Counted from the first letter of the stretch, positions 1 to 64,000 are shown. The stretch is DNA of 64,000 bases from Thermoplasmatota archaeon (GCA_018818785.1 JAHIRF010000009.1:1-64000), one strand, 5' to 3'. Made by a program: numbers and translations. Notes: generated from the letters alone by a model not told the origin.

Positions 1-747
1 CACCTTCGGGTCCGTCTCCTGCTTCCCGGGGGCGTCCGCGCCTATGCAGTTGATGTGCGCTCCGTCCTTGACCCACTCGTCCATGACGATGGGTGCGCGG
101 GACGATGTGCATGTGACGATTATGTCTGAGTCCACGACCGCATCCTTGGCGGTTGCCACTGCCTTGATCTTGAGTACATTCTCCTTGTACTTGCGCCTGA
201 ACTCCCTGACGCGTTCCTTGGCCTTGTCAGGGTACAGGTCGTACACCTTGACCTGGTCGAACGAGCCGAACTGGGTGATCAACGCGAGCATCTGTGTCTT
301 CGCCTGGTTCCCCGCGCCTATGATCCCAACGACCTTCGGGTTCGGTCTGGCAAGGTACTTGGAGGCTATCGCGCTCGCGCCACCGGTCCTCATGTCGGTG
401 ATGTGGGTAGCGTCCATGACCGCGAGCGGAGCACCCGTGTGCGGGTCCACCAGGACAAGGAGGGCCATGACGGTCCTCATGCCGTGGTTCTTCGCATTCT
501 GCGGGTGAACGTTCACTATCTTGACGGCCGATACATCCATGTCCTCCACGTAAGAGGGCATCGTTCTCAGGTCGCCGTCGAATTTCTCGTAAAAAAGGTA
601 GGCTTTTGGCGGCATCTGAACCTTTCCAAGCCCCTTGTGCCTGAAGGCGTCCTCGACGGCTGCGAGCACATCCTTCATGTCCAGGAGCTTCATGACCTGC
701 TTCCCTGTCAGAAGCAAGGTCTTGACCGGAGTATGTTGTGTGGGCAT
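1..747 (-). CDS. Alanine dehydrogenase / ornithine cyclodeaminase family protein (C-terminus beyond the window)
   Basis: The gene runs leftwards out of the window, leaving 249 codons. The N-terminal half carries the family signature TGGASAIASKYLARPN (about residues 136-151), followed by a Rossmann NAD-binding motif GIIGAGNQAKTQ at about 159-170. The visible end reads NCIGADAPGKQETDPKV, typical of this fold. Members interconvert alanine with pyruvate and ammonia (archaeal Ala dehydrogenase) or cyclise ornithine to proline. The sequence seen looks closer to the archaeal alanine dehydrogenases, but the two activities cannot be separated safely without the C-terminus. The ATG at 747 has an AT-rich box about 40 bases upstream on the same strand. 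The neighbouring gene is divergent. Confidence 0.88.
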   Translation of the reverse strand, partial: MPTQHTPVKTLLLTGKQVMKLLDMKDVLAAVEDAFRHKGLGKVQMPPKAYLFYEKFDGDLRTMPSYVEDMDVSAVKIVNVHPQNAKNHGMRTVMALLVLVDPHTGAPLAVMDATHITDMRTGGASAIASKYLARPNPKVVGIIGAGNQAKTQMLALITQFGSFDQVKVYDLYPDKAKERVREFRRKYKENVLKIKAVATAKDAVVDSDIIVTCTSSRAPIVMDEWVKDGAHINCIGADAPGKQETDPKV

Positions 748-784
748 CCTAATACACCACTCTGGAGCGTGCAATCGGGTGCCC

Positions 785-793
785 AAATATAAG
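785..793 (-). promoter_or_regulatory. TATA-like box of the alanine dehydrogenase-family gene
   Basis: On the minus strand this reads CTTATATTT, in the 221-base gap between the two divergent genes. It lies about 42 bases before the ATG at 747, which predicts a short leader of about 15 bases. The call is by spacing and composition only. The rest of the gap shows no other gene. Confidence 0.45.
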
Positions 794-968
794 GATATTT
801 GACCTAAATCGAAATGTTATTCACCCCAAGCGCCTCAAGAGCTGGTCGGGTGCACACGCTGTCGGGCCATCTCCTCATCGAAAAGTGCCCATGACAAAAG
901 CGATATATTCCCTGAGCGCCATATTGCGAATCCTATCACGCTAAATACTGGAGGAGAATAAATCCATC

Positions 969-3119
969 ATGCATCATAAATCTGGACCGGCTTCCGCACC
1001 ATTGGGCTCGGGGCCGCTTATCGGTATATTGAGGAATGAGTCCGAGGACATAGTCCTCGCATGGGTCTCTGAGATCAACCGCGTGCCTTTCTCCAAGGTC
1101 TCCGAGGTCACCTCACCTGTGAGTGTGAGGAGCGAAAGGTTCCGGAACTACTTCGGCTCCCTCATCGAATATGCCGCCGATCCATCCTCATTGAAGGCGA
1201 GGGAGTCACTCAGGAGCGCCCTGCGTTCAGAGCATCTGCGCACGCTGGACCTTAGTCGCGTGGTGATGAACCAACACGCCCTGAGGAAGGTGCTCTATGA
1301 TATCATAGAATCCAAGATGCCTTCGGAATCCAGGGATGTCGCAAAGGAGCAGGCGTGTTCGATCGTGGACCTGGGCGTTCTGGAGACATCTGCGCTCATG
1401 GGCGAGTACGCCCAGCTGCAATCCGTGCTGAACAACTGCATGTCATCGACTCTAGGCGTACGCTCGGAGCTCGACCATGCGTTCGCCAAGTTCTGCAGGA
1501 ACGCCATGGATTACTTCGATGCGGACTTCGTCTCCGTCTTCAGATTGCAGGAGGACGCCAACGATATGATCTGTCTGGTCTGTGCCGCGAAGGGTGTGGT
1601 GCTCTCGCGCGGCACGATGATCTCATTGAACAGGTTCACCATGGCCGCGGAGGCGATCGACCAGAGGACAACGAAGACGTGCGTCTCCAATCACTGGTCT
1701 CCTATGCAGAGGAAGAAGATCCTGGGTAATCTCAGCTTCGAGCATTGTCTCGCTGTCCCTTTGATTCACGACGACGAGGTCGAGGGACTGCTTTTCATCG
1801 GAGATAGCACTGGGCCTAACCCGTTCACCCCAGACGAAGTGAGCTTGGCGGAGGAGATCGGGGCGGACGTGATGAAGGTCCTCAACAATGTCGACATGTT
1901 CGAGCGGCTGAGCATCATGTCGAGGGCGCAGAGAGCCCTCATAGAGACAGCCGCCAACCTGCAGCAGGAGATAGAATCCAGCGAGGTCTTCAGGATCATC
2001 GGCGACAAGATGTCCGAGCTCATCCCGTGCAACGAGCTCGCGTTCTATGTGTTTGACTGGAGCAGGAACATCTGCAACCCAGCATATGCGACCGGACCAT
2101 ACGCTTCTGAGATAATGGAGGACAGAAACTTCCCGGTCGATGTCGGATATATCGGCCATGTATCGAGGACCAAGAAGGCTGAGATCGTCCTGGACACGGA
2201 GGATGACCCTCGGGGTGAGCAGATCCCGGGAACTCCGGTGATGCACTGTCGTATGCTCGTGATCCCCATACTCGGTCGGAAGGACGTCCTTGGGGTGATC
2301 GAGCTGACGAAATACCCTCCTGACACCTTCTCCAAGGAGGATCTCGAGGTGGCAACACTGTTCGCCAACCATGCGGCGGTGGCCATGGAGAACGCCCAGC
2401 TCCTGAAGGAGGTCTCTCGTACGAGGGACCAGATGGAGCTGTACATGGACCTCATGACCCATGACATCGCGAACTATACCACCCCGATGATCGCATACAT
2501 CGACTCGATAGGTTCCAGGAAAGACCTCGACCCGCAGGTGATCTCGGCAGTTATGAACATCTCGTCCCAGATGGACAACATCATGCAGATGGTGGACATG
2601 GTGCGGACCATGCACAAGGTCCGACACAACGGTTCGGTCAGGCTCACACCTTTTCTGCTCGAGGATACGATACACCGAGCGATCGACAAGACCAAGCGAA
2701 AGGTGCAGAACAAGTCTCTTGAGATCGAAGTCCGGATGTCTGGGGAGCCGGTCCGTGTGATGGCAGACGAATTGCTTGAAGGCCTGTTCGAGAATCTGTT
2801 CGTCACAGCTGCAAAATCGACGCGACAGGATCCAGTCATGCTCCAGGTCCACGCGGAGCCCAGACGCGAGGGAAGGAACGAGATGTGGTGGGTCAAGATA
2901 TCTCAGCCGGGGCGAAGCATTCCAGACAATCTCAAGCGGGAGGTGCTGCGAATGACCAAGGCCGCCAAATCCGAACTGTCTGGCGGGTTCGGGATGGGAC
3001 TGGCGACCTCAAGAGCCATCGCGGAACGTTATGTCGGGAGCATGTGGATCACGGACATGGTGCCTGGCAATCCCTCCAACGGCTGTGTGTTCAACATATC
3101 GTTGCCGAGGGCGCCCTGA
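969..3119 (+). CDS. GAF-domain sensor histidine kinase with divergent catalytic boxes
   Basis: This 716-residue protein has no membrane segment, so it is probably a cytoplasmic sensor kinase. The order is an N-terminal helical domain (about 1-150), two GAF domains (about 160-305 and 320-475), a dimerisation/phosphoacceptor helix with His498 in THDIANY, and a C-terminal HATPase domain. The HATPase domain is divergent. An N-box-like ELLEGLFENL and a G2-like GGFGMGLATSRAIAERYVG are present, but the usual DxGxG box is replaced by QPGRSIP. Autokinase activity is therefore uncertain. The His-Asp-x-x-Asn context resembles archaeal kinases. A GGAGGAG site at 950-956 precedes the ATG with a long 12-base spacing. 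There is no adjacent response regulator; a REC protein lies at 5483. Confidence 0.85.
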   Translation: MHHKSGPASAPLGSGPLIGILRNESEDIVLAWVSEINRVPFSKVSEVTSPVSVRSERFRNYFGSLIEYAADPSSLKARESLRSALRSEHLRTLDLSRVVMNQHALRKVLYDIIESKMPSESRDVAKEQACSIVDLGVLETSALMGEYAQLQSVLNNCMSSTLGVRSELDHAFAKFCRNAMDYFDADFVSVFRLQEDANDMICLVCAAKGVVLSRGTMISLNRFTMAAEAIDQRTTKTCVSNHWSPMQRKKILGNLSFEHCLAVPLIHDDEVEGLLFIGDSTGPNPFTPDEVSLAEEIGADVMKVLNNVDMFERLSIMSRAQRALIETAANLQQEIESSEVFRIIGDKMSELIPCNELAFYVFDWSRNICNPAYATGPYASEIMEDRNFPVDVGYIGHVSRTKKAEIVLDTEDDPRGEQIPGTPVMHCRMLVIPILGRKDVLGVIELTKYPPDTFSKEDLEVATLFANHAAVAMENAQLLKEVSRTRDQMELYMDLMTHDIANYTTPMIAYIDSIGSRKDLDPQVISAVMNISSQMDNIMQMVDMVRTMHKVRHNGSVRLTPFLLEDTIHRAIDKTKRKVQNKSLEIEVRMSGEPVRVMADELLEGLFENLFVTAAKSTRQDPVMLQVHAEPRREGRNEMWWVKISQPGRSIPDNLKREVLRMTKAAKSELSGGFGMGLATSRAIAERYVGSMWITDMVPGNPSNGCVFNISLPRAP

Positions 3120-3139
3120 ACGAAACCCCGACTGATTTT

Positions 3140-3289
3140 ATGTACGATGGTCGCATTCCTCTCAACCAGTGGTGGACCTTGCCCAGGCGTAAGTATGGTC
3201 GATTGAGAAAGGTGATACCCCCGACGCCCGAGGAGAAATGCAGGTACTGCAAGCTAGGTTACCCCTGCCCTGTCCACAAGAAGAAGTGA
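3140..3289 (+). CDS. Small zinc-binding-type protein, 49 aa
   Basis: A 49-residue basic protein begins 20 bases after the kinase gene. Its C-terminus holds CRYCKLGYPCPVH, a C-x2-C-x5-C-x2-H cluster that should bind one zinc, followed by three lysines. The middle is rich in Arg, Trp and Pro (WWTLPRRKYGRLRK). The family is not recognised. Coding is supported by the intact metal cluster and by GC-ending codons like those of its neighbours. No clear Shine-Dalgarno site precedes the ATG. The next gene is convergent and ends 4 bases away. Confidence 0.55.
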   Translation: MYDGRIPLNQWWTLPRRKYGRLRKVIPPTPEEKCRYCKLGYPCPVHKKK

Positions 3290-3293
3290 GTTC

Positions 3294-3488
3294 TCATCTT
3301 GACACGAGATAGACTGCCAGGAGGAAGATGCCTATCGCGACGGCCCCTGCCAGCATGAACCACTTCGACTGTATGAATCGGGCGGTCCTGATATAGCGCT
3401 CGAGTCTGTCATCGCGGTCCCTGATCAGGGCCATCTCCTTCTCCGTCAGACTCCTGGGTACGTGAGTTCTTGGCACTGAGGTCGACAT
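3294..3488 (-). CDS. Small tail-anchored membrane protein
   Basis: A protein of about 64 residues with a charged N-terminal region (SLTEKEMALIRDRDDRLERY) and one C-terminal transmembrane helix of about 20 residues (WFMLAGAVAIGIFLLAVYLV) ending in SR. The topology suggests an anchor with the charged part in the cytoplasm. The ATG at 3488 was chosen because an AT-rich box at 3517-3526 lies about 30 bases upstream, which suits a leaderless start. An ATG at 3500 and a TTG at 3509 are in-frame alternatives. The family is not recognised. Confidence 0.55.
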   Translation of the reverse strand: MSTSVPRTHVPRSLTEKEMALIRDRDDRLERYIRTARFIQSKWFMLAGAVAIGIFLLAVYLVSR

Positions 3489-3558
3489 CCTGGATTGCAT
3501 TAATCGCAAGCCATGTCATTAAATGTATCTGCAAAATCGCATCTGAACAAGCCGATGG

Positions 3559-3825
3559 TCAGCCAAACCTGCCCTCGATAGCGGACATGACTTCGGCCTC
3601 GATGATGTCCTCATATTCGACTGACAGGCCTGTCGACCCTCTCCTCTTGAACGGTCTGACCACTACGGAGCTCCTGTATTGTTTAGGAACCTTCGATCGT
3701 ATCTTCGCCTGCAATTCATCGGCTGATGCTTCAAGGAACTGGGTGCCACGCCCTAGTTCTGGCATTGGCAGATCGATTCTCCCCACAAAATCACCGAACC
3801 CAGATATCGCTAGTATACTATTCAA
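3559..3825 (-). CDS. Hypothetical protein, about 88 aa, start uncertain
   Basis: The convincing part is about 88 residues: a mixed alpha/beta sequence with GRIDLPMPELGRGTQFLEAS, a basic stretch (SKVPKQYRSSVVVRPFKRRG) and an acidic C-terminal helix. There are no metal motifs or membrane segments and no family is recognised. The open frame continues upstream to 4059, but that extension overlaps the oxidoreductase gene on the other strand and has a non-coding composition. The TTG at 3825 is therefore the best in-frame start. A possible TATA-like element (ATTAAACTT on the minus strand) lies near 3871-3880. The gene is divergent from the flavoprotein gene at 3915. Confidence 0.5.
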   Translation of the reverse strand: MNSILAISGFGDFVGRIDLPMPELGRGTQFLEASADELQAKIRSKVPKQYRSSVVVRPFKRRGSTGLSVEYEDIIEAEVMSAIEGRFG

Positions 3826-3914
3826 ATGGTGTGACCGGGTGATATGACAGTTTTCGACGCTATTGCCGAGAAGTTTAATGGCATGCGATTGCATTGATGG
3901 TCCGGGGTATCGGA

Positions 3915-5321
3915 ATGAAGGAGTATGGCCTGATTGTGATTGGATCGGGGGCAGGCATGAACGTAGTGGACCTTCCGCTCCAGAGAGGGGAGAAGGTTGC
4001 CGTGGTGGAGGAAGGACCTCTTGGTGGCACGTGTCTGAACCGAGGGTGCATACCGTCAAAGGTCCTCATTCATGCGGCCGACGTGATCCGTGAGGCCGAG
4101 GAGGCTGAGCTGATCGGGGTGCATATGCGTCTCGACAAGATCGATTTCCCCCTGCTCAAGAAACGTATGTGGGACATAGTCCTGAACGGAAGGCACGAGA
4201 TGGAGCGGGGAGTCAAGGCGGCCTCCGGCGTAGATCTATACAACCTGATCGGCAGCTTCGTGTCTGATCACACGCTGAAGGTGGGCGAAGAGACCATCAG
4301 TGCACCGAAGATAGTCATCGCATCAGGGGCGAGGGCCAACATTCCCAGAATCCCTGGGCTCGACAAGGTCAAATACCACACCTACAGGACGATATTCGAT
4401 ATCGAGGAACAGCCCGAGAGCATCGTCATATTGGGTGGCGGTTACATCGGCTGCGAATTCGCCCATTTCTTCTCCGCAATCGGCACTCGGGTATTCATGA
4501 TTGGCCGCAACCCGGTCCTGCTTCCGCACGAAGAACCCGAGACGAGCGCACTCGTGAAGAAGAGGCTCTCCAAACATGTCGAGATTCATACGGGGACTGA
4601 TACCGTCTCCGTCGAAGGTCATGATGGGTCCATTTCCGTATCTGTGCGCGATTCTGACGGAAAGCAAGAACGCGTGATCGATGGCCAACACCTGTTCGTT
4701 GCCACCGGTGTCAGGTCGAACTCGGATTGGCTCAAACCGGAGAACACGGGGGTGCACACGGACGAACGCGGCTGGATCAAGACCAATGAGTACCTCGAAA
4801 CCTCGAAACCTGGCATCTATGCGCTCGGAGATGCCCTAGGAAGAAACATGTACCGTCACACCGCGAACTATCAATCTTCGATAGTCGGCCACAACCTCTA
4901 CTCGAAGGAGAAACGCGCACTGGATCTCCACGCAGTCCCTCATGCAGTGTTCACGAACCCTCAGGTGGGTCAGGTGGGGATGACTGAGCTGGAGGCGGTC
5001 TCTGGCCGGAATGTCATGGTCGGGGTCGCCAGGTATCATGACACTGCCATGGGGTTCGCCTACGGCGATGAGGACACCTTCGTCAAGGTGATTGTCGAGC
5101 ATCCTACACGTAAGATACTCGGCGCGACTGCGGTGGGTCCCCAAGCTGCCGTCCTGATACAGCAGATCGTGAACTTGATGGTCTCAGAATCGCAGACATA
5201 TGCGCCGCTCGCGCGTGTACAGATAATACACCCCACTCTGTCTGAGGTGCTCGCAGCTGCTTTCGGCCGATTGCAGCCGGTAAATTTTGAGGTCAAACAT
5301 GATCATGATCATGCTCACTGA
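3915..5321 (+). CDS. FAD-dependent pyridine nucleotide-disulfide oxidoreductase (dihydrolipoamide dehydrogenase / mercuric reductase type)
   Basis: A 468-residue class I flavoprotein disulfide reductase. It has the FAD motif GSGAG near the N-terminus, the redox-active pair in CLNRGC (Cys40 and Cys45), the NAD(P) motif GGGYIGCEFA, and the C-terminal dimer-interface HPTLSE with the catalytic His-Glu pair. No MerA-type N-terminal metal domain or C-terminal Cys pair is present. No E1/E2 partners lie nearby, so the natural disulfide substrate is unknown. The protein ends in a histidine-rich tail (KHDHDHAH) that could bind metal. ATG 3897 is an alternative start. A TATA-like GTTTAATG lies at 3872-3880. 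Confidence 0.9.
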   Translation: MKEYGLIVIGSGAGMNVVDLPLQRGEKVAVVEEGPLGGTCLNRGCIPSKVLIHAADVIREAEEAELIGVHMRLDKIDFPLLKKRMWDIVLNGRHEMERGVKAASGVDLYNLIGSFVSDHTLKVGEETISAPKIVIASGARANIPRIPGLDKVKYHTYRTIFDIEEQPESIVILGGGYIGCEFAHFFSAIGTRVFMIGRNPVLLPHEEPETSALVKKRLSKHVEIHTGTDTVSVEGHDGSISVSVRDSDGKQERVIDGQHLFVATGVRSNSDWLKPENTGVHTDERGWIKTNEYLETSKPGIYALGDALGRNMYRHTANYQSSIVGHNLYSKEKRALDLHAVPHAVFTNPQVGQVGMTELEAVSGRNVMVGVARYHDTAMGFAYGDEDTFVKVIVEHPTRKILGATAVGPQAAVLIQQIVNLMVSESQTYAPLARVQIIHPTLSEVLAAAFGRLQPVNFEVKHDHDHAH

Positions 5322-5482
5322 CCCTCGTGAATGCTGTCAAAGATACAATGGCAAATCCTCCTCGGAATGAATTAACAATCAGCATGATTTTTGCGGATTC
5401 ATCTTCAATTCGCATCATCTTTTCTGAGTTCGTCGTGAATTAGAAATACCGTGAGCACAGTTGTATCAATAGGAGGAAATGG

Positions 5483-7543
5483 ATGGCAGTCATCCTTTGC
5501 GTGGACGATGAGCCTGCGTTCCTTGAACTTACGAGGAGCTACCTGAGCCGGTCAGATAGTTATGAGATCGATCTCGCCGATTCAGCAGAGGCAGCTCTGG
5601 ACAGAATCTCCTCTCGCAAGTACGACGCTATAGTCTCCGATTATCAGATGCCGGTCATGGATGGTCTTGAATTCCTGAAACTTCTTCGTGAGCAGGGAGA
5701 TGACACACCCTTTATCGTATTCACTGGCAAGGGTCGTGAGGAGGTCGCAATCGAAGCGCTGAACCTGGGGGCCGATTTCTATTTGCAGAAGGGTTCGGAC
5801 ACCAAGTCGCTGTACGCCGAACTGTCCAACATGATCGACCAGCTCGTAGGTCGGCGAACCGCAGAAGTCAGCCTCATTGAGAGCGAAGAAAGATATCGTG
5901 GCATCTTTGAGAACTCAGGATCCGCCATGGCGATGGGCGATTCTGATGGCCGGGTACTGTTGGTGAACAAGGCGTTCGAAGAATTGACTGGATTCAAAAA
6001 TGAGGATATAGAGGGGAAGATGTGGACCACCTTCATCTACGAGAGTTCGATCGATATGGCTCGAAAGGACTTCGAGACCCGGAAGACGAACCCTGAAAAT
6101 GCACCAACAAGTTATGAGATATGGCTGAAGCGAAAGGATGGTTCCAAGCGGCTGGTCATAGCTAGTCCGAAGTTTCTTCCTTCGATGAAATTGATTATCA
6201 CTCCTTTCGTCGACATAACTCATATTCGTGATGCAGAGGCTGGATTGGCGCGTATGAACCGGATGTTTGAGTTCCTCAGCCATGTCAATCAAGCCATCCT
6301 CAGAAGCAAGAATCGTCATGAACTGTTCCCCCTGCTTTGCCAGGTAGCGATCGAATACGGCAAGCTCGATCTTGCATGGGTCGGGCTCGTCGATCCGGTT
6401 TCGAACATCGTCATTCCTGAGGCATGGGCACCGATTGACAATGCCGACATCGCCAGGCTCAGAGCTCCTTTGAATGGCAATTCTCCTGGGTCGAATTCAC
6501 TCATGGCGGCAATCACTGAGCATCGGATAGTGATTCACAGTCGCGGAGTCCGGGTCGGGGATGATCAGCACCTTCCAGAACAGGTGCGTTCACTGGGATA
6601 TAATTCATTGTCTGCGATTCCTTTGCGTATGCAAGGTCGGGTGATAGGTTCTCTGAATCTATACTCCAAGAAGTCCGATTATTTCGCCGAAGACGATCTT
6701 GGACTCCTGCGGGAAATTGCAGCTGATGTATCCTATGCACTCAGTTCGCTTGATTTTGAGGATCGGCTGAGCCAGAGGACGATCGACCTTGCGAGGAGGG
6801 TGAGCCAGCTCAGTTGCTTGTATACGGTTTCCGAGCTGAGCAATCAGGAAGGGCTCGACTTTGACGGATTCTGCGCGAGAGTCGTCGACGCGCTCTCAGT
6901 AGCGATGCAGCATTCTAATCTGCCAAAGATCAGGATGAGCATTCGCGATAAGATATACTCATCCAAAGGGTTCGCGGAGACTTCGGACAAGATCTCGGCG
7001 AGCATCACTATGTCGGGAGTCATCCTGGGAAGTCTCGAAGTGTTCCATCCTCCTGAGCTGCATGAACCGGGAAACGAGACCATATTGCATGATGAGCTGC
7101 AGTTGCTGCAGGCTGTCGCCGGCAAAATTGGTGAGGCAATCCACCGCGAGCAGATGAGTCAAGAGTTGAATATGGAACGAGCGGCAGCCCAGAAGTATCT
7201 CGATCTTGCCAATGTGATGATCGTCGTCATCGACAGGAGTGGAATAGTCTCTCTGTTGAACAAGAAAGGCTGCGAGATATTGGGCTACCATGAATCAGAA
7301 GTGATAGGTAAAAACTGGTTCGATAACTTCCTACCTCCGGAATCACGGGAGACCGTGAAGGAGATCTTTGAAACTATCATTGGTGGCGATATCTCAAGGC
7401 ACGAGCAAGTCGTCGAGAAGGTATTGACGAAGAGCGGAGAGATCAAGATCATATCCTGGCACAACACCTACATATGTGATGAATCGGGCAAGGTCATCAA
7501 CACAATCAGCTCTGGTCTGGATATCTCCGAAAACACCACTTGA
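5483..7543 (+). CDS. Response-regulator/sensor hybrid REC-PAS-GAF-GAF-like-PAS, no kinase domain
   Basis: This 686-residue cytoplasmic protein opens with a receiver domain (about 1-125): acidic pair DDEP, phosphoacceptor Asp53 in SDYQMPVMDG, and conserved Lys in LQKGSD. A PAS domain (about 135-245), a GAF domain (about 255-420), a second, weaker GAF-like region (about 430-560) and a final PAS domain (about 570-683) follow. The protein stops right after the last PAS (GLDISE), with neither a phosphoacceptor helix nor an HATPase domain. It must therefore act through partner proteins, for example as a phosphorylation-controlled ligand sensor. AGGAGG at 5471-5476 sets the ATG at 5483. A free-standing kinase is encoded at 969. 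Confidence 0.88.
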   Translation: MAVILCVDDEPAFLELTRSYLSRSDSYEIDLADSAEAALDRISSRKYDAIVSDYQMPVMDGLEFLKLLREQGDDTPFIVFTGKGREEVAIEALNLGADFYLQKGSDTKSLYAELSNMIDQLVGRRTAEVSLIESEERYRGIFENSGSAMAMGDSDGRVLLVNKAFEELTGFKNEDIEGKMWTTFIYESSIDMARKDFETRKTNPENAPTSYEIWLKRKDGSKRLVIASPKFLPSMKLIITPFVDITHIRDAEAGLARMNRMFEFLSHVNQAILRSKNRHELFPLLCQVAIEYGKLDLAWVGLVDPVSNIVIPEAWAPIDNADIARLRAPLNGNSPGSNSLMAAITEHRIVIHSRGVRVGDDQHLPEQVRSLGYNSLSAIPLRMQGRVIGSLNLYSKKSDYFAEDDLGLLREIAADVSYALSSLDFEDRLSQRTIDLARRVSQLSCLYTVSELSNQEGLDFDGFCARVVDALSVAMQHSNLPKIRMSIRDKIYSSKGFAETSDKISASITMSGVILGSLEVFHPPELHEPGNETILHDELQLLQAVAGKIGEAIHREQMSQELNMERAAAQKYLDLANVMIVVIDRSGIVSLLNKKGCEILGYHESEVIGKNWFDNFLPPESRETVKEIFETIIGGDISRHEQVVEKVLTKSGEIKIISWHNTYICDESGKVINTISSGLDISENTT

Positions 7544-7564
7544 ATGGTCGGATGACCCAGAGCC

Positions 7565-9355
7565 TCACTCCATGAGTCTGCCCTGAAGTGATTCCTCTGA
7601 AACTTCTTCTGCAAGGACTCCTCTGTATCTGTCAAGAATCGCTTCCCTGTCTATCATGGCGATGATCCTGTTCGGCTTCGCAGGATCCACCACTGGTAGA
7701 TGACCTATCTTCCTCAGGACCATCTTTTCCATAGCCACTTGAAGGGTCTCTTCTGGATACACGGTCACTATCCTCTTGGTCATGATGTCGTTCACGGTCG
7801 AATCCTGCTTGCCGCTCTCGAATGCCTTTCGAACATCCGTCAGAGTGACTATGCCCTTCAGCTTCCCGTCTGAGGAGACCACCGGGTAGCCTTTCTTGCC
7901 GCTGTACAGTTGCAGGTCCACCACCTTCCTCAGTGGCGTGTCAGGGGACAACGAGACGAACTTGATGTCCATCGCCTCCTTGACCTTCGCGGCCTCCAAT
8001 ATGTTCGCTGAGAGATCATGAACATACCGTATCCCTTGCTTTGCCAGCTTCGCGGTGTATATCGTCTCCTTGGACAGCATGCTGCTCACGGCGTCGCTGA
8101 CGACGCACGCGAACATGAGTGGTAGGATGATCTCGTAGCTCGATGTCATCTCGAACAGCATCAATATGGCCGTGAGTGTCGCCCTCGCAGTGGACGCGAA
8201 CACTGCGGCCATGCCTACGAGCGCATACGCGCCGTACTCAGCGGTCATGTTCGGGAAGAACTGATTGGCTGCCATGCCGAATGCTGCACCCAGCATGGCA
8301 CCGAGGAACAATGACGGACCGAATACGCCGCCTGCGTTCCCGGACGATATCGTCAGCGATGTCGCTATCAGCTTCAGTATCAGTACAACGACGACGAACA
8401 GTCCGAGCATCCGGACGTCGAACAGCTGGTCGAGATGTCCGTTGAGTGCTGCGGTGACCGTGTCATACCCGACGCCCAACACGCTAGGATAGAACAGGCC
8501 GATGGCGCCAACCATCGCGATACCGACAACCGGTTTGGCATAACCCGGTATCGACAATGCGTCGAACACGTCCTCCATCTTGTAGAGCATCTTTATGAAT
8601 ATGACACCTACAATTCCTGCGAGCAATCCGAGGACCAGATAGAATGCCAGTTCGTACGGGCTCACGAGCGAGTAAGTCAGCTCCATCGAGAAAGTGGGAT
8701 AATCCCCAAGGAACAGCCTAGAGATGAGAGTCGCGAATACTGTCGATATGATGAGTGGGATGAACGATCTCGTCCTGAACTCTAGCAGGAGCAGTTCGAG
8801 TGCGAACACAGCTGCGGCGATCGGGGTGTTGAACGTGGCTGCTATCCCGGCAGCCGCACCGCAGGCCACCATTATCCTGACCTCGGTCGTGGTCATCTTG
8901 AGCTTCTGGCCGACCACGGACGCGAAGGACGCTCCTATCTGGACTATCGGCCCTTCTCTGCCTGCCGATCCGCCCGAACCCAGAGTGATCGCGGATGCGA
9001 GTGCCTTGAGGGCAGGCACTCTCGCCCTGACCCTTCCCTTGTCCGCCATCAGGCTACGCATGACTTCGGCCACGCCGGCTCCCTTCACCTCAGGTGCGAG
9101 CCAGTAGGCGATCATGCCGACGAAGACCGCACCTATCATGGGCACCGCGAAGACCCAGAGCCCAAGCTCGTTGTTCAACGGGTTCCCGCCCACGAAGAAG
9201 AATTCCTGGAACGCGAGTATGAGCCATCTGAATCCTATGGCGATGAGCGCAGCCAATCCTCCGACCATGGCTGCGATTATGTTGAGTCTGGCATACTCTC
9301 CCAGGAACTCGCTCCGAATATGACCTCTGAGTGATTTTTGGATGTCGCTGAACAT
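7565..9355 (-). CDS. ClC-family chloride channel/transporter with C-terminal CBS pair
   Basis: A 596-residue integral membrane protein. The anion-selectivity motifs are present: GSGGSAGREGP, with the gating glutamate, and GNAGGVFGPSLFLGA. So is the helix-repeat motif GIAATFNTPIAAAVFALE. Two CBS domains (about 455-590) follow the membrane part and probably sense nucleotides on the cytoplasmic side. Compared with the E. coli transporter, the position of the internal proton glutamate (second Glu of IIEEM) appears to be Leu in FALELLLL. This leans towards channel-like or uncoupled transport, but the alignment is by eye. ATG 9355 is preferred over an adjacent TTG. No partner genes are nearby. Confidence 0.95.
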   Translation of the reverse strand: MFSDIQKSLRGHIRSEFLGEYARLNIIAAMVGGLAALIAIGFRWLILAFQEFFFVGGNPLNNELGLWVFAVPMIGAVFVGMIAYWLAPEVKGAGVAEVMRSLMADKGRVRARVPALKALASAITLGSGGSAGREGPIVQIGASFASVVGQKLKMTTTEVRIMVACGAAAGIAATFNTPIAAAVFALELLLLEFRTRSFIPLIISTVFATLISRLFLGDYPTFSMELTYSLVSPYELAFYLVLGLLAGIVGVIFIKMLYKMEDVFDALSIPGYAKPVVGIAMVGAIGLFYPSVLGVGYDTVTAALNGHLDQLFDVRMLGLFVVVVLILKLIATSLTISSGNAGGVFGPSLFLGAMLGAAFGMAANQFFPNMTAEYGAYALVGMAAVFASTARATLTAILMLFEMTSSYEIILPLMFACVVSDAVSSMLSKETIYTAKLAKQGIRYVHDLSANILEAAKVKEAMDIKFVSLSPDTPLRKVVDLQLYSGKKGYPVVSSDGKLKGIVTLTDVRKAFESGKQDSTVNDIMTKRIVTVYPEETLQVAMEKMVLRKIGHLPVVDPAKPNRIIAMIDREAILDRYRGVLAEEVSEESLQGRLME

Positions 9356-9473
9356 CAAACGGCCTCGAATCCGTCAGTAGGCTGTATTGGCATGCCTCTG
9401 TCGAGGGTTAAACGCCTCAGTCAAATAGTTCTTTCTGAGCAGAAGTGGCTAGAATCCTTCGTTCAGACTGGTA

Positions 9474-9953
9474 TCAATGCACTCTGCAGGAGTCCCTGCC
9501 AGTCTTCTCGAAATAACATTGATGATACTCCTCTGCCGGCCAGAATGTGTCGGCTGGTACGATCTCCGTGACGATCCTCCTGTCACCATGACGCCCGGAA
9601 TTCTCCAGCGTCTGCAGCGATTCCTCAGCGAGTCTCTTCTGCTCAGGGTCATGATAGATTATTGCGGACCTGTACTGAGTCCCTCTGTCTGGTCCCTGCC
9701 TGTTCAGGGTAGTCGGGTCGTGCATTTCCCAGAATATCTCCAACAATCGCTCGTATGTGACCGTGCTCGGGTCGAATCCCACCTCGACCGCTTCCGCATG
9801 ACCCGTCCTGCCAGAGCAGACCTCCTCGTATGTAGGATCATCCGTCTTCCCACCCGTGTATCCGACACGAGTGGATATGACACCGTGTACCTTCCGGAAT
9901 ATCGACTCGACGCCCCAGAAGCATCCCGCTGCGAATGTAGCTCTATTCGTCAT
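9474..9953 (-). CDS. msrA: Peptide-methionine (S)-S-oxide reductase MsrA
   Basis: 159 residues, the usual length for a bare MsrA. It reduces methionine S-sulfoxide in proteins with electrons from thioredoxin. The active-site GCFWG (Cys11) is intact, as are [14 protein letters not shown] and the substrate-pocket FWEMHDPTT and GTQYRSAI blocks. A C-terminal Cys near the end (DSCRVH) could be the resolving residue, and a further Cys is in EYHQCYF. No MsrB is encoded in the window. The start at ATG 9953 gives the canonical N-terminus ahead of the first strand. Confidence 0.96.
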
Positions 9954-10084
9954 GTTGCCCTTCCTCGATGGTATCCGTACGCATGTTCGTAATCATAGTG
10001 GACGCGCATACAAATATCCCCGAACGGGGGAAAAGGTTTGGCTCCTGTAGAACGGAGAGGTCCAATTCAGTCCGATCTCCGGCA

Positions 10085-10288
10085 CTACATCCCGCTTCTG
10101 TTCTGGGATGACTGCCCGGGGAATGTCTCATCTTCGAACGGGTTGTTGTTGTTCGCATCATAGTACCCTTCATCCTCCCCATGGGTATGCTGGACCTGAT
10201 CTCCAGATGCTGAGACGTTGCCAACTGTCGCGATTGCTGTCACAGCCAGGAGGCACGCGAGACCAAGCACGACTATTTTTGTGGTCAT
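10085..10288 (-). CDS. Small secreted hydrophilic protein
   Basis: 67 residues. The N-terminus is a clear Sec signal peptide: MTTK, then the hydrophobic core IVVLGLACLLAVTAIATVG, with likely cleavage after VSA. The mature part, about 40 residues, is polar and acidic, with HTHGEDEG, a run of four Asn and a DE-rich stretch. There is no cysteine or catalytic motif. It may be an exported metal-binding or surface-associated peptide, but the function is unknown. It stands alone between msrA and a DUF3795 gene, both on the same strand, with gaps over 130 bases. Confidence 0.6.
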   Translation of the reverse strand: MTTKIVVLGLACLLAVTAIATVGNVSASGDQVQHTHGEDEGYYDANNNNPFEDETFPGQSSQNRSGM

Positions 10289-10463
10289 GATCCATTAGAT
10301 TCAGTACAGGAAATAAAGAGTTGTCAAACGGTTATCATCGGATGAATAAGATGGATTCTCATCGACTGGATGGTCATTGGACTACGGTGCGTTCGACGTA
10401 TGTGATCTCTTTCCTATGTGTCGGCGGAGCATGAGCGTAGACGGTCCTCGGTGTCCCCGCGCA

Positions 10464-10919
10464 TCAGCCCTTCTTACTGTCCCATCGATATAGCCGCTTC
10501 CTGTTTCTCAATCTATCCAAGCCGCAGTCGAAACAGATGCCGTTGTGACATGATAGCACCCCACCACATTCCAGGCATTTCCATCTCTTCTCCTCCGCCT
10601 CCAAAAAGGGTTTGATACCCTCGTCTCTGATACGGTGCAGATTATCGATTTCGCTCATCCTGAATTGTGCTCTGTACCTTCTGTCGATGGTCGACAAAGG
10701 TTCACATGGGAAGTCCTTGCACTCGTAGCAGTATCGGACCTTGTTCTTGAGGAGAAGGTCGCACTTCTTCTTCAGAAACGCGCAGGGCTTGTTCCTGGGC
10801 CTGCACCCGATACAGTACATCATTCGGATGCCCTTGCTCTTGACATCGTGCGTGACCGCCAGGTACGAGGCGCATACATTGCAGTTCATGCCGCACGGAG
10901 CGATCAGTTCCTCCTTCAT
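10464..10919 (-). CDS. DUF3795 family cysteine-rich protein
   Basis: 151 residues. The opening APCGMNCNVCASYLAV is the characteristic DUF3795 signature, followed by further CxxC-type groups: YCIGCRPRNKPC, CYECKDFPC, and a C-terminal zinc-ribbon-like CLECGGVLSCHNGICFDCG. About 15 cysteines in all suggest structural zinc or iron-sulfur binding. The biochemical role of this family is not established. The gene is monocistronic, on the same strand as its neighbours. The 188-base stretch upstream, to the toxin gene, shows no gene. Confidence 0.82.
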   Translation of the reverse strand: MKEELIAPCGMNCNVCASYLAVTHDVKSKGIRMMYCIGCRPRNKPCAFLKKKCDLLLKNKVRYCYECKDFPCEPLSTIDRRYRAQFRMSEIDNLHRIRDEGIKPFLEAEEKRWKCLECGGVLSCHNGICFDCGLDRLRNRKRLYRWDSKKG

Positions 10920-11107
10920 ATGCGAGCATGATAGCGTTTGAAGAAATCAAAACTTCGGTGGGGATTGGTGGCGGGTCCAACCGGGACTGCACATCGTTCA
11001 AGCCAGATGATGAATGATTGAGATCAATTTTCAGACGGTTCGCAGAGCCAGCTATCAGACCTTCTGAAATATCGTCTGCATCAACCGATATTACGTCGCG
11101 TGCTCGC

Positions 11108-11908
11108 CTACCCTTCAAGAAGATCGATGATGCTCGTAAACTCGTCCCTCTCGATCCCTATATGGTAGGCAGCCCGACCCGCAACCTCATCTGTCATGGC
11201 AATGCGGGCCTTCGTGCAATCACCAGGATATTCTTTTCTTACCTTTCTGATTATGGATGAATAGTCCTCCGATGAATGCCATATAATCGAATATATGTCA
11301 CATGCGTCTTTCCAGAGCTTATCATCCTGTTGACGTTGGGGGATGGACCTCAGTTTGGTCGCGAGCAGAGATGCTGGATTGGGAATATGAATATCAAAAT
11401 CTCCCAATGGTTGCTTCACAAAATCTCCATCTATGAACATCTGGGCCGCGATAGGCTCATCAAGCGGATCGCATCTGAAAACATGTTTGTGTCGTGGATG
11501 AACGTTATCCACCATCATGTCAACATACAGATAGACAATCTCGTGGAGTGGGAACCCCTTTGCTGTCTCCTCGGTCAGAACCGTTCCGTCGACTCTGCGG
11601 ATCATCTTGCAGAATCGGTAGGAGCCGTGAGGCCTGTAACCCGCCTCTTTCACGACCTTCAACGCCTGGGCAAATGTGCTGGTACGGAGGGCATCGACGG
11701 CTTGTTCCGGGTCGACATGAAAACAGACATCAATGTCCCGGGAACCGAGGTATGGTGTTCCGTGTATCTGGCTGAATGATTCGTTAACGGTGAGGTAAAC
11801 AGCCCATCCGCCTATGAGCAGGAACGGTTCTGGCAGTGACCTAGAGAGCGCTCCAAGCGCATCCAATGCCGTTCCCGTTTCCTGTGAATCATAGAGCGGT
11901 ACCGTCAT
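11108..11908 (-). CDS. AbiEii-type nucleotidyltransferase (putative toxin)
   Basis: 266 residues with a minimal nucleotidyltransferase fold. LLIGGWAVYLT corresponds to the GG/GS motif and SRDIDVCFHV supplies the metal-binding Asp pair (DxD). A third acidic strand is probably YLYVDMMVDN. This matches the AbiEii/MNT-like toxins of type IV toxin-antitoxin systems, which transfer nucleotides to RNA or protein targets. Its start overlaps the stop of the upstream winged-helix gene by 4 bases (ATGA), the normal order for AbiE (antitoxin first). The toxin role is inferred from the pair organisation; a solitary NTase enzyme is the alternative. Confidence 0.78.
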   Translation of the reverse strand: MTVPLYDSQETGTALDALGALSRSLPEPFLLIGGWAVYLTVNESFSQIHGTPYLGSRDIDVCFHVDPEQAVDALRTSTFAQALKVVKEAGYRPHGSYRFCKMIRRVDGTVLTEETAKGFPLHEIVYLYVDMMVDNVHPRHKHVFRCDPLDEPIAAQMFIDGDFVKQPLGDFDIHIPNPASLLATKLRSIPQRQQDDKLWKDACDIYSIIWHSSEDYSSIIRKVRKEYPGDCTKARIAMTDEVAGRAAYHIGIERDEFTSIIDLLEG

Positions 11909-12534
11909 AGATAGGACTTCGACACCAAAAGATCAGCCGCCTCAGCGCACTCGGCTCCAGTGCGATACAGGTCAACGATCAGCTGTTGTATGGATACAAG
12001 AGAATGGCTGTCTACGTGTTGTCTTTCGAAGAACACATGGTCATCGGCTAGCAGGACCTGCGTGTTCCCCTTGCCTACATAGCCATGCTTGGTCAGGAGC
12101 TGATGCCATTTTATCATATCTTCCTTCTTGATGTAGAACTCGCGGTAACGGGGAAATAGGTACTGACCGAGGTGGTTCTCGGCGAAGTATCCAGTGAAGG
12201 CGTGATCGAGTTCCGACCCGGCGATGGTTTCGTCCGGCTGTTGGACGTTATATTCCCGAAATAGTCTGAGATCCCTTCTTTCTGCCCACCTTAAGAACAG
12301 TCCCTTGGGTTGGATTATCTTTGATCCATCGATCAGCCCGTCATGCTCCAGGCCTTTCAGGATGCGATAGGCCCAGCCGTAGCTCACATCCGCATCCTTG
12401 GCGATACGATACCAGGTTCGAGCGGTCCCATGTTTACTCAGAAGAATCCGATAGACACGCTCAACCTTGTCACCCTCTTGAATGTAACGTGAGAACTCAG
12501 GGCTGTCCTCTTGGACTGTCACGCTATATCTCAT
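11905..12534 (-). CDS. Winged-helix protein, putative AbiEi-like antitoxin/autorepressor
   Basis: 209 residues. An N-terminal winged helix-turn-helix (about 20-75: YRILLSKHGTARTWYRIAKD, then SYGWAYRILKGLEHDGLI) is followed by a roughly 130-residue domain of unknown fold. It lies directly upstream of the nucleotidyltransferase gene with an ATGA overlap, like AbiEi antitoxins, which bind their promoter and repress the operon. The AT-rich upstream stretch (12540-12600, several TATA-like runs) would be the target. The pair sits next to a tRNA gene, a common site for mobile cargo. The antitoxin assignment rests on this context, not on a recognised family signature. Confidence 0.68.
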   Translation of the reverse strand: MRYSVTVQEDSPEFSRYIQEGDKVERVYRILLSKHGTARTWYRIAKDADVSYGWAYRILKGLEHDGLIDGSKIIQPKGLFLRWAERRDLRLFREYNVQQPDETIAGSELDHAFTGYFAENHLGQYLFPRYREFYIKKEDMIKWHQLLTKHGYVGKGNTQVLLADDHVFFERQHVDSHSLVSIQQLIVDLYRTGAECAEAADLLVSKSYL

Positions 12535-12640
12535 CGTGTCTTCTATATATTAAATCATCGGATATATCTTGTAATATGAACTATATTTATAATTATCGGA
12601 TAGCCATATCTGCCCGGCGTTTGTCCTGGCGAATGGATAT
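12535..12640 (-). promoter_or_regulatory. AT-rich promoter/operator region of the AbiE-like pair
   Basis: This stretch is much richer in A and T than its surroundings and contains several overlapping TATA-like words (for example TTATAATTAT and ATATATT near 12545-12600). It lies immediately before the winged-helix gene, so it is the likely promoter and the likely autoregulatory target. No clean inverted repeat is obvious by eye. The remainder up to the tRNA at 12744 shows no gene. Confidence 0.4.
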
Positions 12641-12743
12641 TTTGTGCTTTAGCGAGCAAGTGCTTCAGTGGCAAAGGGTTCGTAAATACAACTGACGGGG
12701 ACAGCCCGATCGAGAGCACCGAAAATACTCATGATGTTTGGAG

Positions 12744-12844
12744 TGGGCCCAACCGGATTCGAACCGGTGATTACCTGCAATTTGACGCTTTCCCGGAGGA
12801 GAAGCGATGTCAAGCAGGTGTCATAACCGCTAGACCATGGGCCC
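12744..12844 (-). tRNA. tRNA-Val (anticodon GAC) with a 28-base intron
   Basis: The gene folds as a complete cloverleaf on the minus strand: acceptor GGGCCCA/TGGGCCC, D-stem GTC/GAC, anticodon stem CCTGC/GCAGG, T-arm ACCGG-TTCGAAT-CCGGT and discriminator A. CCA is not encoded. The anticodon loop is TTGACA|T, giving GAC at positions 34-36, so it reads valine codons GUC and GUU. An intron splits the loop after position 37. It is removed by the archaeal splicing endonuclease and the exons are ligated. The gene lies between the AbiE-like pair and a divergent gene. Confidence 0.93.
12780..12807 (-). other. tRNA-Val intron with bulge-helix-bulge motif
   Basis: This 28-base archaeal tRNA intron sits at the canonical 37/38 position. 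The loop bases TTGA pair with TCAA inside the intron to form the 4-bp central helix, flanked by 3-base bulges CAT and ATT. Cutting after the second base of each bulge (CA|T and AT|T) gives a 7-base anticodon loop. The intron itself forms a CGCTT/AAGCG hairpin. This is the standard substrate of the tRNA-splicing endonuclease. Confidence 0.9.
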
Positions 12845-12924
12845 TTGTGAAGAGCGAGATAAGGCAAGGGGTTCTATAACACTTTCTATCCCCCAAGCTC
12901 GGGCCAGTGTTCTGCGCTCCCTTT

Positions 12925-14019
12925 ATGGGCCCAGGGAGCATTTCAGTGCTCGTGCCCAGGGATAGTTGCACCACAATGGTCTACGCGGGCTCGGGCTCCT
13001 CGCACTCTTGGACATGGCTCGCGGACCTGTTCGAGAGTCGCGGAATCTTCAACGTAGTATTCGGGAGCGAGAGCGATCTTCAGGGTGGCATCGAAGGTTC
13101 CCATTCGAGAGTGATCATATCCGGGGGCGACGGTTTTGAGATCGCGGAAGCCCTCAACGGCAAAGGTTTCTCAAACCTGAAGGCATTCATCAGAGACGGC
13201 GGTCAGTACATAGGCATATGCGCGGGCGCCTATCTTCCGCTGCCTTCTTCGATATCCCCATTTCAGCAGTTCAATATCTCGAAGACCAGGATCAGCAACA
13301 TCCGACCCGGTATTTCCCTAGCCGAATCATCGACTACGAGATATGCCGTGCGGTACGGCAGCTGCAGCATATTCCATCCGGTACGGGGAAGCGTTCTGTT
13401 GGACATCCACGGCTCTTCGATCGTCGCCCCGTTGTACGGAGGACCAGTGTTCAAGGAGCCGGATGAGGACGAAGTCCTGGCTCGATATGCTGGAATGGCA
13501 GAGCAAGCCACAACGAATATGTCGCATGATGAGGTGAGGACTGTATTGGACCGCACACCCGCCGTCATAAGATGTCGCTTCGGATCTGGAGAGCTGTTAT
13601 TGCTGGGACCTCATCTGGAGCATCCCGACTTCCCAGAAGCGAACGATGTCATGCTCGGCCTCATGCGCATGACTGGTAATGACAGATCAGTCCGTATCCC
13701 TTGGCAACGGAAGACGAATCTTGACCGATCAATCGCCGATCTCAAAGTGGCCATTCTGGGTCTCGAGCATAGGTCGTTCGTCGTCGGTTCGAAATTGTGG
13801 GACGGCGGTCGGCTCATGGAACTCCTCGACGCTATCGAGATCCGGAAATCAAGCGCCGATGGAATGGTGTCCGATCGGGTCGACAATCTCCTGAAGGCAT
13901 CCAGGGACGAGATACTCGAAGCGTCATCACGGGATGCGCAGGAGGTCGAGAGCGCCCCGTCGAACCTGGTCGAGGCCGCAAGACTGACGGTCAACGAGCA
14001 CTTCTCCGCCAGAAGGTAA
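12925..14019 (+). CDS. BPL_N-type (DJ-1/glutamine amidotransferase fold) protein with an extra C-terminal domain
   Basis: 364 residues. The first about 240 match the biotin-protein-ligase N-terminal fold, related to class I glutamine amidotransferases: VYAGSGS near the start, the nucleophile elbow YIGICAGAYLP (with Cys), and the late APLYGGPVF strand. GSGELLLLGPHLEHPDF resembles the closing His motif. No biotin ligase catalytic domain follows; instead there is a roughly 120-residue mostly helical, charged tail. Enzyme activity is unknown. A TATA-like TTCTATAAC near 12873-12881 lies 45-50 bases before the ATG. The gene precedes an HdrE/HdrD-like pair by 35 bases, possibly in one transcript. 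Confidence 0.72.
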   Translation: MGPGSISVLVPRDSCTTMVYAGSGSSHSWTWLADLFESRGIFNVVFGSESDLQGGIEGSHSRVIISGGDGFEIAEALNGKGFSNLKAFIRDGGQYIGICAGAYLPLPSSISPFQQFNISKTRISNIRPGISLAESSTTRYAVRYGSCSIFHPVRGSVLLDIHGSSIVAPLYGGPVFKEPDEDEVLARYAGMAEQATTNMSHDEVRTVLDRTPAVIRCRFGSGELLLLGPHLEHPDFPEANDVMLGLMRMTGNDRSVRIPWQRKTNLDRSIADLKVAILGLEHRSFVVGSKLWDGGRLMELLDAIEIRKSSADGMVSDRVDNLLKASRDEILEASSRDAQEVESAPSNLVEAARLTVNEHFSARR

Positions 14020-14054
14020 CGAATATATATCGCCCGAATCTGATTAGAGCCGCG

Positions 14055-14969
14055 ATGGCGACGGACAGATACCTGAGCGAGAGGGCGACTCTGTACGTGC
14101 CGTTCTTCTCATTCATCGCACTGCTTTGCGCGGTGATCCTTCTCCTGCCATACGAGACGGTGTACATACGCGACCGGACCTACCTGTCACTGTTCCTTGT
14201 CGTGATAGTGCTGAGCGTCGCCGTGTTCTTTCTCGGCACCCTCTACAATTTCCTCATGTGGATGCGGGGAAAAGGTCTGACCACCACCCCCGAGCGTAGG
14301 CTCATCGGATTCGCCAAGCTCGCCATTATCTCATTGGCACATGGCCGCTTGTTGAGGGCCACACGCACCCTTCTGAAAGATGCTCTCTATCTATCCAAGC
14401 TGAAGGAAAGGAGCGTCTCGCGGTGGTTCATGCATCTCATGATCCTGGGCGGATTCATACTCATGTTCATTCTCGATCTCATAGTCACATTCTCGCTGGA
14501 CATCCTGAGATATCAACCGATGATTGACGAGACAGGCTGGGCCAAACTATGGCTCCGTGACTTCGGCTTCGACCTCGTAGGTCTGATGATGCTCATCGGT
14601 CTGATCATGGCAGCTATCCGACGATCGATTCTGAAGCCCAAGATTGTACGGACCGAGCTTCCAGACGCCGCGTCCATCCTGTTCCTGTTAGCAGTCGTTC
14701 TGGGTGGGTTCATACTCGAAGGCATGGGTATTGCAGGTGGCATACCTGGCCATGACCAGAATGTAGAATACTCGTTCGTCGGGTATGCATTCTCCCTGGT
14801 GATGCCTGCCTCGAGCGGTGACTGGTACGATGCCGCGTGGCTCGTGCATGGCGTCATGAGCGCACTATTGATCGCCTACATACCGTTCAGCAAGCTCTTC
14901 CACATGATCGCGACCCCGATCGCGATCGAGCTGGAGCGCTTGATGACAGACAAGGAGGGGAGCGCATGA
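14055..14969 (+). CDS. HdrE-like cytochrome b membrane subunit (NarI/DsrM type)
   Basis: 304 residues with about six transmembrane helices (roughly 14-34, 45-68, 125-150, 175-192, 208-226 and 265-287). Histidines within helices (RWFMHLMILGG, WLVHG and SKLFHM) are placed like the haem b ligands of the NarI/HdrE/DsrM family. Such subunits pass electrons between a membrane quinone or methanophenazine pool and an iron-sulfur partner. The ATG at 14055 starts after the preceding gene's stop. The stop overlaps the start of the HdrD-like gene by 4 bases (ATGA), so the two are translationally coupled and should form one membrane complex. Confidence 0.85.
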   Translation: MATDRYLSERATLYVPFFSFIALLCAVILLLPYETVYIRDRTYLSLFLVVIVLSVAVFFLGTLYNFLMWMRGKGLTTTPERRLIGFAKLAIISLAHGRLLRATRTLLKDALYLSKLKERSVSRWFMHLMILGGFILMFILDLIVTFSLDILRYQPMIDETGWAKLWLRDFGFDLVGLMMLIGLIMAAIRRSILKPKIVRTELPDAASILFLLAVVLGGFILEGMGIAGGIPGHDQNVEYSFVGYAFSLVMPASSGDWYDAAWLVHGVMSALLIAYIPFSKLFHMIATPIAIELERLMTDKEGSA

Positions 14970-16186
14970 AGAAGCTGGATATCTCCAAGCTGGATGTGCT
15001 CTCGCTCATCAGATACGATGCGTGCACTCGCTGCGGTGAGTGCACGGTCACATGCCCCACTGGTGGTGAAGCACAGGAGGACGAGCTCGTCACTCCGAGG
15101 GGCAAGATACTGAGGCTACGGGAGCTTCACAGAGCCCAGTACGGGCTGAAGGCCAAGTTGTTCGGTCCGAAGGAGATCCCTCAGGATCAGTTGACCGAAT
15201 TATCTCGGAGGGCATACGAGTGCACGATATGCGGGCAGTGCAAGACGGTGTGTCCCGCTCATCTGGATACCATCGAGATGTGGGAGAACATGCGGGAGTT
15301 CCTGGTGCACAACGGCCTCGGCCCGATGCCAGAGCACGACCAGCTGATAAAGAGCATCGAGAACTACGATAATCCATGGATGCAACCACGGACACAACGA
15401 TCACGATGGGCTCGTCGGCTCGAGAATGATATCAAGGTGAAGGACGCCTTGAAAGAGAAGTGCGAAGTGCTGTATTTCGTTGGATGCACGGCCGCCTACG
15501 ACCCCAACATCAAGGAGATGGCTCTTAACACCGCTCGCATACTCTCCAAGGCCAAGGTAGATTTCGGGACCCTCGGAAACGAGGAAGGATGCTGCGGTTC
15601 CACACTTCTGAGGACCGGGTTGATCGACAATGCTCGCAAGATGGCCGAGAAGAATATCGAGATGTTCGAGAGAGCTGCTCCGAGCATCATCGTCACCAGC
15701 TGTGCGGGGTGCTACAAGACCATCCGTCAGGATTATCCGAAGATGGGCAAGGTGCAACCGAAGGTTATGCACATAACTGAAATGGTGAACGAGCTGCTCG
15801 ATTCCGGAAAGCTGGTGCTCGACAAGAGGATGGAGCAGAAAGTGACATTCCACGACCCTTGTCACCTCGGAAGGCACAACGGATTGTACGACGAACCGAG
15901 GAGGATACTGAGACATGTACCCGGGCTCGAGCTCGTGGAGATGGAGAGGAACAGGTCGGAGTCGAGATGCTGTGGGGCCGGTGGCGGGGTCAAGACTGCC
16001 TTCCCTGACCTCGCGCAGAAGATATCCGACATACGCATTGACGACGCCGAGAAGTCGGGCGCGGATATGCTCACCACTTCCTGCCCGTTCTGTTATCAGA
16101 GCTTGAAGACGACGATCGAAGCAAGAGGTTCCAAGCTCAAGATGACCGATCTGATGGAGCTGGTCGCATCGGCATGCAAGGATTGA
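14966..16186 (+). CDS. HdrD-like iron-sulfur heterodisulfide reductase / (Fe-S)-binding subunit
   Basis: 406 residues. Two 4Fe-4S clusters are near the N-terminus (CTRCGECTVTCP from Cys20, and CTICGQCKTVCP near 88). Two CCG domains follow: CTAAYD / EGCCGS / SCAGCY, and DPCHLG / SRCCGAGGG / SCPFCY. This is the architecture of HdrD, GlpC and the DsrK/TmcB subunits, where CCG domains bind a noncubane 4Fe-4S cluster that reduces disulfides. With the coupled cytochrome b it forms an HdrDE-type membrane oxidoreductase. The disulfide substrate cannot be inferred, since no methanogenesis genes appear in the window. Confidence 0.88.
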   Translation: MKKLDISKLDVLSLIRYDACTRCGECTVTCPTGGEAQEDELVTPRGKILRLRELHRAQYGLKAKLFGPKEIPQDQLTELSRRAYECTICGQCKTVCPAHLDTIEMWENMREFLVHNGLGPMPEHDQLIKSIENYDNPWMQPRTQRSRWARRLENDIKVKDALKEKCEVLYFVGCTAAYDPNIKEMALNTARILSKAKVDFGTLGNEEGCCGSTLLRTGLIDNARKMAEKNIEMFERAAPSIIVTSCAGCYKTIRQDYPKMGKVQPKVMHITEMVNELLDSGKLVLDKRMEQKVTFHDPCHLGRHNGLYDEPRRILRHVPGLELVEMERNRSESRCCGAGGGVKTAFPDLAQKISDIRIDDAEKSGADMLTTSCPFCYQSLKTTIEARGSKLKMTDLMELVASACKD

Positions 16187-16193
16187 TGAGCCC

Positions 16194-16679
16194 ATGACCG
16201 AGACATCGCCACCACAGGAGGAACGCCCTTCCGACCGGGCCATCAACCGTTCTAGGAACCAACGACCGGTGGATCCGCGGCATTTCCTTCTGATGCAGAA
16301 CAGGGCGATAGGCATAGTCGCCTTCGCGCTCGGCATAGCCGCGCTGATCGTCGGTTTCTTCCTATCGATAATCGCAATGATACTGGACAGCGAGACTATG
16401 TCATTGGTCTTCGTACTGCTCGGGTTCCTTGCGTTCTCATGGGGCATGTACTATCGGTTCGTGGGCTTCAAGAAGAGGTATCGGAAGACCTATGGCTCGG
16501 ACCCACGCATGCTCACAACGCTCGACCGCCCAGATATAATATTGAGCCCTATGTTCATGCTTGCGGGTGATGACCTCATAAGGGATGATTTCGGCAAGTG
16601 GGCAGCATCGGCCGGGATAATCGTCACAGGAATATTCGTAGTGCTGGGCTACTGGCTCTTATCCAGCATACTCATGTGA
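16194..16679 (+). CDS. Three-helix membrane protein of unknown function
   Basis: 161 residues: a hydrophilic N-terminus (about 1-37), a pair of transmembrane helices (about 38-62 and 68-88), a basic loop (GFKKRYRKTYG), a soluble stretch and a final transmembrane helix (about 138-158) ending at the C-terminus. The family is not recognised. It starts 8 bases after the HdrD-like gene and is probably in the same operon, so it could be an accessory subunit of the HdrDE-like complex. Its last 31 bases overlap the end of the convergent MFS gene. Confidence 0.65.
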   Translation: MTETSPPQEERPSDRAINRSRNQRPVDPRHFLLMQNRAIGIVAFALGIAALIVGFFLSIIAMILDSETMSLVFVLLGFLAFSWGMYYRFVGFKKRYRKTYGSDPRMLTTLDRPDIILSPMFMLAGDDLIRDDFGKWAASAGIIVTGIFVVLGYWLLSSILM

Positions 16680-17806
16680 GCCGTCCCTTCTTGTTTCTTC
16701 TTCTCCTTCGCGACGAGCATGAGTATCAGGAACGGTATCGCGAGAAGGAAAGTCTCCTGCGGCGTGAACCCGAGATACAACATCAGCATCAGGAGCGCTA
16801 TTGCCCCTGCTCTTGCGATGTCGAGGATGTATTCTCTGGTGATGACCGAATCGTTCTTCTTCTCCTCCATGGTGTCCGTCAGTATCGCGAACAGGAAGAC
16901 TGGGAGGACGAAGCATGCGAACTCGAGTAATCCGTTGGCAAGGATGAACTCGTCCATGTTACTCGACAACGCTACCAATATTATGCACGGGATCGAACCG
17001 ATGACGCTGAGTTTCAGGAAGAAGGACCTGTTCTGGATCTTGTCAGAAACCTTCCCGAGGATGATCCCCATTACGCCCGCGCAGAGTCCGAACAGGGAGA
17101 ACAGCGCTCCCAGCGATACCTCGTCCTGGGAGAATATGTAGGCTACGAGCGTGACATCTATCCAGAATATGCCTTCGAACCCGCCCTCGCCGATGAGTGC
17201 TATGACATTCCTGCGCCCGACGGCCTCCAACCGTATCTTCATGACCTGGTTCTTGGGTATGTGGTTCCTGTACGCGACCACGAGCAGCGCGGTCAACGAT
17301 ATGATTGCGATCCCGACGAGGTACAGGATCCTGTAGCTCCAAATGCCGATCACGATGCCCCCGAGGAGCGGCGCAATGAATCCTGCCAGGGGCCAGACGA
17401 AGAAGAACGCTCCGTACTTCACGCCTCTGTCGTTCTTCTCGGTCATCTGCGCCATCAGCATGTTGATGGGCGTCCAGAAGAACGGATAGTATATCCCGAA
17501 TGCTATGCCCACGAGCAGGCCGATCATCCAGCCGTCGTGAACCATCAGGAAGAGCGAGTACTCGACTATGAGCCATGCGAGTCCGAATACTATGGCGTTC
17601 CTCGGGTCCATACTCGGCCTACGGGACATCCAGACGCTGATGACCGCCGATATCGCGAATCCCAGGCAGATGTAGATCGGCCCTGACCACAGGGGCATGT
17701 CGAGCTCGTTGTAGAGGTAGATCATGCTGAAGGAAGCGGCAAATGTGTTGCCGAATGCGAGCATGGTCTCGATCAACATGAGACCCGCGAACGCGCTCCC
17801 CTTCAT
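16649..17806 (-). CDS. MFS transporter
   Basis: About 385 residues and 12 predicted transmembrane helices, with the loop 2-3 MFS-like signature WMSRRPSMDPR and a long central loop around residue 200. The substrate cannot be told from sequence. The ATG at 17806 is preferred over an upstream GTG, because a TATA-like TATAATAC at 17831-17838 (on the plus strand as written) lies about 28 bases before it, which fits a leaderless mRNA. The gene is convergent with, and overlaps by 31 bases, the membrane protein gene at 16194. Confidence 0.85.
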   Translation of the reverse strand: MKGSAFAGLMLIETMLAFGNTFAASFSMIYLYNELDMPLWSGPIYICLGFAISAVISVWMSRRPSMDPRNAIVFGLAWLIVEYSLFLMVHDGWMIGLLVGIAFGIYYPFFWTPINMLMAQMTEKNDRGVKYGAFFFVWPLAGFIAPLLGGIVIGIWSYRILYLVGIAIISLTALLVVAYRNHIPKNQVMKIRLEAVGRRNVIALIGEGGFEGIFWIDVTLVAYIFSQDEVSLGALFSLFGLCAGVMGIILGKVSDKIQNRSFFLKLSVIGSIPCIILVALSSNMDEFILANGLLEFACFVLPVFLFAILTDTMEEKKNDSVITREYILDIARAGAIALLMLMLYLGFTPQETFLLAIPFLILMLVAKEKKKQEGTAHMSMLDKSQ

Positions 17807-17830
17807 GAGTTCAGGGAATGATGATGGTCG

Positions 17831-17838
17831 TATAATAC
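17831..17838 (-). promoter_or_regulatory. TATA-like box of the MFS transporter gene
   Basis: The minus strand reads GTATTATA, centred about 28 bases before the ATG at 17806. This is the classic archaeal spacing for transcription starting at the initiation codon, and it decides the start of that gene. It lies just beyond the stop of the upstream 57-residue gene. Confidence 0.55.
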
Positions 17839-17850
17839 TTCTCCAAGCAG

Positions 17851-18024
17851 TCAGCACTTGTCGTCGCGGGAGAACTTCAGGAAATCCTGTTTCTTATGGC
17901 CGGCTGGTCCTCCCCTCTCCATGCGCGCCTTCTCGATGCATTTCTCGTCATCGCACACGAAGGCTGCGAACAGGAATCTCGTGGCTGGTTCGCCGCATAT
18001 CTGACATGTCTCGTTCTTGATCAA
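17851..18024 (-). CDS. Small zinc-finger protein, 57 aa, TTG start
   Basis: A 57-residue protein that is easily missed. The minus strand from 18024 reads TTG ATC AAG, then ETCQICGEP with a first CxxC and VCDDEKC with a second C-x4-C, so it should bind one zinc. A basic and polar tail ends in DDKC. A strong AGGAGG lies about 7 bases before the TTG, overlapping the end of the upstream gene, whose TGA is only 12 bases before this start. The two are clearly co-transcribed. The family is not recognised, but the arrangement resembles a small zinc ribbon such as those in ribosome- or RNA-associated proteins. Confidence 0.7.
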   Translation of the reverse strand: MIKNETCQICGEPATRFLFAAFVCDDEKCIEKARMERGGPAGHKKQDFLKFSRDDKC

Positions 18025-18036
18025 CTACCTGCCTCC

Positions 18037-18735
18037 TCATTTCTCCGGTATCATGGCAACCGAATATCTAAGCTTCCTCTTGCCTGCCATTCCTTTCGCG
18101 GATAGGAGCCTCCTGCCCAGCTTGGACTCTGCGAGGACCACATAGAACTCCAGGTCTGCACCGCACTCCTTGCATATCCCCATCGATCCTTTCACCTTGG
18201 TCTCGCAGACCGGACAGATATCGATGGTCGACAGCCTCCTGGAATCCCTGGGTGTCCCCCACATGAGAGGGCTCGTGAACCTGTCCTTGGACGGCGCGTC
18301 CGACACCAGCCGCTTGATCAGCTCAGGCACGCTGATATCCTTCTCCTTCTCCGCGGGGAACTCGATCTCCAGCGCGGAACTGAACGAGTGGACGAACCGG
18401 GGAGCTATCCAGACGAAGTCCGTGTCTTCGTTCTCCCTCGCGAAGTTGCGCAGCCTCTGCCTGTTTATGTATGCTCTGCCAGAATCACCAAGCCCGTATA
18501 TCTCGCACAGGATCTTCAGGTCTTCCTCGTCGTTGAACAGGAGGACATCCCCTTCGGTTACGACCTCGATGTGGTACCTCTTGTACAATATGTAGAAGTG
18601 GACCATCAGAACGATGGCCGCGAACGCAGATATCTGATACGGGTCGTATCCTGTGCTGATGAGCATGGCTGCGACAGTGACTACTGCGAGGACGAGTATG
18701 AGGGAGAACGCTCCCCATGCCTGTTTCGCACCCAT
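18037..18735 (-). CDS. Two-helix membrane protein with a zinc ribbon
   Basis: 232 residues. Two N-terminal transmembrane helices (about 8-28 and 35-53) anchor a cytoplasmic part that ends with a zinc ribbon (CPVCETKVKGSMGICKECG, near 175-193). The stretch between them (about 60-165) looks like a mixed alpha/beta domain with no recognised motif. A role in membrane-linked regulation is possible but not shown. It is followed, with only 12 bases between, by a 57-residue zinc-finger gene, so the two probably work together. The gene starts at ATG 18735. Confidence 0.62.
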   Translation of the reverse strand: MGAKQAWGAFSLILVLAVVTVAAMLISTGYDPYQISAFAAIVLMVHFYILYKRYHIEVVTEGDVLLFNDEEDLKILCEIYGLGDSGRAYINRQRLRNFARENEDTDFVWIAPRFVHSFSSALEIEFPAEKEKDISVPELIKRLVSDAPSKDRFTSPLMWGTPRDSRRLSTIDICPVCETKVKGSMGICKECGADLEFYVVLAESKLGRRLLSAKGMAGKRKLRYSVAMIPEK

Positions 18736-18784
18736 TCTAACACTACATGGAGCAATCGGCGTCTAGAAAAACCTGTGGTCTGTG

Positions 18785-19609
18785 CTATACTTTCTCTACG
18801 GACATCGAGAAGTCGACGGATCTGACTGAGTGGGTCAACCAGCCAACCGATATGATGTCCGCGGCGTCCGCATAGAGCGCTATGTTATCTGGCTTGATGC
18901 CGCCCGAGGCCTCGATGATTATGTCCGGGCTCTTATCCTTCAACACCCTGTACAGGGCCCTCGCATCGGAAGGCGAGAAATTGTCGAGCATTATGATGTC
19001 CGCCCCGGCCTCCAGTGCGGTGAACGCGTCCTTCTCGTTCTCGACTTCGATCTCGATCTTCTTCGTGAAGCTCGATTTCCTGGCCCTCCTGAGGGCTTCC
19101 TTGACGCTGCCCGCCAGCATGATGTGATTGTCCTTGATAAGGATCGCATCGCTAAGCCCGAACCTGTGCGGGTCACCGCCTCCGAGGACCACAGCCTTCT
19201 TCTCGAATTCCCTGAACCCTGGTGTGGTCTTCCTCGTCGCGGCTATCCTGATGTTCGGGTTCTTGATCCGGCATTTCTCCAGCAACTCATTCGTGACTGT
19301 GGCTATGCCGCTCATCTTCATCAGGAAGTTGAGTGCGAGTCTCTCGCCCGCGAGTATGGACCTCGCGGGGCCCGATACGCTCAGCACGAAATCCCCTTTC
19401 TTGACCGAGGCCCCGTCGCTCCTGCGCATGACCGCCTTGGCGCCGAGCTCCTTGAACACCTCAGACGCCTCCGAAGCTCCCGCGAGGACGCACCGCTCCT
19501 TCGCGATTATCCTCCCCCTGGCTTTCTGATCCGGGGGTATGAGCAGCTCCGATGTGATGTCACCTGACCCGATGTCCTCTCGCAGGTACTCGTGGATCTT
19601 GGACCTCAT
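18785..19609 (-). CDS. nadC: Nicotinate-nucleotide pyrophosphorylase (quinolinate phosphoribosyltransferase)
   Basis: 274 residues, the normal length. It makes nicotinate mononucleotide from quinolinate and PRPP in de novo NAD synthesis. Diagnostic motifs are EDIGSGDITSE near the N-terminus, ERLALNFLMKMSGIAT, the active-site TRKTTPGFREFEKKAV, GGGDPHRFGLSD, LIKDNHI, MLDNFSP, EASGGI and ISVGWLTHS. The open frame extends further upstream, but the ATG at 19609 gives the family N-terminus, and an AT-rich box (minus strand ATTATTAGG near 19637) lies about 28 bases before it. No nadA or nadB is present nearby. Confidence 0.96.
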   Translation of the reverse strand: MRSKIHEYLREDIGSGDITSELLIPPDQKARGRIIAKERCVLAGASEASEVFKELGAKAVMRRSDGASVKKGDFVLSVSGPARSILAGERLALNFLMKMSGIATVTNELLEKCRIKNPNIRIAATRKTTPGFREFEKKAVVLGGGDPHRFGLSDAILIKDNHIMLAGSVKEALRRARKSSFTKKIEIEVENEKDAFTALEAGADIIMLDNFSPSDARALYRVLKDKSPDIIIEASGGIKPDNIALYADAADIISVGWLTHSVRSVDFSMSVEKV

Positions 19610-19658
19610 GCACTCTGTCGTAGAGATATGACCCCTAATAATCCTTTCATCTTCAGGC

Positions 19659-20894
19659 TCAGAGCTTGAACTTCTCGCCGTTCTTCGGTAGAAGCACCTC
19701 GAACCCTTCCTTGGTGAGGTCGTTGGCGAGCAGTTCTCTATGGTCACCGTGACACAGGACTATCTTTTGAGGGGAGCACTCTTTGGCGAATTTGAATAGG
19801 TCGTCGTGCCCTGCATGGGCCGAGAAATCGAACTTGACGACCTCGCACGCCACCTTCTCCGTGACCCCCTGGAACTCCATCGTGCCGGTATCGAGCAGTT
19901 GTCTGCCGTTGCTGCCCTCGACCTGATAGCCCGTCAGCAATATGGCGCTCTTCGGGTCGCTCCTGACTCCTTCGACGTACCCGAGCACAGGCCCTCCGTC
20001 CAGCATCCCGCTCGTGGTCACGATAACCTGTCCCTTGTGCGCTCGCGCGCGGGCCTTGTAGTTCCTGACCTCGTTGGTCCTCGAGATGGCCTGCCTCAGC
20101 TTCTTGATCGACTTCACATATTCGGGATTGTCTAGGTATATGCTGTTGACGGACTTGCCCATGCCGTCCAGCCAGTATTCGAGCTTGCTGTCCTTCAGGA
20201 GCAATAGCATCTCCTGGCTCCTGCCGACCGCGAACGAAGGCACTATCGCCTTCCCTCCCCTGTCGACGACCTCGTGGACTTTCTTGATGAACTCGTACTC
20301 CGTCTTGTTCCTGTTCGGGTGGTTCCTGCCAGAGTAGGTCGATTCCATGATGAGGTTATCGCATTTGACTGGCTTCGCGCCGCCCACGAGGCGAGTGTCG
20401 GTCGTGTGTATGTCACCTGTCACGAGCGTGGTCCTCTTCCCACTTATCTCGTACATGGTCGCCCCCGGGATGTGCCCGGCCGTGTGCGCGGTGACATGAG
20501 TGGAACCGACGACCGTGTCCTCTCCGAAAGTGATGTCGCTGAATCTCCTCGAGGCGATACCGATCTCGCCCTTCCCGTACATCTCTGGGTATCCTTCGGA
20601 AGCGGCGACCTTGATACTGTCCACCATAAGGAGCTCGCCGACCATCTTAGACGCCCTGGTGGCCGTGATGTCGATATCGTATCGCGCGGTCAGCCATGGT
20701 ATCATCCCGCAATGGTCCAAGTGCGAGTGCGTCAGAAATACGCGGTCGATCGGTGGCGCGGGCTTCGGGTATTTCGGCGGATCCGACGCCGTCATGCCGT
20801 AGTCGAAGAGCATGCGCGCTCCTTCCTTCTTCAGATATATCCCGAGCCTTCCGACCTCATCGCCGCCGCCCAGGAACTCGCACTCGATCGGCAT
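19659..20894 (-). CDS. MBL-fold beta-CASP ribonuclease (archaeal CPSF-like/RNase J-like)
   Basis: 411 residues. The metallo-beta-lactamase motif II, HSHLDHCG, is present, followed by motif III in TAHTAGHIPGA and by VTGDIHTTD. The beta-CASP insertion follows: motif A in NLIMESTY, motif B near TAGH/SGML, and motif C in KFDFSAHAGHDDL, with a terminal HGD. No N-terminal KH domains precede it, so it is the shorter CPSF-like exo/endonuclease type involved in RNA processing and decay. The ATG at 20894 is preferred over ATG 20915, because the TATA box at 20917-20927 lies 28 bases before it. Confidence 0.9.
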   Translation of the reverse strand: MPIECEFLGGGDEVGRLGIYLKKEGARMLFDYGMTASDPPKYPKPAPPIDRVFLTHSHLDHCGMIPWLTARYDIDITATRASKMVGELLMVDSIKVAASEGYPEMYGKGEIGIASRRFSDITFGEDTVVGSTHVTAHTAGHIPGATMYEISGKRTTLVTGDIHTTDTRLVGGAKPVKCDNLIMESTYSGRNHPNRNKTEYEFIKKVHEVVDRGGKAIVPSFAVGRSQEMLLLLKDSKLEYWLDGMGKSVNSIYLDNPEYVKSIKKLRQAISRTNEVRNYKARARAHKGQVIVTTSGMLDGGPVLGYVEGVRSDPKSAILLTGYQVEGSNGRQLLDTGTMEFQGVTEKVACEVVKFDFSAHAGHDDLFKFAKECSPQKIVLCHGDHRELLANDLTKEGFEVLLPKNGEKFKL

Positions 20895-20916
20895 AGTGGA
20901 GGCCAACGGTCTCATC

Positions 20917-20927
20917 TATAATATGTT
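20917..20927 (-). promoter_or_regulatory. TATA box of the beta-CASP ribonuclease gene
   Basis: The minus strand reads ACATATTATAG, centred about 28 bases before the ATG at 20894. The box overlaps the upstream ATG at 20915 closely, which rules that codon out as the usual start. Confidence 0.6.
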
Positions 20928-20952
20928 TGCGCCCTCGTCCAAACAGTCAAAT

Positions 20953-21375
20953 TCAAGGTTCGCCAAGAACCTTGACGACTATCTCTCTTGTCCTGGGCCT
21001 CACATCCAGCTCGATGAACACGATCTGCTGCCAGGTCCCGAGGACCAGCCTTCCGTCCTCCACAGGGACCGTCAACGACGGTCCCACGAAAGACGCCCTC
21101 ACATGCGAATGTCCGTTGCCGTCTCCCCACCGGTTGTGATGCTCGTATTCCTCGTCCTTTGGATACAACCTGTCCATTGCCTTGTGCATGTCTATGACCA
21201 ACCCCGGTTCGTATTCTATCGTCGTGACCGCGGCGGTGGAGCCTGCGACGAACACGCACACCAAGCCGTCCGATATCCTGGACTCCGTCACGATCCCCTG
21301 CACCCTCTCAGTGATGTCGATGATATCGTCGTGAGCCTTGGTCTGCAGTTTGATCCTGTTCGAAAACGCAGTCAT
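20953..21375 (-). CDS. YjbQ/UPF0047 family protein
   Basis: 140 residues, the usual length of the family. The signatures are a histidine-rich EHHNRWGDGNGHSHVRAS block and the C-terminal GTWQQIVFIELD, with the early TERVQGIV. The fold is a trimeric beta barrel with a metal-binding histidine cluster. Some members have weak secondary thiamine-phosphate synthase activity, but the physiological role is not settled. The gene lies upstream of the beta-CASP nuclease gene on the same strand, with a 58-base gap that holds the latter's promoter. Confidence 0.9.
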   Translation of the reverse strand: MTAFSNRIKLQTKAHDDIIDITERVQGIVTESRISDGLVCVFVAGSTAAVTTIEYEPGLVIDMHKAMDRLYPKDEEYEHHNRWGDGNGHSHVRASFVGPSLTVPVEDGRLVLGTWQQIVFIELDVRPRTREIVVKVLGEP

Positions 21376-21501
21376 GGTCTCTCCTCGTCAACAGTAAAGG
21401 CGCCTGTGCTGATAAATGGTGCATAGTTTGATGAATGTACTATGCCAAAGGTCAGGAAATCTGGTATGTACCGTGAGGTCGGATGCACATCTCAGGAAGA
21501 G

Positions 21502-21509
21502 ATATATAA
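21502..21509 (+). promoter_or_regulatory. TATA box before the 125-aa archaeal protein
   Basis: ATATATAA, centred 29 bases upstream of the ATG at 21535, predicts a leaderless transcript. It is one of the clearest TATA boxes in the window. Confidence 0.65.
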
Positions 21510-21534
21510 TGAATGATTGCAATAGTGTCGCTAC

Positions 21535-21912
21535 ATGGGTCCCGCGGACGTGTATGGCGGTAGACACATTAGGGTTCACGCGAACGATGCGCGCGTCTGG
21601 ATAGCTTCGTCGTTCCGGGTGTTTTTGATCAAGACCGGGATCGAGAAGGCAGGAAGCATAAACCGACTTGCCAGGGAAATGGGATACCGCTCGAGGATAC
21701 ACCCTGGCTGGAGTGTGAGGCAGATACTCGTGGGCGAGCAGCCGTTCCCGTACGAGCGCCTGCTCAGACTGTCGGATTACATCGGCTATCCTATCGAGGA
21801 TGTCCTGAAGTACAGGACAGAGCCTCAGAGGGTCACACACCAGAATACGAACGACGCGCTTATGAAGCACGGCCTATGGTGCTACCACGTCGCCAGGATG
21901 AGACTGAGGTAG
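21535..21912 (+). CDS. Archaeal hypothetical protein with helix-turn-helix-like repeat region
   Basis: 125 residues, basic. The centre (about 38-95: KAGSINRLAREMGYRSR, then GWSVRQILVGEQPFPYERLL, then SDYIGYPIEDVLKY) has the look of a helix-turn-helix DNA-binding segment followed by a second helical hairpin. It could be a small transcription regulator. There are no cysteine clusters or enzyme motifs. It has its own TATA box at 21502-21509 with leaderless spacing and is monocistronic. The role is unknown. Confidence 0.65.
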   Translation: MGPADVYGGRHIRVHANDARVWIASSFRVFLIKTGIEKAGSINRLAREMGYRSRIHPGWSVRQILVGEQPFPYERLLRLSDYIGYPIEDVLKYRTEPQRVTHQNTNDALMKHGLWCYHVARMRLR

Positions 21913-22016
21913 ATGTGCGGGGAATGAGCCTGCTCGAAACCGTTCGATCCCAGCGGCAGCAGCGTCCCGGCTTTCCTACATAAACAATATATAGGCACAA
22001 TGAAGTGTTCCTGAAT

Positions 22017-22487
22017 ATGGCCATCGAATTCGAATTGGCTCTGGTAATCCTCGTCGTAGGGATATTCATGCTATTGGCTGAGGCAATGTCGCCAGGGTCA
22101 TTCATAATCGTGCCGGCGACGGTACTCGTCGTTCTAGGTGGCGTGGGGTTGCTGTATCCCGATTGGCTGATCACCTGGTACGCACCGGTCCTGGCACTCG
22201 TGGTGTTGGTGCCGATGACACTGGTCACGATCAAGCTCTACCAGAACCTGGCCCCGCCTGGACCCCCTGAAACCACCGTCGCGACATCGCTGATCGGCAA
22301 GGTGGGGGTCGTCGAGAGGGAGGTGCTCCCGGATTCGTTGAAGGGCAAGGTGCGCGTGGCCAACGATACATGGAGCGCGACGTCATCGAAGGTCATCCCT
22401 ATGGGGAGGAAGGTCATCGTCCGGGACAGCATGGGCGTCCATGTGGTAGTGGAGGAGCTGCCCTCGGTCGTAGAGAAGGCTCCGTGA
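22017..22487 (+). CDS. NfeD-family membrane protein
   Basis: 156 residues. Three transmembrane helices occupy about 5-75 (ALVILVVGIFMLLAEA, FIIVPATVLVVLGGVGLLYP, and APVLALVVLVPMTLVTI). A C-terminal OB-fold domain (about 95-150) begins with LIGKVGVVEREVLP. This is the short NfeD type without the ClpP-like protease domain. NfeD and SPFH proteins occur together in many genomes and act in membrane organisation. The SPFH (slipin) gene follows after 42 bases. A TATA-like CAATATATAG near 21985-21994 fits a leaderless start at ATG 22017; a GTG at 22005 is disfavoured. Confidence 0.9.
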   Translation: MAIEFELALVILVVGIFMLLAEAMSPGSFIIVPATVLVVLGGVGLLYPDWLITWYAPVLALVVLVPMTLVTIKLYQNLAPPGPPETTVATSLIGKVGVVEREVLPDSLKGKVRVANDTWSATSSKVIPMGRKVIVRDSMGVHVVVEELPSVVEKAP

Positions 22488-22529
22488 GCCTTCTGAATGT
22501 GTAATATCGATATTGGAGGAGGATTTGGA

Positions 22530-23648
22530 ATGGCAGTAGGGACAATCATAGCATTCGTCATACTGATGGTCATCGTGGCCCTGGTCATATTGACGAACGG
22601 GATCAAGATCATCAGACCGTACGAGCAGGGTATCTACATGAGCCTGGGTAGGTACATGAAGATACTGGACCAGGGTTTCAATTGGGTCCGTCCGTTGATA
22701 AACGAGGTCATCAAGATAGACCTGAGGACCCAGGTGCTCGACGTCCCGAGGCAGGAGGTCATAACGAAGGACAACTCGCCTACGAACGTCGATGCGATCA
22801 TCTACATCAAGGTCATCGACCCGAAGAAGGCGTTCTTCGAGGTCACGAACTATCGCACAGCGACCATCTACCTCGCGCAGACAACCCTTAGATCCGTCAT
22901 CGGTGACATGGAGCTGGATGAGATTCTCTCCAACAGGGAGAGGATCAACACTCACCTCAGGGACGTTCTGGACGAGGCCACGGACAAGTGGGGCGTGAAG
23001 GTCGAGGCGGTTGAGATCAGAGAGGTCGACCCCGCGGGCAAGGTCAAGGACGCGATGGAGGAGCAGACATCCGCGGAGAGGTTGAGGAGGGCGGCTATCC
23101 TTAGGGCGGACGGCCAGAAGCGCGCCTCTATCCTCAACGCCGAGGGTGACAAGCAATCCCGCATATTGCAGGCTGAAGGTCTGAGGCAGTCGAGGATACT
23201 CGAGGCCGAGGGAGCCAGGCTAGCGATAATACTGGAGGCTCAGGGTGAGGCCCAGAAGCTGAGGGTGATATCCGTCGGTTCAGCCCCGCTCGACTCGAAA
23301 GCATTGACCGTGCTGTCCCTTGAGGCCCTTAAGCATCTGAGCAACGGGCAGGCGACCAAGATCATCTTCCCGTTCGAGATGACGAGACTGATGGATGGTG
23401 TTTCCGAGTACCTCGGCGTCGGCCGTCAGACCCCGCAGCGTGAAGTCTCGAACATCGCAGACATTGAGAGATCGGTCGGCAAGGCCGACGACGTCCTCGG
23501 TCCTATCCCGAAGCCAGAGGAACTCCGAAGGGACATGAAAGCCATCGAGGATGTTCTGATCCAGGAGAAGATCGAGGCCGAGAAGATCGCTGATATCGCC
23601 AAGAAGGACAAGATGGCAAGGGTCGGTCAGAAGGCCGACGACGAATAG
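22530..23648 (+). CDS. SPFH-domain protein, slipin/stomatin type
   Basis: 372 residues. One N-terminal membrane helix (about 6-27) is followed by the SPFH domain (about 28-190: GIYMSLGRYMKILDQGFNWVRP, then KIDLRTQVLDVP, then VDPKKAFFEVTNY). A long coiled-coil region with repeated ILxAEGxxQSRILEAEG units follows at about 195-260, then a C-terminal flexible tail. Such proteins form membrane microdomain rings with their NfeD partner, encoded just upstream. GGAGGAGG at 22515-22522, about 7 bases before the ATG at 22530, sets the start. Confidence 0.93.
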   Translation: MAVGTIIAFVILMVIVALVILTNGIKIIRPYEQGIYMSLGRYMKILDQGFNWVRPLINEVIKIDLRTQVLDVPRQEVITKDNSPTNVDAIIYIKVIDPKKAFFEVTNYRTATIYLAQTTLRSVIGDMELDEILSNRERINTHLRDVLDEATDKWGVKVEAVEIREVDPAGKVKDAMEEQTSAERLRRAAILRADGQKRASILNAEGDKQSRILQAEGLRQSRILEAEGARLAIILEAQGEAQKLRVISVGSAPLDSKALTVLSLEALKHLSNGQATKIIFPFEMTRLMDGVSEYLGVGRQTPQREVSNIADIERSVGKADDVLGPIPKPEELRRDMKAIEDVLIQEKIEAEKIADIAKKDKMARVGQKADDE

Positions 23649-23704
23649 ATCTTCCTGGTGAGGAGTCAAACCCTTTCCGCCAAACCTCTTGCTTTCTATC
23701 CATT

Positions 23705-24994
23705 TCAACACTTTGAGAGCAGGTCCTCTGCCGCCTCTCGGGCCCTCTGGAGCACCTTCTTCTCGTCGACCGTCACGACCTCGTGGTTTAGCACGACGAA
23801 CCTCCCATCCACGATAGTGTCCCTGACCGACGAGCCTGCGGATGCGTACGCGAGGTTCGCGACCGCGTTGTCCAGGGTGGTAGGTGTCATGCCTGGGGTG
23901 TCACAGTCGATTATGACGATGTCGGCCTTCTTACCAGGCTCGATCGAGCCCAGATCCTTCTCCGCGCCCAACGCCTTGGCCGCATCTATGGTCGAGAGGT
24001 CGAGGACCTTCTGAGCTGGCAGCACGGACGCGTCCCACCTATGCGCCTTGTGCATGAGCGATGCGAACTTCATCTCGAGGAACATGTCGAGCCCGTTATT
24101 GGACGAACAGCCGTCCGTGCCCAAGGCGACGGTGACGCCGTTCTCGAACATCTCTGGAAGAGGTGCGACGCCCCCGCTCGCGAGCTTCATGTTGGATGTG
24201 GGGCAATGAGCTACAGACACTCCGGCCTTGGCCAGCTTCCTGATCTCGTTGATGGTGAGCCAGACCCCGTGGGCAGCGACATCTCCCTTCGAGAAGAAGC
24301 CGATGTCTGCGAGATGGTCGCAAGGCCTCTTCCCCTTGACCTTCTGATACTCGTACACCTCGTACCTCGTCTCGGACAGGTGGAAGTGACAGAACGTTCT
24401 GCTCTTAGCTGCAAGCTCCTTGGAGCTCATGAGCGTCTCGTCAGAACAGACATAGACTCCCTGGGGCGCGACCACCGGTGTGATCAGCCTCCTCTCCTTG
24501 TGATCTCGTATGAACTTCTCGCAGTTCTTGATCGGGGCACCCATTTGTGTCGTGAACTGTTCGTCTAGGACCGCCCATCCCAGATACCCCCTTATCCCTA
24601 TCTCTTCGACGCTCTTCGCGATGACATCCTGACCGTAGTAGATGTCGAGAAAAGTCGTGGTGCCAGTCCTGGCCATCTCAAGGCATCCAAGGCTCGCGCC
24701 GATGCCGACATCTTCCGCGGTCCGCTTGGAGTCGACAGCGAACGTGCGCTCGAGGAACCCCTCTAGCTTCACATCATCGGCCACGCTACGCATGAGGGCC
24801 ATCGAGACATGTGCATGACAATTGATCAGGCCGGGCATCACGATGCATCCGCTGGCGTCCAGGATATCGTCCGCCTTGCGGTCCACCTTACCCACCTGGG
24901 CTACTCTGTCCCCTTCGATTAGAACATCCCCTCGGAGTATCTGCCTGTTCGCGTCCTGAGTCACGACGATGCCGTTCTTGATTAGAGTTGACAG
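23705..24994 (-). CDS. Amidohydrolase, 5-methylthioadenosine/S-adenosylhomocysteine deaminase type; probable CTG start
   Basis: About 429 residues. Metal ligands are visible: GLINCHAHVSMAL (HxH), FCHFHLSE, AAHGVWL and the late Asp in ALGTDGCSSNN. Archaeal relatives deaminate S-adenosylhomocysteine, methylthioadenosine and 5'-deoxyadenosine, recycling AdoMet by-products. The first ATG/GTG-type codon, GTG at 24964, would remove the first conserved strand LIKNGIVVTQDANRQ. In frame upstream there is only a CTG at 24994. It is preceded by GAGGTGA, 6 bases away, and by a TATA-like box (25021-25030). A CTG start is therefore the best reading. Confidence 0.88.
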   Translation of the reverse strand: MSTLIKNGIVVTQDANRQILRGDVLIEGDRVAQVGKVDRKADDILDASGCIVMPGLINCHAHVSMALMRSVADDVKLEGFLERTFAVDSKRTAEDVGIGASLGCLEMARTGTTTFLDIYYGQDVIAKSVEEIGIRGYLGWAVLDEQFTTQMGAPIKNCEKFIRDHKERRLITPVVAPQGVYVCSDETLMSSKELAAKSRTFCHFHLSETRYEVYEYQKVKGKRPCDHLADIGFFSKGDVAAHGVWLTINEIRKLAKAGVSVAHCPTSNMKLASGGVAPLPEMFENGVTVALGTDGCSSNNGLDMFLEMKFASLMHKAHRWDASVLPAQKVLDLSTIDAAKALGAEKDLGSIEPGKKADIVIIDCDTPGMTPTTLDNAVANLAYASAGSSVRDTIVDGRFVVLNHEVVTVDEKKVLQRAREAAEDLLSKC

Positions 24995-25020
24995 ATATGC
25001 TCACCTCTGGCTGCGGAAGG

Positions 25021-25030
25021 GTATTAAAGG
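25021..25030. promoter_or_regulatory. Shared divergent TATA-like element
   Basis: GTATTAAAGG lies 26-30 bases before the ATG of the MBL-fold gene at 25056 on the plus strand. Read on the minus strand, CCTTTAATAC stands about 30 bases before the CTG of the amidohydrolase gene at 24994. One short element may serve both divergent genes, or two boxes may overlap. Confidence 0.45.
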
Positions 25031-25055
25031 GACCAAGCATTAAGGTTTGTTAGTC

Positions 25056-25868
25056 ATGGTACGTATCACTTTTCTGGGGACTGGCGGAGGTCGGTTCGCT
25101 ACCATTTATCAGGCCAGGGCGACGGGCGGCATATACATAGAGGATGAGCGGAACATGCATGTCGACCCGGGACCGGGAGCCCTCGTGCAGATGCGTTCGA
25201 TAGGTCTCGACCCCATGAAGACCCACGCCATCCTCGTCTCCCACTGCCACCCGGACCATTACATGGACGCCGAGATACTCATCGAGGCGATGACCGAGGG
25301 AGGGACCAGGAAGCAGGGCATACTGATCGGGAGCAAGAGCGTCATCGATGGCAACGGCGATTTCGGGCCCGCGATATCCAAGTATCATCTGGCCAAACCA
25401 AAGCATGTCAAGATAATGGAGCCGTTCTCCAAGATGACTCTCAAGCCGTTCGAGGTATGGGCGACCCCGTCGGCTCATTCCGACACGAGCTCAGTGGGAT
25501 TCAGGATACAGACCTCCGGCGGCATCGTGTCATACATCTCGGACACTCAGCTCCTCGAGCAGGTCATCAAGGCCCATAAGAAGTGCAGGATACTCATAGC
25601 GTGCGTCACGCGCCCGCTCGGGCAGAGGATCCCGCACCATCTGAGCACCGAGGACGCTGGATACCTCATCGAGAAGATACGCCCGGAGATGGCGGTCATC
25701 ACGCACTTCGGCATGCGCGTGATACAGGAGAACCCGGAGACACAGGCCAAGTGGATAGAGAACAGCACCGGCGTGAGGACCGTCGCCGCCCGCGATTTCA
25801 TGTGTCTGGAGTTCGAGAAGGACGGTATCGAGGTCAGCGACAGGATAAGACTGTCACCGGATAAGTGA
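25056..25868 (+). CDS. MBL-fold metallo-hydrolase (RNase Z-like)
   Basis: 270 residues. The metallo-beta-lactamase motif is SHCHPDHYMDAE. Other zinc ligands are probably in PSAHSDTSS and the late AVITHFGM. The N-terminus ITFLGTGGG resembles RNase Z and related hydrolases. It lacks an RNase Z exosite and is not the beta-CASP type, so it is best called a general MBL hydrolase. The ATG at 25056 fits a leaderless mRNA from the shared box at 25021-25030; a TTG at 25047 is the alternative. It is divergent from the amidohydrolase gene. Confidence 0.85.
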   Translation: MVRITFLGTGGGRFATIYQARATGGIYIEDERNMHVDPGPGALVQMRSIGLDPMKTHAILVSHCHPDHYMDAEILIEAMTEGGTRKQGILIGSKSVIDGNGDFGPAISKYHLAKPKHVKIMEPFSKMTLKPFEVWATPSAHSDTSSVGFRIQTSGGIVSYISDTQLLEQVIKAHKKCRILIACVTRPLGQRIPHHLSTEDAGYLIEKIRPEMAVITHFGMRVIQENPETQAKWIENSTGVRTVAARDFMCLEFEKDGIEVSDRIRLSPDK

Positions 25869-26003
25869 TCGATGCATCCGAGGGCCAGTCCTCTCATCCG
25901 GGATGTCGGCACCGCCCTTCCGTGCGTTGTTGTTGTTCTTCATGCACGGGTCGCACGCGGTGATCATCCATCTGAGTGTCTGGCGATCTCTATCTGGACA
26001 CAT
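25854..26003 (-). CDS. Possible small protein with CxxC, 49 aa
   Basis: 49 residues: TACDPCMKNNNNARKGGAD is a compact cysteine pair followed by a charged, asparagine-rich segment. Its codons are strongly biased to C or G at the third position, as in neighbouring genes. The ATG at 26003 follows an AGGGGATGA sequence. An internal ATG at 25967 would leave 37 residues. The end overlaps the convergent MBL gene by 15 bases. The family is not recognised, and a chance reading frame remains possible. Confidence 0.45.
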   Translation of the reverse strand: MCPDRDRQTLRWMITACDPCMKNNNNARKGGADIPDERTGPRMHRSLIR

Positions 26004-26129
26004 TGTGATCTCATCCCCTTGGACCGCGTGGTCGCCGTCGGGGCTATTCAATCTTGAGACATCGTCCTGAATCTGCAAATGCATTTCCTGCGGAAGGGTT
26101 ATCTAACATCCGTGGGATAGGCGCGACCG

Positions 26130-26486
26130 ATGCCGGCCAAACTGGCGGACCACGAGGTCGCCGAGATAAGCGCTCATTGCATGAAATCCCCCATGACTCT
26201 GGCGATCATCCGCACTGAGAAGGCGCCGACCGAATTGGTCTCTCTCTTCGAAAGTATAGCATCCGCATGCTCGCTGTCTTTCAGGAGGAACATGTGGGCC
26301 CCTGCTTCCGATTTCGGATTCGCCGAACTATATTCGAACGGAAGAATCGTCATCGTGTTGTATATCGGAGGGACGAATACGGAACTCGTAAGCGTCTCCG
26401 AGACCGATGAGATCCATCTGAAGGAACTCGAGGACTCGATATCCGCTTCAAATATCCATTCGTCGACCATCAGGGATGGTCTCTGA
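26130..26486 (+). CDS. Hypothetical protein, 118 aa
   Basis: 118 residues, slightly acidic, one domain, no membrane segment. Alternating hydrophobic strands (LAIIRTE, GRIVIVLYIGG, ELVSVSETDEI) suggest an alpha/beta or profilin-like fold, perhaps a small sensor or roadblock-type protein, but no motif settles it. A GTTATCTAAC element at about 26096-26105 lies about 28 bases before the ATG, fitting a leaderless start. The gene stands alone between two intergenic stretches. Confidence 0.6.
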   Translation: MPAKLADHEVAEISAHCMKSPMTLAIIRTEKAPTELVSLFESIASACSLSFRRNMWAPASDFGFAELYSNGRIVIVLYIGGTNTELVSVSETDEIHLKELEDSISASNIHSSTIRDGL

Positions 26487-26798
26487 CATACGAAAAACAT
26501 CCTTTCGATACTAATCCCGGCCTATCTGGATAGTATGGGAGAAACGCTCATATATATCATCTCGACTAGGCTCTTTTTGGTGTCTTAGGTCAGTGGCTCA
26601 ACTTTCCTCCTAAGCAAGAAATTTTGACAATCCCCACCACACCGACCGAAAGACACCATCCTTCCTTTCCATCCTGATTTTGTGACAAAGCGATAGGGCA
26701 CGAATGTGCATCATTCACGCAGGTCCGATATTCGTAAAAGAAATTTCAATCGGGCCGCCCGACTCTCTTTATTATCCCAGGGGTCAATCACTGTGACG
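26487..26798. other. 312-base intergenic region before cca
   Basis: No protein gene is credible here. It contains a strong CATATATATC at about 26548-26557 followed by TCTTTTTGG, which could be a promoter for a short untranslated RNA or an abandoned promoter. The cca TATA box (TTTATTAT, about 26768-26775) lies at the right end, 28 bases before the cca ATG. Between them the sequence has mixed composition, with no repeat or obvious hairpin. Confidence 0.4.
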
Positions 26799-28130
26799 AT
26801 GCCAATCGAGACCGAGATCCTCAAGAAGTGCAGGCCCACTGCGGCCCAGGACCGCAATGTGCATGATGCTGCCAGCAAGCTCACGGAGATGGTTCTGAAC
26901 GAGGCGCGGAGAAGGCACGCACACATAGAGGTCATGCTCGTGGGCTCGGTAGCCAAAGGGACCCATCTGAAGGACCCTGATATCGATCTGTTCATGCTAT
27001 TCCCCGAGAGCACTCCCTTGGAGCTGCTCAAGGAGAAGGGTCTGGAGATCGCGAGGAATGTCATCACTGGCAGGGAACACTATGCGCAACACCCTTACGT
27101 GCGAGGGCATTTCATGGGATTTCAGGTGGACCTCGTTCCCGCCTTCAAGATACGCGACACCAGAATGAAGATGAGCGCGGTCGACCGCACGCCCTTCCAT
27201 ACGAAGTTCATAAATGACAATCTATCGCCGGGACAGACCGACCAGGTCCGCCTTCTCAAACGGTTCATGAAAGGAATCGATTGCTACGGTGCGGAAGCGA
27301 AGGTCCAGGGGTTCTCAGGCTATATGTGCGAACTGTTGGTCATTCGCTTCGGGAGCTTCCGTGAGGTGCTCGAGTCGGCGGCAGGATGGACCTCGGGGCA
27401 ACATATCGAGTTGCCTGAATTCCCAGGGGAATCCTTCAGGGAGCCTATCACGTTCATTGACCCGGTGGACTCAGCCAGGAACGTAGCATCCGCGGTCTCC
27501 ACAGAGTCGCTGGTCCGTTTCGTGAGAGCCAGCAGGGAGTACCTCGGTCATCCCTGCGCAGGATTCTTCTTCCCCGCCGAACGGAAGACCTGGAGTCCCG
27601 ACCAGCTGAAGAAGGTGGCAGGGAAAAGACTGGATGAACTTGTCGCCATCAGCATGCCCAAGCTGGACCTCATCGACGATGTCCTGTACCCTCAGTTGAG
27701 GAAATCTCTGGTCGCTGCCGAATCGTTGCTCAAGAGGAACGATTTCGAGGTGGAGAAGACGTCCATCTTCGTCGGGGATAGGGTTGATCTCCTCATCGAG
27801 CTTTCATCGAGCAGACTGGATGAGCGGAGGGTCCACAAAGGGCCACCTGATTATTCTGAGAACGCCTCGGAGTTCCTGGAGAAATGGCGCTCGAACGGAC
27901 TCTCGGAACCGTATGTTGAGGACGGTCGCTGGTTCGTTCATGTGAAGCGGGAGTTCACACGCGCCGATGCCCTCCTTCGAGACAAGATGAGGGATCTGAA
28001 GCTTGGCAAGGACGTCAAGAAGCTGGATGATATCTCTGTGGTCAGCGGTAAGACGCTTGCGTCAAAAGAGTACATGTCCGCGCTGACGCAACACTTCGAT
28101 GACCGCATGCCCTGGGAACGTGACGAATGA
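26799..28130 (+). CDS. cca: CCA-adding enzyme, class I archaeal tRNA nucleotidyltransferase
   Basis: 443 residues, the archaeal length. It adds CCA to tRNA 3' ends, which is needed here because neither tRNA gene in the window encodes CCA. Visible motifs are the nucleotidyltransferase signature LVGSVAKGTHLKDPDIDLFMLF with the catalytic Asp pair, the neck region HYAQHPYVRGHFMGFQVDLVPAF with the third acidic residue, and TDQVRLLKRFMKGIDCYG. Class I tail and body domains follow. The ATG at 26799 fits a leaderless mRNA from the TATA box 28 bases upstream; the frame is open further upstream but looks non-coding. Confidence 0.96.
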   Translation: MPIETEILKKCRPTAAQDRNVHDAASKLTEMVLNEARRRHAHIEVMLVGSVAKGTHLKDPDIDLFMLFPESTPLELLKEKGLEIARNVITGREHYAQHPYVRGHFMGFQVDLVPAFKIRDTRMKMSAVDRTPFHTKFINDNLSPGQTDQVRLLKRFMKGIDCYGAEAKVQGFSGYMCELLVIRFGSFREVLESAAGWTSGQHIELPEFPGESFREPITFIDPVDSARNVASAVSTESLVRFVRASREYLGHPCAGFFFPAERKTWSPDQLKKVAGKRLDELVAISMPKLDLIDDVLYPQLRKSLVAAESLLKRNDFEVEKTSIFVGDRVDLLIELSSSRLDERRVHKGPPDYSENASEFLEKWRSNGLSEPYVEDGRWFVHVKREFTRADALLRDKMRDLKLGKDVKKLDDISVVSGKTLASKEYMSALTQHFDDRMPWERDE

Positions 28131-28153
28131 GGAGTGTTCCCGCCGCATGATCA

Positions 28154-28903
28154 TCAGACTACAGGTATCGAGACCGGTGTGAATGTAGTCACGTTCTCGA
28201 CTTCGTCCGTGGCCTCGATCGTGAATGACAACAGTCCCGAAGACAGATCGGCGCCGTCTATCTGATACCCGTATCTGTGGTTTCCTTCGTAGGTCATGGG
28301 GATGTATGTGCCACCGCCGATGACTATCCTCGCCGTTTCCAGATGGCCGTTGTCAGCTATCCTCGCGGTTATGTTGACCGTATAATTGGAGGATGCATGG
28401 ACTATGGTGTTGAGTGCGACATCATCCCTCGGCACCCACGCATAGCTTCCTGCGGTGTCGACATATTTGTAATCGATCGCCGTATAGCTGTCCCCGTCAT
28501 AGACCCATACGACCACATCCCTGACCGAAGGGTCTGCATGGTCCGCGAATGGATAGTTGAAGAGGAGTACCCATATGGCAAGGAATGTGAAGAAGAACCA
28601 TATTGCATTGCCCGCCCAGTTCTTCTTCTGGAACTGGGTCGTGTCCACCTTGATCACCGAGTAGAAGTATTTGAGGGATATCAGACCGCCTATCACTATG
28701 ATCAAGCCGATCATCGCGAGGTCCTGGTCCAAATTGGCTATCAGTCCCGCGATGAGTCCGAACAACGCGGCATATCCAATCGTGAACAGCACGGTCTTCG
28801 TGTCTCGGAGTTCCTTCTCCAGAAACTCCTTCTCGTCGAACGTAGGAGGCTTGAATTCGTATTCCTCTTTCTCCTCCTTGTCCTTCTTCCTCTTCTTGGC
28901 CAT
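28154..28903 (-). CDS. Membrane protein with extracytoplasmic beta domain
   Basis: 249 residues. A lysine- and glutamate-rich cytoplasmic N-terminus (about 1-35, starting MAKKRKKDKEEKEEYEF) leads into three transmembrane helices (about 38-58, 62-83 and 98-116). The remaining about 130 residues form a beta-rich domain, probably outside the cell, resembling an Ig-like or Gmad-type fold (VWVYDGDSYTAIDYKYVD, then YTVNITARIADNG). The function is unknown. GAGGG about 5 bases before the ATG at 28903 supports the start. Convergent with cca, with a 23-base gap. Confidence 0.7.
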   Translation of the reverse strand: MAKKRKKDKEEKEEYEFKPPTFDEKEFLEKELRDTKTVLFTIGYAALFGLIAGLIANLDQDLAMIGLIIVIGGLISLKYFYSVIKVDTTQFQKKNWAGNAIWFFFTFLAIWVLLFNYPFADHADPSVRDVVVWVYDGDSYTAIDYKYVDTAGSYAWVPRDDVALNTIVHASSNYTVNITARIADNGHLETARIVIGGGTYIPMTYEGNHRYGYQIDGADLSSGLLSFTIEATDEVENVTTFTPVSIPVV

Positions 28904-29030
28904 TCTTTCCCTCGAAGAACGAATCTGGTTTAATACCTTTCGGTGACTATTTCAATCGGATTCGTGATGACTGGACGGTCCTACGGCAAACCGTGCTGGA
29001 CCATTTTCGCATACCTCCAATCAATACCCT

Positions 29031-29037
29031 TATAAAC
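29031..29037 (+). promoter_or_regulatory. TATA box of radA
   Basis: TTATAAAC spans about 29030-29037, 40-46 bases before the ATG at 29076. That implies a leader of about 15 bases containing AAGGTG, a weak Shine-Dalgarno site. Confidence 0.5.
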
Positions 29038-29075
29038 AGCCCGACTGGTTTTGATTCAGAAGGTGTTTGATCACT

Positions 29076-30539
29076 ATGTCCGAGGAGGATGTCGAAAAGC
29101 TCCCTGGTGTCGGCCCCGCGATCTTTGAGAAGCTCAGAGAGGCTGGCTATACAGATGTCATGACGATCGCCGTAGATTCACCTAAGAATCTGGCCGAGGT
29201 TGCCGAGATAGGGGAGTCCACTGCCGCCAAGATAATCGCAGCGGCCAAGAAAGCTGCCGATGTCGGTGGATTCGAGACCGGGGACGTCCTTCTCGAGCGC
29301 AGGAAGAGCATCTCCAAACTGGGTTCGAACTCGAAGGCGTTGGACGAACTAATGGGGGGAGGATTCGAGAGCCGGGCTATAACAGAATTCTTCGGCGAGT
29401 TCGGGTCCGGCAAGTGCGTCTCTGGCCAGACCGAACTTGTATATTCCTGCTCGGGCGCCGTACGTGTCGAATCGATTGCCAGGATGTATGAACGCTACGC
29501 GAGCGACAGCTCGAGGCCGTTCGATTCGGGTGAGATGGCGTCGCTGGACGACATCCGCGTGCCGAGTTTGTCCGAGGGCGCTTTGGCGAAGGTGCCTGCC
29601 GCGGCGATATATCGCGAGCGCGTCTCCCGCATGTTCGAGGTAGTCACCCAGGGCGGTCGAGTCCTGGAGCTCACGGGTCCCCATAGATTGTTCGCGATGA
29701 GGGATAGTGATATCGCTTGGACTCCGACTTCGGCACTGAGGCCTGGGGACTTCATCGCGACTCCGGCAAGCAAGGACTGCTACGATGATGATGGATTCAT
29801 CGAGCGTCGGGACCTTCTTTCATGGGACGAGATCAGGGCAGTGCGACCATTCATCCACGACGACTATGTTTATGACCTCGTCGTCCCGAAGACGCATTCG
29901 TTCATAGGCGGCAATCTTCCCACGGTCCTTCATAACACTCAATTATGTCATCAGATGGCTGTGAACACCACGAAACCTGTGGACGAAGGAGGGTTGGACG
30001 GTCACACGATGATTATAGACACGGAGCAGACTTTCAGACCTGAGAGGATCGTCCAGATGTCAGAAGCGCAGGACTTGGACCCTGAGGAGATCTTGAAGAA
30101 GATACATGTCGCGCGGGCTTTCAACAGCCACCATCAGACTCTGTTGGTCGACAAGGCGACTGAACTATCAAAGGAATATCCTGTGCGTCTGCTTGTGGTG
30201 GATTCGTTGACCGCGCATTTCCGTGCGGAATACATAGGTAGGGGTGCGCTTGCGGAGAGACAGCAGATGCTCAACAAGCACATGCACGACCTTCTGCGAT
30301 TCGGCGATAAGAACAACTCGGTGATTGCGGTGACCAACCAGGTATCTGCGAAGCCAGACGCGTTCTTCGGGGACCCTACGAGGCCCATAGGTGGTCATAT
30401 CGTGGGCCACACCGCGACATTCAGGATATACCTGCGCAAGAGCAAAGGCGGCAAGAGGATCGCCAGGCTCATCGACTCACCCAACCTGCCAGAGGCAGAG
30501 GCAGTGTTCATGGTCTCAGAGGGTGGAATATCCGACTGA
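29076..30539 (+). CDS. radA: DNA repair and recombination protein RadA, interrupted by an intein
   Basis: The 487-residue precursor gives a mature RadA of 313 residues after splicing. The extein shows a helix-hairpin-helix N-domain ([18 protein letters not shown]), then Walker A GEFGSGK/TQ, the [10 protein letters not shown] block, Walker B in [15 protein letters not shown], the L2/NQV region ([10 protein letters not shown]) and the C-terminal [23 protein letters not shown]. It is the archaeal RecA/Rad51 homologue that catalyses strand exchange. The intein sits between Lys and Thr of Walker A, so ATPase activity depends on splicing. The ATG 29076 (MSEEDVEKL) is preferred over an upstream TTG. 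Confidence 0.97.
29415..29936 (+). other. RadA mini-intein, 174 aa, no homing endonuclease
   Basis: In-frame intein of 174 residues (precursor positions 114-287). It begins with Cys ([14 protein letters not shown], block A). Block B contains [12 protein letters not shown] with the conserved T-x-x-H. Blocks F and G are [18 protein letters not shown] and NLPTVLHN. It ends His-Asn, and Thr is the first residue of the C-extein. No LAGLIDADG motifs are present, and the linker between the splicing halves is short, so it cannot home by itself. All residues needed for splicing by the standard Cys1/Asn/Thr+1 route appear intact. Confidence 0.95.
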
Positions 30540-30578
30540 GTCGAAGGATTAAAGCATACGTGCGCATCTGGCAGATGC

Positions 30579-31568
30579 GTGAAGCTGCTGTTCGAACTGT
30601 CCATGGAATGCGAATCTCTCGCCCGTTCCGAGGCAAAAGCCGTCGCCTCGATCATGGATGCTGATCCTCGCGTGGTGGCAGAGGACGACGGCATATTGGT
30701 GCTGGAAACGTGCGCCGATCCCGAGCGATTGGTTGACCGGCTCGCCCTGTGTCATCATGTATCTGAGTTCAAAGGGTCTTGTGATCTCGCGGAGATCGAT
30801 GCATTGGCTGAGGCAACCGATGTCGAAGGTCCTATCAGGGTGAGGGCGACCAAGGTGGGTCTGCCCAAGGCTGGACTTGATCTGCAGGACATGTCTCGCA
30901 GGATTGGTGGCATAATCGGGAAGGGGCGTGGTGTCGATCTTCATTCTCCTCGATCAGAGCTGAGGATCGTGTCATCGAGGCGACTGTACCTAGGACGGTT
31001 GATCGGCTCGATCGATCGCCCATCGTTCGAGAAGCGCAAGAACAGGTACCTCCCTTTCAACTATCCCATTTCGGTCCATCCGAAATTCGCGAGGGCGATG
31101 GTCAACCTCACTCGTGTCAGAGATGGAGGCAATGTCCTTGACCCGTTCTGCGGAACAGGTGCTATCGTCACCGAGGCGGCACTGGCCGGCCTGAACGCCA
31201 TGGGCTCGGACCTATCCGAGGACATGATATCGGGTGCGAAGCAGAATCTGGCTCATTTGGGCGTTGGCGCTGAATTCTTCGTATGCGATGTCGGTCATCT
31301 GAAAGACGTCGTAGGCCCTGTAGACGGTATAGCAACCGACCCTCCATATGGTCGCTCCACCAGCACCAATGGGGAAAGCCTCGATTCGTTATATGCCCGA
31401 TCAGTCGCGTCCTTCGGTGAGATACTTGAGAAAGGGGCGCGTGTGGTGCTCGCCAAGCCCGACGAATCCATGATCTCATCGGTGGAGGGGTTTGCATCTG
31501 TGGAAACGCATCCACTGTGGGTGCATCGTTCATTGACTCGGCATTTCTCGATATTGGAGCGCCTCTGA
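30579..31568 (+). CDS. tRNA (guanine(10)-N(2))-dimethyltransferase (archaeal Trm-G10/Trm11 type)
   Basis: 329 residues. An N-terminal THUMP-type domain (about 1-150) precedes a Rossmann methyltransferase. The AdoMet motif is VLDPFCGTGAIVTEA and the N-methylase signature is TDPPYGR. This enzyme makes m2G or m2,2G at position 10 of tRNA. The GTG at 30579 is the start: GGATTAAAGC at about 30546-30555 lies 28 bases before it, which suits a leaderless GTG start. It follows radA by 39 bases. Confidence 0.92.
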   Translation: MKLLFELSMECESLARSEAKAVASIMDADPRVVAEDDGILVLETCADPERLVDRLALCHHVSEFKGSCDLAEIDALAEATDVEGPIRVRATKVGLPKAGLDLQDMSRRIGGIIGKGRGVDLHSPRSELRIVSSRRLYLGRLIGSIDRPSFEKRKNRYLPFNYPISVHPKFARAMVNLTRVRDGGNVLDPFCGTGAIVTEAALAGLNAMGSDLSEDMISGAKQNLAHLGVGAEFFVCDVGHLKDVVGPVDGIATDPPYGRSTSTNGESLDSLYARSVASFGEILEKGARVVLAKPDESMISSVEGFASVETHPLWVHRSLTRHFSILERL

Positions 31569-31570
31569 TA

Positions 31571-33403
31571 TCACTCGACTACCATGGATATGACCGTCTC
31601 TTCGAGCAGCAAGTCCTGGTAAGTCGATTCTATCGTTGCGTACTGCGTTCCCAGGGTTGCATCATTCAATACGAAGAACACGGCGACGAGAGTGATGTTC
31701 CCCTCCGCTGGAACAGTGACTTCCAAGCTTGTTGAGGTCCAGTTCGATTCTTCTGAGCCGACTATGCCGATAACTGCCGCGATATATGCTGGCAGGTCCC
31801 TTATGGACATGGTTATCGTGACATCGACGATGCCAGTGTTATTGACCTGAATCGTGTAATTGGCACTCGATGTGGTTGCCACCGTCTGTCCGTCGTCCTG
31901 CAGCGAGAATGTCAATGATGGCAGGATGACGCTGATGTGGAATTCCATCGTGCCCGTATAGCTCGCCACCTCTTCAGAGGCCGGTGCCGATCCTTCAATC
32001 GAGACCGTGTAGTTACCGATGGGAGTGCCCGGGTCCGATTCTATCATGACGTTCATCGTGGCATTCTGCGAGTTGTTCAGCACGAGCGGGTAGACCTCAG
32101 AGTACGCATCATCGGGTTCAGTGGATAGTTTGAACGAGACTGCCCACCCCTGTGGCGATGACGCCTTCTCGAATGAGATGTTGTTCTTCGTGTTGCCGAG
32201 ATTCTCGACAAAGATGGTGAATATCAAGGATTCGCCAGGTATGATAGTGGCGTTCGTCGAATGATCTACAGATTCCATGCCATATGTGTAATCCGGAGTT
32301 ATTATCGACATGGGTACAGGGACGAACGCAATGACCAATATGACGAACGCGAAAGAGCCTATGACCTTCCTCTTGAGATCGAGCTTGTTGATGTCATTGA
32401 GTGGTGGTGGGTGCTTCGAGCCAAGGAATAATATCAGTATTGCGAAGAACATCCAAGATATGTAGAATATCGACATCGCGATAAGTGCTGCGATTGTGAC
32501 CCAGCTCGCATACTTGGCCTTTTTCCCGAGGAGCGCCCTTGCGATGTGTCCACCATCGAGCTGACCTGCGGGAAGGAGGTTCAAAGCGGTCACGAGGAAT
32601 CCTACCCATGCTGCGAACGCAGTCGGATGAAGGAGATAGTCTCCCTTGATAGGGAATAATTGTTCGAGCCAGAGATATATCATCGGGAAAGAGATGCTTG
32701 CCACGGTGCCAGTACCCAGGTCCTCTGGAATCGGACGAGCCTCGGCGTTCGTGAGTATGAGACCAAGGATTGCCAGTGGTATCGCCACTGCCAATCCTGC
32801 AAGCGGTCCTGCGACACCTATCTCCAGGAGGGCCTTCCTGTTCGGTATCGGATCCCGCAAGGATATGAACGCTCCAAAGGTCCCCAATGGTGGAATCGAA
32901 GGTATGAAGAAAGGCAGCGACGCGGCGACCTTCCTCTTGCGTGCCATGAAGAAATGGCCGAGTTCATGAACTCCCAAGATGGCCATCAATGGCAATGTGA
33001 ACACGAGCGTTCCCACGAGTATGTTCTCCACGGAGAACGTCTCGTCTCCCGGCACGTCCGCATAGGATGCCCAGCCGAGTACTCCTGCGAGCATCATCGC
33101 AAGGAACGTAATGACCAGCATCGCAAGGTTCACGTAGATGCTCTTGTACTTTGCAGGAGGCTTTCTCCCCACCATGATTATGTGCTCGCCCTTATCGTAG
33201 GTGACCATCGGAATGAATCCGTGAGGTGCCATTTCCTCTCGTAGGGTCTCAAACTCCACTTCCAGTATGGATTCATCAATCTTGCAGAAGAACTGCACGA
33301 CGTCATAGCTGATGCGTACATCGTAGACAGGGAAGTGTCTGGCCACCAGACCCTTCACAAATTCTATCTCTTTTGAAGCATCTGGTGGGGCGGATTGTAC
33401 CAT
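31571..33403 (-). CDS. Site-2 protease family (M50) membrane metalloprotease with C-terminal beta domains
   Basis: 610 residues. An N-terminal soluble part (about 1-85) precedes a membrane core with zinc motif HELGHFFMARK (HExxH) and the third ligand in NLLPAGQLDGGH. PFFIPSIPPLGTFGAFI is the characteristic loop. The membrane part ends near 365. It is followed by about 245 residues of beta-rich sequence, probably outside the cell, with two NEW3/CARDB-like repeats (STNATIIPGESLIFTIFVEN, then NTGIVDVTITMSIRDLP). Such proteases cleave transmembrane substrates in signalling. The C-terminal part may bind substrates or cell-surface ligands. It is convergent with the Trm-G10 gene, 2 bases apart. Confidence 0.9.
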   Translation of the reverse strand: MVQSAPPDASKEIEFVKGLVARHFPVYDVRISYDVVQFFCKIDESILEVEFETLREEMAPHGFIPMVTYDKGEHIIMVGRKPPAKYKSIYVNLAMLVITFLAMMLAGVLGWASYADVPGDETFSVENILVGTLVFTLPLMAILGVHELGHFFMARKRKVAASLPFFIPSIPPLGTFGAFISLRDPIPNRKALLEIGVAGPLAGLAVAIPLAILGLILTNAEARPIPEDLGTGTVASISFPMIYLWLEQLFPIKGDYLLHPTAFAAWVGFLVTALNLLPAGQLDGGHIARALLGKKAKYASWVTIAALIAMSIFYISWMFFAILILFLGSKHPPPLNDINKLDLKRKVIGSFAFVILVIAFVPVPMSIITPDYTYGMESVDHSTNATIIPGESLIFTIFVENLGNTKNNISFEKASSPQGWAVSFKLSTEPDDAYSEVYPLVLNNSQNATMNVMIESDPGTPIGNYTVSIEGSAPASEEVASYTGTMEFHISVILPSLTFSLQDDGQTVATTSSANYTIQVNNTGIVDVTITMSIRDLPAYIAAVIGIVGSEESNWTSTSLEVTVPAEGNITLVAVFFVLNDATLGTQYATIESTYQDLLLEETVISMVVE

Positions 33404-33506
33404 GGTATTCTGCCCAACATGGCATCACTACATAAGACTTTGTACGTAATCCCCCAAGCCAGCATTTACGAAAAGTCTTATATCCGGGCATTATCTGACA
33501 TCATTG

Positions 33507-34355
33507 ATGGCGAATCGGATTGAGCGGAAGCCCATTGAAGGTCTATTCCGTCTGCTCCGGCCCGCGAATTGCCTCATGGGTGCGGCCGGGACATTGCTCG
33601 CATCGATCATATGCGTGGGCCCCGAGGAATTCCTTGACTATGGTTCCGAGGTGCTCTTCTCGCTGTTCGTAGTCATCTTCTTCACGGGTGCGGGCAACTC
33701 GTTGAACGACTATTTCGATCGGGAGATAGACAAGACGGCGCACCCTGAACGTCCGATCCCCCAAGGACTGGTATCGCCAAGATCTGCGTTGATACTCTCT
33801 GTGGTATCCTTCTTGATAGCGATCATCCTCAGCTCCTTCATCAATCTGTGGTCCCTCGGGATAGTCCTCACATCGATATTATTCATGATTTCATACGAGG
33901 TGAGCCTGAAGCGCGAAGGGCTTGCAGGTAACCTCGCGATCAGTTGGCTGACGGGTGCCCTCTTCCTGTTCGGCGGCGCGGCGGTAGGCAGGATGGACGT
34001 TGCATGGATATTGGGTGCATTGGCGTTCCTGGCAACACTTGGCAGAGAGATCGTAAAAGATATTCAGGATGTCGAGGGAGACAAAGGGATTCGACTCACC
34101 CTGCCGATGAGAATAGGGACTAGGAATGCGGGATTTGTGGCTTCATTATCGTTCGTCGGTGCTGTGCTACTCAGTCCAGTTCCCTATATGCAGGAACTCC
34201 TATCGATATACTATGTGCCGATTGTGCTGGTTTCGGATGCAATCTTTATATATTGCGCGATGATTCATTTCGCCGACCCAAAAAGAGGGCAGAAGGTGGC
34301 CAAGTTGGCCATGCTAGTTGCATTGATAGCGTTTCTTTTTGGAGGGATAATCTGA
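33507..34355 (+). CDS. Digeranylgeranylglyceryl phosphate synthase (UbiA family)
   Basis: 282 residues with about eight transmembrane helices. The two Asp-rich motifs of UbiA prenyltransferases are NDYFDREID and KDIQDVEGD. This enzyme attaches the second geranylgeranyl chain in archaeal ether-lipid synthesis. The assignment as DGGGP synthase is strengthened by the next gene, which encodes GGGP synthase, the preceding step. TCTTATATCC at about 33476-33485 lies 27 bases before the ATG at 33507, fitting a leaderless mRNA; an adjacent TTG at 33504 is the alternative start. Confidence 0.92.
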   Translation: MANRIERKPIEGLFRLLRPANCLMGAAGTLLASIICVGPEEFLDYGSEVLFSLFVVIFFTGAGNSLNDYFDREIDKTAHPERPIPQGLVSPRSALILSVVSFLIAIILSSFINLWSLGIVLTSILFMISYEVSLKREGLAGNLAISWLTGALFLFGGAAVGRMDVAWILGALAFLATLGREIVKDIQDVEGDKGIRLTLPMRIGTRNAGFVASLSFVGAVLLSPVPYMQELLSIYYVPIVLVSDAIFIYCAMIHFADPKRGQKVAKLAMLVALIAFLFGGII

Positions 34356-35089
34356 GCGTCAAACAATATATCCTCGAGACATTGAAAGATCACAAGATGC
34401 ATATGACGCTGATCGATCCTGATAAGCAGCTGCCCGAGGCATCTGCCAGAATCGCCAAGAGAGCCGTGGCATTCAAGACCGACGCGATAATGGTCGGAGG
34501 GTCGACTGGAATCACTCAGGAGAAGCTCGACAAAACGATCGAGTGCATCAAAGGCGTGACAGACCTTCCTGTGATCTACTTCCCTTCGGGGGCAAATGCC
34601 ATCGCTCAGAGATGCGATGCGATATACTTCATGAGCATGCTGAATTCACTCAATGTGAAGAATGTCACTGGGGAGCAATCAAAGGGTGCACTGACTATCC
34701 GTAAGCTCGGGCTCGAGACAATCTCCATGGGATATGTCATCGTAGAACCTGGTATGAAAGTGGGTGAGGTCGGTGAGGCAGAAGTCGTGCCCCGCGACAA
34801 TATCCCGATGGCGGTCGGATACGCGCTGACCGCCGAGATGTTCGGCATGGATCTCCTGTACCTGGAATCAGGGTCAGGAGCGCCTGAACCTGTCCCAAGC
34901 GACATGATTCGAGCTGTGAGGGAGAGTGTCAGGATCCCTTTGATAATCGGAGGCGGAATAACTTCTTCGGAACACGCAGCAACCGTCCTCCGGGCTGGCG
35001 GAGATATCGTTGTGACTGGCACGCTTGTTGAAAATGGCGGCCTTGAGTCCCAACTCGAGCATGTGGTCGATACAGTTCATTCTATCTGA
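34352..35089 (+). CDS. Geranylgeranylglyceryl phosphate synthase; probable CTG start
   Basis: 245 residues, the normal length. It joins geranylgeranyl diphosphate to sn-glycerol-1-phosphate, the first committed step of archaeal membrane lipids. The TIM-barrel signatures are HMTLIDPDKQ, VGGSTG, YFPSGANAI, GYVIVEPG, YLESGSGAPEPV, and the phosphate-binding GGGITSSEHA. No ATG, GTG or TTG gives the conserved N-terminal helix (VKQYILETLKDHK). A CTG at 34352 does. It overlaps the upstream TGA (CTGA, like the usual ATGA) and follows GGAGG at 34341-34345. The ATG at 34398 would truncate the barrel. Confidence 0.93.
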   Translation: MSVKQYILETLKDHKMHMTLIDPDKQLPEASARIAKRAVAFKTDAIMVGGSTGITQEKLDKTIECIKGVTDLPVIYFPSGANAIAQRCDAIYFMSMLNSLNVKNVTGEQSKGALTIRKLGLETISMGYVIVEPGMKVGEVGEAEVVPRDNIPMAVGYALTAEMFGMDLLYLESGSGAPEPVPSDMIRAVRESVRIPLIIGGGITSSEHAATVLRAGGDIVVTGTLVENGGLESQLEHVVDTVHSI

Positions 35090-35155
35090 GGCAAACCCTA
35101 CTCGCACGTCACAATGTTATATACTGAATTCACTGATACTCTGACGGGTGAATTC

Positions 35156-35305
35156 ATGGGGATATTCGATTACTTCAGGAAGACAGAGAAGGACATTATG
35201 TGCCCTGAATGCGAGAAGCATAAGAAGCATGTGAAACTAGTGGAGACAGATGGCAAGACGGTCGAGTGTCCTGAATGCCATTACACTCACATGATACGCA
35301 GATGA
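35156..35305 (+). CDS. Small zinc-ribbon protein, 49 aa
   Basis: 49 residues with two CPEC/CPECH knuckles (MCPECEKHKK near 15 and ECPECHYTH near 38), giving a compact zinc ribbon. Similar small archaeal proteins are common, but their function is unknown. The ATG at 35156 follows GGGTGA by 5 bases. TTATATACT at about 35117-35125 is the likely TATA box. The gene follows the GGGP synthase gene by 66 bases and is probably transcribed on its own. Confidence 0.72.
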   Translation: MGIFDYFRKTEKDIMCPECEKHKKHVKLVETDGKTVECPECHYTHMIRR

Positions 35306-35479
35306 GTTGATGCTCCCACAAAGGAGCACAGACTCCTGTGCGCAGGGTATGATATATTATCAGACTCCATGTGGATGAGCCTGGTTGCTGGACGTAGGTC
35401 GCGCGATTACGAAGGTGATGTCATTCATTTACAGTTCTTATTCACCAAGGTGCGAAAACTTGATACTATGATTCTCTGA

Positions 35480-37411
35480 TTGTGTTCTAGGGCGAAGGTA
35501 CGGAAGAATGATGGCGAGGTCTGCAAAGCGCGTGTTGCGTTGGTTGGCGTTGACATGACTGATCAGAAGAGTGCTGAACAAGTGCTGGATGATACGACGA
35601 GCAGACTTGATGAGATTGACGCAATAATCGAATCCAGCCCTGTGACTGTGATCATCTGGTCCGATGAACCCGGATGGCCCGTGCGATTCATCTCAAAGAA
35701 CGTATCTCGGTTCGGCTACACACAGGACGATCTGATGTCAGGCCGTCTGAAGTACTCTGATATGATCCATCCAGATGATGTCGATCGTTTGAATGCCGAG
35801 ATAAGAGCGCTGACCGGTAAGAAGATTCGTGAGTGGCATCATGAATATAGGCTAGTGACTAGGACTGGCGAGATCCGTTGGGTTGATGAACGGACGATAG
35901 CGACGCGCGACCCTCAAGGCATAGTGGTTCGTCTCCACGGAGTCATTTTCGATATAACAGACAGAAAAGCGGCCGAAGTGCAATTATCCCAATCTGAGGA
36001 AAAGTACAGGATGCTTTTCGATAGTGCTAATGATGGCATATTCATACTCGGCCTGGACGGGCGATTCATCGATTTGAACATGGCCGCGATCGCATCGACT
36101 GGCTATTCGCGGTATGATCTGATGGCGAAGACCCTCAAAGAAATCGAGCGGGCAGACATTAGAGGTAGGTTCGAAGAACTACGGGATACGCTAGAGGCGA
36201 TAGGTGAGGTATCGTTTGAGAGCGTCCTGATTCGGAATGATGGGACTGAATTGCCTATCGAAATCAATGCGAGATTGATTGAATATTCTGGAGAACCTGC
36301 AGTGCTGGCGATTGCCCGTGACATGACTGAACGAAAGATGGCTGAAGATGCCTTGAGAACAGTTATGATGAGCCTCGAAGAGCTAGAATCGATTGTCAAC
36401 GCCAGTCCTGCAGTGGTGTTCAGATGGACTTTCGATGGTGAACGGAGGGTTCAGTTCGTGACAAACAACGTTCAGCAATTCGGCTATTCCCCGTCAGATC
36501 TGATCTCTAGCCGTCCCTCATATTCATCGATCATAATGCCCGAGGATCGAGAACGAATCCTCGGTGAACTAACCGAACATCATGATAACTCTGCCAAGGA
36601 ATTCACTCTCGAATACAGGATACTTACGAAGGATGGGCGAGTCTGCTGGGTAGATGACAGGACGACCGTCCGTCGTGGGGATAAAGGTGGATCTGACCAT
36701 CATCAGGGCATCGTGGTGGACATAACGGCTAGGAAGCAGGCGGAGGAAGCGCTGAGACTGGCGAACGAGAAGCTGAGCCTGATGGGCAGTATAACCCGTC
36801 ACGATGTGATGAATCAGATAGGCATAATCATGGGTGCACTCACGCTCATGGAGGACGATAAGAGCGACAGCGATAGAGCCAATCATCTTCGTTTGGCGAG
36901 AGCCGCGAGCTCGACTGTCATCCAGCAGTTGGAGTTCGCTGGTACATATCAGAAGGCGGGGACGAAGGCTCCAGAATGGGTCCATCTACGACTCGATCTC
37001 GCGGGCGCGTTGAACTCGATCGATCTGGGTGATGTTATAGTCAAACACGACCTGGGCAACATCGAAATCTGGGCGGACCCCATGTTCGAAAAGGTGATGT
37101 TCAATCTCATCGATAATTCCCTGCGTCATGGGGGGAATTTGAAACGAATAGGCATTCGCGCCCTCATCAAGGGGAAGCGTCTTCTTATCATATATGAGGA
37201 TGACGGAAGGGGCGTTCCTCCAGAGTCGAAGGAACTCATATTCGATAATGGATACGGACGCAATACTGGTCTTGGGATGTTCTTGTGCCGGGAGGTCCTC
37301 AGCATGACTGGCATCACGATACGCGAAGTAGGCGAATACGGCAAAGGCGCGAGATTCGAGATCGTCGTCCCGCCTGGCAAGTTCAGAGATCTAGGTGGGG
37401 CTAGGCAGTGA
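35480..37411 (+). CDS. Multi-PAS sensor histidine kinase, 5' end possibly truncated
   Basis: 643 residues as opened from a TTG. There are three full PAS domains (about 45-165, 168-285 and 300-420), then a phosphoacceptor helix with His441 in TRHDVMNQIG, and an HATPase domain with N-box NLIDNSLRHGG, DDGRGVP and GRNTGLGMFLC. All catalytic boxes are intact. The first about 35 residues (NDGEVCKARVALVGVDMTDQKSAE) look like the end of a further PAS domain, but a TGA stands right before the TTG. A PAS domain therefore seems lost upstream. An internal ATG at 35555 is a possible real start. The end overlaps the convergent hydrolase gene by 11 bases. Confidence 0.86.
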   Translation: MCSRAKVRKNDGEVCKARVALVGVDMTDQKSAEQVLDDTTSRLDEIDAIIESSPVTVIIWSDEPGWPVRFISKNVSRFGYTQDDLMSGRLKYSDMIHPDDVDRLNAEIRALTGKKIREWHHEYRLVTRTGEIRWVDERTIATRDPQGIVVRLHGVIFDITDRKAAEVQLSQSEEKYRMLFDSANDGIFILGLDGRFIDLNMAAIASTGYSRYDLMAKTLKEIERADIRGRFEELRDTLEAIGEVSFESVLIRNDGTELPIEINARLIEYSGEPAVLAIARDMTERKMAEDALRTVMMSLEELESIVNASPAVVFRWTFDGERRVQFVTNNVQQFGYSPSDLISSRPSYSSIIMPEDRERILGELTEHHDNSAKEFTLEYRILTKDGRVCWVDDRTTVRRGDKGGSDHHQGIVVDITARKQAEEALRLANEKLSLMGSITRHDVMNQIGIIMGALTLMEDDKSDSDRANHLRLARAASSTVIQQLEFAGTYQKAGTKAPEWVHLRLDLAGALNSIDLGDVIVKHDLGNIEIWADPMFEKVMFNLIDNSLRHGGNLKRIGIRALIKGKRLLIIYEDDGRGVPPESKELIFDNGYGRNTGLGMFLCREVLSMTGITIREVGEYGKGARFEIVVPPGKFRDLGGARQ

Positions 37412-39050
37412 ATGTCCTGCCGTACATGCCACCGCCCGATATGTGCGCGATCAATGCTCTGCCGTCGATGATGGCGTCAAAGGATATCCTCTCCGGGGAC
37501 ATCGGGTCGGCTCCTATCCGGAACGAACCGTCATCCCGCCAAGTCAACGGTTCTTCTTGTCCCATAGGATAAATCATGACAAGTCCTGAATCCCTCAGCA
37601 CGATTCTGAAGTTGTTCAGCCAGGGGTTATGCGATCTATAGTGCCCCGAATATGCCTTCCACTCATCTGGGATAAGAATATTTGATGGGATCTCTTCTCC
37701 TTCCTTCTGATACATAGAGTGGTCATGAGTGACGCCAACGATCCTGCCATCTCTCTTCTTCAACCCAAAGGCGCACAATTCTTTGGTGGGTGCATTCACA
37801 TAAATGGCGCCTCTATCGATCTCGATCGCCTGGTGCTCCTTTCCTTCGCAGCTCAGATAGACTCGTCCATCCCTCGATAAGAACTCTATAGTCTCGGTTC
37901 TTGAGACGTATCTGCCTACCCAATCCATCGGGTCGCTGATCAATGCAGGGTCCTTCGGTACGGGTGGGGTACCGCTTCCGTTCGATCCCACAATCCTGAG
38001 CACTGATTTTGCCACATCGTAGGGTTCACCAGGACCGTTTATCATCACGATCACACCAATCCCTTTCACAGAATCCATGAGCATCGATGTGTAGAAGCCT
38101 ACCATCCCTCCCTGATGCCCTAAGCCTGGGTTGCCATCGATCTCCTCTATGTTCAGCCCGTATCCGTAGCTCCGTCCGTGAACTCCATCATTGGTGTCGA
38201 CGTACGGTGATACCATCTTCTCGAAGACTTCCTCTGCAAGGATCCTGCCCTCTGGATGCCTACCTTGGTTGAGTAACATGCGCATGTACGCGCACATGTC
38301 CGCTCCTGTCGATGATATGGATCCATCCGCAGTGTTGCTCTCGAACCAAGTGGATGGTGACAATGCAGCGCCTGCGATGAAAGGGCGGTCATCGTACAGC
38401 GGAGAGTACCCGACCGCTGAGCGTTCCTTGATGTTGTTCCTGATGACGGGTTCGGTCGAGTCCATACCCAGCGGCTTCAGTATGCGGTCGCGCATGATGT
38501 TTTCATAGCTTTCACCTGTGATCGTCTCCAAGAGAATCCCAAGAGTCTTGTATGCGGAATTTGAGTAGTGGAAATGTGATCCCTTCGGAGAAGTAGCATC
38601 CGTCGATCTGAGCGACCATACCTCTGACTCTGCAGTCGGAAGGGCATCCGATCCTATTATCAACCCCGAGGTATGGGTCATCATGTGATGTATGGTTATG
38701 TCCTCATGTCCCGACTTTGTCTCGAACCATGGAAGATATGACACGATTTTCTTGTTGAGATCAATCACTCCCTTCTCGGCCAGTTGGAGCAAGGCTATGC
38801 ATGTGAATGATTTGCTGACAGATCCTATCTGGAACAGTGTGTGGGGTGAAACCGGTCGATGGCTCGAAATATCAGCTTCTCCTATGCAATAGGATGCAAT
38901 CATCCTATCGCTGTCCGTTATAGCCAGCGAGAGTCCAGGAGTGCCATTGAGTTTCATCCACTTGTTCAGGTATTCCTCGATCATCAACGATAACTTCTCA
39001 GGTATCTCCATCATCGCTACCCCTTTGTACTTGTGAGTTGTCGAGTACAT
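37401..39050 (-). CDS. Beta-lactamase-fold serine hydrolase (class C / penicillin-binding-protein-like)
   Basis: 549 residues. The catalytic SVSK (SxxK) sits in FQIGSVSKSFTCIAL, the YSN (YxN) in HFHYSNSAYK, and HQGG replaces the KTG motif. A C-terminal beta-rich lipocalin-like domain (about 400-549) follows, as in many esterase- or peptidase-like members. There is no signal peptide, so it is probably cytoplasmic. The substrate may be small peptides or esters. The ATG at 39050 lies about 36-44 bases from a TATA-like GATAAAAAGG (minus strand, near 39086-39095). An ATG-ATG pair at 39014/39011 is the alternative start. Confidence 0.88.
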   Translation of the reverse strand: MYSTTHKYKGVAMMEIPEKLSLMIEEYLNKWMKLNGTPGLSLAITDSDRMIASYCIGEADISSHRPVSPHTLFQIGSVSKSFTCIALLQLAEKGVIDLNKKIVSYLPWFETKSGHEDITIHHMMTHTSGLIIGSDALPTAESEVWSLRSTDATSPKGSHFHYSNSAYKTLGILLETITGESYENIMRDRILKPLGMDSTEPVIRNNIKERSAVGYSPLYDDRPFIAGAALSPSTWFESNTADGSISSTGADMCAYMRMLLNQGRHPEGRILAEEVFEKMVSPYVDTNDGVHGRSYGYGLNIEEIDGNPGLGHQGGMVGFYTSMLMDSVKGIGVIVMINGPGEPYDVAKSVLRIVGSNGSGTPPVPKDPALISDPMDWVGRYVSRTETIEFLSRDGRVYLSCEGKEHQAIEIDRGAIYVNAPTKELCAFGLKKRDGRIVGVTHDHSMYQKEGEEIPSNILIPDEWKAYSGHYRSHNPWLNNFRIVLRDSGLVMIYPMGQEEPLTWRDDGSFRIGADPMSPERISFDAIIDGRALIAHISGGGMYGRTFTA

Positions 39051-39116
39051 GGGCTGATGATACTTGGTTATTGGGTTATCTCACCTTTTTATCGATCCGG
39101 ATAAGGTTAAAGTCCC

Positions 39117-40346
39117 TTGAGAACAGTCGTCCCGATAACCTCACAGGAGTTGTCGTTCGTGGTTGCTCCGAAGACTATCGATGGAAGAAGCGTGCTGGAT
39201 CTTTCCAGGAAGCTCATACAGATTCCGAGTGTATATGGCAAGGAGACAGCTATCGCGGAATTCATCCATTCGTGGATGGATGAGAATGGTTTCAGCCCCA
39301 GGGAGATCGATGTTCCTGAGCATGGCCCAGATATCGTCGCATCTTTCGGTTCAAAATCGAATCCGAAGATAGTACTCACGGGCCACATGGATACCGTAGA
39401 GGTCATGAATGGATGGCAGCACGACCCGTTCGGAGCAGTGGTCGAAGACGGGCTTCTGTACGGTCTCGGCTCTCTGGACATGAAATGTGGTCTGGCCGCC
39501 ATGATGCTCGCGTTCCGACGCCTCGCGGAATCCGATCTGGCGGATCATGCACATGTGTGTTTCCAGGCGGTATCCGGCGAGGAACGGCTCGGAGATGGGA
39601 CCAGGAAATTGATAGAATCTGGAGAACTCGACGGTGCATCCGCCGTAATCGTCGGCGAGGGTTTCGGCGGACTGAAGGTCGCCACGATCGGCAGAAGGGG
39701 TGGATCATATTACGATATCGATGTCCAGGGAGTATCTTCGCACGGAGCAATACCGCACAGGGGCGTGAATGCCATCGAAGACGCTTCGAGGGTGATAACC
39801 GCGATATCTGACATGCCAATGAGCAAGACTGGCGGTGTCCTCTCAGATGAGTTGCGGCCATTATCGGAGTCTCAGACTGTACTTAGGATATCCGGTGGTT
39901 CGTGGAGCCTGAGCGTTCCTGAGAAGTGCTCCATAAGGGTTGTCAGATGCACCATTCCGGGAGGCAAGGTAGACATCAGCGACGAGTTCGTTTCTGTTAT
40001 CGACAGCCTCGGTTTGAAAAGCAAGGTCAGCCTGCGGTTGAACACCGACCCCAAGGAGCTGTACTATCCCTACATGACCCCGCCAAATTCACCTTTGGTA
40101 CAGGCGGCCTCGAGAGTGCTGAAACGGATAGTCGGCACGGAGCCGACACTCGTATGTGGCGTATCCGAAGCAGATGACAACCTCATTGCCCATGCTCTCA
40201 AGATACCTACCATCTGCATGGGCCCAGGCGAAACCGGGAACCTCGCTCGCTATCATCAGCCAGAAGAGGCTATAAGCGTGGCCCAGTTGGGACCGGCTGC
40301 CAACGCCTATTACGAACTGGTCCGAGAGCTCATCAGCGGCTCATGA
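39117..40346 (+). CDS. M20 family metallopeptidase/deacylase (ArgE/DapE-like)
   Basis: 409 residues. Zinc motifs are GHMDTVEV, LYGLGSLDMKCG, the catalytic SGEERLG and a late His ligand (RYHQPEEA). A dimerisation domain lies at about 185-300 (SSHGAIPHRGVNAIE). Members hydrolyse N-acyl amino acids, succinyl-diaminopimelate or dipeptides; the exact substrate cannot be told. No ATG exists near the conserved N-terminus. The TTG at 39117 is taken because a TTTTTATCG element lies about 27 bases upstream in the divergent promoter region. Confidence 0.88.
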   Translation: MRTVVPITSQELSFVVAPKTIDGRSVLDLSRKLIQIPSVYGKETAIAEFIHSWMDENGFSPREIDVPEHGPDIVASFGSKSNPKIVLTGHMDTVEVMNGWQHDPFGAVVEDGLLYGLGSLDMKCGLAAMMLAFRRLAESDLADHAHVCFQAVSGEERLGDGTRKLIESGELDGASAVIVGEGFGGLKVATIGRRGGSYYDIDVQGVSSHGAIPHRGVNAIEDASRVITAISDMPMSKTGGVLSDELRPLSESQTVLRISGGSWSLSVPEKCSIRVVRCTIPGGKVDISDEFVSVIDSLGLKSKVSLRLNTDPKELYYPYMTPPNSPLVQAASRVLKRIVGTEPTLVCGVSEADDNLIAHALKIPTICMGPGETGNLARYHQPEEAISVAQLGPAANAYYELVRELISGS

Positions 40347-40366
40347 CCACTAGATGAATGAAAATG

Positions 40367-40473
40367 TGCGGGAGAGGGGATTCGAACCCCCGTACTCCTT
40401 CGAGACAGGATTTCTTATCCTCTCCTAGAGGACCTTAAGTCCTGCGCCGTTGTCCAGGCTTAGCTACTCCCGC
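40367..40473 (-). tRNA. tRNA-Leu (anticodon TAA) with a 22-base intron
   Basis: The minus strand gives acceptor GCGGGAG/CTCCCGC, D-arm, anticodon stem CAGGA/TCCTG, a long class II variable arm (CTC-GAAG-GAG) and T-arm GGGGG-TTCGAAT-CCCCT, with discriminator A. CCA is not encoded. The anticodon loop is CTTAAG|A, so the anticodon is TAA (Leu, codons UUA and UUG). The long variable arm agrees with leucine. The intron lies after position 37. Upstream in the leader, GCCCCT/AGGGGC (40477-40495) can form a hairpin. Confidence 0.94.
40412..40433 (-). other. tRNA-Leu intron with bulge-helix-bulge motif
   Basis: This 22-base intron is at the canonical 37/38 site. CTTA (loop) pairs with TAAG (intron) as the 4-bp central helix. 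The 3-base bulges are AGG and AAA, cut as AG|G and AA|A. The intron forms a TCCTCT/AGAGGA hairpin with a 3-base loop. After removal, the anticodon stem CAGGA/TCCTG closes correctly. Confidence 0.92.
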
Positions 40474-40514
40474 AGCGCCCCTATCTTCCAGGGGCTCCTT
40501 AACCCTTTTTGAGG

Positions 40515-41822
40515 TCAGAACTGCTTGAGCAGGTCGGTCAGAGAAGCTCCTTCCCTGATCTTCAAATCGTAGCTGACTCTGACTATGGGCTTGTTCGCCT
40601 TCAGCACCCTGTTCAGGTTGATGGGTGTCCCAGAGACGACAATGTCGCAGTCCGCCCGGTTGATGGTCTCCTGGAGGTCATTGATCTGCTCGTTTCCGTA
40701 CCCCATCGCAGGAAGTACCTTCTCAAGATGTTTGTACTTTTCGAAGGTCTGCTTGATGGAGTTGACCGCGAAGGGTCTCGGGTCTATGATCTCCTTTGCA
40801 CCGGATTTCTGAGCCGCTATCAGGCCTGCACCGTAAGCCATTTCGCCATGGGTGACAGTTGGTCCATCTTCTATTACGAGCACCCTCTTGCCCATTATCG
40901 CCTCAGGCTTCTCCGCCGTGACAGGTGAATCTGCCAGCACGACCTTCGCATTAGGGTTGAGTTCCCTGGCCACCTCTTTCACGAGCTCGACGTTCTTCGG
41001 ATCCGCCGTGTCGACCTTGTTCACGATGATGACATCTGCCATCCTCATGTTCGTCTCACCGGGATGGTAAAGCTTGCCGTGGCCCGCCCTGTGCGGGTCT
41101 GCGACCACTATATGAAGGTCCGCTGAATAGAACGGAGTGTCGTTGTTACCGCCGTCCCAGAGTATCACATCGGCTTCTTGCTCTGCCTGTCTGAGGATCT
41201 TCTCATAGTCGACGCCTGCGTAGACTATGATCCCCTTGTCGATATGGGGTTCGTATTCCTCTCGCTCCTCGATCGTGCACTGGTGCTTGTCGAGATCCTC
41301 GTATGTAGCGAATCTCTGGACTGCCTGTTTTTCGAGGTCGCCATAGGGCATCGGGTGCCTGATCGCGACGACCTTCTTCCCTTTCGAGATGAGGTACGAC
41401 GCCACGGCCCTGGTGGTCTGACTCTTGCCAGCCCCTGTCCTGACGGCGCAGATCGCGATGACTGGCACCTTGGCCTTGAGCTCCGTCTGATTGGCGCCCA
41501 TGAGCCTGAAGTCCGCTCCAGCAGCGTTCGTTATCGATGCCTTGTGCATGACGTCTATGTGCGCGATGTCCGAGTACGCAAACACGACCTGTTCCACACC
41601 GAGCTTCTTGATCAGTTCGGGTAGGTCCTTTTCGGGATGGATATCTATCCCGTTCGGGTACAGTTTGCCCGCAAGACTGGCCGGATACTTGCGTCCATCG
41701 ATGTTCGGTATCTGCGTGGCTGTGAACGCCACAACCTCATAGTTGGCATTGTCCCGGAAGTAGACGTTGAAATTGTGGAAGTCTCTTCCTGCCGCTCCCA
41801 TAATGATTACTTTCGCTCGCAT
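40515..41822 (-). CDS. Cyclic 2,3-diphosphoglycerate synthetase-like P-loop GTPase (COG2403)
   Basis: 435 residues. A Rossmann-like N-terminal domain (about 1-125: MGAAGRDFHNFNVYFR) precedes a P-loop NTPase domain with Walker A AVRTGAGKSQTTR. DVILWDGGNNDTPF is a Walker B-like strand, and VNKVDTAD matches the GTPase NKxD motif. The C-terminal DIVVSGTPINLNRVLKANKPIVRVSY is family-typical. The related synthetase makes cyclic 2,3-diphosphoglycerate, an osmolyte of some archaea, but most COG2403 proteins have no proven substrate. It starts at ATG 41822 and is monocistronic, downstream of the tRNA-Leu gene. Confidence 0.87.
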   Translation of the reverse strand: MRAKVIIMGAAGRDFHNFNVYFRDNANYEVVAFTATQIPNIDGRKYPASLAGKLYPNGIDIHPEKDLPELIKKLGVEQVVFAYSDIAHIDVMHKASITNAAGADFRLMGANQTELKAKVPVIAICAVRTGAGKSQTTRAVASYLISKGKKVVAIRHPMPYGDLEKQAVQRFATYEDLDKHQCTIEEREEYEPHIDKGIIVYAGVDYEKILRQAEQEADVILWDGGNNDTPFYSADLHIVVADPHRAGHGKLYHPGETNMRMADVIIVNKVDTADPKNVELVKEVARELNPNAKVVLADSPVTAEKPEAIMGKRVLVIEDGPTVTHGEMAYGAGLIAAQKSGAKEIIDPRPFAVNSIKQTFEKYKHLEKVLPAMGYGNEQINDLQETINRADCDIVVSGTPINLNRVLKANKPIVRVSYDLKIREGASLTDLLKQF

Positions 41823-41934
41823 GCTCTCACTGGTTTCCCGGTTAAACGGTGCAACGATATATTATTTACGCGGCGACGAAAAGTGTCAGTAAGGGATGGA
41901 AAGCTTTTCGTAAACGGATATCCATGCCCTCCCG

Positions 41935-42327
41935 ATGGCCTACAGGAAACCTTCTGATACGGAGATTGTCGAAGCGGTCAAGGATGCTCTCCGTAGGCAC
42001 GGGGTCATCCATTCTCAGAAGAAATTTGGGGAACTCGTCCTGGCAGAGCTGCGGAGGCACGATTCTGACTATTCCGTGAGCGAGGTCCGTATCCGCAGGC
42101 TCGCCCTCGCGAACGATCTCGTTTCCATTGATATCCGGGCCCGGGAGTCGCACGAGAAGACCTCAGCGAGCGCCTGTCCGGTGTGTGGGGGCCGCACCGA
42201 GCGCATAAAGAACCTGACGGTGTACGGTGGCACGGTCACTCGGGGATACAAGTGTAAGGCTTGTGGATATTGGACAGGGTTGAAGCGCAGGATACCTACT
42301 CTGTACATTTTCTCCCCCAAAGGTTGA
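41935..42327 (+). CDS. Archaeal zinc-ribbon protein, 130 aa
   Basis: 130 residues. The N-terminal half is helical and winged-helix-like (SDTEIVEAVKDALRRHGVIHSQKKFGELVLAEL). The C-terminal half carries a zinc ribbon CPVCGGRT, then CKACGYWTG. Basic residues suggest nucleic-acid binding, perhaps tRNA or DNA. The family is a conserved archaeal hypothetical, judged by appearance only. GGATGGAAAGC upstream does not form a clear Shine-Dalgarno site. It is divergent from the COG2403 gene. Confidence 0.75.
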   Translation: MAYRKPSDTEIVEAVKDALRRHGVIHSQKKFGELVLAELRRHDSDYSVSEVRIRRLALANDLVSIDIRARESHEKTSASACPVCGGRTERIKNLTVYGGTVTRGYKCKACGYWTGLKRRIPTLYIFSPKG

Positions 42328-42385
42328 GATTCGCTCAACACCTTTATTTCCGTGCTTCGCTTACCGCCCACGTGAGGCGAGAACG

Positions 42386-43312
42386 ATGACTTTGGTAGAC
42401 TTCGGGCATATGGAGTCCGGGAAGATCAAGATCAGTCAGAAGATCGGTGCCCCATTGGGCCTTGTGGACGGGAGCGAGGTCTTCAGCTCCATGTTCAATT
42501 ATGAGGCGAACGGAAAGGGAACCTTCGAGATCGTGCTGTCACCTTTCGGGCCGGAGAACTACCGCGAGATCGCCTATGTCACATTCCATATCCGGGATGA
42601 GCCGGGTGCGCTGGCTCAGGCCGCTCAGTTCTTGAAAGTCAGGAACATCGATATATTGAATTCAGAGACGGTCAGCTCCATACCGAACGTGGTCATGGTG
42701 TGGGAGATGCTGGTCGATCTATCGTTCTTCGGCGACTCGCTGTCGCTGAAATCCGAGTTCGACGATGCTAAGCGGGCGAGGGACCAGGCCATGAGCATGG
42801 TGGACTGCATGCTCGTCGAGAATTCGGACCTGGCCACGCGGTATACCAGGGGCGCGGCCACGGACAACGAGAAGGTGAAGACCAAGGCTCTCAGAAAGAC
42901 CGAGAAGAAGGCGAGTACCATCAACGATGGGACATTCGAGATGCCTCTGGCATACATCAACTTCCTCGGAAAGGACTCCGGTCCGGTTATGTTCATTGCT
43001 GAACCCGATTCATGGATACTGTCCGTCGTGTTCCTGAACGATGATGTATCTCTTGTGCGGATGAAGTTCGATATCCCTGATAGACCCGGCGCAGTGTTCG
43101 AGATCATGAAGACGTTGGGCAGTCTCTCGATAAACGTTATCACGGGCAATACCAATGTGCTGGTATACTACGAGAAGATGAAGTGCGAAGTGGTCGCAGA
43201 CATACGTGCGTCAGGGAAGGACTCGAAGACGATCGAGGAGACGCTGAAGAAATCGATAGAGTCGTTGGGTCCTGCCTTCGCGTTGGTAGGGTTCGCCCCG
43301 ATCAAGGTCTGA
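42386..43312 (+). CDS. ACT-domain regulatory protein with AbrB-like N-terminus
   Basis: 308 residues. About 10-38 (GKIKISQKIGAPLGLVDGSE) resembles an AbrB/SpoVT swapped-hairpin domain. An ACT domain follows at about 70-125 (YVTFHIRDEPGALAQAAQFL) and a second at about 225-300 (MKFDIPDRPGAVFEIMKTLG). ACT domains bind amino acids or other small ligands. The pairing suggests a ligand-sensing transcription factor. The GAGG near 42374 is about 8 bases before the ATG. No ligand is implied by the neighbours. Confidence 0.72.
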   Translation: MTLVDFGHMESGKIKISQKIGAPLGLVDGSEVFSSMFNYEANGKGTFEIVLSPFGPENYREIAYVTFHIRDEPGALAQAAQFLKVRNIDILNSETVSSIPNVVMVWEMLVDLSFFGDSLSLKSEFDDAKRARDQAMSMVDCMLVENSDLATRYTRGAATDNEKVKTKALRKTEKKASTINDGTFEMPLAYINFLGKDSGPVMFIAEPDSWILSVVFLNDDVSLVRMKFDIPDRPGAVFEIMKTLGSLSINVITGNTNVLVYYEKMKCEVVADIRASGKDSKTIEETLKKSIESLGPAFALVGFAPIKV

Positions 43313-43628
43313 TTGCGGACTGGCCGGAGGCCTTCTGGCATAGATACCGCTGCTTGGCAGGCTCGCTTATCGTGACCGCATCACCCGTCGAGAAGCAGAC
43401 ATCGGTCCAACAGATGACCTTCGGCCCCCGGCCTGCCACTTGGACCAAGGCTATGTTCATGGGTCCGTGCTCTCCTTCGGGAGGGAAACCGACTTTGACA
43501 CAAGATATGACCGTGCCTTCATCCGCCCATTTTGCGGACTTCATGTTCTTCCCGCACTTGGGGCATTTGATGTTCGCGGTATTCACGGCGAAACCGCATC
43601 TGCACTTCGAGCCCTTCAAATCGGTCAT
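43302..43628 (-). CDS. Zinc-ribbon/OB-fold protein (DUF35-like)
   Basis: 108 residues. The zinc ribbon is KCRCGFAVN and KCPKCGK at about 7-28; an OB-fold-like beta barrel follows (GTVISCVKVGF, then GPMNIALVQVAG, then TISEPAKQRYLC). DUF35 proteins with this order associate with thiolase or HMG-CoA synthase in archaea; here no such partner is adjacent, so the assignment is by fold only. The ATG at 43628 was chosen; an AT-rich AATATAATG near 43676 gives a leader of about 25 bases. Overlaps the convergent ACT gene by 11 bases. Confidence 0.72.
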   Translation of the reverse strand: MTDLKGSKCRCGFAVNTANIKCPKCGKNMKSAKWADEGTVISCVKVGFPPEGEHGPMNIALVQVAGRGPKVICWTDVCFSTGDAVTISEPAKQRYLCQKASGQSAIRP

Positions 43629-43855
43629 CTCCGCTATCGTAACGCTTCTAGACTCACCTGACTGCTCACCTTCGTCATTATATTTGTTGTGGAATGGACA
43701 TCCTCTGTGAAATCTTGTCGTCGACGAAAGACTATTAAACGCCAGGAGTATATTCGCTCCTCGCGTAACGCGATTGGTATGCTGTGGAACGATCCCCCCA
43801 GATCTTGATACTGCCAAAGGCACCCGCAGCGATGTCAACCAATGGAGGCTAGCTC

Positions 43856-44254
43856 TTGGATCCTATCGAAGCATCGCGGCTCATAATGGACACCTACGCC
43901 GCAAAGATATTAGTTGCTTGCTCACGCAAGCCTAAGCACGCCCTTGAGCTAAGTGCCAAGCTGAACATCCCTATCGCAGCCTGCTACCGGAGAATACATG
44001 CTCTTGAGAAGGCCGGCCTTCTCAAGGCCGTCGAGCGGGCTCTGACGCAGCAGGGGAAACGCATTGTCCTTTACTTTTCACAATTGAAAAACGCCTACAT
44101 CTTCTTCGAAGGAGGCAAGCTCAGGGTCCGGTTCCAGATGATCACTGGGCAGACGCAGGACTTTGGAGGAGAATGGAAAGAGATCAAGCTGATCGAAGCG
44201 GAAGAAGAAGAGGATGCGCTACCTGGAGGCCTGTTCAGGCCAAAGGAGCGCTGA
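43856..44254 (+). CDS. Winged-helix transcription regulator, ArsR-like
   Basis: 132 residues. A winged helix-turn-helix occupies about 10-75: ILVACSRKPKHALELSAKL, then AACYRRIHALEKAGLLKAV, then the wing. The C-terminal half has a beta-rich region and an acidic tail (EAEEEEDA). The TTG at 43856 is the start, because GGAGG at 43844-43848 lies 7 bases before it. The RecA-type ATPase gene follows after 41 bases, so this regulator may control or partner it. Confidence 0.83.
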   Translation: MDPIEASRLIMDTYAAKILVACSRKPKHALELSAKLNIPIAACYRRIHALEKAGLLKAVERALTQQGKRIVLYFSQLKNAYIFFEGGKLRVRFQMITGQTQDFGGEWKEIKLIEAEEEEDALPGGLFRPKER

Positions 44255-44295
44255 TCCGTTTAGGAACATGACGCTCAGAGAGGAGTTGAGTCAAA

Positions 44296-45864
44296 ATGGC
44301 TGAAGACACAATAGCTGGGACGGCAACATTCCCAAGGGAGATGATCAAGTTCCTGTCGAACCCCGGCGGGCACTCGTTGATAGTCAGGGGTATGGCCGGC
44401 ACGGGGAAGACCACGCTCGCGCTGCAGCTGATCGAAGAGCTAGCTCAGGTGCAGCAGAGCTATTACATGTCGACAAGGGTGTCGGACCAATCGCTCTTCA
44501 ACCAGTTCCCTTGGTTGCTCGAGAAAGTCAAGGAAGGAGAGATTCTCAAGGCTCGGAAGAAGTACAAGAAGAAGGCGGATTCCGAGATGGCTGTAGAGAA
44601 GATCCTCCTGGGGCTGGCAGCGATAAAGGGCGAGCTGAAGGCAGACAAGATCAAGACCCCAAGAAAAGAACTCAAGCGTCTCGAGGGCAACATTGAGGTT
44701 GGCGGAGACGAAGAACCGGTTGCGGAAGCGAGCGGCGAATCGGAGCTCACAGTGACCGTCGGAGCGATGATGCCCGAGATCGAGATGGCCTACGATGTCA
44801 TCGACAAGGCTCTTCCTGAGAGGACTCTCATAATCATCGATAGCATCGATGCGCTCGCGGAGAAATACGGACTTCAACCGTCGCGATTGATCAATGCGCT
44901 TCAGAAGGACCTCGTGGAGGGGTGTGGCACCAACATAGTATACGTGCTAGAGACCCCAGATCCTCTTCTGGATTATCTTGGAGACGGTGTAGTGTACCTG
45001 TCCCTTAGCAACTCGACTGGTCGCAGGATACGGGAGCTGGATCTGCTCAAGCTCAGAGGTTGCGAGATAAGGCAGCCCAAGTACGTGTACACACTCCTTG
45101 GCGGTCGCGTCCGGACATTCGAGTACTCGAGATATTCAAAGCCTGAGAAGCCCCTGACCATCGATCCCATCCCTGACCCGACAAAGAGGTTCGTATCTAC
45201 AGGCAACGGTGCCCTGGATGAACTGCTCGAAGGCGGCCTCAGGAAGGGAACGATCGCGTTGATAGAGTTGGGGTCAGGTGTGCCCGTGGTGTCTTCATCG
45301 TCCATCGAGAACGCCATCATCTGCAATGCTGCGTCGCTTGGCAGAGGTGTGGCCTGGCTCCCGACGAAGAAGACTGGGGCGGAAGCTGCCAGGGAGGACC
45401 TGCTCGGATTCCTAAAGGCGAGCGATTTCGATGAGCATGTCCGGATACTGGAGCCTCATGCCGCATCTGAGTCTCCGAAGCCATATGCGATGACGCTCGA
45501 GGGTGAGGATGTCAAAGTGGACATCAAGTGGCAGGACATTCAGTACGCTCTGAAGGGTACCGAACAGCCATACATGGCTATGATCGGGTTCGACTCGCTG
45601 GAATCGATGTATGGTCCCGAGGTCCTGGACGGCCTGATGGATTTCCTGACTTCACTCATGAACAACGATGGTGTGTTCATCGCAACGGTGACTCCGTCCG
45701 TGAAGTCCACGAGCAGGTTGACTGATCTGGCACACACGCACATCAGGATCGATAAGACTTCAGGCATTACAATGGTCCGCGGAGAAGAACCCTATTCCGC
45801 TCCATATGCGATGACGGACCCGGAGAAGGGCGACTTCAGACCGAAGCTCGTACCCATACTCTAG
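44296..45864 (+). CDS. Double RecA-like ATPase (KaiC/GvpD-like)
   Basis: 522 residues in two RecA-type halves. The first (about 1-270) has Walker A RGMAGTGKTT, and Walker B with a following Ser in TLIIIDSIDALAEKYG. The second (about 290-522) opens with STGNGALDELLEGGL but has no Walker A lysine (LGSGVPVVSSSS), so it is probably non-catalytic. An insert of about 60 charged residues (lysine-rich then acidic) splits the first half. Such proteins are often annotated GvpD (gas-vesicle regulator), but no gvp genes are present. AGGAG lies about 10 bases before the ATG. Confidence 0.83.
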   Translation: MAEDTIAGTATFPREMIKFLSNPGGHSLIVRGMAGTGKTTLALQLIEELAQVQQSYYMSTRVSDQSLFNQFPWLLEKVKEGEILKARKKYKKKADSEMAVEKILLGLAAIKGELKADKIKTPRKELKRLEGNIEVGGDEEPVAEASGESELTVTVGAMMPEIEMAYDVIDKALPERTLIIIDSIDALAEKYGLQPSRLINALQKDLVEGCGTNIVYVLETPDPLLDYLGDGVVYLSLSNSTGRRIRELDLLKLRGCEIRQPKYVYTLLGGRVRTFEYSRYSKPEKPLTIDPIPDPTKRFVSTGNGALDELLEGGLRKGTIALIELGSGVPVVSSSSIENAIICNAASLGRGVAWLPTKKTGAEAAREDLLGFLKASDFDEHVRILEPHAASESPKPYAMTLEGEDVKVDIKWQDIQYALKGTEQPYMAMIGFDSLESMYGPEVLDGLMDFLTSLMNNDGVFIATVTPSVKSTSRLTDLAHTHIRIDKTSGITMVRGEEPYSAPYAMTDPEKGDFRPKLVPIL

Positions 45865-46095
45865 TGGAATCTGGCGCACGATTCCATAGCGCCTCGCCAT
45901 GAGGTATGCATGTTCCCGGGGAATCAAGTCGTGGCCGTCTCAGCTGACCCTTCAGCTGGGTGCCGTTCGGGATCGAGTTCGACGATGAGCTCGGTGGAGG
46001 GACATTCCTGAGTTGGAACTGGAACTCCGATCGTTGATTCAATCTGCACTCAAGAAATATGGATCAAGGGGTTTCATCAAGTTTGTTCTGGGGCT
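45865..46095. other. 231-base convergent intergenic region
   Basis: This lies between the converging RecA-like and purH genes. No reading frame looks coding. The stretch has TGAGCTCGG and TCAGCTGACCCTTCAGCTGGG words with local inverted-repeat character (near 45935-45965), which could act in termination for either gene. No clear T-run follows them. Confidence 0.3.
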
Positions 46096-47649
46096 TCAGT
46101 GCTTGAAGAGTCTGAGCCCGCTGAACACCATCGCCATCCCGTATTCGTCCGCCGCCGCGATCGCCTCATCGTCCCTGACGGATCCGCCTGGTTGGATGAT
46201 GACTGATGCGCCCACCTTTGCTGCGGCATCGATACCATCTCTGAACGGGAAGAACGCATCGGATATCAGGACCGACCCTTTCGCCTCCGGACCAGCCTTC
46301 ATCCCCGCGATCGTCGCGGAATCCACCCGGCTCATCTGTCCTGCTCCGACACCGACGGTCCTCTCACCCTTGACTAGAAGGATCGTGTTGGACTTGATGT
46401 GTCTGCAGACCTTGGCGCCGAATATCATCGCATCCATCTCTTCTTGTGTAGGCGAACGCTTTGTGACCACCTTGAGCTTGCTCCTGTCTATCTCGGTATA
46501 GGCATCCGTCTGAACGAGCAATCCACCCTTGACCTTCGCCATGAACTTGCGTCCTTCCTCTCTCTTGATCGGCATGTTGGTCCTGAGTAGTCTGATGCTC
46601 TTCTTCTCTTCCAGAAGCTTCTCCGCATCTGGGTCGTATCCAGGCGCGATGACTGCTTCCACGAAGTGACTCGATATCTCTTTTGCCGTCTCGAGATCAA
46701 CCTGTCGGTTCAGACCGACCACGCAGCCAAATGCACTGAGGGAGTCGGCGTTGTAGGCTATCCTGAATGCTTCAGCGATCGTATCCGCGCTCGCCACGCC
46801 CGAAGGGTTGGTGTGCTTTATGACCGCCGCTGTCGGCTTCTCGAAATCTGAAACGATAGCAAGTGCCGCATCAAGGTCCAGGACGTTGCAGTACGAGATC
46901 TCCTTCCCGTGCATCTTCTCGGCCGCTGCGACGCTCAGAGGGGTCTGGTCAAACAGGTCCTTGTAGAATGCCGCTTTCTGGTGCGGGTTCTCTCCGTACC
47001 TCAGGTCGCTGAGCTTCTCGAACGACAATGTCAGGTTCTTCGGGAGTATCTCGTTGCTGAACTTCTTGCCGAGGTATGATGCGATCGCTGAATCATATCT
47101 TGCAGTGGCCCTGAACGCCTCGAGTGCGCACGATTTCCTGGTCTCGTCCGATACCTTGCCATCGTTCTCCTTCATCTCCGCAAGTATCTTCTCATACTGT
47201 GCCGGATTCACGACGACCGTGACTGAGGAGTTGTTCTTGGCCGCCGATCTTATCATCGAGGGCCCGCCGATATCTATGTTCTCAATCGCGTCTTCGATCT
47301 TCACGTCGGATTTCGCGACGGTGGCCTCGAACGGATACAGATTCACGACGACCATGTCGATCGGCTCTATTCCGTGCTTCTTTATGGCCTCCATGTGCTC
47401 ATGCTTCTCTCTCATGGCCAACAGACCACCGTGGATCGCCGGATGAAGTGTCTTGACCCTTCCATCCAGCATCTCCGGGAATTTGGTCACATCGGACACG
47501 CCGACCACTGGAATTCCGTTCTTCTCCAGAGTCGAAGCCGTTCCACCGGTCGACAGGATAGCAACGCCCATCTCAGATAGGCCCCTTGCGAATTCCACCA
47601 ATCCTGTCTTGTCAGATACGCTTATCAGTGCTCTCCTTACCTTGCTCAT
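46096..47649 (-). CDS. purH: Bifunctional AICAR transformylase / IMP cyclohydrolase PurH
   Basis: 517 residues, full length. The N-terminal cyclohydrolase domain opens RRALISVSDKTGLVEFARGL, with STGGTA and DGRVKTLHPAIHGGLL. The C-terminal transformylase contains RYGENPHQKAAFY, VIKHTNPSGVA (catalytic Lys-His) and a late SDAFFPFRDGIDAAA. It performs the last two steps of IMP synthesis using 10-formyl-tetrahydrofolate. That cofactor is supplied by Fhs encoded 10 kb away, so this archaeon uses folate in purine synthesis. Start at ATG 47649. Convergent with the RecA-like gene. Confidence 0.97.
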   Translation of the reverse strand: MSKVRRALISVSDKTGLVEFARGLSEMGVAILSTGGTASTLEKNGIPVVGVSDVTKFPEMLDGRVKTLHPAIHGGLLAMREKHEHMEAIKKHGIEPIDMVVVNLYPFEATVAKSDVKIEDAIENIDIGGPSMIRSAAKNNSSVTVVVNPAQYEKILAEMKENDGKVSDETRKSCALEAFRATARYDSAIASYLGKKFSNEILPKNLTLSFEKLSDLRYGENPHQKAAFYKDLFDQTPLSVAAAEKMHGKEISYCNVLDLDAALAIVSDFEKPTAAVIKHTNPSGVASADTIAEAFRIAYNADSLSAFGCVVGLNRQVDLETAKEISSHFVEAVIAPGYDPDAEKLLEEKKSIRLLRTNMPIKREEGRKFMAKVKGGLLVQTDAYTEIDRSKLKVVTKRSPTQEEMDAMIFGAKVCRHIKSNTILLVKGERTVGVGAGQMSRVDSATIAGMKAGPEAKGSVLISDAFFPFRDGIDAAAKVGASVIIQPGGSVRDDEAIAAADEYGMAMVFSGLRLFKH

Positions 47650-47777
47650 CTATCATACGCTCCGTTATCTGGCTCGTGCATCCCTCCCCGTGCAAGGCAA
47701 AAGGTATGCCTGGATGGTATCTGCTATTCCGATATAACGGTTTTCGTTCGCTTATGAGCAAAAATGAGCCCTCGACT

Positions 47778-48992
47778 TCAGTCGTCCTCATGCTGCATCT
47801 CGTAGAGGTTGAGTTCAGGACTCTCTCCATCGATCTCCTCTTTCCCAGGGAACAAGGTGGGGATGGTGAGCGCGACCGTGACCGCGATTATTGCCCCCCC
47901 AGTCACTAGCGATAATTGGTATCCTACCCATTCAGACAGGCCGACCGCCAATAGAGGCGCGATCGCAAATCCGAGCGATCCGAATGCGTTGAATCCTCCC
48001 ATGAACGTCGCATGCTCTCCTCTTGGGACGATGTCCGCAAGGAGTCCGAGGCTGGCTGGCAGGAGCATGGCAGCGAGCGCTCCTGAGACGACCATGAGCG
48101 CGAAGAGGGCATCGATGGTGACGAAGCAAAGGGTTCCCAATAGGGCCGCATATGCGAAGCCACCGATTACCAGCATCCATTCCCTGCCGTACCGGTCCGA
48201 GAGCTTCCCGAAATGATACTGGAGCAATGCGAAGGGTAGGAGGAAAGCCGCAAGGTACATGCCTCTTACTCCTGGCGACGAATCGAACTCATATGCTAGA
48301 TACAATGGGAGGAGGACCACGAGGTATCCTGCGCTGAATCTCTCAGCAAAGCTGAACAGATATGGCGCCCTCGCCTCTCTGTCCCTATAGAGTTGCCTGA
48401 TGCTCTGAGCTAGTGATTCGGCCTTGCTCCTTATCGGGATATCTTTCACGAACATGATGGAGAGGACCGTTGCCAGGACGAAGACTGCTGATGCTGCATA
48501 AAGTGGAAGGAGGACTCCATGGTCGGCCACGAGTCCACCGATAGGCGCACCCAGCCCCATCCCGAGAGCCAGCGCCGCACCGATTATGCCCATATATGCG
48601 CCACGACTATCCGAATGCGACATGTCCATCGCCAGCGTCATCAGCAATGACCATGCCATGACCGTCATGGCCCCCTGCATGAACCTCATAACGAAGAGTG
48701 TGGTAAGGTCGGGTGCGAGCGTCATCATGTAGTACAACATCGCGGATCCGAGGAATCCTATCACGATGAATATCCTGCGCTCCCCTCTCTTGTCTGATAG
48801 AGCACCCCACACTACCCCGAATATGATATACGCGATCATCTCGATGGTTATGAAAAGCGACGCCATAGTGGTCGTCGTATCGAATCGGTCAACTACGATC
48901 TCCTTTATCGATGGGACCACGAAAGTCAGGTTGAACATCGCTAGGAACGTCAGGGACGCGATTCTGAGGATCGGTTTCTTGAAGAGCTGCAT
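47778..48992 (-). CDS. MFS transporter, drug/sugar efflux type
   Basis: 404 residues and 12 transmembrane helices. The loop 2-3 motif is GALSDKRGERR, repeated after helix 8 as GKLSDRYGREW. Both are the classic MFS A-motif. MRFMQGAM resembles the motif B arginine of helix 4. The substrate is unknown. Start at ATG 48992. It is upstream of purH by 128 bases on the same strand, with an AT-poor gap, and could be independent. Confidence 0.88.
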   Translation of the reverse strand: MQLFKKPILRIASLTFLAMFNLTFVVPSIKEIVVDRFDTTTTMASLFITIEMIAYIIFGVVWGALSDKRGERRIFIVIGFLGSAMLYYMMTLAPDLTTLFVMRFMQGAMTVMAWSLLMTLAMDMSHSDSRGAYMGIIGAALALGMGLGAPIGGLVADHGVLLPLYAASAVFVLATVLSIMFVKDIPIRSKAESLAQSIRQLYRDREARAPYLFSFAERFSAGYLVVLLPLYLAYEFDSSPGVRGMYLAAFLLPFALLQYHFGKLSDRYGREWMLVIGGFAYAALLGTLCFVTIDALFALMVVSGALAAMLLPASLGLLADIVPRGEHATFMGGFNAFGSLGFAIAPLLAVGLSEWVGYQLSLVTGGAIIAVTVALTIPTLFPGKEEIDGESPELNLYEMQHEDD

Positions 48993-49087
48993 ATCCGAAG
49001 GGTGGATGACGAGCTAGCACATGAATCATTTGGGTGTGATGCAGTTCGGCGTTCATCTACAGCGGTGCATCGGGTGATGTCTCGTTC

Positions 49088-50800
49088 TCACCCCTTCATG
49101 CTCTCCTTCACTGCATCCCTCATCAGGAATATCGGCAGGTACGCATAGTCTGCGACAAGATCATGGAACATCTTCTCGTCGAAAGCACCTCCCAGTTCCT
49201 TCTCCATCTCCTTCCTGAACTCGATTATCAGATGTCTGCCGATGAGATATGATAGTGCCTGTCCTGGACTCCTGGTGTATCTGATCACTTCATCTCTCGC
49301 GGCGTTCCTTGGGATGCCTATCTCGTTCACTGCGAGGTCGACCATTTCATCGACAGTAGCCTCACCTACTGCAAGTCTGATGTCCGCGACTATCCTGTAT
49401 GCCCGCCAAAGGGCTCCGTTGACCATTTCCAGGACGGCTTCGTCATCGGTCCCGTATCCGTGATCATACATCATCTTCTCGCAGTAGTGAGCCCATCCCT
49501 CCACCGTTTCCGCAGCGACGTAAAGGTTGTCTGACATCTGATGCAGCTGCAGCATCCAGTGCTTGCCATTGGATCTGACACCCTGGTGGAAGTGTCCCGG
49601 GTATGCCTCGTGCACCGCGGTGTTTATTATGGACCCGTGGTTGAGGTGGCTGCCAAGGTCCTTGGGATCCTTGGGCCTAGTTACTACATACGCCCCTTCC
49701 TGGATCTTGTCGAACTTGGACGGCATGAACAGCGCCGCATAGGGCAACACGGGGGCGAGGAATGCCGGAGTCTCGATTATCTTGAGAACACTGGTCTCAT
49801 CTATGGTAGCTATCCCGTTCGCTATGATGAACCGTTTGGCTTTGAGCATCTCCTCCTCTGTTGCTTTCAGTCCTTCTTCGAAAGTCTTTGGCGCGTGTGA
49901 TTCCACCACTTTCTTCGCGCCATCGACTCCTCCGCCTGGTGAGATCTTTTCGGATATGACCTCTCGCTCGGCCTTGAGATCCTTCAGGTACTTCTCTCCG
50001 AGAGCCAGGATCGCATCTGAATCCATGCCCAAACCTCTCATCTCGATCAGCTTCTCGAACTTCGTTCTGCCCATCGCGAAATCCGCATCAGCTGTCTTCA
50101 GGAGTCCCTCGAGCCACGCTTTCTGCACCGTGATGGCTGTTTTGGTCACATTCACGCCTTCGGAGAGAGCCTTGGCTGTCTCCGGCGTGATATGATCCTT
50201 CCAGGACTGCTCGACGAATGTCAGGAAATCTGGGAACTGGTCACATGATTCGATGGCTCCTTCAGTCCACAGTTTCACGGTCCTTTGTCCGTTGAACCTT
50301 GCCCTGAACTCCTCGAAGTGCCTCGGCACCTGGTGCAGCCGACTAGCCATGGCCCGAGCCCTGAATTCGATGGACGCATAATCCCTCGAGAACATCATGA
50401 ACACGAGCCCCCCAAGTCCTTCGATCACGTCTGGATACATCCTCCAGAGAGGATACTCATGCCTGCCGAAGGTGGCGAAATCGATGGAGATGTCGAGCAC
50501 CTTCAACATGAGTCTTCTGTCCAGTGTGAAATCTGTAGAATCGAGTGCACGCGCCTTGATCCGCCATTCCTTGAGAATGTCCAGAGTGTCGTCGATGCGC
50601 TTCACTCCGCCATGAGGCAGATACATGTCATATGGGTCGTGTAGCCCCAATGCCGTGCCGACATCTGGATTCACCGCGAGTATTCTCTTGAACATCTCTT
50701 CGTTCAGCTGATCAAAGGCATGTGCTCCCACATGATCACCTGGCAGGGAGATGGCATCATGCTGCATGAGTCTTTCGAAGCCACAATCGGGGTATCGCAT
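49088..50800 (-). CDS. DUF885 family metallohydrolase, copy 1
   Basis: 570 residues. The family's zinc motif HEAYPGHFHQG (about 400-410) is followed by a catalytic-type EGWAHYCEKMMYDHGY block and the C-terminal SPGQALSYLIGRH. DUF885 proteins are gluzincin-type metallopeptidase relatives that mostly lack known substrates. It is a paralogue of the next gene upstream (50805), with the same order of motifs. Only 4 bases separate the two genes. The ATG at 50800 is uncertain: the alignment to the paralogue starts near AHAFDQLNEEMF, so an ATG at 50767 is possible. Confidence 0.85.
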   Translation of the reverse strand: MRYPDCGFERLMQHDAISLPGDHVGAHAFDQLNEEMFKRILAVNPDVGTALGLHDPYDMYLPHGGVKRIDDTLDILKEWRIKARALDSTDFTLDRRLMLKVLDISIDFATFGRHEYPLWRMYPDVIEGLGGLVFMMFSRDYASIEFRARAMASRLHQVPRHFEEFRARFNGQRTVKLWTEGAIESCDQFPDFLTFVEQSWKDHITPETAKALSEGVNVTKTAITVQKAWLEGLLKTADADFAMGRTKFEKLIEMRGLGMDSDAILALGEKYLKDLKAEREVISEKISPGGGVDGAKKVVESHAPKTFEEGLKATEEEMLKAKRFIIANGIATIDETSVLKIIETPAFLAPVLPYAALFMPSKFDKIQEGAYVVTRPKDPKDLGSHLNHGSIINTAVHEAYPGHFHQGVRSNGKHWMLQLHQMSDNLYVAAETVEGWAHYCEKMMYDHGYGTDDEAVLEMVNGALWRAYRIVADIRLAVGEATVDEMVDLAVNEIGIPRNAARDEVIRYTRSPGQALSYLIGRHLIIEFRKEMEKELGGAFDEKMFHDLVADYAYLPIFLMRDAVKESMKG

Positions 50801-50804
50801 TCCG

Positions 50805-52463
50805 TCAGTGGGGTACCATCGCTGACCTGACGACTTTCCTGGCCAGATGGAACGGGAGATTGCCGTTCTCTGCCATGAGGTCGTGGAAGAGCTTCTCGTC
50901 GAATCGCTCCCCGAGCTCGTGCTCCAGCTCTTTCCTGAGCCCCAGGACCATCTTCCTTCCCATCATGTATGATAGACCGTAGCCTGGCGTGTGCGAGAAT
51001 CCTTTGACATCCGCCTCTGCGGAATTCCTCGTAGTGTCCGTCTCACGGACGAACATCTCCACCATCTCGTGAATCGACGCGTCCCCATGAGCGAGTTCCA
51101 CATCGTATATCGCCCTGCAGGCTCTCCAGAGGCCGAACCCTATCATCGCGAGAGCGTCCTTGTCCGTTCCGCAGAACTTATGGTCGTACATCATCTTCTC
51201 GCAATAATGTGCCCACCCCTCCATCATCTCATAGGCAGGGATCATTGTGTCCGAGGCGATCAGCATGTGCGGCAGCTGATGCATCCATGGCTTGTTGTTC
51301 GACACAACCCCTTGATGGAAATGGCCCGGATATGCTTCGTGTACCACTGTATTGATGATGGCCGCACGGTTCCAAAGGTTATTGAGATCGGCTTTGTCCA
51401 GCGGGTCCGTGATCAGATAAGTCCCGTGTTGGATCTTGTCAAAGACGGCTGGCATCATCAACGCTGCGGTCGGGATCGCCGAACTGAGGAATTCAGGGGT
51501 CTTGACGAAATTGAGGATCCCCTCATGGTCGAGGGTGATAAGGTCGTGCTCGATTAGGAACTGTTTAGCGTTCTCCGTCTCGCTGCTGGTGACTGCTAGC
51601 ACATCTTCGATGGTGTCGGGTGTGTCCGATTCGACTATTTGCCTGGCCTTCTCTGGAGTCCCGTCCAGGGATATCCTGCTAGAGATGATGGCGCGTTCCT
51701 CTTTGAGTTCATGTATCGTCATCTCGCCTATGGCAATGATCTCGTTGGGGAGATAATCGATCCCACGGATCTTTAGCAGTTTTGCGAACTTCTCCCTGCC
51801 CATCGCGAACTGCTCAACGGATACATCGAGCATTCCTTTCAGCCAGTCCTTGTGATCTGCGATATCCTCGTTCGCATACGCGATGTTCTTATCCATCTGG
51901 GCGAGAAGGGATGATGATATGCTATCCTTAGAGAAGCTCCGCAGATGAGCAAGGTAGTCTGGTACGCCTTCGCATGTCTCGATCGCGATCTCGGTCCATG
52001 CCCTTACAGGCTTCGAATCTGAGAACCGCTGTCTGAATTCACCGAGATAGCGTGGCAACTCGCCTATCCTCGACACGATGCCCTCAACCCTATCCGGAAG
52101 GGGTGCGTACTCCCTTACCGCCATCATGAAAAGGAGCCAGCCTGGGTGCTCGAGCCCATTCGGATACATCTTCCACATCGGATAATCGTCTATCGCGAAC
52201 CTCTGGAGCTCGAGGGACATCTCCAGCAACTCGAGTGAAATGCCCTGATCCGGCGTGAGTTCCGCCGAGTCCGCGATCCTGCTCGCTTCCTTGTGCCATG
52301 ATTCTAGAAGCTTGAGCGTATCGTCCAGACGCTTGAAACCACCATGAGGTAGGTGTAGGTCGTATGGTTTGTGCTTTCCGAATTGCGTGGCTGCATCCGG
52401 GCTGATCTCGAATAGCTTCACGAGCATCTGCTCGTTCAATCGGTCGAATTCAGTTTGCGACAT
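50805..52463 (-). CDS. DUF885 family metallohydrolase, copy 2
   Basis: 552 residues, paralogous to the gene at 49088. Shared motifs are DDTLKLL near the N-terminus, HEAYPGHFHQGVVSN, EGWAHYCEKMMYDHKF, and TPGYGLSYMMGRK. Zinc ligands appear intact, so both copies should be active; the role is unknown. The ATG at 52463 is preferred over 52484, because GAGGT lies about 8 bases before it. The gene begins 37 bases after metF on the same strand, and with its twin continues the metF operon without an evident promoter. Confidence 0.85.
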   Translation of the reverse strand: MSQTEFDRLNEQMLVKLFEISPDAATQFGKHKPYDLHLPHGGFKRLDDTLKLLESWHKEASRIADSAELTPDQGISLELLEMSLELQRFAIDDYPMWKMYPNGLEHPGWLLFMMAVREYAPLPDRVEGIVSRIGELPRYLGEFRQRFSDSKPVRAWTEIAIETCEGVPDYLAHLRSFSKDSISSSLLAQMDKNIAYANEDIADHKDWLKGMLDVSVEQFAMGREKFAKLLKIRGIDYLPNEIIAIGEMTIHELKEERAIISSRISLDGTPEKARQIVESDTPDTIEDVLAVTSSETENAKQFLIEHDLITLDHEGILNFVKTPEFLSSAIPTAALMMPAVFDKIQHGTYLITDPLDKADLNNLWNRAAIINTVVHEAYPGHFHQGVVSNNKPWMHQLPHMLIASDTMIPAYEMMEGWAHYCEKMMYDHKFCGTDKDALAMIGFGLWRACRAIYDVELAHGDASIHEMVEMFVRETDTTRNSAEADVKGFSHTPGYGLSYMMGRKMVLGLRKELEHELGERFDEKLFHDLMAENGNLPFHLARKVVRSAMVPH

Positions 52464-52500
52464 CGTATCATACCTCACAGGCATCGGCCGCGGAATCGGG

Positions 52501-53418
52501 TCAGAAAGTCGGTCTCGGAAGGAGTCCTGCCTCTTCGACTATCCTGGGCACGATATCTTCCCACATGACTGCCATAATGTGGATGCCATGGACCCCTTTC
52601 ATCTTCTTGAGTGTCTCGATCTGTTCCACGCATAGCCTGATGCCCTCTTCCTTGGAGTCCTTGGCATTCTTCATCCTGTCGATGATATGGTTGGGGACGA
52701 TCATTCCAGGGACCTTGTTCTTCATGTATCTCGCAGCGCCGGCGGTCTTCATAGGTATGACCCCGGCTAGTATGTGGATTTTCTTATCTAGACCTCGGCT
52801 ACGGACTTCATCCATCCACTTCTCGAACAAGTCCATATCGAATATGGCCTGCGTTTGACAGAAGTCGGCGCCGGCCGCTACCTTCTTCGCCAACCGCGAA
52901 GCCCTGAACTCGTATGGAGTCGCGAAAGGGTTCTCTGCGCAGCCCAGATACACCTTGGGAGGGTCCTTTATCTCTCCTCCACCGACCTGCTTGCCTTCCC
53001 TTCTAAGCCTGTCAAATACCTGTAGTTCAGAGATCGAATCGAAGTCGAACACGCTCTTCGCGCCTTTCTCGTTGCCGAAGATCTGATGGTCCCCGGTCAA
53101 GCAGAGCACGTTCCTCACTCCGAGGGCACTCGCGCCCAACAGATCACTCTGGAGAGCGATCCTGTTCCTGTCCCTGCAGGTCATCTGGATGACCGGTTCC
53201 ACACCTTCTCTCATGACTATGGCCGCACTGGCGATGCTGGATAACCTCACCACCGCGGTCTGGTTGTCCGTAAGGTTGAACGCGTCCGCATAGCCCTTCA
53301 ACATCTTTGCATGGTGGACGAGCGGTTCCGGATTCGCGGACTGTGGCGGACCGATCTCGGCGGTGACGACGAACTTGCCCGATTCGAAGACCCTCTCCAG
53401 GTTGCTGCCAGCCTTCAT
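52501..53418 (-). CDS. metF: 5,10-methylenetetrahydrofolate reductase MetF
   Basis: 305 residues, the normal length. TIM-barrel signatures are VTAEIGPPQSANPEP, FNLTDNQTA, MTCRDRNRIALQSDLLGA, VLCLTGDH, GCAENPF, GADFCQTQAIFD and ILAGVIPM. The enzyme reduces methylene-THF to methyl-THF with FAD. It overlaps the metV stop by 4 bases (ATGA), and GGGGG lies about 7 bases before the ATG. MetV, MvhD and HdrA proteins are encoded immediately upstream, which indicates a ferredoxin-linked or bifurcating complex. This step makes the methyl group used for acetyl-CoA synthesis or methionine. Confidence 0.96.
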   Translation of the reverse strand: MKAGSNLERVFESGKFVVTAEIGPPQSANPEPLVHHAKMLKGYADAFNLTDNQTAVVRLSSIASAAIVMREGVEPVIQMTCRDRNRIALQSDLLGASALGVRNVLCLTGDHQIFGNEKGAKSVFDFDSISELQVFDRLRREGKQVGGGEIKDPPKVYLGCAENPFATPYEFRASRLAKKVAAGADFCQTQAIFDMDLFEKWMDEVRSRGLDKKIHILAGVIPMKTAGAARYMKNKVPGMIVPNHIIDRMKNAKDSKEEGIRLCVEQIETLKKMKGVHGIHIMAVMWEDIVPRIVEEAGLLPRPTF

Positions 53419-54119
53419 CTGACCGCCCCCTTTCCTTTCTTCTGGTGCTGAGTCAGCTTCGCGTCCTCTCTGACGTATGTGCGTCTTCCACCTGAATGGC
53501 TGGTCGACCAATCCTTAGGTGCTGATACCTGCTCGATCAGCTCAAGTCTGTTCTGCAGCTTGAGTCTCTCGTGGATCGCATACCACGCGCAATCGATCTC
53601 CAGGTTCACTTCACAATGACCGTCCGATGATCCACCGCATGGACCGTTCAACATGCTCTTGGCGCATCTCGCTATGGGGCATATGCCTCCGGTCGTGTGT
53701 ATGATGCAATTGCCGCAACCAACGCACTTCTCGGACCACACGCCCTGCTCCTCTGGCACGCCGAATATCCCCGTATTGAGCGCAGGGAACGCGAGCTTGT
53801 GCGGATAGTTGTCACCTATCGTCTGGGCACCCAGCGAGCAGGCCATGGATAATACGAGATCGGAATCGAGTATCTTGTCCTCGACCTCCTGGATCCATTC
53901 CTTCTCGCACTGTCTCTCTACAACGAGTGCTTCGAACTGTTGCTTCCTGCCCTCCTTCTTGTTCTTGACTTTGAGCGCGGAGACGAGCATCTTGACTTCC
54001 TTCTCTCCACCTGCCAGACAGATCGCCACACAGCTCCTGCACCCGATCACCGTGATCTTCTTGTACGGAGCGATCATGTCTGCGATCTCTCCGAGGGGTT
54101 TTCTCTTCGCGACTATCAT
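53415..54119 (-). CDS. metV: MetV: zinc-containing partner of methylenetetrahydrofolate reductase
   Basis: 234 residues. The N-terminal half has cysteines in GCRSCVAICLAGG. The C-terminal half is the MTHFR C-terminal domain with SEKCVGCGNCIIHTTGGICPIARC and LNGPCGGSSDGHCE. In acetogens MetV binds MetF and, through clusters or zinc, connects it to electron-transfer subunits. It overlaps mvhD at its start (ATGA at 54116-54119) and metF at its end, so stoichiometric co-translation is expected. Confidence 0.92.
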   Translation of the reverse strand: MIVAKRKPLGEIADMIAPYKKITVIGCRSCVAICLAGGEKEVKMLVSALKVKNKKEGRKQQFEALVVERQCEKEWIQEVEDKILDSDLVLSMACSLGAQTIGDNYPHKLAFPALNTGIFGVPEEQGVWSEKCVGCGNCIIHTTGGICPIARCAKSMLNGPCGGSSDGHCEVNLEIDCAWYAIHERLKLQNRLELIEQVSAPKDWSTSHSGGRRTYVREDAKLTQHQKKGKGAVR

Positions 54120-54535
54120 TGCTCATCACCCTCCTTGCCGAGCGGACCGAGTCGATTGACGACATCACACATCTTCGAGACTATCTCCGGGAATCTCCAA
54201 GTCATGGTCGAGGATGTATTGAACATCTCAACCCTTTCTTTCTCGATGCCTGCCTCCTCGAGCATCGATCTGACATGTTCCACTCGCTTCCTGCCTTCTA
54301 TGGAGCCAGTATCATAGTAACAGTTCTTCTCGAGACACCCGAGCACGAAGACGGCATCTGCGCCATCCTCGAGCGCCTTCAGTATGTGCAGTCCATCCAC
54401 CCTTCCGGTGCATGGTACATCGATGATCCTCACACTCGCATCATATGTGATGCCCGATTTCGCGGCTGCAACGGGTGAATCCAGACCATGCCGCTCACAG
54501 CAGAAGCCGACTATCTTGGGTCTGCGCGGTGTCAT
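54116..54535 (-). CDS. mvhD: MvhD-like iron-sulfur electron-transfer subunit (FlpD/HdrABC partner)
   Basis: 139 residues, the usual length. Cysteines are FCCERHG, VPCTGRVD, and GCLEKNCYYDTGS, the conserved pattern of the 2Fe-2S MvhD/FlpD family. MvhD normally shuttles electrons between HdrA and a hydrogenase or formate dehydrogenase subunit. Here it is coupled to HdrA-type genes upstream (start overlaps their TGA by one base) and to metV downstream. No hydrogenase genes are in the window, so MetFV is the likely partner. Confidence 0.93.
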   Translation of the reverse strand: MTPRRPKIVGFCCERHGLDSPVAAAKSGITYDASVRIIDVPCTGRVDGLHILKALEDGADAVFVLGCLEKNCYYDTGSIEGRKRVEHVRSMLEEAGIEKERVEMFNTSSTMTWRFPEIVSKMCDVVNRLGPLGKEGDEQ

Positions 54536-56112
54536 CAGAAATCACCTCTCAGCATCGTCTTGGTCTCCTGCATTATGATGTCGTCGGTGCAGTTGCGCAA
54601 CTCGATCGCTTTGCTCGGGCATATGCCGACGCACATCCCGCACCCTTGGCATGCCTGGGTGCGTATCTCCGCTTTGTTGGCAATGCCTATGAACGGGGCC
54701 TCGTATGGACATGTCCTGATGCATGTCAGACACGCGGAGCATTTCTCCTGCGTGACCTCGGCGACCGATCCTCCGTATTCGATGATTCCCTTGGATGCGA
54801 ACTCACCTGCGAGTTCGCCCGCAACCATACCTTCCTCCTCGGCGATATCCTTCGTCTTGGGGAAGAGGGCTGAGCCGCAGATGAATATCCCCGGCCTTGG
54901 GGTGCTCACCGGTCCTCTCTGTATGCTCCCGTGCCTGATGCCACCATCTGGAGACATCGGTATCCTCAGCGTATCCGCGATGCCTTCGTTGTCATCGTTC
55001 GCGGGTATCGAGGCGAATGCCAGAGTCCCGAATCTCAACCTGATCGTCTCGCCCTGTGCGAGGTCCTTGACGGATACCACGTTCGGTTCCTTGGGATCGA
55101 TCTTGGGGATTCCAGTCGCATCGTACCTGATGAATCGGACTCCAAGCTCTGCTGCTTCCTTGTACCTCAGCTCGGATAGGCCGAAAGCCCTCATCTCTTG
55201 GAATACGATGGTGATGTCTGAATCCGTTGAACGTCTCTTGAGTTCGATCGCTAGCTCCAGTGACTCATCCCATGCGTAGTCACGAACTTGCATGGACTTG
55301 CCCGCTGGATCTGGCGAATCGACGATCACGATGGGGCCTTCCATCTTCTTGCCAGCGCGTATCTGCTCGTCCAGTTCGTACAGAGGCAACGCGCTCTTGC
55401 ATGCCTTCGCGAGAGGTCCATTGAGTCTGGTCCAGCCGCCGCCGGTCGCAACCACGATCGCTGCGCACTGGAGCTCCTCCACCTTCTCCCCTGCCCTGAT
55501 GGTCAACACGAAATTGCCACCGTACCCTTTGGATTTCAACAGGACTGAGTTCTGCATCAGTACGCCAGGGGCCTTGAAGCTCTTCGTGCCCTTCTCGATG
55601 ATTATCGTATGAGCTCCGGTCTTCGCGGCGGTTTCCGCCGCCTTCCTACCAGACGCACCTCCGCCTAGCACGACGACATTCCTCGTCCTCATTTGCTCTT
55701 TGAGGGTCTCCAGCGGTTTGAGGCCCATCACCTTCTGTAGCGCAGCGACCATCATGGTCTCTGCCTTTGCCTGCGCTCTGGGCGGATCGTCCATGTGCGG
55801 AAGGACCACCTCGTCCCTTATGTTGACATACTCGACCAGGAATTCGTTCACCTTCGCCTTCTTGAATGCTGCCAGGAGCGCGGGGTTGACAACCTTCTTG
55901 GGACATGCGAGTACCACGACCCTGTCCACCTCCCTTTCCTTTGCCTCCTGGACGACTTGTTTTATGCTCTTTGAATCGCAGACGGCTCCGACCAGTACTG
56001 TCGATACGACAAGATCCATCGTCGATGCCTTCTCGATCAACTTGTTCATGTCTATGAGTTGAGGGATTTCGGTGCAGGATTTGCATCCGATGACCTGTAT
56101 CTGTCCTTTCAT
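54535..56112 (-). CDS. HdrA-like flavoprotein, N-domain plus FAD domain plus C-terminal ferredoxin
   Basis: 525 residues. Residues 1-130 are the HdrA N-terminal domain (VIGCKSCTEIP, then VVVLACPKKVV, then VEYVNIRDEVVLPH). A FAD-binding domain follows with VVVLGGGASGRKAAE and VATGGGWTR. The C-terminus is a two-cluster ferredoxin: CSACLTCIRTCPYEAP and CQGCGMCVGICPSKAI. It lacks the inserted ferredoxin of full-length HdrA. GGAGG stands about 7 bases before the ATG, which overlaps the preceding TGA (TGATG). FAD in HdrA is where electrons are bifurcated; whether this copy bifurcates is not shown. Confidence 0.88.
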   Translation of the reverse strand: MKGQIQVIGCKSCTEIPQLIDMNKLIEKASTMDLVVSTVLVGAVCDSKSIKQVVQEAKEREVDRVVVLACPKKVVNPALLAAFKKAKVNEFLVEYVNIRDEVVLPHMDDPPRAQAKAETMMVAALQKVMGLKPLETLKEQMRTRNVVVLGGGASGRKAAETAAKTGAHTIIIEKGTKSFKAPGVLMQNSVLLKSKGYGGNFVLTIRAGEKVEELQCAAIVVATGGGWTRLNGPLAKACKSALPLYELDEQIRAGKKMEGPIVIVDSPDPAGKSMQVRDYAWDESLELAIELKRRSTDSDITIVFQEMRAFGLSELRYKEAAELGVRFIRYDATGIPKIDPKEPNVVSVKDLAQGETIRLRFGTLAFASIPANDDNEGIADTLRIPMSPDGGIRHGSIQRGPVSTPRPGIFICGSALFPKTKDIAEEEGMVAGELAGEFASKGIIEYGGSVAEVTQEKCSACLTCIRTCPYEAPFIGIANKAEIRTQACQGCGMCVGICPSKAIELRNCTDDIIMQETKTMLRGDF

Positions 56113-57350
56113 CAAGCTCCCTCCTTCCGATGGCTCGCACGAGATGCCGCGGCGGCAGCCTTCACAGATGTCTCCTCTATGTCCATGGGCTCGCAGGTCG
56201 TCCCGACCAGGAACACTCCCGAGTCTTCGAGGGACTTGTCGCATATCGCGAATCCTCTCTCATCCGCTTTGATGCCGAGGGCGTCCATGAGTTCCTTCGA
56301 ATTGCCAGCAGGGCGCATTCCTACCGAGAGCAAGACCAGGTCATATTCCGTCTCGATGACCTCTGAGTCCGTCTCCGTCGCTGCCCTCACGACCAGGTTG
56401 CCGTCATTTCCAGGCAGCACGACTGCCGGCATGCTCCGGATCATCCTGACCGTCTTCTTCCTCTCCTTGACCCATCTCTTGAAGTCGTCATGTGGCTCGT
56501 ACAGGGTCCTAAGGTCCATGAAATAGAAATCCAAGTTGACCTCTGGGTCCTGGTCGATGAGCAGCTGAGAGATCTTGGTCGCATACTTGCAGCAGAACTT
56601 GGAGCAGTACTCAACACCCGTCTTCATGGATCTGGATCCAACACATTGTATGACCGCGACCTTCTTCGGCTGCTTGCCATCCGATGGCCTGAGCAGCCTA
56701 CCGTGCTTGTTGAGGATGCGTTCCGCATCGAGGCTCGAGATCGCGTTCTCCAGCACGCCCCCGCCTAGCCTCTTGACTTCGGAAGCGTCTACTGGCTCCA
56801 TACCTGTGGCACAGATGATTGATGAGACTTTCCTGGTAACGTTCCTCGCCCTATCCTCGTAATCTATCGCCTTGGTCGGGCACACATCCGCGCACTTCTG
56901 ACACTTGTCCTTCTTGAAGTGCAGGCACTTGCTCCTGTCGATCCAGTGATGCCTCGGCTGACCGTTGCCCGTCGGGGCGAAGATCGCCTTGTCATCAACT
57001 GGACACGCTTCGATGCACTTATTGCATCCAATGCAGTTGTTAGTGACATATCTGGGTGAGATCTTGATCTTGACTTCATACCCATTTCCGTTCTTCTTGA
57101 CCTGGGTAGTCTCTGAGAGCAACAGAACCTCCGCGGATTGGTCTCTGAGCAGTTCCGTCGATCGGTCGACGACGTAGCATGCCCCGCAGTTCCTGCACTC
57201 GCTCACGCCCTTGCAGGTCAGCTCCCTTGCCATCCCGCCGAGGGATTCGGACCTCTCCACGAGCACGATTCCTTCGCTTCTGTCAACGAGGGCCTTCGCC
57301 GCGGATACACCTGCGGGCCCTCCTCCAATAATGAGGACACTTCTTGACAT
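56112..57350 (-). CDS. HdrA-like flavoprotein with inserted ferredoxin domain
   Basis: 412 residues. FAD motif GGGPAGVSAAKALVDR and the LGGMARELTCKGVSECRNCGAC block open the protein. A two-cluster ferredoxin insert follows at about 110-170 (CIGCNKCIEACPVDDKA and CQKCADVCPTKAI). VIQCVGSRSMKT and the cysteines of YCSKFCCKYA are typical of HdrA. It lacks the N-terminal domain and the terminal ferredoxin, both of which are found in the neighbouring gene; together they cover one HdrA. GGAGGGAGA is about 5 bases before ATG 57350. First gene of the operon. Confidence 0.9.
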   Translation of the reverse strand: MSRSVLIIGGGPAGVSAAKALVDRSEGIVLVERSESLGGMARELTCKGVSECRNCGACYVVDRSTELLRDQSAEVLLLSETTQVKKNGNGYEVKIKISPRYVTNNCIGCNKCIEACPVDDKAIFAPTGNGQPRHHWIDRSKCLHFKKDKCQKCADVCPTKAIDYEDRARNVTRKVSSIICATGMEPVDASEVKRLGGGVLENAISSLDAERILNKHGRLLRPSDGKQPKKVAVIQCVGSRSMKTGVEYCSKFCCKYATKISQLLIDQDPEVNLDFYFMDLRTLYEPHDDFKRWVKERKKTVRMIRSMPAVVLPGNDGNLVVRAATETDSEVIETEYDLVLLSVGMRPAGNSKELMDALGIKADERGFAICDKSLEDSGVFLVGTTCEPMDIEETSVKAAAAASRASHRKEGA

Positions 57351-57392
57351 ATTCTCCCTCCCAAATTGCACGATCATGAAGGGCTGGCAGAG

Positions 57393-57470
57393 CGGTCGAG
57401 CGACCGTCTCGATAATGTGTTTGGCTCACCGGGGACAGAAACCCTCCCGGTGGGCAACGAGAATAATAGG
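57393..57470 (-). promoter_or_regulatory. Promoter and hairpin leader of the hdrA-metF operon
   Basis: The 151-base gap after fhs holds a TATA-like CCTATTATT (minus strand, about 57462-57470), a CACCGGG/CCCGGTG inverted repeat (57427-57433 with 57446-57452) and a 14-base perfect palindrome (CGGTCG-AG-CGACCG, 57393-57406). The first repeat could be a terminator for fhs or leader hairpin, the palindrome an operator. The gap suggests the operon has its own promoter. Confidence 0.45.
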
Positions 57471-57501
57471 TTTGGAAAGCTGGGCATGATGCCGTCGACG
57501 A

Positions 57502-59181
57502 TCAGTTGAGTCCGGTTATGTAGCCGTTGTCGTCGATGTTGATCCTCTCAGCTGCAGGAGATGTCGGCAATCCTGGGATCGTCATCATCTCTCCGGTCAG
57601 AGGCACGATGAAGCCCGCACCAGCGGCCAACCTGACCTCCCTGACCGTCAAGACCCAGTCCTTGGGCGCACCCTTCTTCGCCGGGTCGTCCGTGAGCGAG
57701 TGCTGGGTCTTCGCCATGCAGATCGGAAGCTTGTCGTTTCCGGCAGCCTCGATCGCCGCGATGTCTCCGGGAGCCGTGCCAGTATATACGACATCCTTTG
57801 CCCCGTAGATCTCCGTTGCGATGATCTTTATCTTCTCCTTGATCGGCAGCTTCTCGTCGTAGAGCACCTTGAAGTTGCTCTTCTCCTTCTCGAGTGACTC
57901 CAGCACGGCATTGCCTAGCTCGACACCGCCCTTGCCGCCCTCGACGAACACCTTGGATAGACCGAATCTCGCACCCACCTTCTCACAGTGCTTCTTGATG
58001 TGCTCGATCTCCTCTGGGCTGTCAGTCGGGAACTGGTTGATCGCGACTACGACCGGCACCCCGAACTTCTTGATGTTCTCTATGTGCTTGTCGAGGTTGC
58101 TGTAACCCTTCTCAAGGAATCCGACATCTGGCTTACCGATCTCCTTCTGATCCATCCCACCATGCATCTTGAGCGCCCTTATGCTGGCGACGAGTACTGC
58201 GACGTCAGGTTTCAGGCCGGTTATCCTGCAGACGATATCGAAGAACTTCTCGCCTCCGAGATCCATCGCGAATCCGCCCTCGGTGATGACGTAGTCTGCC
58301 ATCTTGAGCGCGTACTTGGTGGCGATGATCGAGCTGTTGCCGTGTGCGATATTCGCGAACGGTGCACCGTGTATGAGCGCGGGCTGTCCCTCTAGTGTCT
58401 GAACCAGTGTTGGAGCGATCGCGTCCTTCAGCAGGAGGCACATCGCGCCTATGCCCTTCAACTGGTCCGCGGTGACAGGCTTCTTGTCGTACGTGTATCC
58501 CACGACCATCCTGGACATTCTGAGTCTGAGATCGGCCATGTCCTTGGAGAGCGCCAGTATGGCCATGATCTCGCTGGCGACTGTGATATCGAAGCCGCTC
58601 TCGTGTGGTACACCACCCACGGTTCTGCCTCCGAGTCCGACCACGACCTTCCTCAACTCCCTGGCATTCATGTCCATGGCCTTTCTCCAGGTGATCTTTG
58701 TTGGGTCGATCCCCAGTGGGTTCTTCTTTGAGATATGGTTCTCCACGAGTGCGGACAGAAGGTTATGGGCTGTCCCGACTGCGTGTATGTCGCCTGTGAA
58801 GTGAAGGTCGATGTCCCACATCGGATAGATCTGAGAGTATCCTCCTCCGGTCGCACCGCCTTTGATGCCGAATGTCGGGCCGAGCGATGGTTCTCTGAGG
58901 GAAAGCATGACCTTTTTCCCCAGCTGGCCCATGCCCTGGCACAGACCTATGGACGTGACTGTCTTCCCCTCACCGGCCTTTGTGGCGGTGATGGCTGTGA
59001 CAAAGATGAGTTTGCCATCCTTGTTGCTGTCGAATCTCTTTAGCACGTCGAGAGGGACTTTGGCTTTGTACTTCCCATAGAAGTCTAGGTCATCGCGGGA
59101 AAGGCCGACCTTCTCCGCAATCTTCTCGATGTGCTGTACCTTGGCTGCCTGAGCAATTTCAATATCTGGCTTCATCGCCAT
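57502..59181 (-). CDS. fhs: Formate-tetrahydrofolate ligase
   Basis: 559 residues, full length. It uses ATP to make 10-formyl-THF from formate. Motifs include the ATP-binding TKAGEGKTVTSIGL, LREPSLGPTFGIKGGATGGGYSQI, FTGDIHAVGTAHNLL, HGAPFANIAHGN, GFAMDLGGEKF, GGMDQKEIGKPD and NQFPTDSPEE. The C-terminus is typical (TIPGLPTSPAAERI). A GGGGG lies about 8 bases before the ATG at 59181. It opens the folate-pathway gene set and is divergent from folD. Fhs is frequent in acetogenic bacteria and uncommon in archaea. Confidence 0.98.
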   Translation of the reverse strand: MAMKPDIEIAQAAKVQHIEKIAEKVGLSRDDLDFYGKYKAKVPLDVLKRFDSNKDGKLIFVTAITATKAGEGKTVTSIGLCQGMGQLGKKVMLSLREPSLGPTFGIKGGATGGGYSQIYPMWDIDLHFTGDIHAVGTAHNLLSALVENHISKKNPLGIDPTKITWRKAMDMNARELRKVVVGLGGRTVGGVPHESGFDITVASEIMAILALSKDMADLRLRMSRMVVGYTYDKKPVTADQLKGIGAMCLLLKDAIAPTLVQTLEGQPALIHGAPFANIAHGNSSIIATKYALKMADYVITEGGFAMDLGGEKFFDIVCRITGLKPDVAVLVASIRALKMHGGMDQKEIGKPDVGFLEKGYSNLDKHIENIKKFGVPVVVAINQFPTDSPEEIEHIKKHCEKVGARFGLSKVFVEGGKGGVELGNAVLESLEKEKSNFKVLYDEKLPIKEKIKIIATEIYGAKDVVYTGTAPGDIAAIEAAGNDKLPICMAKTQHSLTDDPAKKGAPKDWVLTVREVRLAAGAGFIVPLTGEMMTIPGLPTSPAAERINIDDNGYITGLN

Positions 59182-59246
59182 TTGTCAACCCCCTTTTAAC
59201 CCGTATATGGACCAAATAATAAAGCCTTTCGGAATTTATGTGTCAT

Positions 59247-59260
59247 GCACTTAAAAGTGC
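59247..59260. promoter_or_regulatory. Perfect palindrome between fhs and folD
   Basis: GCACTTAAAAGTGC is a 14-base perfect inverted repeat in the 128-base divergent gap, between the fhs TATA-like TTTATTATT (minus strand, about 59213-59222) and the folD start region (AATCTTAAGTAAAGG). Its central place suggests an operator controlling both genes, though the TTAAAA core may also be part of a folD TATA box. Confidence 0.55.
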
Positions 59261-59309
59261 GCGAAATCTTAAGTAAAGGGGGAGCATCACGTTTTCGGAG
59301 GCGTTTGAA

Positions 59310-60203
59310 TTGGTGGCCCAAATAATCAACGGAAACGAGGTTGCGAAGAGCATCCGAGCAGAGCTCAAGGAAGAGATCGCTGGGATGAAGATGTCCGGGG
59401 TGACCCCTGGTCTGGTAGTGATCATCGTGGGGGAGGATCCTGCTTCACAGGTCTATGTGAGAAAGAAAGGCGAAGCGTGCGTGGAGCTAGGTATTGACTC
59501 CGAGACGATACGCCTCCCTGCGGAAACGACTGAACAGGAGCTCCTCGACCTCATCGAAAAGTACAACAACGACAAGAAGTTCGATGGCATTCTGGTCCAG
59601 CTCCCGCTGCCGAAGCATATCAACGAGCAGAATGTGTTGCTAAGGATCGATCCGAGCAAGGATGTGGACGGCTTCCACCCCGTGAACGTCGGGAAGATGG
59701 TCGTCGGAGCCGAGGACTGCTATCTGCCATGCACACCGCACGGGATACAGGAACTCCTGGTAAGGAGCGGGAACGATCCGAAGGGGAAGCATGTCGTTGT
59801 CATCGGCAGAAGCAACATCGTCGGGAAACCGATCACGAACATCCTTCTTCAGAAAGCTCCTGGAGCGGATGCAACAGTCACCATATGTCACTCTAGGACG
59901 CAGAACATGAGCGGGTTCACGAAACAGGCCGACATACTCATCGCGGCCATAGGTGTGCCGAACTTCGTGAAGGCGGACATGGTCCGAGAGGGGGTCGTCG
60001 TGATCGACGTGGGTGTCAACAGGATCAACGACCCGACCGCGAAGAATGGCACTAGGCTCGTGGGCGATGTCGACTTCGAATCCGTGAAGGAGAAGGCCAA
60101 GGCGATCACTCCTGTACCGGGAGGGGTCGGGCCAATGACCATCACGATGCTTATGAAGAACACGGTCAAGGCCGCGAAGATACATCACAACTTGAAAAAG
60201 TGA
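59310..60203 (+). CDS. folD: Bifunctional methylenetetrahydrofolate dehydrogenase/cyclohydrolase FolD
   Basis: 297 residues. It converts 10-formyl-THF through methenyl-THF to methylene-THF with NAD(P). Signatures are SQVYVRKKGEACVELGI (catalytic Lys of the YxxxK motif), ILVQLPLPKHI, DVDGFHP, LPCTPHGIQELL, the nucleotide-binding VVIGRSNIVGKP, ITPVPGGVGPMT. The TTG at 59310 is taken because GGAGG near 59298 lies 8 bases before it; a GTG at 59313 is the next codon. With Fhs and MetFV it completes the folate methyl branch. Confidence 0.97.
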   Translation: MVAQIINGNEVAKSIRAELKEEIAGMKMSGVTPGLVVIIVGEDPASQVYVRKKGEACVELGIDSETIRLPAETTEQELLDLIEKYNNDKKFDGILVQLPLPKHINEQNVLLRIDPSKDVDGFHPVNVGKMVVGAEDCYLPCTPHGIQELLVRSGNDPKGKHVVVIGRSNIVGKPITNILLQKAPGADATVTICHSRTQNMSGFTKQADILIAAIGVPNFVKADMVREGVVVIDVGVNRINDPTAKNGTRLVGDVDFESVKEKAKAITPVPGGVGPMTITMLMKNTVKAAKIHHNLKK

Positions 60204-60404
60204 TTATTCGTCAAATGTGATGCAAACCTCTTAATAACCCCTAGATTCGACTAAGTGTCGGCGAAAATGGTTCGCTTTTCGTCGTAACCGGACGAATATC
60301 GTCACATTCGACTCAGCAAATACCTCTCATGGGATACAGAATCGAGTGAAATCGCCGTTGTCGCATCGAAAAACCTTATAAGGATATCACAAATGCAGTC
60401 GTTA
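60204..60404. other. Intergenic region between folD and the acs leader
   Basis: About 200 bases with no protein gene. A CGAAAA/TTTTCG hairpin (about 60263-60283) could help end folD transcription. At the right end, CTTATAAGG (60375-60383) is the best TATA box for the downstream transcript, predicting a start near 60405. Confidence 0.4.
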
Positions 60405-60611
60405 GGATGTCGCCTTGCGGGCTCGGATGCCGCTTCGGTGAAGTGCACCAAGACCCGCGCCGCTGAATGTGCAAAGAAGAACGATTCGAGAGGATTATTG
60501 ACTCTTGAAGAACGCTGCGCGAGTGTGATGGGCGAAATCTGATCACGAGAACGGCGATGCCATAGGCATGGACTGACGAAGGTCCTGGCAAGCTAGATTG
60601 GATGTGAAGAG
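60405..60611 (+). ncRNA. Possible structured leader or small RNA upstream of acs
   Basis: From the predicted start near 60405 to the acs ATG there are about 207 bases, very long for an archaeal leader, with no good reading frame. Several hairpins can be drawn: GCGGG/CCCGC (60417-60421 with 60454-60458) enclosing CCG-CTT-CGG; TTCGAGAG/CTCTTGAA (60485-60492 with 60502-60509); GTGAT/ATCAC (60525-60529 with 60542-60546); ATGCC-ATA-GGCAT (60557-60569); and GGAC/GTCC (60570-60585). It may be a riboregulator or an independent small RNA. No known riboswitch class is recognised. Confidence 0.4.
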
Positions 60612-62369
60612 ATGGCAGAGAAAGACACCGAACTAATGAAGGGCGAAATTATAGTGAAGGACCCCTCGAAACTCAGATTGAAGCCGAATCTCCAGGACTA
60701 CAACGGTCTGAGGAAGAGTTTCAAGTGGGCCGACGCTGAAAAAATGGTAGACTGGTTCCCTGGCGGAAAGATAAACGCTGCGTACAACGTGCTGGATAGG
60801 CATGCTAAGGGCAAGAATGCTGACAAGCTCGCTCTCATATATGATGATGGCGCGGGCACTGTCAAGAAGTATACTTTCAAGCAGTTGAACGACGAAGCGA
60901 ACAAGTTCGCGAACGTCCTGAAGAAGTTGGGCGTCAAGAGGCAGGACAGGGTATTCGTCTTCCTTCAGAGGACCGTCGAGTGCTACGCCAGCTTCCTCGG
61001 AGCGATCAAGTACGGTGCCATCGCAAGTCCGATGTTCCCTGCATTCGGTCCGGACGCTATCAAGGACAGACTCCTGGACAGCAGCGCTGTCGTGCTGGTC
61101 ACTGACCCCGAGCTCAAGAAGAGGTTCTACCAGGTCAAGAACGACCTGCCTGACCTGAAGCACCTGATCGTCGTGGGCGAAGACAACCCACCCGCAGGGG
61201 AGCTCAGCTACTCCAAGGAGATGGCGACCGCATCGAAAGAGTTCGAGACGGTCCCGATGGACCCTGAGGAATTCATGTTCATGCTCTACACTTCCGGCAC
61301 GACCGGCAAGCCTAAGGGTGTCGTGCATGCGCACAAGGGTATCGTCCAGCAGACCCTTACGACGAGATGGGTTCTCGATGTACATGACGATGATATCTAC
61401 TGGTGCACGGCCGACATAGGCTGGGTCACTGGCGTCGTATACGGCGTGCTCGGACCATGGTCGAACGGAATCACCCAGATCGGTCTGGGCGGCAGGTTCG
61501 ATCCCGAGACATGGTACAAGACCATCCAGAACTACAAGATCACCGTCTGGTACACCGCACCTACGGCTGTCAGGATGCTCATGGCAAAGGGCGACGAGCT
61601 CCCGGCCAAGTACGACCTGAGCAGCCTCAGGGCGCTCTACTCCGTCGGCGAGCCGCTGAACCCCGAGGGTGTCAAGTGGGCACTCGAGGTGTTTGACAGC
61701 AAGCCGTTCCATGACACATGGTGGCAGACAGAGACCGGCAGTATACTCATAACGAACTTCCCCGAGATGCCGATCAAGCCAGGTTCCATGGGTAAGCCTC
61801 TGCCAGGTGTCGAGGCAGCGATCGTCGACGAGAACGGAGATGTCCTGCCCCAAGGCGAAGAGGGTAGCTTGGTCCTAAAGCCAGGCTGGCCGTCCATGAT
61901 GAGGCAGATATGGAAGAACCCTGCGAAGTACAACGAATACATGAGAAATGACTGGTACTACACAGGTGACACGGCCCAGATCGACAAGGACGGATACTTC
62001 TGGTACGTCGGTCGCGCGGACGATGTGATCAAGACCTCCGGCGAGAGGGTTGGTCCGTTCGAGGTCGAGAGCGCGCTCATCGAGCACCCGGCTGTAGCCG
62101 AAGCCGGTGTCATCGGTAAGCCCGACCAGCTCAGGGGCAACATCATCAAGGCGTTCATCGTCCTGACCCCTGGCCACACCGAGAGCGACGAACTCAAGGT
62201 CGAAATACAGAAGTTCGTGAAGACCAGGCTCGCGGGGCACGCGTACCCAAGGGAGATCGATGTCGTGAAGACGTTGCCGAAGACAAGAAGCGGCAAGATC
62301 ATGAGGAGACTATTGCGTGCTAGAGAACTCGGTCTCCCGATCGGCGACACGTCCACCCTGGAAGACTAG
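60612..62369 (+). CDS. acs: Acetyl-CoA synthetase family enzyme, AMP-forming
   Basis: 585 residues, somewhat shorter than the typical 650 of bacterial Acs. It activates acetate, or a related short acid, to its CoA ester with ATP. The adenylate-forming motifs are YTSGTTGKPKGV, WWQTETG, YYTGDTAQIDKDGYFWYVGRADD, and the catalytic-Lys KTRSGKIMRR. DIGWVTGVVYGVLGPW and FDSKPFHDTWWQTETG match the acetyl-CoA synthetase subgroup, with the conserved Trp that limits acyl length. It lies beside the folate methyl branch, linking acetate and C1 carbon. Preceded by an unusual long leader. Confidence 0.93.
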   Translation: MAEKDTELMKGEIIVKDPSKLRLKPNLQDYNGLRKSFKWADAEKMVDWFPGGKINAAYNVLDRHAKGKNADKLALIYDDGAGTVKKYTFKQLNDEANKFANVLKKLGVKRQDRVFVFLQRTVECYASFLGAIKYGAIASPMFPAFGPDAIKDRLLDSSAVVLVTDPELKKRFYQVKNDLPDLKHLIVVGEDNPPAGELSYSKEMATASKEFETVPMDPEEFMFMLYTSGTTGKPKGVVHAHKGIVQQTLTTRWVLDVHDDDIYWCTADIGWVTGVVYGVLGPWSNGITQIGLGGRFDPETWYKTIQNYKITVWYTAPTAVRMLMAKGDELPAKYDLSSLRALYSVGEPLNPEGVKWALEVFDSKPFHDTWWQTETGSILITNFPEMPIKPGSMGKPLPGVEAAIVDENGDVLPQGEEGSLVLKPGWPSMMRQIWKNPAKYNEYMRNDWYYTGDTAQIDKDGYFWYVGRADDVIKTSGERVGPFEVESALIEHPAVAEAGVIGKPDQLRGNIIKAFIVLTPGHTESDELKVEIQKFVKTRLAGHAYPREIDVVKTLPKTRSGKIMRRLLRARELGLPIGDTSTLED

Positions 62370-62388
62370 ATAAACCCATTTCTTTTCC

Positions 62389-62409
62389 CGGAGGGGCTAT
62401 GCCCCTCCG
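62389..62409 (+). terminator. Perfect 9-bp hairpin after acs
   Basis: CGGAGGGGC-TAT-GCCCCTCCG is a stem of nine G/C-rich pairs with a 3-base loop, 20 bases after the acs stop and 33 bases before the carbonic anhydrase start. A pyrimidine-rich CATTTCTTTTCC precedes it. It may end acs transcription or stabilise its 3' end. No T-run follows, so the terminator role is uncertain. Confidence 0.5.
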
Positions 62410-62442
62410 AAATCAGCGTTCGACTAGTCCGAGGAGTGCGAC

Positions 62443-63000
62443 ATGGAACAATCGGAAGACGCGAAGAGGCGGTTGCAGGAAGGCAATTCGGTGTTCAGCA
62501 AGTCTGCCGACCCGAACATGCTCGCTCGGCTCGCCGAGAAGCAGGAGCCGTTCGTTGCCATACTGGCCTGCTCTGATTCGCGGGTCGATCCTGTGAAGGT
62601 GTTCAATCTATCCCTCGGAAGCGCGTTCGTCGTCAGGACTGCGGGCAACTGCGCGTCAGACCCGAGCGTGCTAGGGAGCCTTGAGTACGCAACTTCCCAT
62701 CTGGGCGTGAAGGCCATAGTGGTGATGGGACACACAGACTGCGGGGCCATCAAAGCCTCCTGTGAGTGTTGCGACGTCGATAACTTGAAATCTGTCATGA
62801 CCGACATGGAGTCTGCAAAGTCTGCTCTGAAAGGCCTGGAGGCAAAGGATCCGGACCAGGTTGCCCTCAGCAACGTCCGAGTGCAGATCAGTCGACTTCT
62901 GTACTGCAGCCCCGTCATAGGCGATGCTGTCAGGACGGAGAAACTAGTCGTGTATGGCGCCATGTTCGATATACGGACTGGCGTTGTCAGGTTCATTTAA
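62443..63000 (+). CDS. Beta-class carbonic anhydrase
   Basis: 185 residues. Zinc ligands and the Asp-Arg dyad are in ACSDSRVD (Cys43, Asp45, Arg47). HTDCGAIK gives the His-x2-Cys ligands. VRTAGNCASDPSVLGSLEYA is the family core. It interconverts CO2 and bicarbonate. The length and motifs match the small archaeal (Cab-like) clade. ATG 62443 follows a sequence GGAGTGCGAC. Located between acs and an oxalate/formate-family transporter, it may feed CO2/HCO3- to carboxylating steps. Confidence 0.93.
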   Translation: MEQSEDAKRRLQEGNSVFSKSADPNMLARLAEKQEPFVAILACSDSRVDPVKVFNLSLGSAFVVRTAGNCASDPSVLGSLEYATSHLGVKAIVVMGHTDCGAIKASCECCDVDNLKSVMTDMESAKSALKGLEAKDPDQVALSNVRVQISRLLYCSPVIGDAVRTEKLVVYGAMFDIRTGVVRFI

Positions 63001-63039
63001 GATTCGGGATTACAGAGAATCGGATATTGGAGAGATAAG

Positions 63040-64000
63040 ATGGAAGCAAGTGAGAAGAATACAATGAACAGATGGCTGCCAGTCGTTGGTGCGCTATTGA
63101 TCCAACTCGCGCTCGGCGCCGTCTACGCGTTCTCGATATTCACAGGGCCCCTATCGGAAACCCTGGGTCATGCGAGAACTTCGTTCTACATACTTGGAAT
63201 ATTCGGGACCGCCATAGCAGTGTTCGCCATTACGATGATCGTTGCCGGGCGTCTCCAGGACAAGAGAGGCCCGAGAGTCGTCGCGACCTTGGGCGGACTG
63301 GTGTATGGTGCCGGCTATATCGTAGCCTCGTTCTTCACCGAGAACATAGCGATGCTGTACGTATCATACGGTATCATAGGTGGTATCGGTCTCGGATTGG
63401 GGTACGTCTGCCCACTCGCAGCGGTCGTCAAATGGTTCCCGGACAAGAAGGGACTCGTCAGCGGCATTGCAGTAGCGGGCTTCGGTGCAGGCGCCTTCAT
63501 ATTCACCCAAGTTGGCAAATACATCATCAACGCCTCGGACGATGGCCTGTCCAATGCGTTCCTGTATCTCGGACTCATATTCATCGCGATGGTTGTCGCC
63601 GGTGCCCAGTTGCTCAGGAATCCACCTGTGGGCTGGATGCCGAAGGGCTTCAACCCTGACTCGAAACACAATGGCCAGGTCGTTGATTACGATTGGCACG
63701 AGATGGTGAAGTCCAGGTCATTCATACTGCTGAACATGATGTTCCTGCTCTCTGCCACCGCTGGTCTGATGATGATCGGCAACGTGAGCAACGTTGCGGC
63801 GTATCTTGATCCGTCGAAGACGATGCTGGTGGTCGCGCAGGCTCCGACCATCGCAGGTGTGCTGGCACTCTTCAATGGCGCTGGCAGGATCGGCTGGGGC
63901 AAGGTATCCGACATTCTGGGCAGGAACAAGACGATGAGACTTGTGTTCTTGATACAGGCCCTGATACTGTTCGGCGCGGCCGCGTTCGTCTGGGCGAAGC
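63040..64000 (+). CDS. MFS transporter, oxalate:formate antiporter (OFA) family, runs off the window
   Basis: The visible 320 codons encode an MFS protein that is cut by the right edge. NRWLPVVGALLIQLALGAVYAFSIFTGPL is the family start, AGRLQDKRGPR is the loop 2-3 motif, and GGIGLGLGYVCPLAAVVKWFPDKKGL is typical of OFA transporters. These exchange oxalate, formate or other monocarboxylates. GGAGAG at 63029-63034 sets the ATG at 63040. It lies 40 bases after the carbonic anhydrase gene. A formate role would fit the Fhs pathway nearby but is inference. Confidence 0.88.
   Translation, partial: MEASEKNTMNRWLPVVGALLIQLALGAVYAFSIFTGPLSETLGHARTSFYILGIFGTAIAVFAITMIVAGRLQDKRGPRVVATLGGLVYGAGYIVASFFTENIAMLYVSYGIIGGIGLGLGYVCPLAAVVKWFPDKKGLVSGIAVAGFGAGAFIFTQVGKYIINASDDGLSNAFLYLGLIFIAMVVAGAQLLRNPPVGWMPKGFNPDSKHNGQVVDYDWHEMVKSRSFILLNMMFLLSATAGLMMIGNVSNVAAYLDPSKTMLVVAQAPTIAGVLALFNGAGRIGWGKVSDILGRNKTMRLVFLIQALILFGAAAFVWAK

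Follow-up and report, generated by a model that had tools for sequence, protein, structure and literature searches.

Organization of the operon

The window, a stretch of 64,000 nucleotides from a Thermoplasmatota archaeon (GCA_018818785.1, JAHIRF010000009.1:1-64000), is part of contig C5 of a 1.97-Mb genome that is 94.5% complete. Positions 52501-57350 of its minus strand carry five genes, in the order hdrAa, hdrAb, mvhD, metV and metF (57350 down to 52501), which were identified by Pfam, NCBIfam and PDB matches. These genes and two neighbors that give their context are:

56112..57350, minus strand: hdrAa, 412 aa, HdrA core flavoprotein without the N-terminal and C-terminal ferredoxin domains (phmmer against 5odc_A residues 144-562, E 5e-69)
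54535..56112, minus strand: hdrAb, 525 aa, N-terminal cluster domain, flavin domain (no inserted ferredoxin domain) and C-terminal dicluster ferredoxin domain (alignment; AlphaFold2 model)
54116..54535, minus strand: mvhD, 139 aa, [2Fe-2S] adaptor, FlpD/MvhD (PF02662, 1.7e-36; alignment)
53415..54119, minus strand: metV, 234 aa, Fe-S/Zn subunit, MetV C-terminal domain (PF12225, 1.7e-34; alignment)
52501..53418, minus strand: metF, 305 aa, methylene-THF reductase (MTHFR) catalytic subunit (PF02219, 5e-42; alignment)
57502..59181, minus strand: fhs, formate-THF ligase, immediately upstream of hdrAa (adjacency kept in relatives)
59310..60203, plus strand: folD, methylene-THF dehydrogenase/cyclohydrolase, divergent neighbor (adjacency kept in the host family)

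Gene calls and domain matches confirm the five overlapping same-strand genes described in the first-pass annotation, with the junctions reading, in gene order, TGATG, TGATG, ATGA and ATGA. A Shine-Dalgarno-like purine-rich stretch (e.g., GGGAGG, GGAGGG) lies 5' of every start in all five genes; hdrAa starts at 57350 with GGGAGG upstream. No hdrB or hdrC gene was found inside the operon or adjoining it, and no CCG protein within it. An acetyl-CoA synthetase-like gene at 60612-62369 is nearby in relatives too. For the genes tested, dN between the window and relatives is low (0.06-0.31) and dS near-saturated, which points to purifying selection on these genes. The operon is a real and conserved variant of a known enzyme type, and its product is, from these sequence comparisons, probably functional. 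Directly downstream of metF, the same strand encodes two related proteins in tandem (49088-50800 and 50805-52484; 559-570 aa, DUF885-like by eye), and several relatives likewise have homologues after metF.

Two complementary halves of HdrA

The two HdrA-like flavoproteins (412 aa and 525 aa) are not two copies of one protein but complementary halves with different domains. HdrAa aligns with residues 144-562 of Methanothermococcus HdrA (5odc_A; phmmer), and HdrAb with residues 8-175 and 414-636, with a gap at the inserted ferredoxin domain. The two TrxR-like flavin domains of HdrA are thus both present, as two genes. The AlphaFold2 model of HdrAb (pLDDT 83.4) aligns with 5odc_A over 515 residues (Z 26.0, rmsd 8.9); a different placement of the domains in the model would fit the high rmsd. 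The residues and domains that distinguish the halves are:

57177..57191, minus strand: HdrAa Cys55 and Cys58, equivalents of Methanothermococcus HdrA Cys194 and Cys197 (ligand audit)
56877..57035, minus strand: HdrAa inserted ferredoxin domain, 8 Cys, two predicted [4Fe-4S] clusters, putative ferredoxin port (ligand audit)
within 56718-56735, minus strand: HdrAa E210, the E356 equivalent (alignment)
56574..56645, minus strand: HdrAa HA4 ligands C236, C249, C253 and C254, and K259, the K409 equivalent (ligand audit)
55255..55323, minus strand: HdrAb stretch without HA4 ligands and K409, VDSPDPAGKSMQVRDYAWDESLE (ligand audit, alignment)
54607..54741, minus strand: HdrAb C-terminal dicluster ferredoxin domain, 8 Cys, presumed link to MvhD (ligand audit, alignment)

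In the ligand audit of the operon's HdrAs, HdrAa has the Cys197 equivalent, the eight inserted-domain cysteines and the four HA4 cysteines, and HdrAb has the N-terminal-domain cysteines, the eight C-terminal ferredoxin cysteines and no HA4 cysteine. The HA4 ligands of 5odc, which we take to be C386, C399, C403 and C404, agree with the alignment numbering. The E356/K409 positions hold E and K in HdrAa, and D and E in HdrAb. These two residues are said to mark bifurcating HdrA flavins (PMC9430772); the signature is present in one flavin domain, that of HdrAa, in line with the bifurcation put forward in the first-pass annotation. HdrAb has the N-terminal cluster domain and lacks Cys197, and HdrAa the reverse. 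According to PMC9012536, Cys197 of one HdrA supplies a ligand to the N-terminal cluster of its partner, such a complementary partition is read as a heterodimer, and HdrBC is fed via the cluster of the thioredoxin-reductase domain of HdrA. What is new here is the loss from HdrAb of HA4, which leads to HdrC in HdrABC, and of the E356/K409 pair, both of which HdrAa keeps; the HA4 of HdrAa is kept across split pairs.

Comparison with known systems

The type IV (Hdr-type) MTHFR of Moorella thermoacetica and Sporomusa ovata consists of HdrCBA-MvhD-MetVF (PMC9430772, PMC8760232). Judged by sequence, the operon product is a variant of this enzyme in which HdrA is split into two complementary genes. 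The kinship with the Moorella enzyme, already proposed in the first-pass annotation, is supported by the shared MetV, MetF, MvhD and double-flavin HdrA, all in one operon. The two halves add up to 412+525=937 aa, close to the 942 aa of the double-TrxR HdrA of S. ovata, which likewise has no inserted ferredoxin domain in its second half and has E/K in one flavin domain only (PMC9430772). Unlike the type IV enzymes, the operon has no hdrB or hdrC, HdrA comes as two genes, HdrAb has no HA4, HdrAa has an inserted ferredoxin domain, and there is no GltD insertion as in Moorella. It also differs from HdrABC heterodisulfide reductase, in which HdrB (with CCG motifs) and HdrC are encoded in the same operon.

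In archaea, the available text of PMC9012536 describes tandem or fused complementary HdrA pairs in ANME and MetFV-HdrA-MvhD clusters in Ca. Syntrophoarchaeum, and that of PMC6085437 reports a Met complex in Methanomassiliicoccus intestinalis. Unlike the ANME pairs as described there, the pair here is tied to MetVF, and its partner with the N-terminal domain lacks HA4 and E356/K409. Ca. Syntrophoarchaeum and M. intestinalis share archaeal MetVF with HdrA and MvhD; by their descriptions in these texts, rather than by sequences, neither is said to have a split pair, HA4 loss or a lack of HdrBC. With these precedents, and with the wide spread of the combination in Thermoplasmatota, the view of the first-pass annotation that it is unusual in archaea is not supported. 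A literature search confined to open-licence papers found no paper joining MetF, HdrA, MvhD and Thermoplasmatota.

QmoAB-type HdrA pairs have the membrane subunit QmoC as partner and an apr/sat context. Unlike these, the pair here is flanked by folate and Wood-Ljungdahl genes. Desulfobacterales-type bacteria (L112, L115, L136 and L145) have the same HdrA-MvhD-MetV-MetF order without adjacent hdrBC, but differ in having a fused HdrA (~1015 aa) whose second half keeps HA4 and an extra MetF-like gene upstream. This extra gene (~290 aa), divergent in sequence, lies immediately upstream of fused hdrA in L112, L115, L136, L140, L145 and L147, and, where measured, is 31-34% identical to the MetF of the window.

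Distribution and correlated losses

A survey for adjacent hdrA-hdrA-mvhD-metV-metF, which the first-pass annotation had proposed, found the order recurring across the host family and several other Thermoplasmatota families. The order mvhD-metV-metF with hdrAb upstream is kept in every host-family relative whose contig reaches that far; this conserved order, together with the domain matches, bears out the association of MetVF with two HdrA-type proteins and MvhD. Longer stretches in the host family read fhs-hdrAa-hdrAb-mvhD-metV-metF and have folD and acs as neighbors, and this six-gene order is also found in Thermoplasmatota families f2, f20, f22, f23 and f27 and is rare in bacteria. Bacterial split pairs were found in an Atribacterota member (L137), a Syntrophaceae member (L103) and a Bacillota MAG (L095). 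The closest named relatives of MetF are from Thermoplasmatota or euryarchaeal MAGs (84-91% identity). On a MetF tree of 113 rows, 25 of the 29 split-type rows group within a single Thermoplasmatota clade (98/90), and the split-type label needs six changes; G129 (f55) has a similar split pair with its MetF on another branch. Contamination or chimerism as the origin of the block was rejected because host-family genomes assembled as a single contig also contain the block.

Other Thermoplasmatota have alternative forms: L065 (f19) has hdrC-hdrB-hdrA(fused)-mvhD-metV-metF in one operon, L069 (f16) a 1470-aa HdrA that carries an inserted Fer4_20/Pyr_redox segment, L066 and L067 (f15) a polyferredoxin-MvhD fusion, and family f6 metVF alone. 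Among relatives with the split pair or bacterial counterparts, K409 of HdrAa is replaced by Arg in f2, part of f20 and bacteria, and in f22 members the inserted ferredoxin domain seems to be gone, judging by length and the pattern of motifs, with the rest of the operon kept. Because of these two changes in sister lineages, neither bifurcation nor ferredoxin reduction can be common to all members.

The losses in the second half of HdrA follow the gene content. With incomplete HdrAs excluded, the second-half HA4 is intact in all 33 fused HdrAs and in 0 of the 15 split pairs. Operons with adjacent hdrBC retain second-half E356 in 9/9 cases and those without in 3/33, six operons too near a contig start being left out; the Fisher p of 5e-7 overstates the evidence because the rows are related and kinship is uncorrected. 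Two of the three exceptions (L103 and L137) are distant sequences in which the alignment is uncertain at this position. The simplest reading of these alignments is that, in operons that do not also encode HdrBC, the second flavin would no longer bifurcate. The correlation of HdrBC presence with second-half E356/HA4 provides a testable rule for reading such operons.

The ferredoxin-MvhD adaptor and MetVF

Cluster ligands are complete along the HdrAb C-terminal domain, MvhD (four conserved cysteines, Cys13, 42, 67 and 72) and MetV (12 invariant cysteines) in the alignments, and metV and metF are adjacent. The AlphaFold2 model of MetV (pLDDT 75) had no PDB match at E below 0.001, nor did a sequence search find one, so MetV provides no structural argument. 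In many operons, MetV-MetF stands behind a unit of dicluster ferredoxin and MvhD while the upstream module varies among an HdrA pair, GltD-like, OYE-like and polyferredoxin modules. A GltD-like Pyr_redox/Fer4_20 module is joined to ferredoxin and MvhD in L114 (by Pfam) and in L122, L109, L139 and L089 (by eye), and an OYE-like Oxidored_FMN module is found in L135 (by Pfam) and L143 (by eye); all seven are bacterial MetVF operons. A polyferredoxin module is present in L066, L067 and L087, and an HdrC-like protein plus ferredoxin in L083. Not every lineage has the adaptor: at many loci, in Dehalococcoidia and elsewhere, metV-metF has no MvhD nearby.

The GltD-like and OYE-like bacterial operons suggest, by their domain content, donor swapping at the MvhD adaptor. 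Because varied modules share the ferredoxin-MvhD unit before MetVF, MvhD may be the exit toward MetV, which suggests an electron flow from the HdrAb ferredoxin domain through MvhD and MetV to MetF. By analogy with HdrABC-MvhAGD, MetVF may occupy the place of the hydrogenase.

Proposed mechanism and alternatives

The best explanation of the whole, to which we assign a probability of about one half, is an Hdr-type methylene-THF reductase, serving the methyl branch of the Wood-Ljungdahl pathway, whose HdrA is an obligate HdrAa-HdrAb heterodimer, with the HdrAa flavin bifurcating to methylene-THF and ferredoxin. We infer a single asymmetric HdrA unit, in which HdrAa would contribute the HA4 cluster, the inserted domain where ferredoxin would dock and the flavin that carries the bifurcation signature, and HdrAb the N-terminal cluster, completed by the HdrAa cysteine, and the exit to MvhD. 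The heterodimer reading is favored because fused relatives carry both halves in the same order as HdrAa-HdrAb, a Rosetta-stone argument. A hydride donor would reduce the HdrAa flavin, from which one electron would run downhill to methylene-THF while the other would be driven uphill to ferredoxin. MvhD would receive electrons from the HdrAb C-terminal dicluster ferredoxin domain and pass them via MetV to MetF, which would reduce methylene-THF. The HdrAb flavin site, having lost HA4 and the bifurcation residues, would probably be an electron relay or structural only. The donor is most likely NAD(P)H rather than F420H2, which is disfavored because no CofD match was found in the genome, a single negative in a 94.5% complete genome and not proof; NADH oxidation by type IV HdrA is known (PMC8760232). 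The Wood-Ljungdahl context is complete, with fhs and folD adjacent and an acs cluster elsewhere in the genome. The bifurcation raised in the first-pass annotation, here with ferredoxin as second acceptor, is plausible and can be sharpened to the HdrAa flavin. What counts against this explanation is that HdrAa keeps in split pairs the HA4 that serves HdrBC in HdrABC, that an orphan hdrCB exists, and that S. ovata MetVF did not copurify with the Hdr subunits (PMC9430772).

That orphan qualifies the earlier statement that HdrB and HdrC are missing, which holds for the operon but not for the genome: a hdrC-hdrB pair conserved in the host family lies at C7:31501-32875, another hdrB stands beside a full-length hdrA on C11, and CCG proteins are many. 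With HA4 retained in HdrAa, HdrBC encoded by the orphan pair could conceivably dock in trans. A Moorella-like complex with the orphan-encoded HdrB/HdrC docked on HdrAa via HA4 would suit the presence of the orphan hdrB in most family members (80-89% identity), the conserved HdrAa HA4 and the hdrC-hdrB genes in the operon of L065. It is nonetheless the least probable of the alternatives, as Thermoplasmatota split operons are without hdrBC throughout, split HdrAb has neither the HdrC-facing HA4 cluster nor E356/K409, and other HdrA modules in the genome could own this HdrCB. A linear, non-bifurcating ferredoxin:methylene-THF reductase, with reduced ferredoxin docking at the HdrAa inserted domain and electrons passing from the HdrA pair through MvhD to MetVF, is also unlikely, if less so. 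MetVF-type reductases take reduced ferredoxin in vitro (PMC9430772, PMC8760232), the loss of HdrAb HA4 leaves fewer branches, several sister lineages have lost K409, and the NAD(P)H-binding GltD-like domain of Moorella HdrA is absent here. However, the host-family HdrAa keeps both E356 and K409, and another donor must serve the sisters apparently lacking the inserted domain, because they keep the remaining operon.

The same complex might instead run in reverse, oxidizing methyl-THF in acetate oxidation or methylotrophy and confurcating to ferredoxin and NAD(P)+. This is compatible with the other readings and slightly better placed than the linear path, although still rather doubtful: methylotrophic acetogenesis has been proposed for related Thermoplasmata (PMC11264602) and the acetyl-CoA synthetase-like gene is conserved nearby, but sequence cannot give direction, and fhs and a formate dehydrogenase-like gene fit the reductive direction as well. 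Within the preferred bifurcating reading, we tentatively extend the proposal, at less than even odds, to an HdrBC-free MTHFR with HdrAa as its single bifurcating flavin and ferredoxin as second acceptor and, more generally, to MetVF as a plug-in acceptor to which lineage-specific donors (HdrA pair, GltD-like NAD(P)H module, OYE-like flavoprotein or polyferredoxin) connect via one conserved ferredoxin-MvhD adaptor.

The operon bears on the coupling of methylene-THF reduction to energy conservation in acetogens and on the identity of the second acceptor of the Hdr-type reductase; the Moorella and Sporomusa complexes have proved difficult to isolate in intact form. With five subunits and no co-encoded HdrBC, this naturally reduced version leaves one candidate branch fewer, and it names a flavin (HdrAa) and an exit (HdrAb ferredoxin domain and MvhD) as mutation targets.

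Wood-Ljungdahl and other Hdr loci in the host genome

The locus documents a bacterial-type Wood-Ljungdahl pathway in an archaeon. The acs cluster on C12 comprises a CooC-like protein, a 1379-aa CODH-ACS frame, two CdhD-family proteins, a RACo-like protein and a pterin-binding methyltransferase (CooC-like and RACo-like by eye). In the 1379-aa frame (G000:C12:287257-291396; L155:8258-12397), residues 63-632 form a Prismane/CODH domain and residues 969-1378 the ACS beta domains; this archaeon, whose acs genes form a cluster of bacterial type, appears to encode CODH and ACS as one fusion protein. The fhs/folD/metVF and acs gene set matches that of Ca. Gimiplasmatales MAGs, proposed as methylotrophic acetogens (PMC11264602), the likeness being one of gene set. 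A Nuo/Fpo-like block without NuoEFG lies at ~C5:81257-91631 (by eye; 49-kDa subunit confirmed).

Two further Hdr loci were observed. Just right of the window (G000:C5:64353-70620; L018), a second tandem HdrA pair (445 + 564 aa), whose second HdrA keeps the HA4 motif, adjoins an Fe-S protein and a molybdopterin oxidoreductase (by Pfam; formate dehydrogenase-like by eye). On C11 (G000:C11:53576-73867; L020, L021), a large Hdr/Mvh cluster has, by eye, several fused or paired HdrAs and three MvhD-type proteins, one of them fused to HdrC-HdrB, with a hydrogenase small subunit and Hyp genes nearby.
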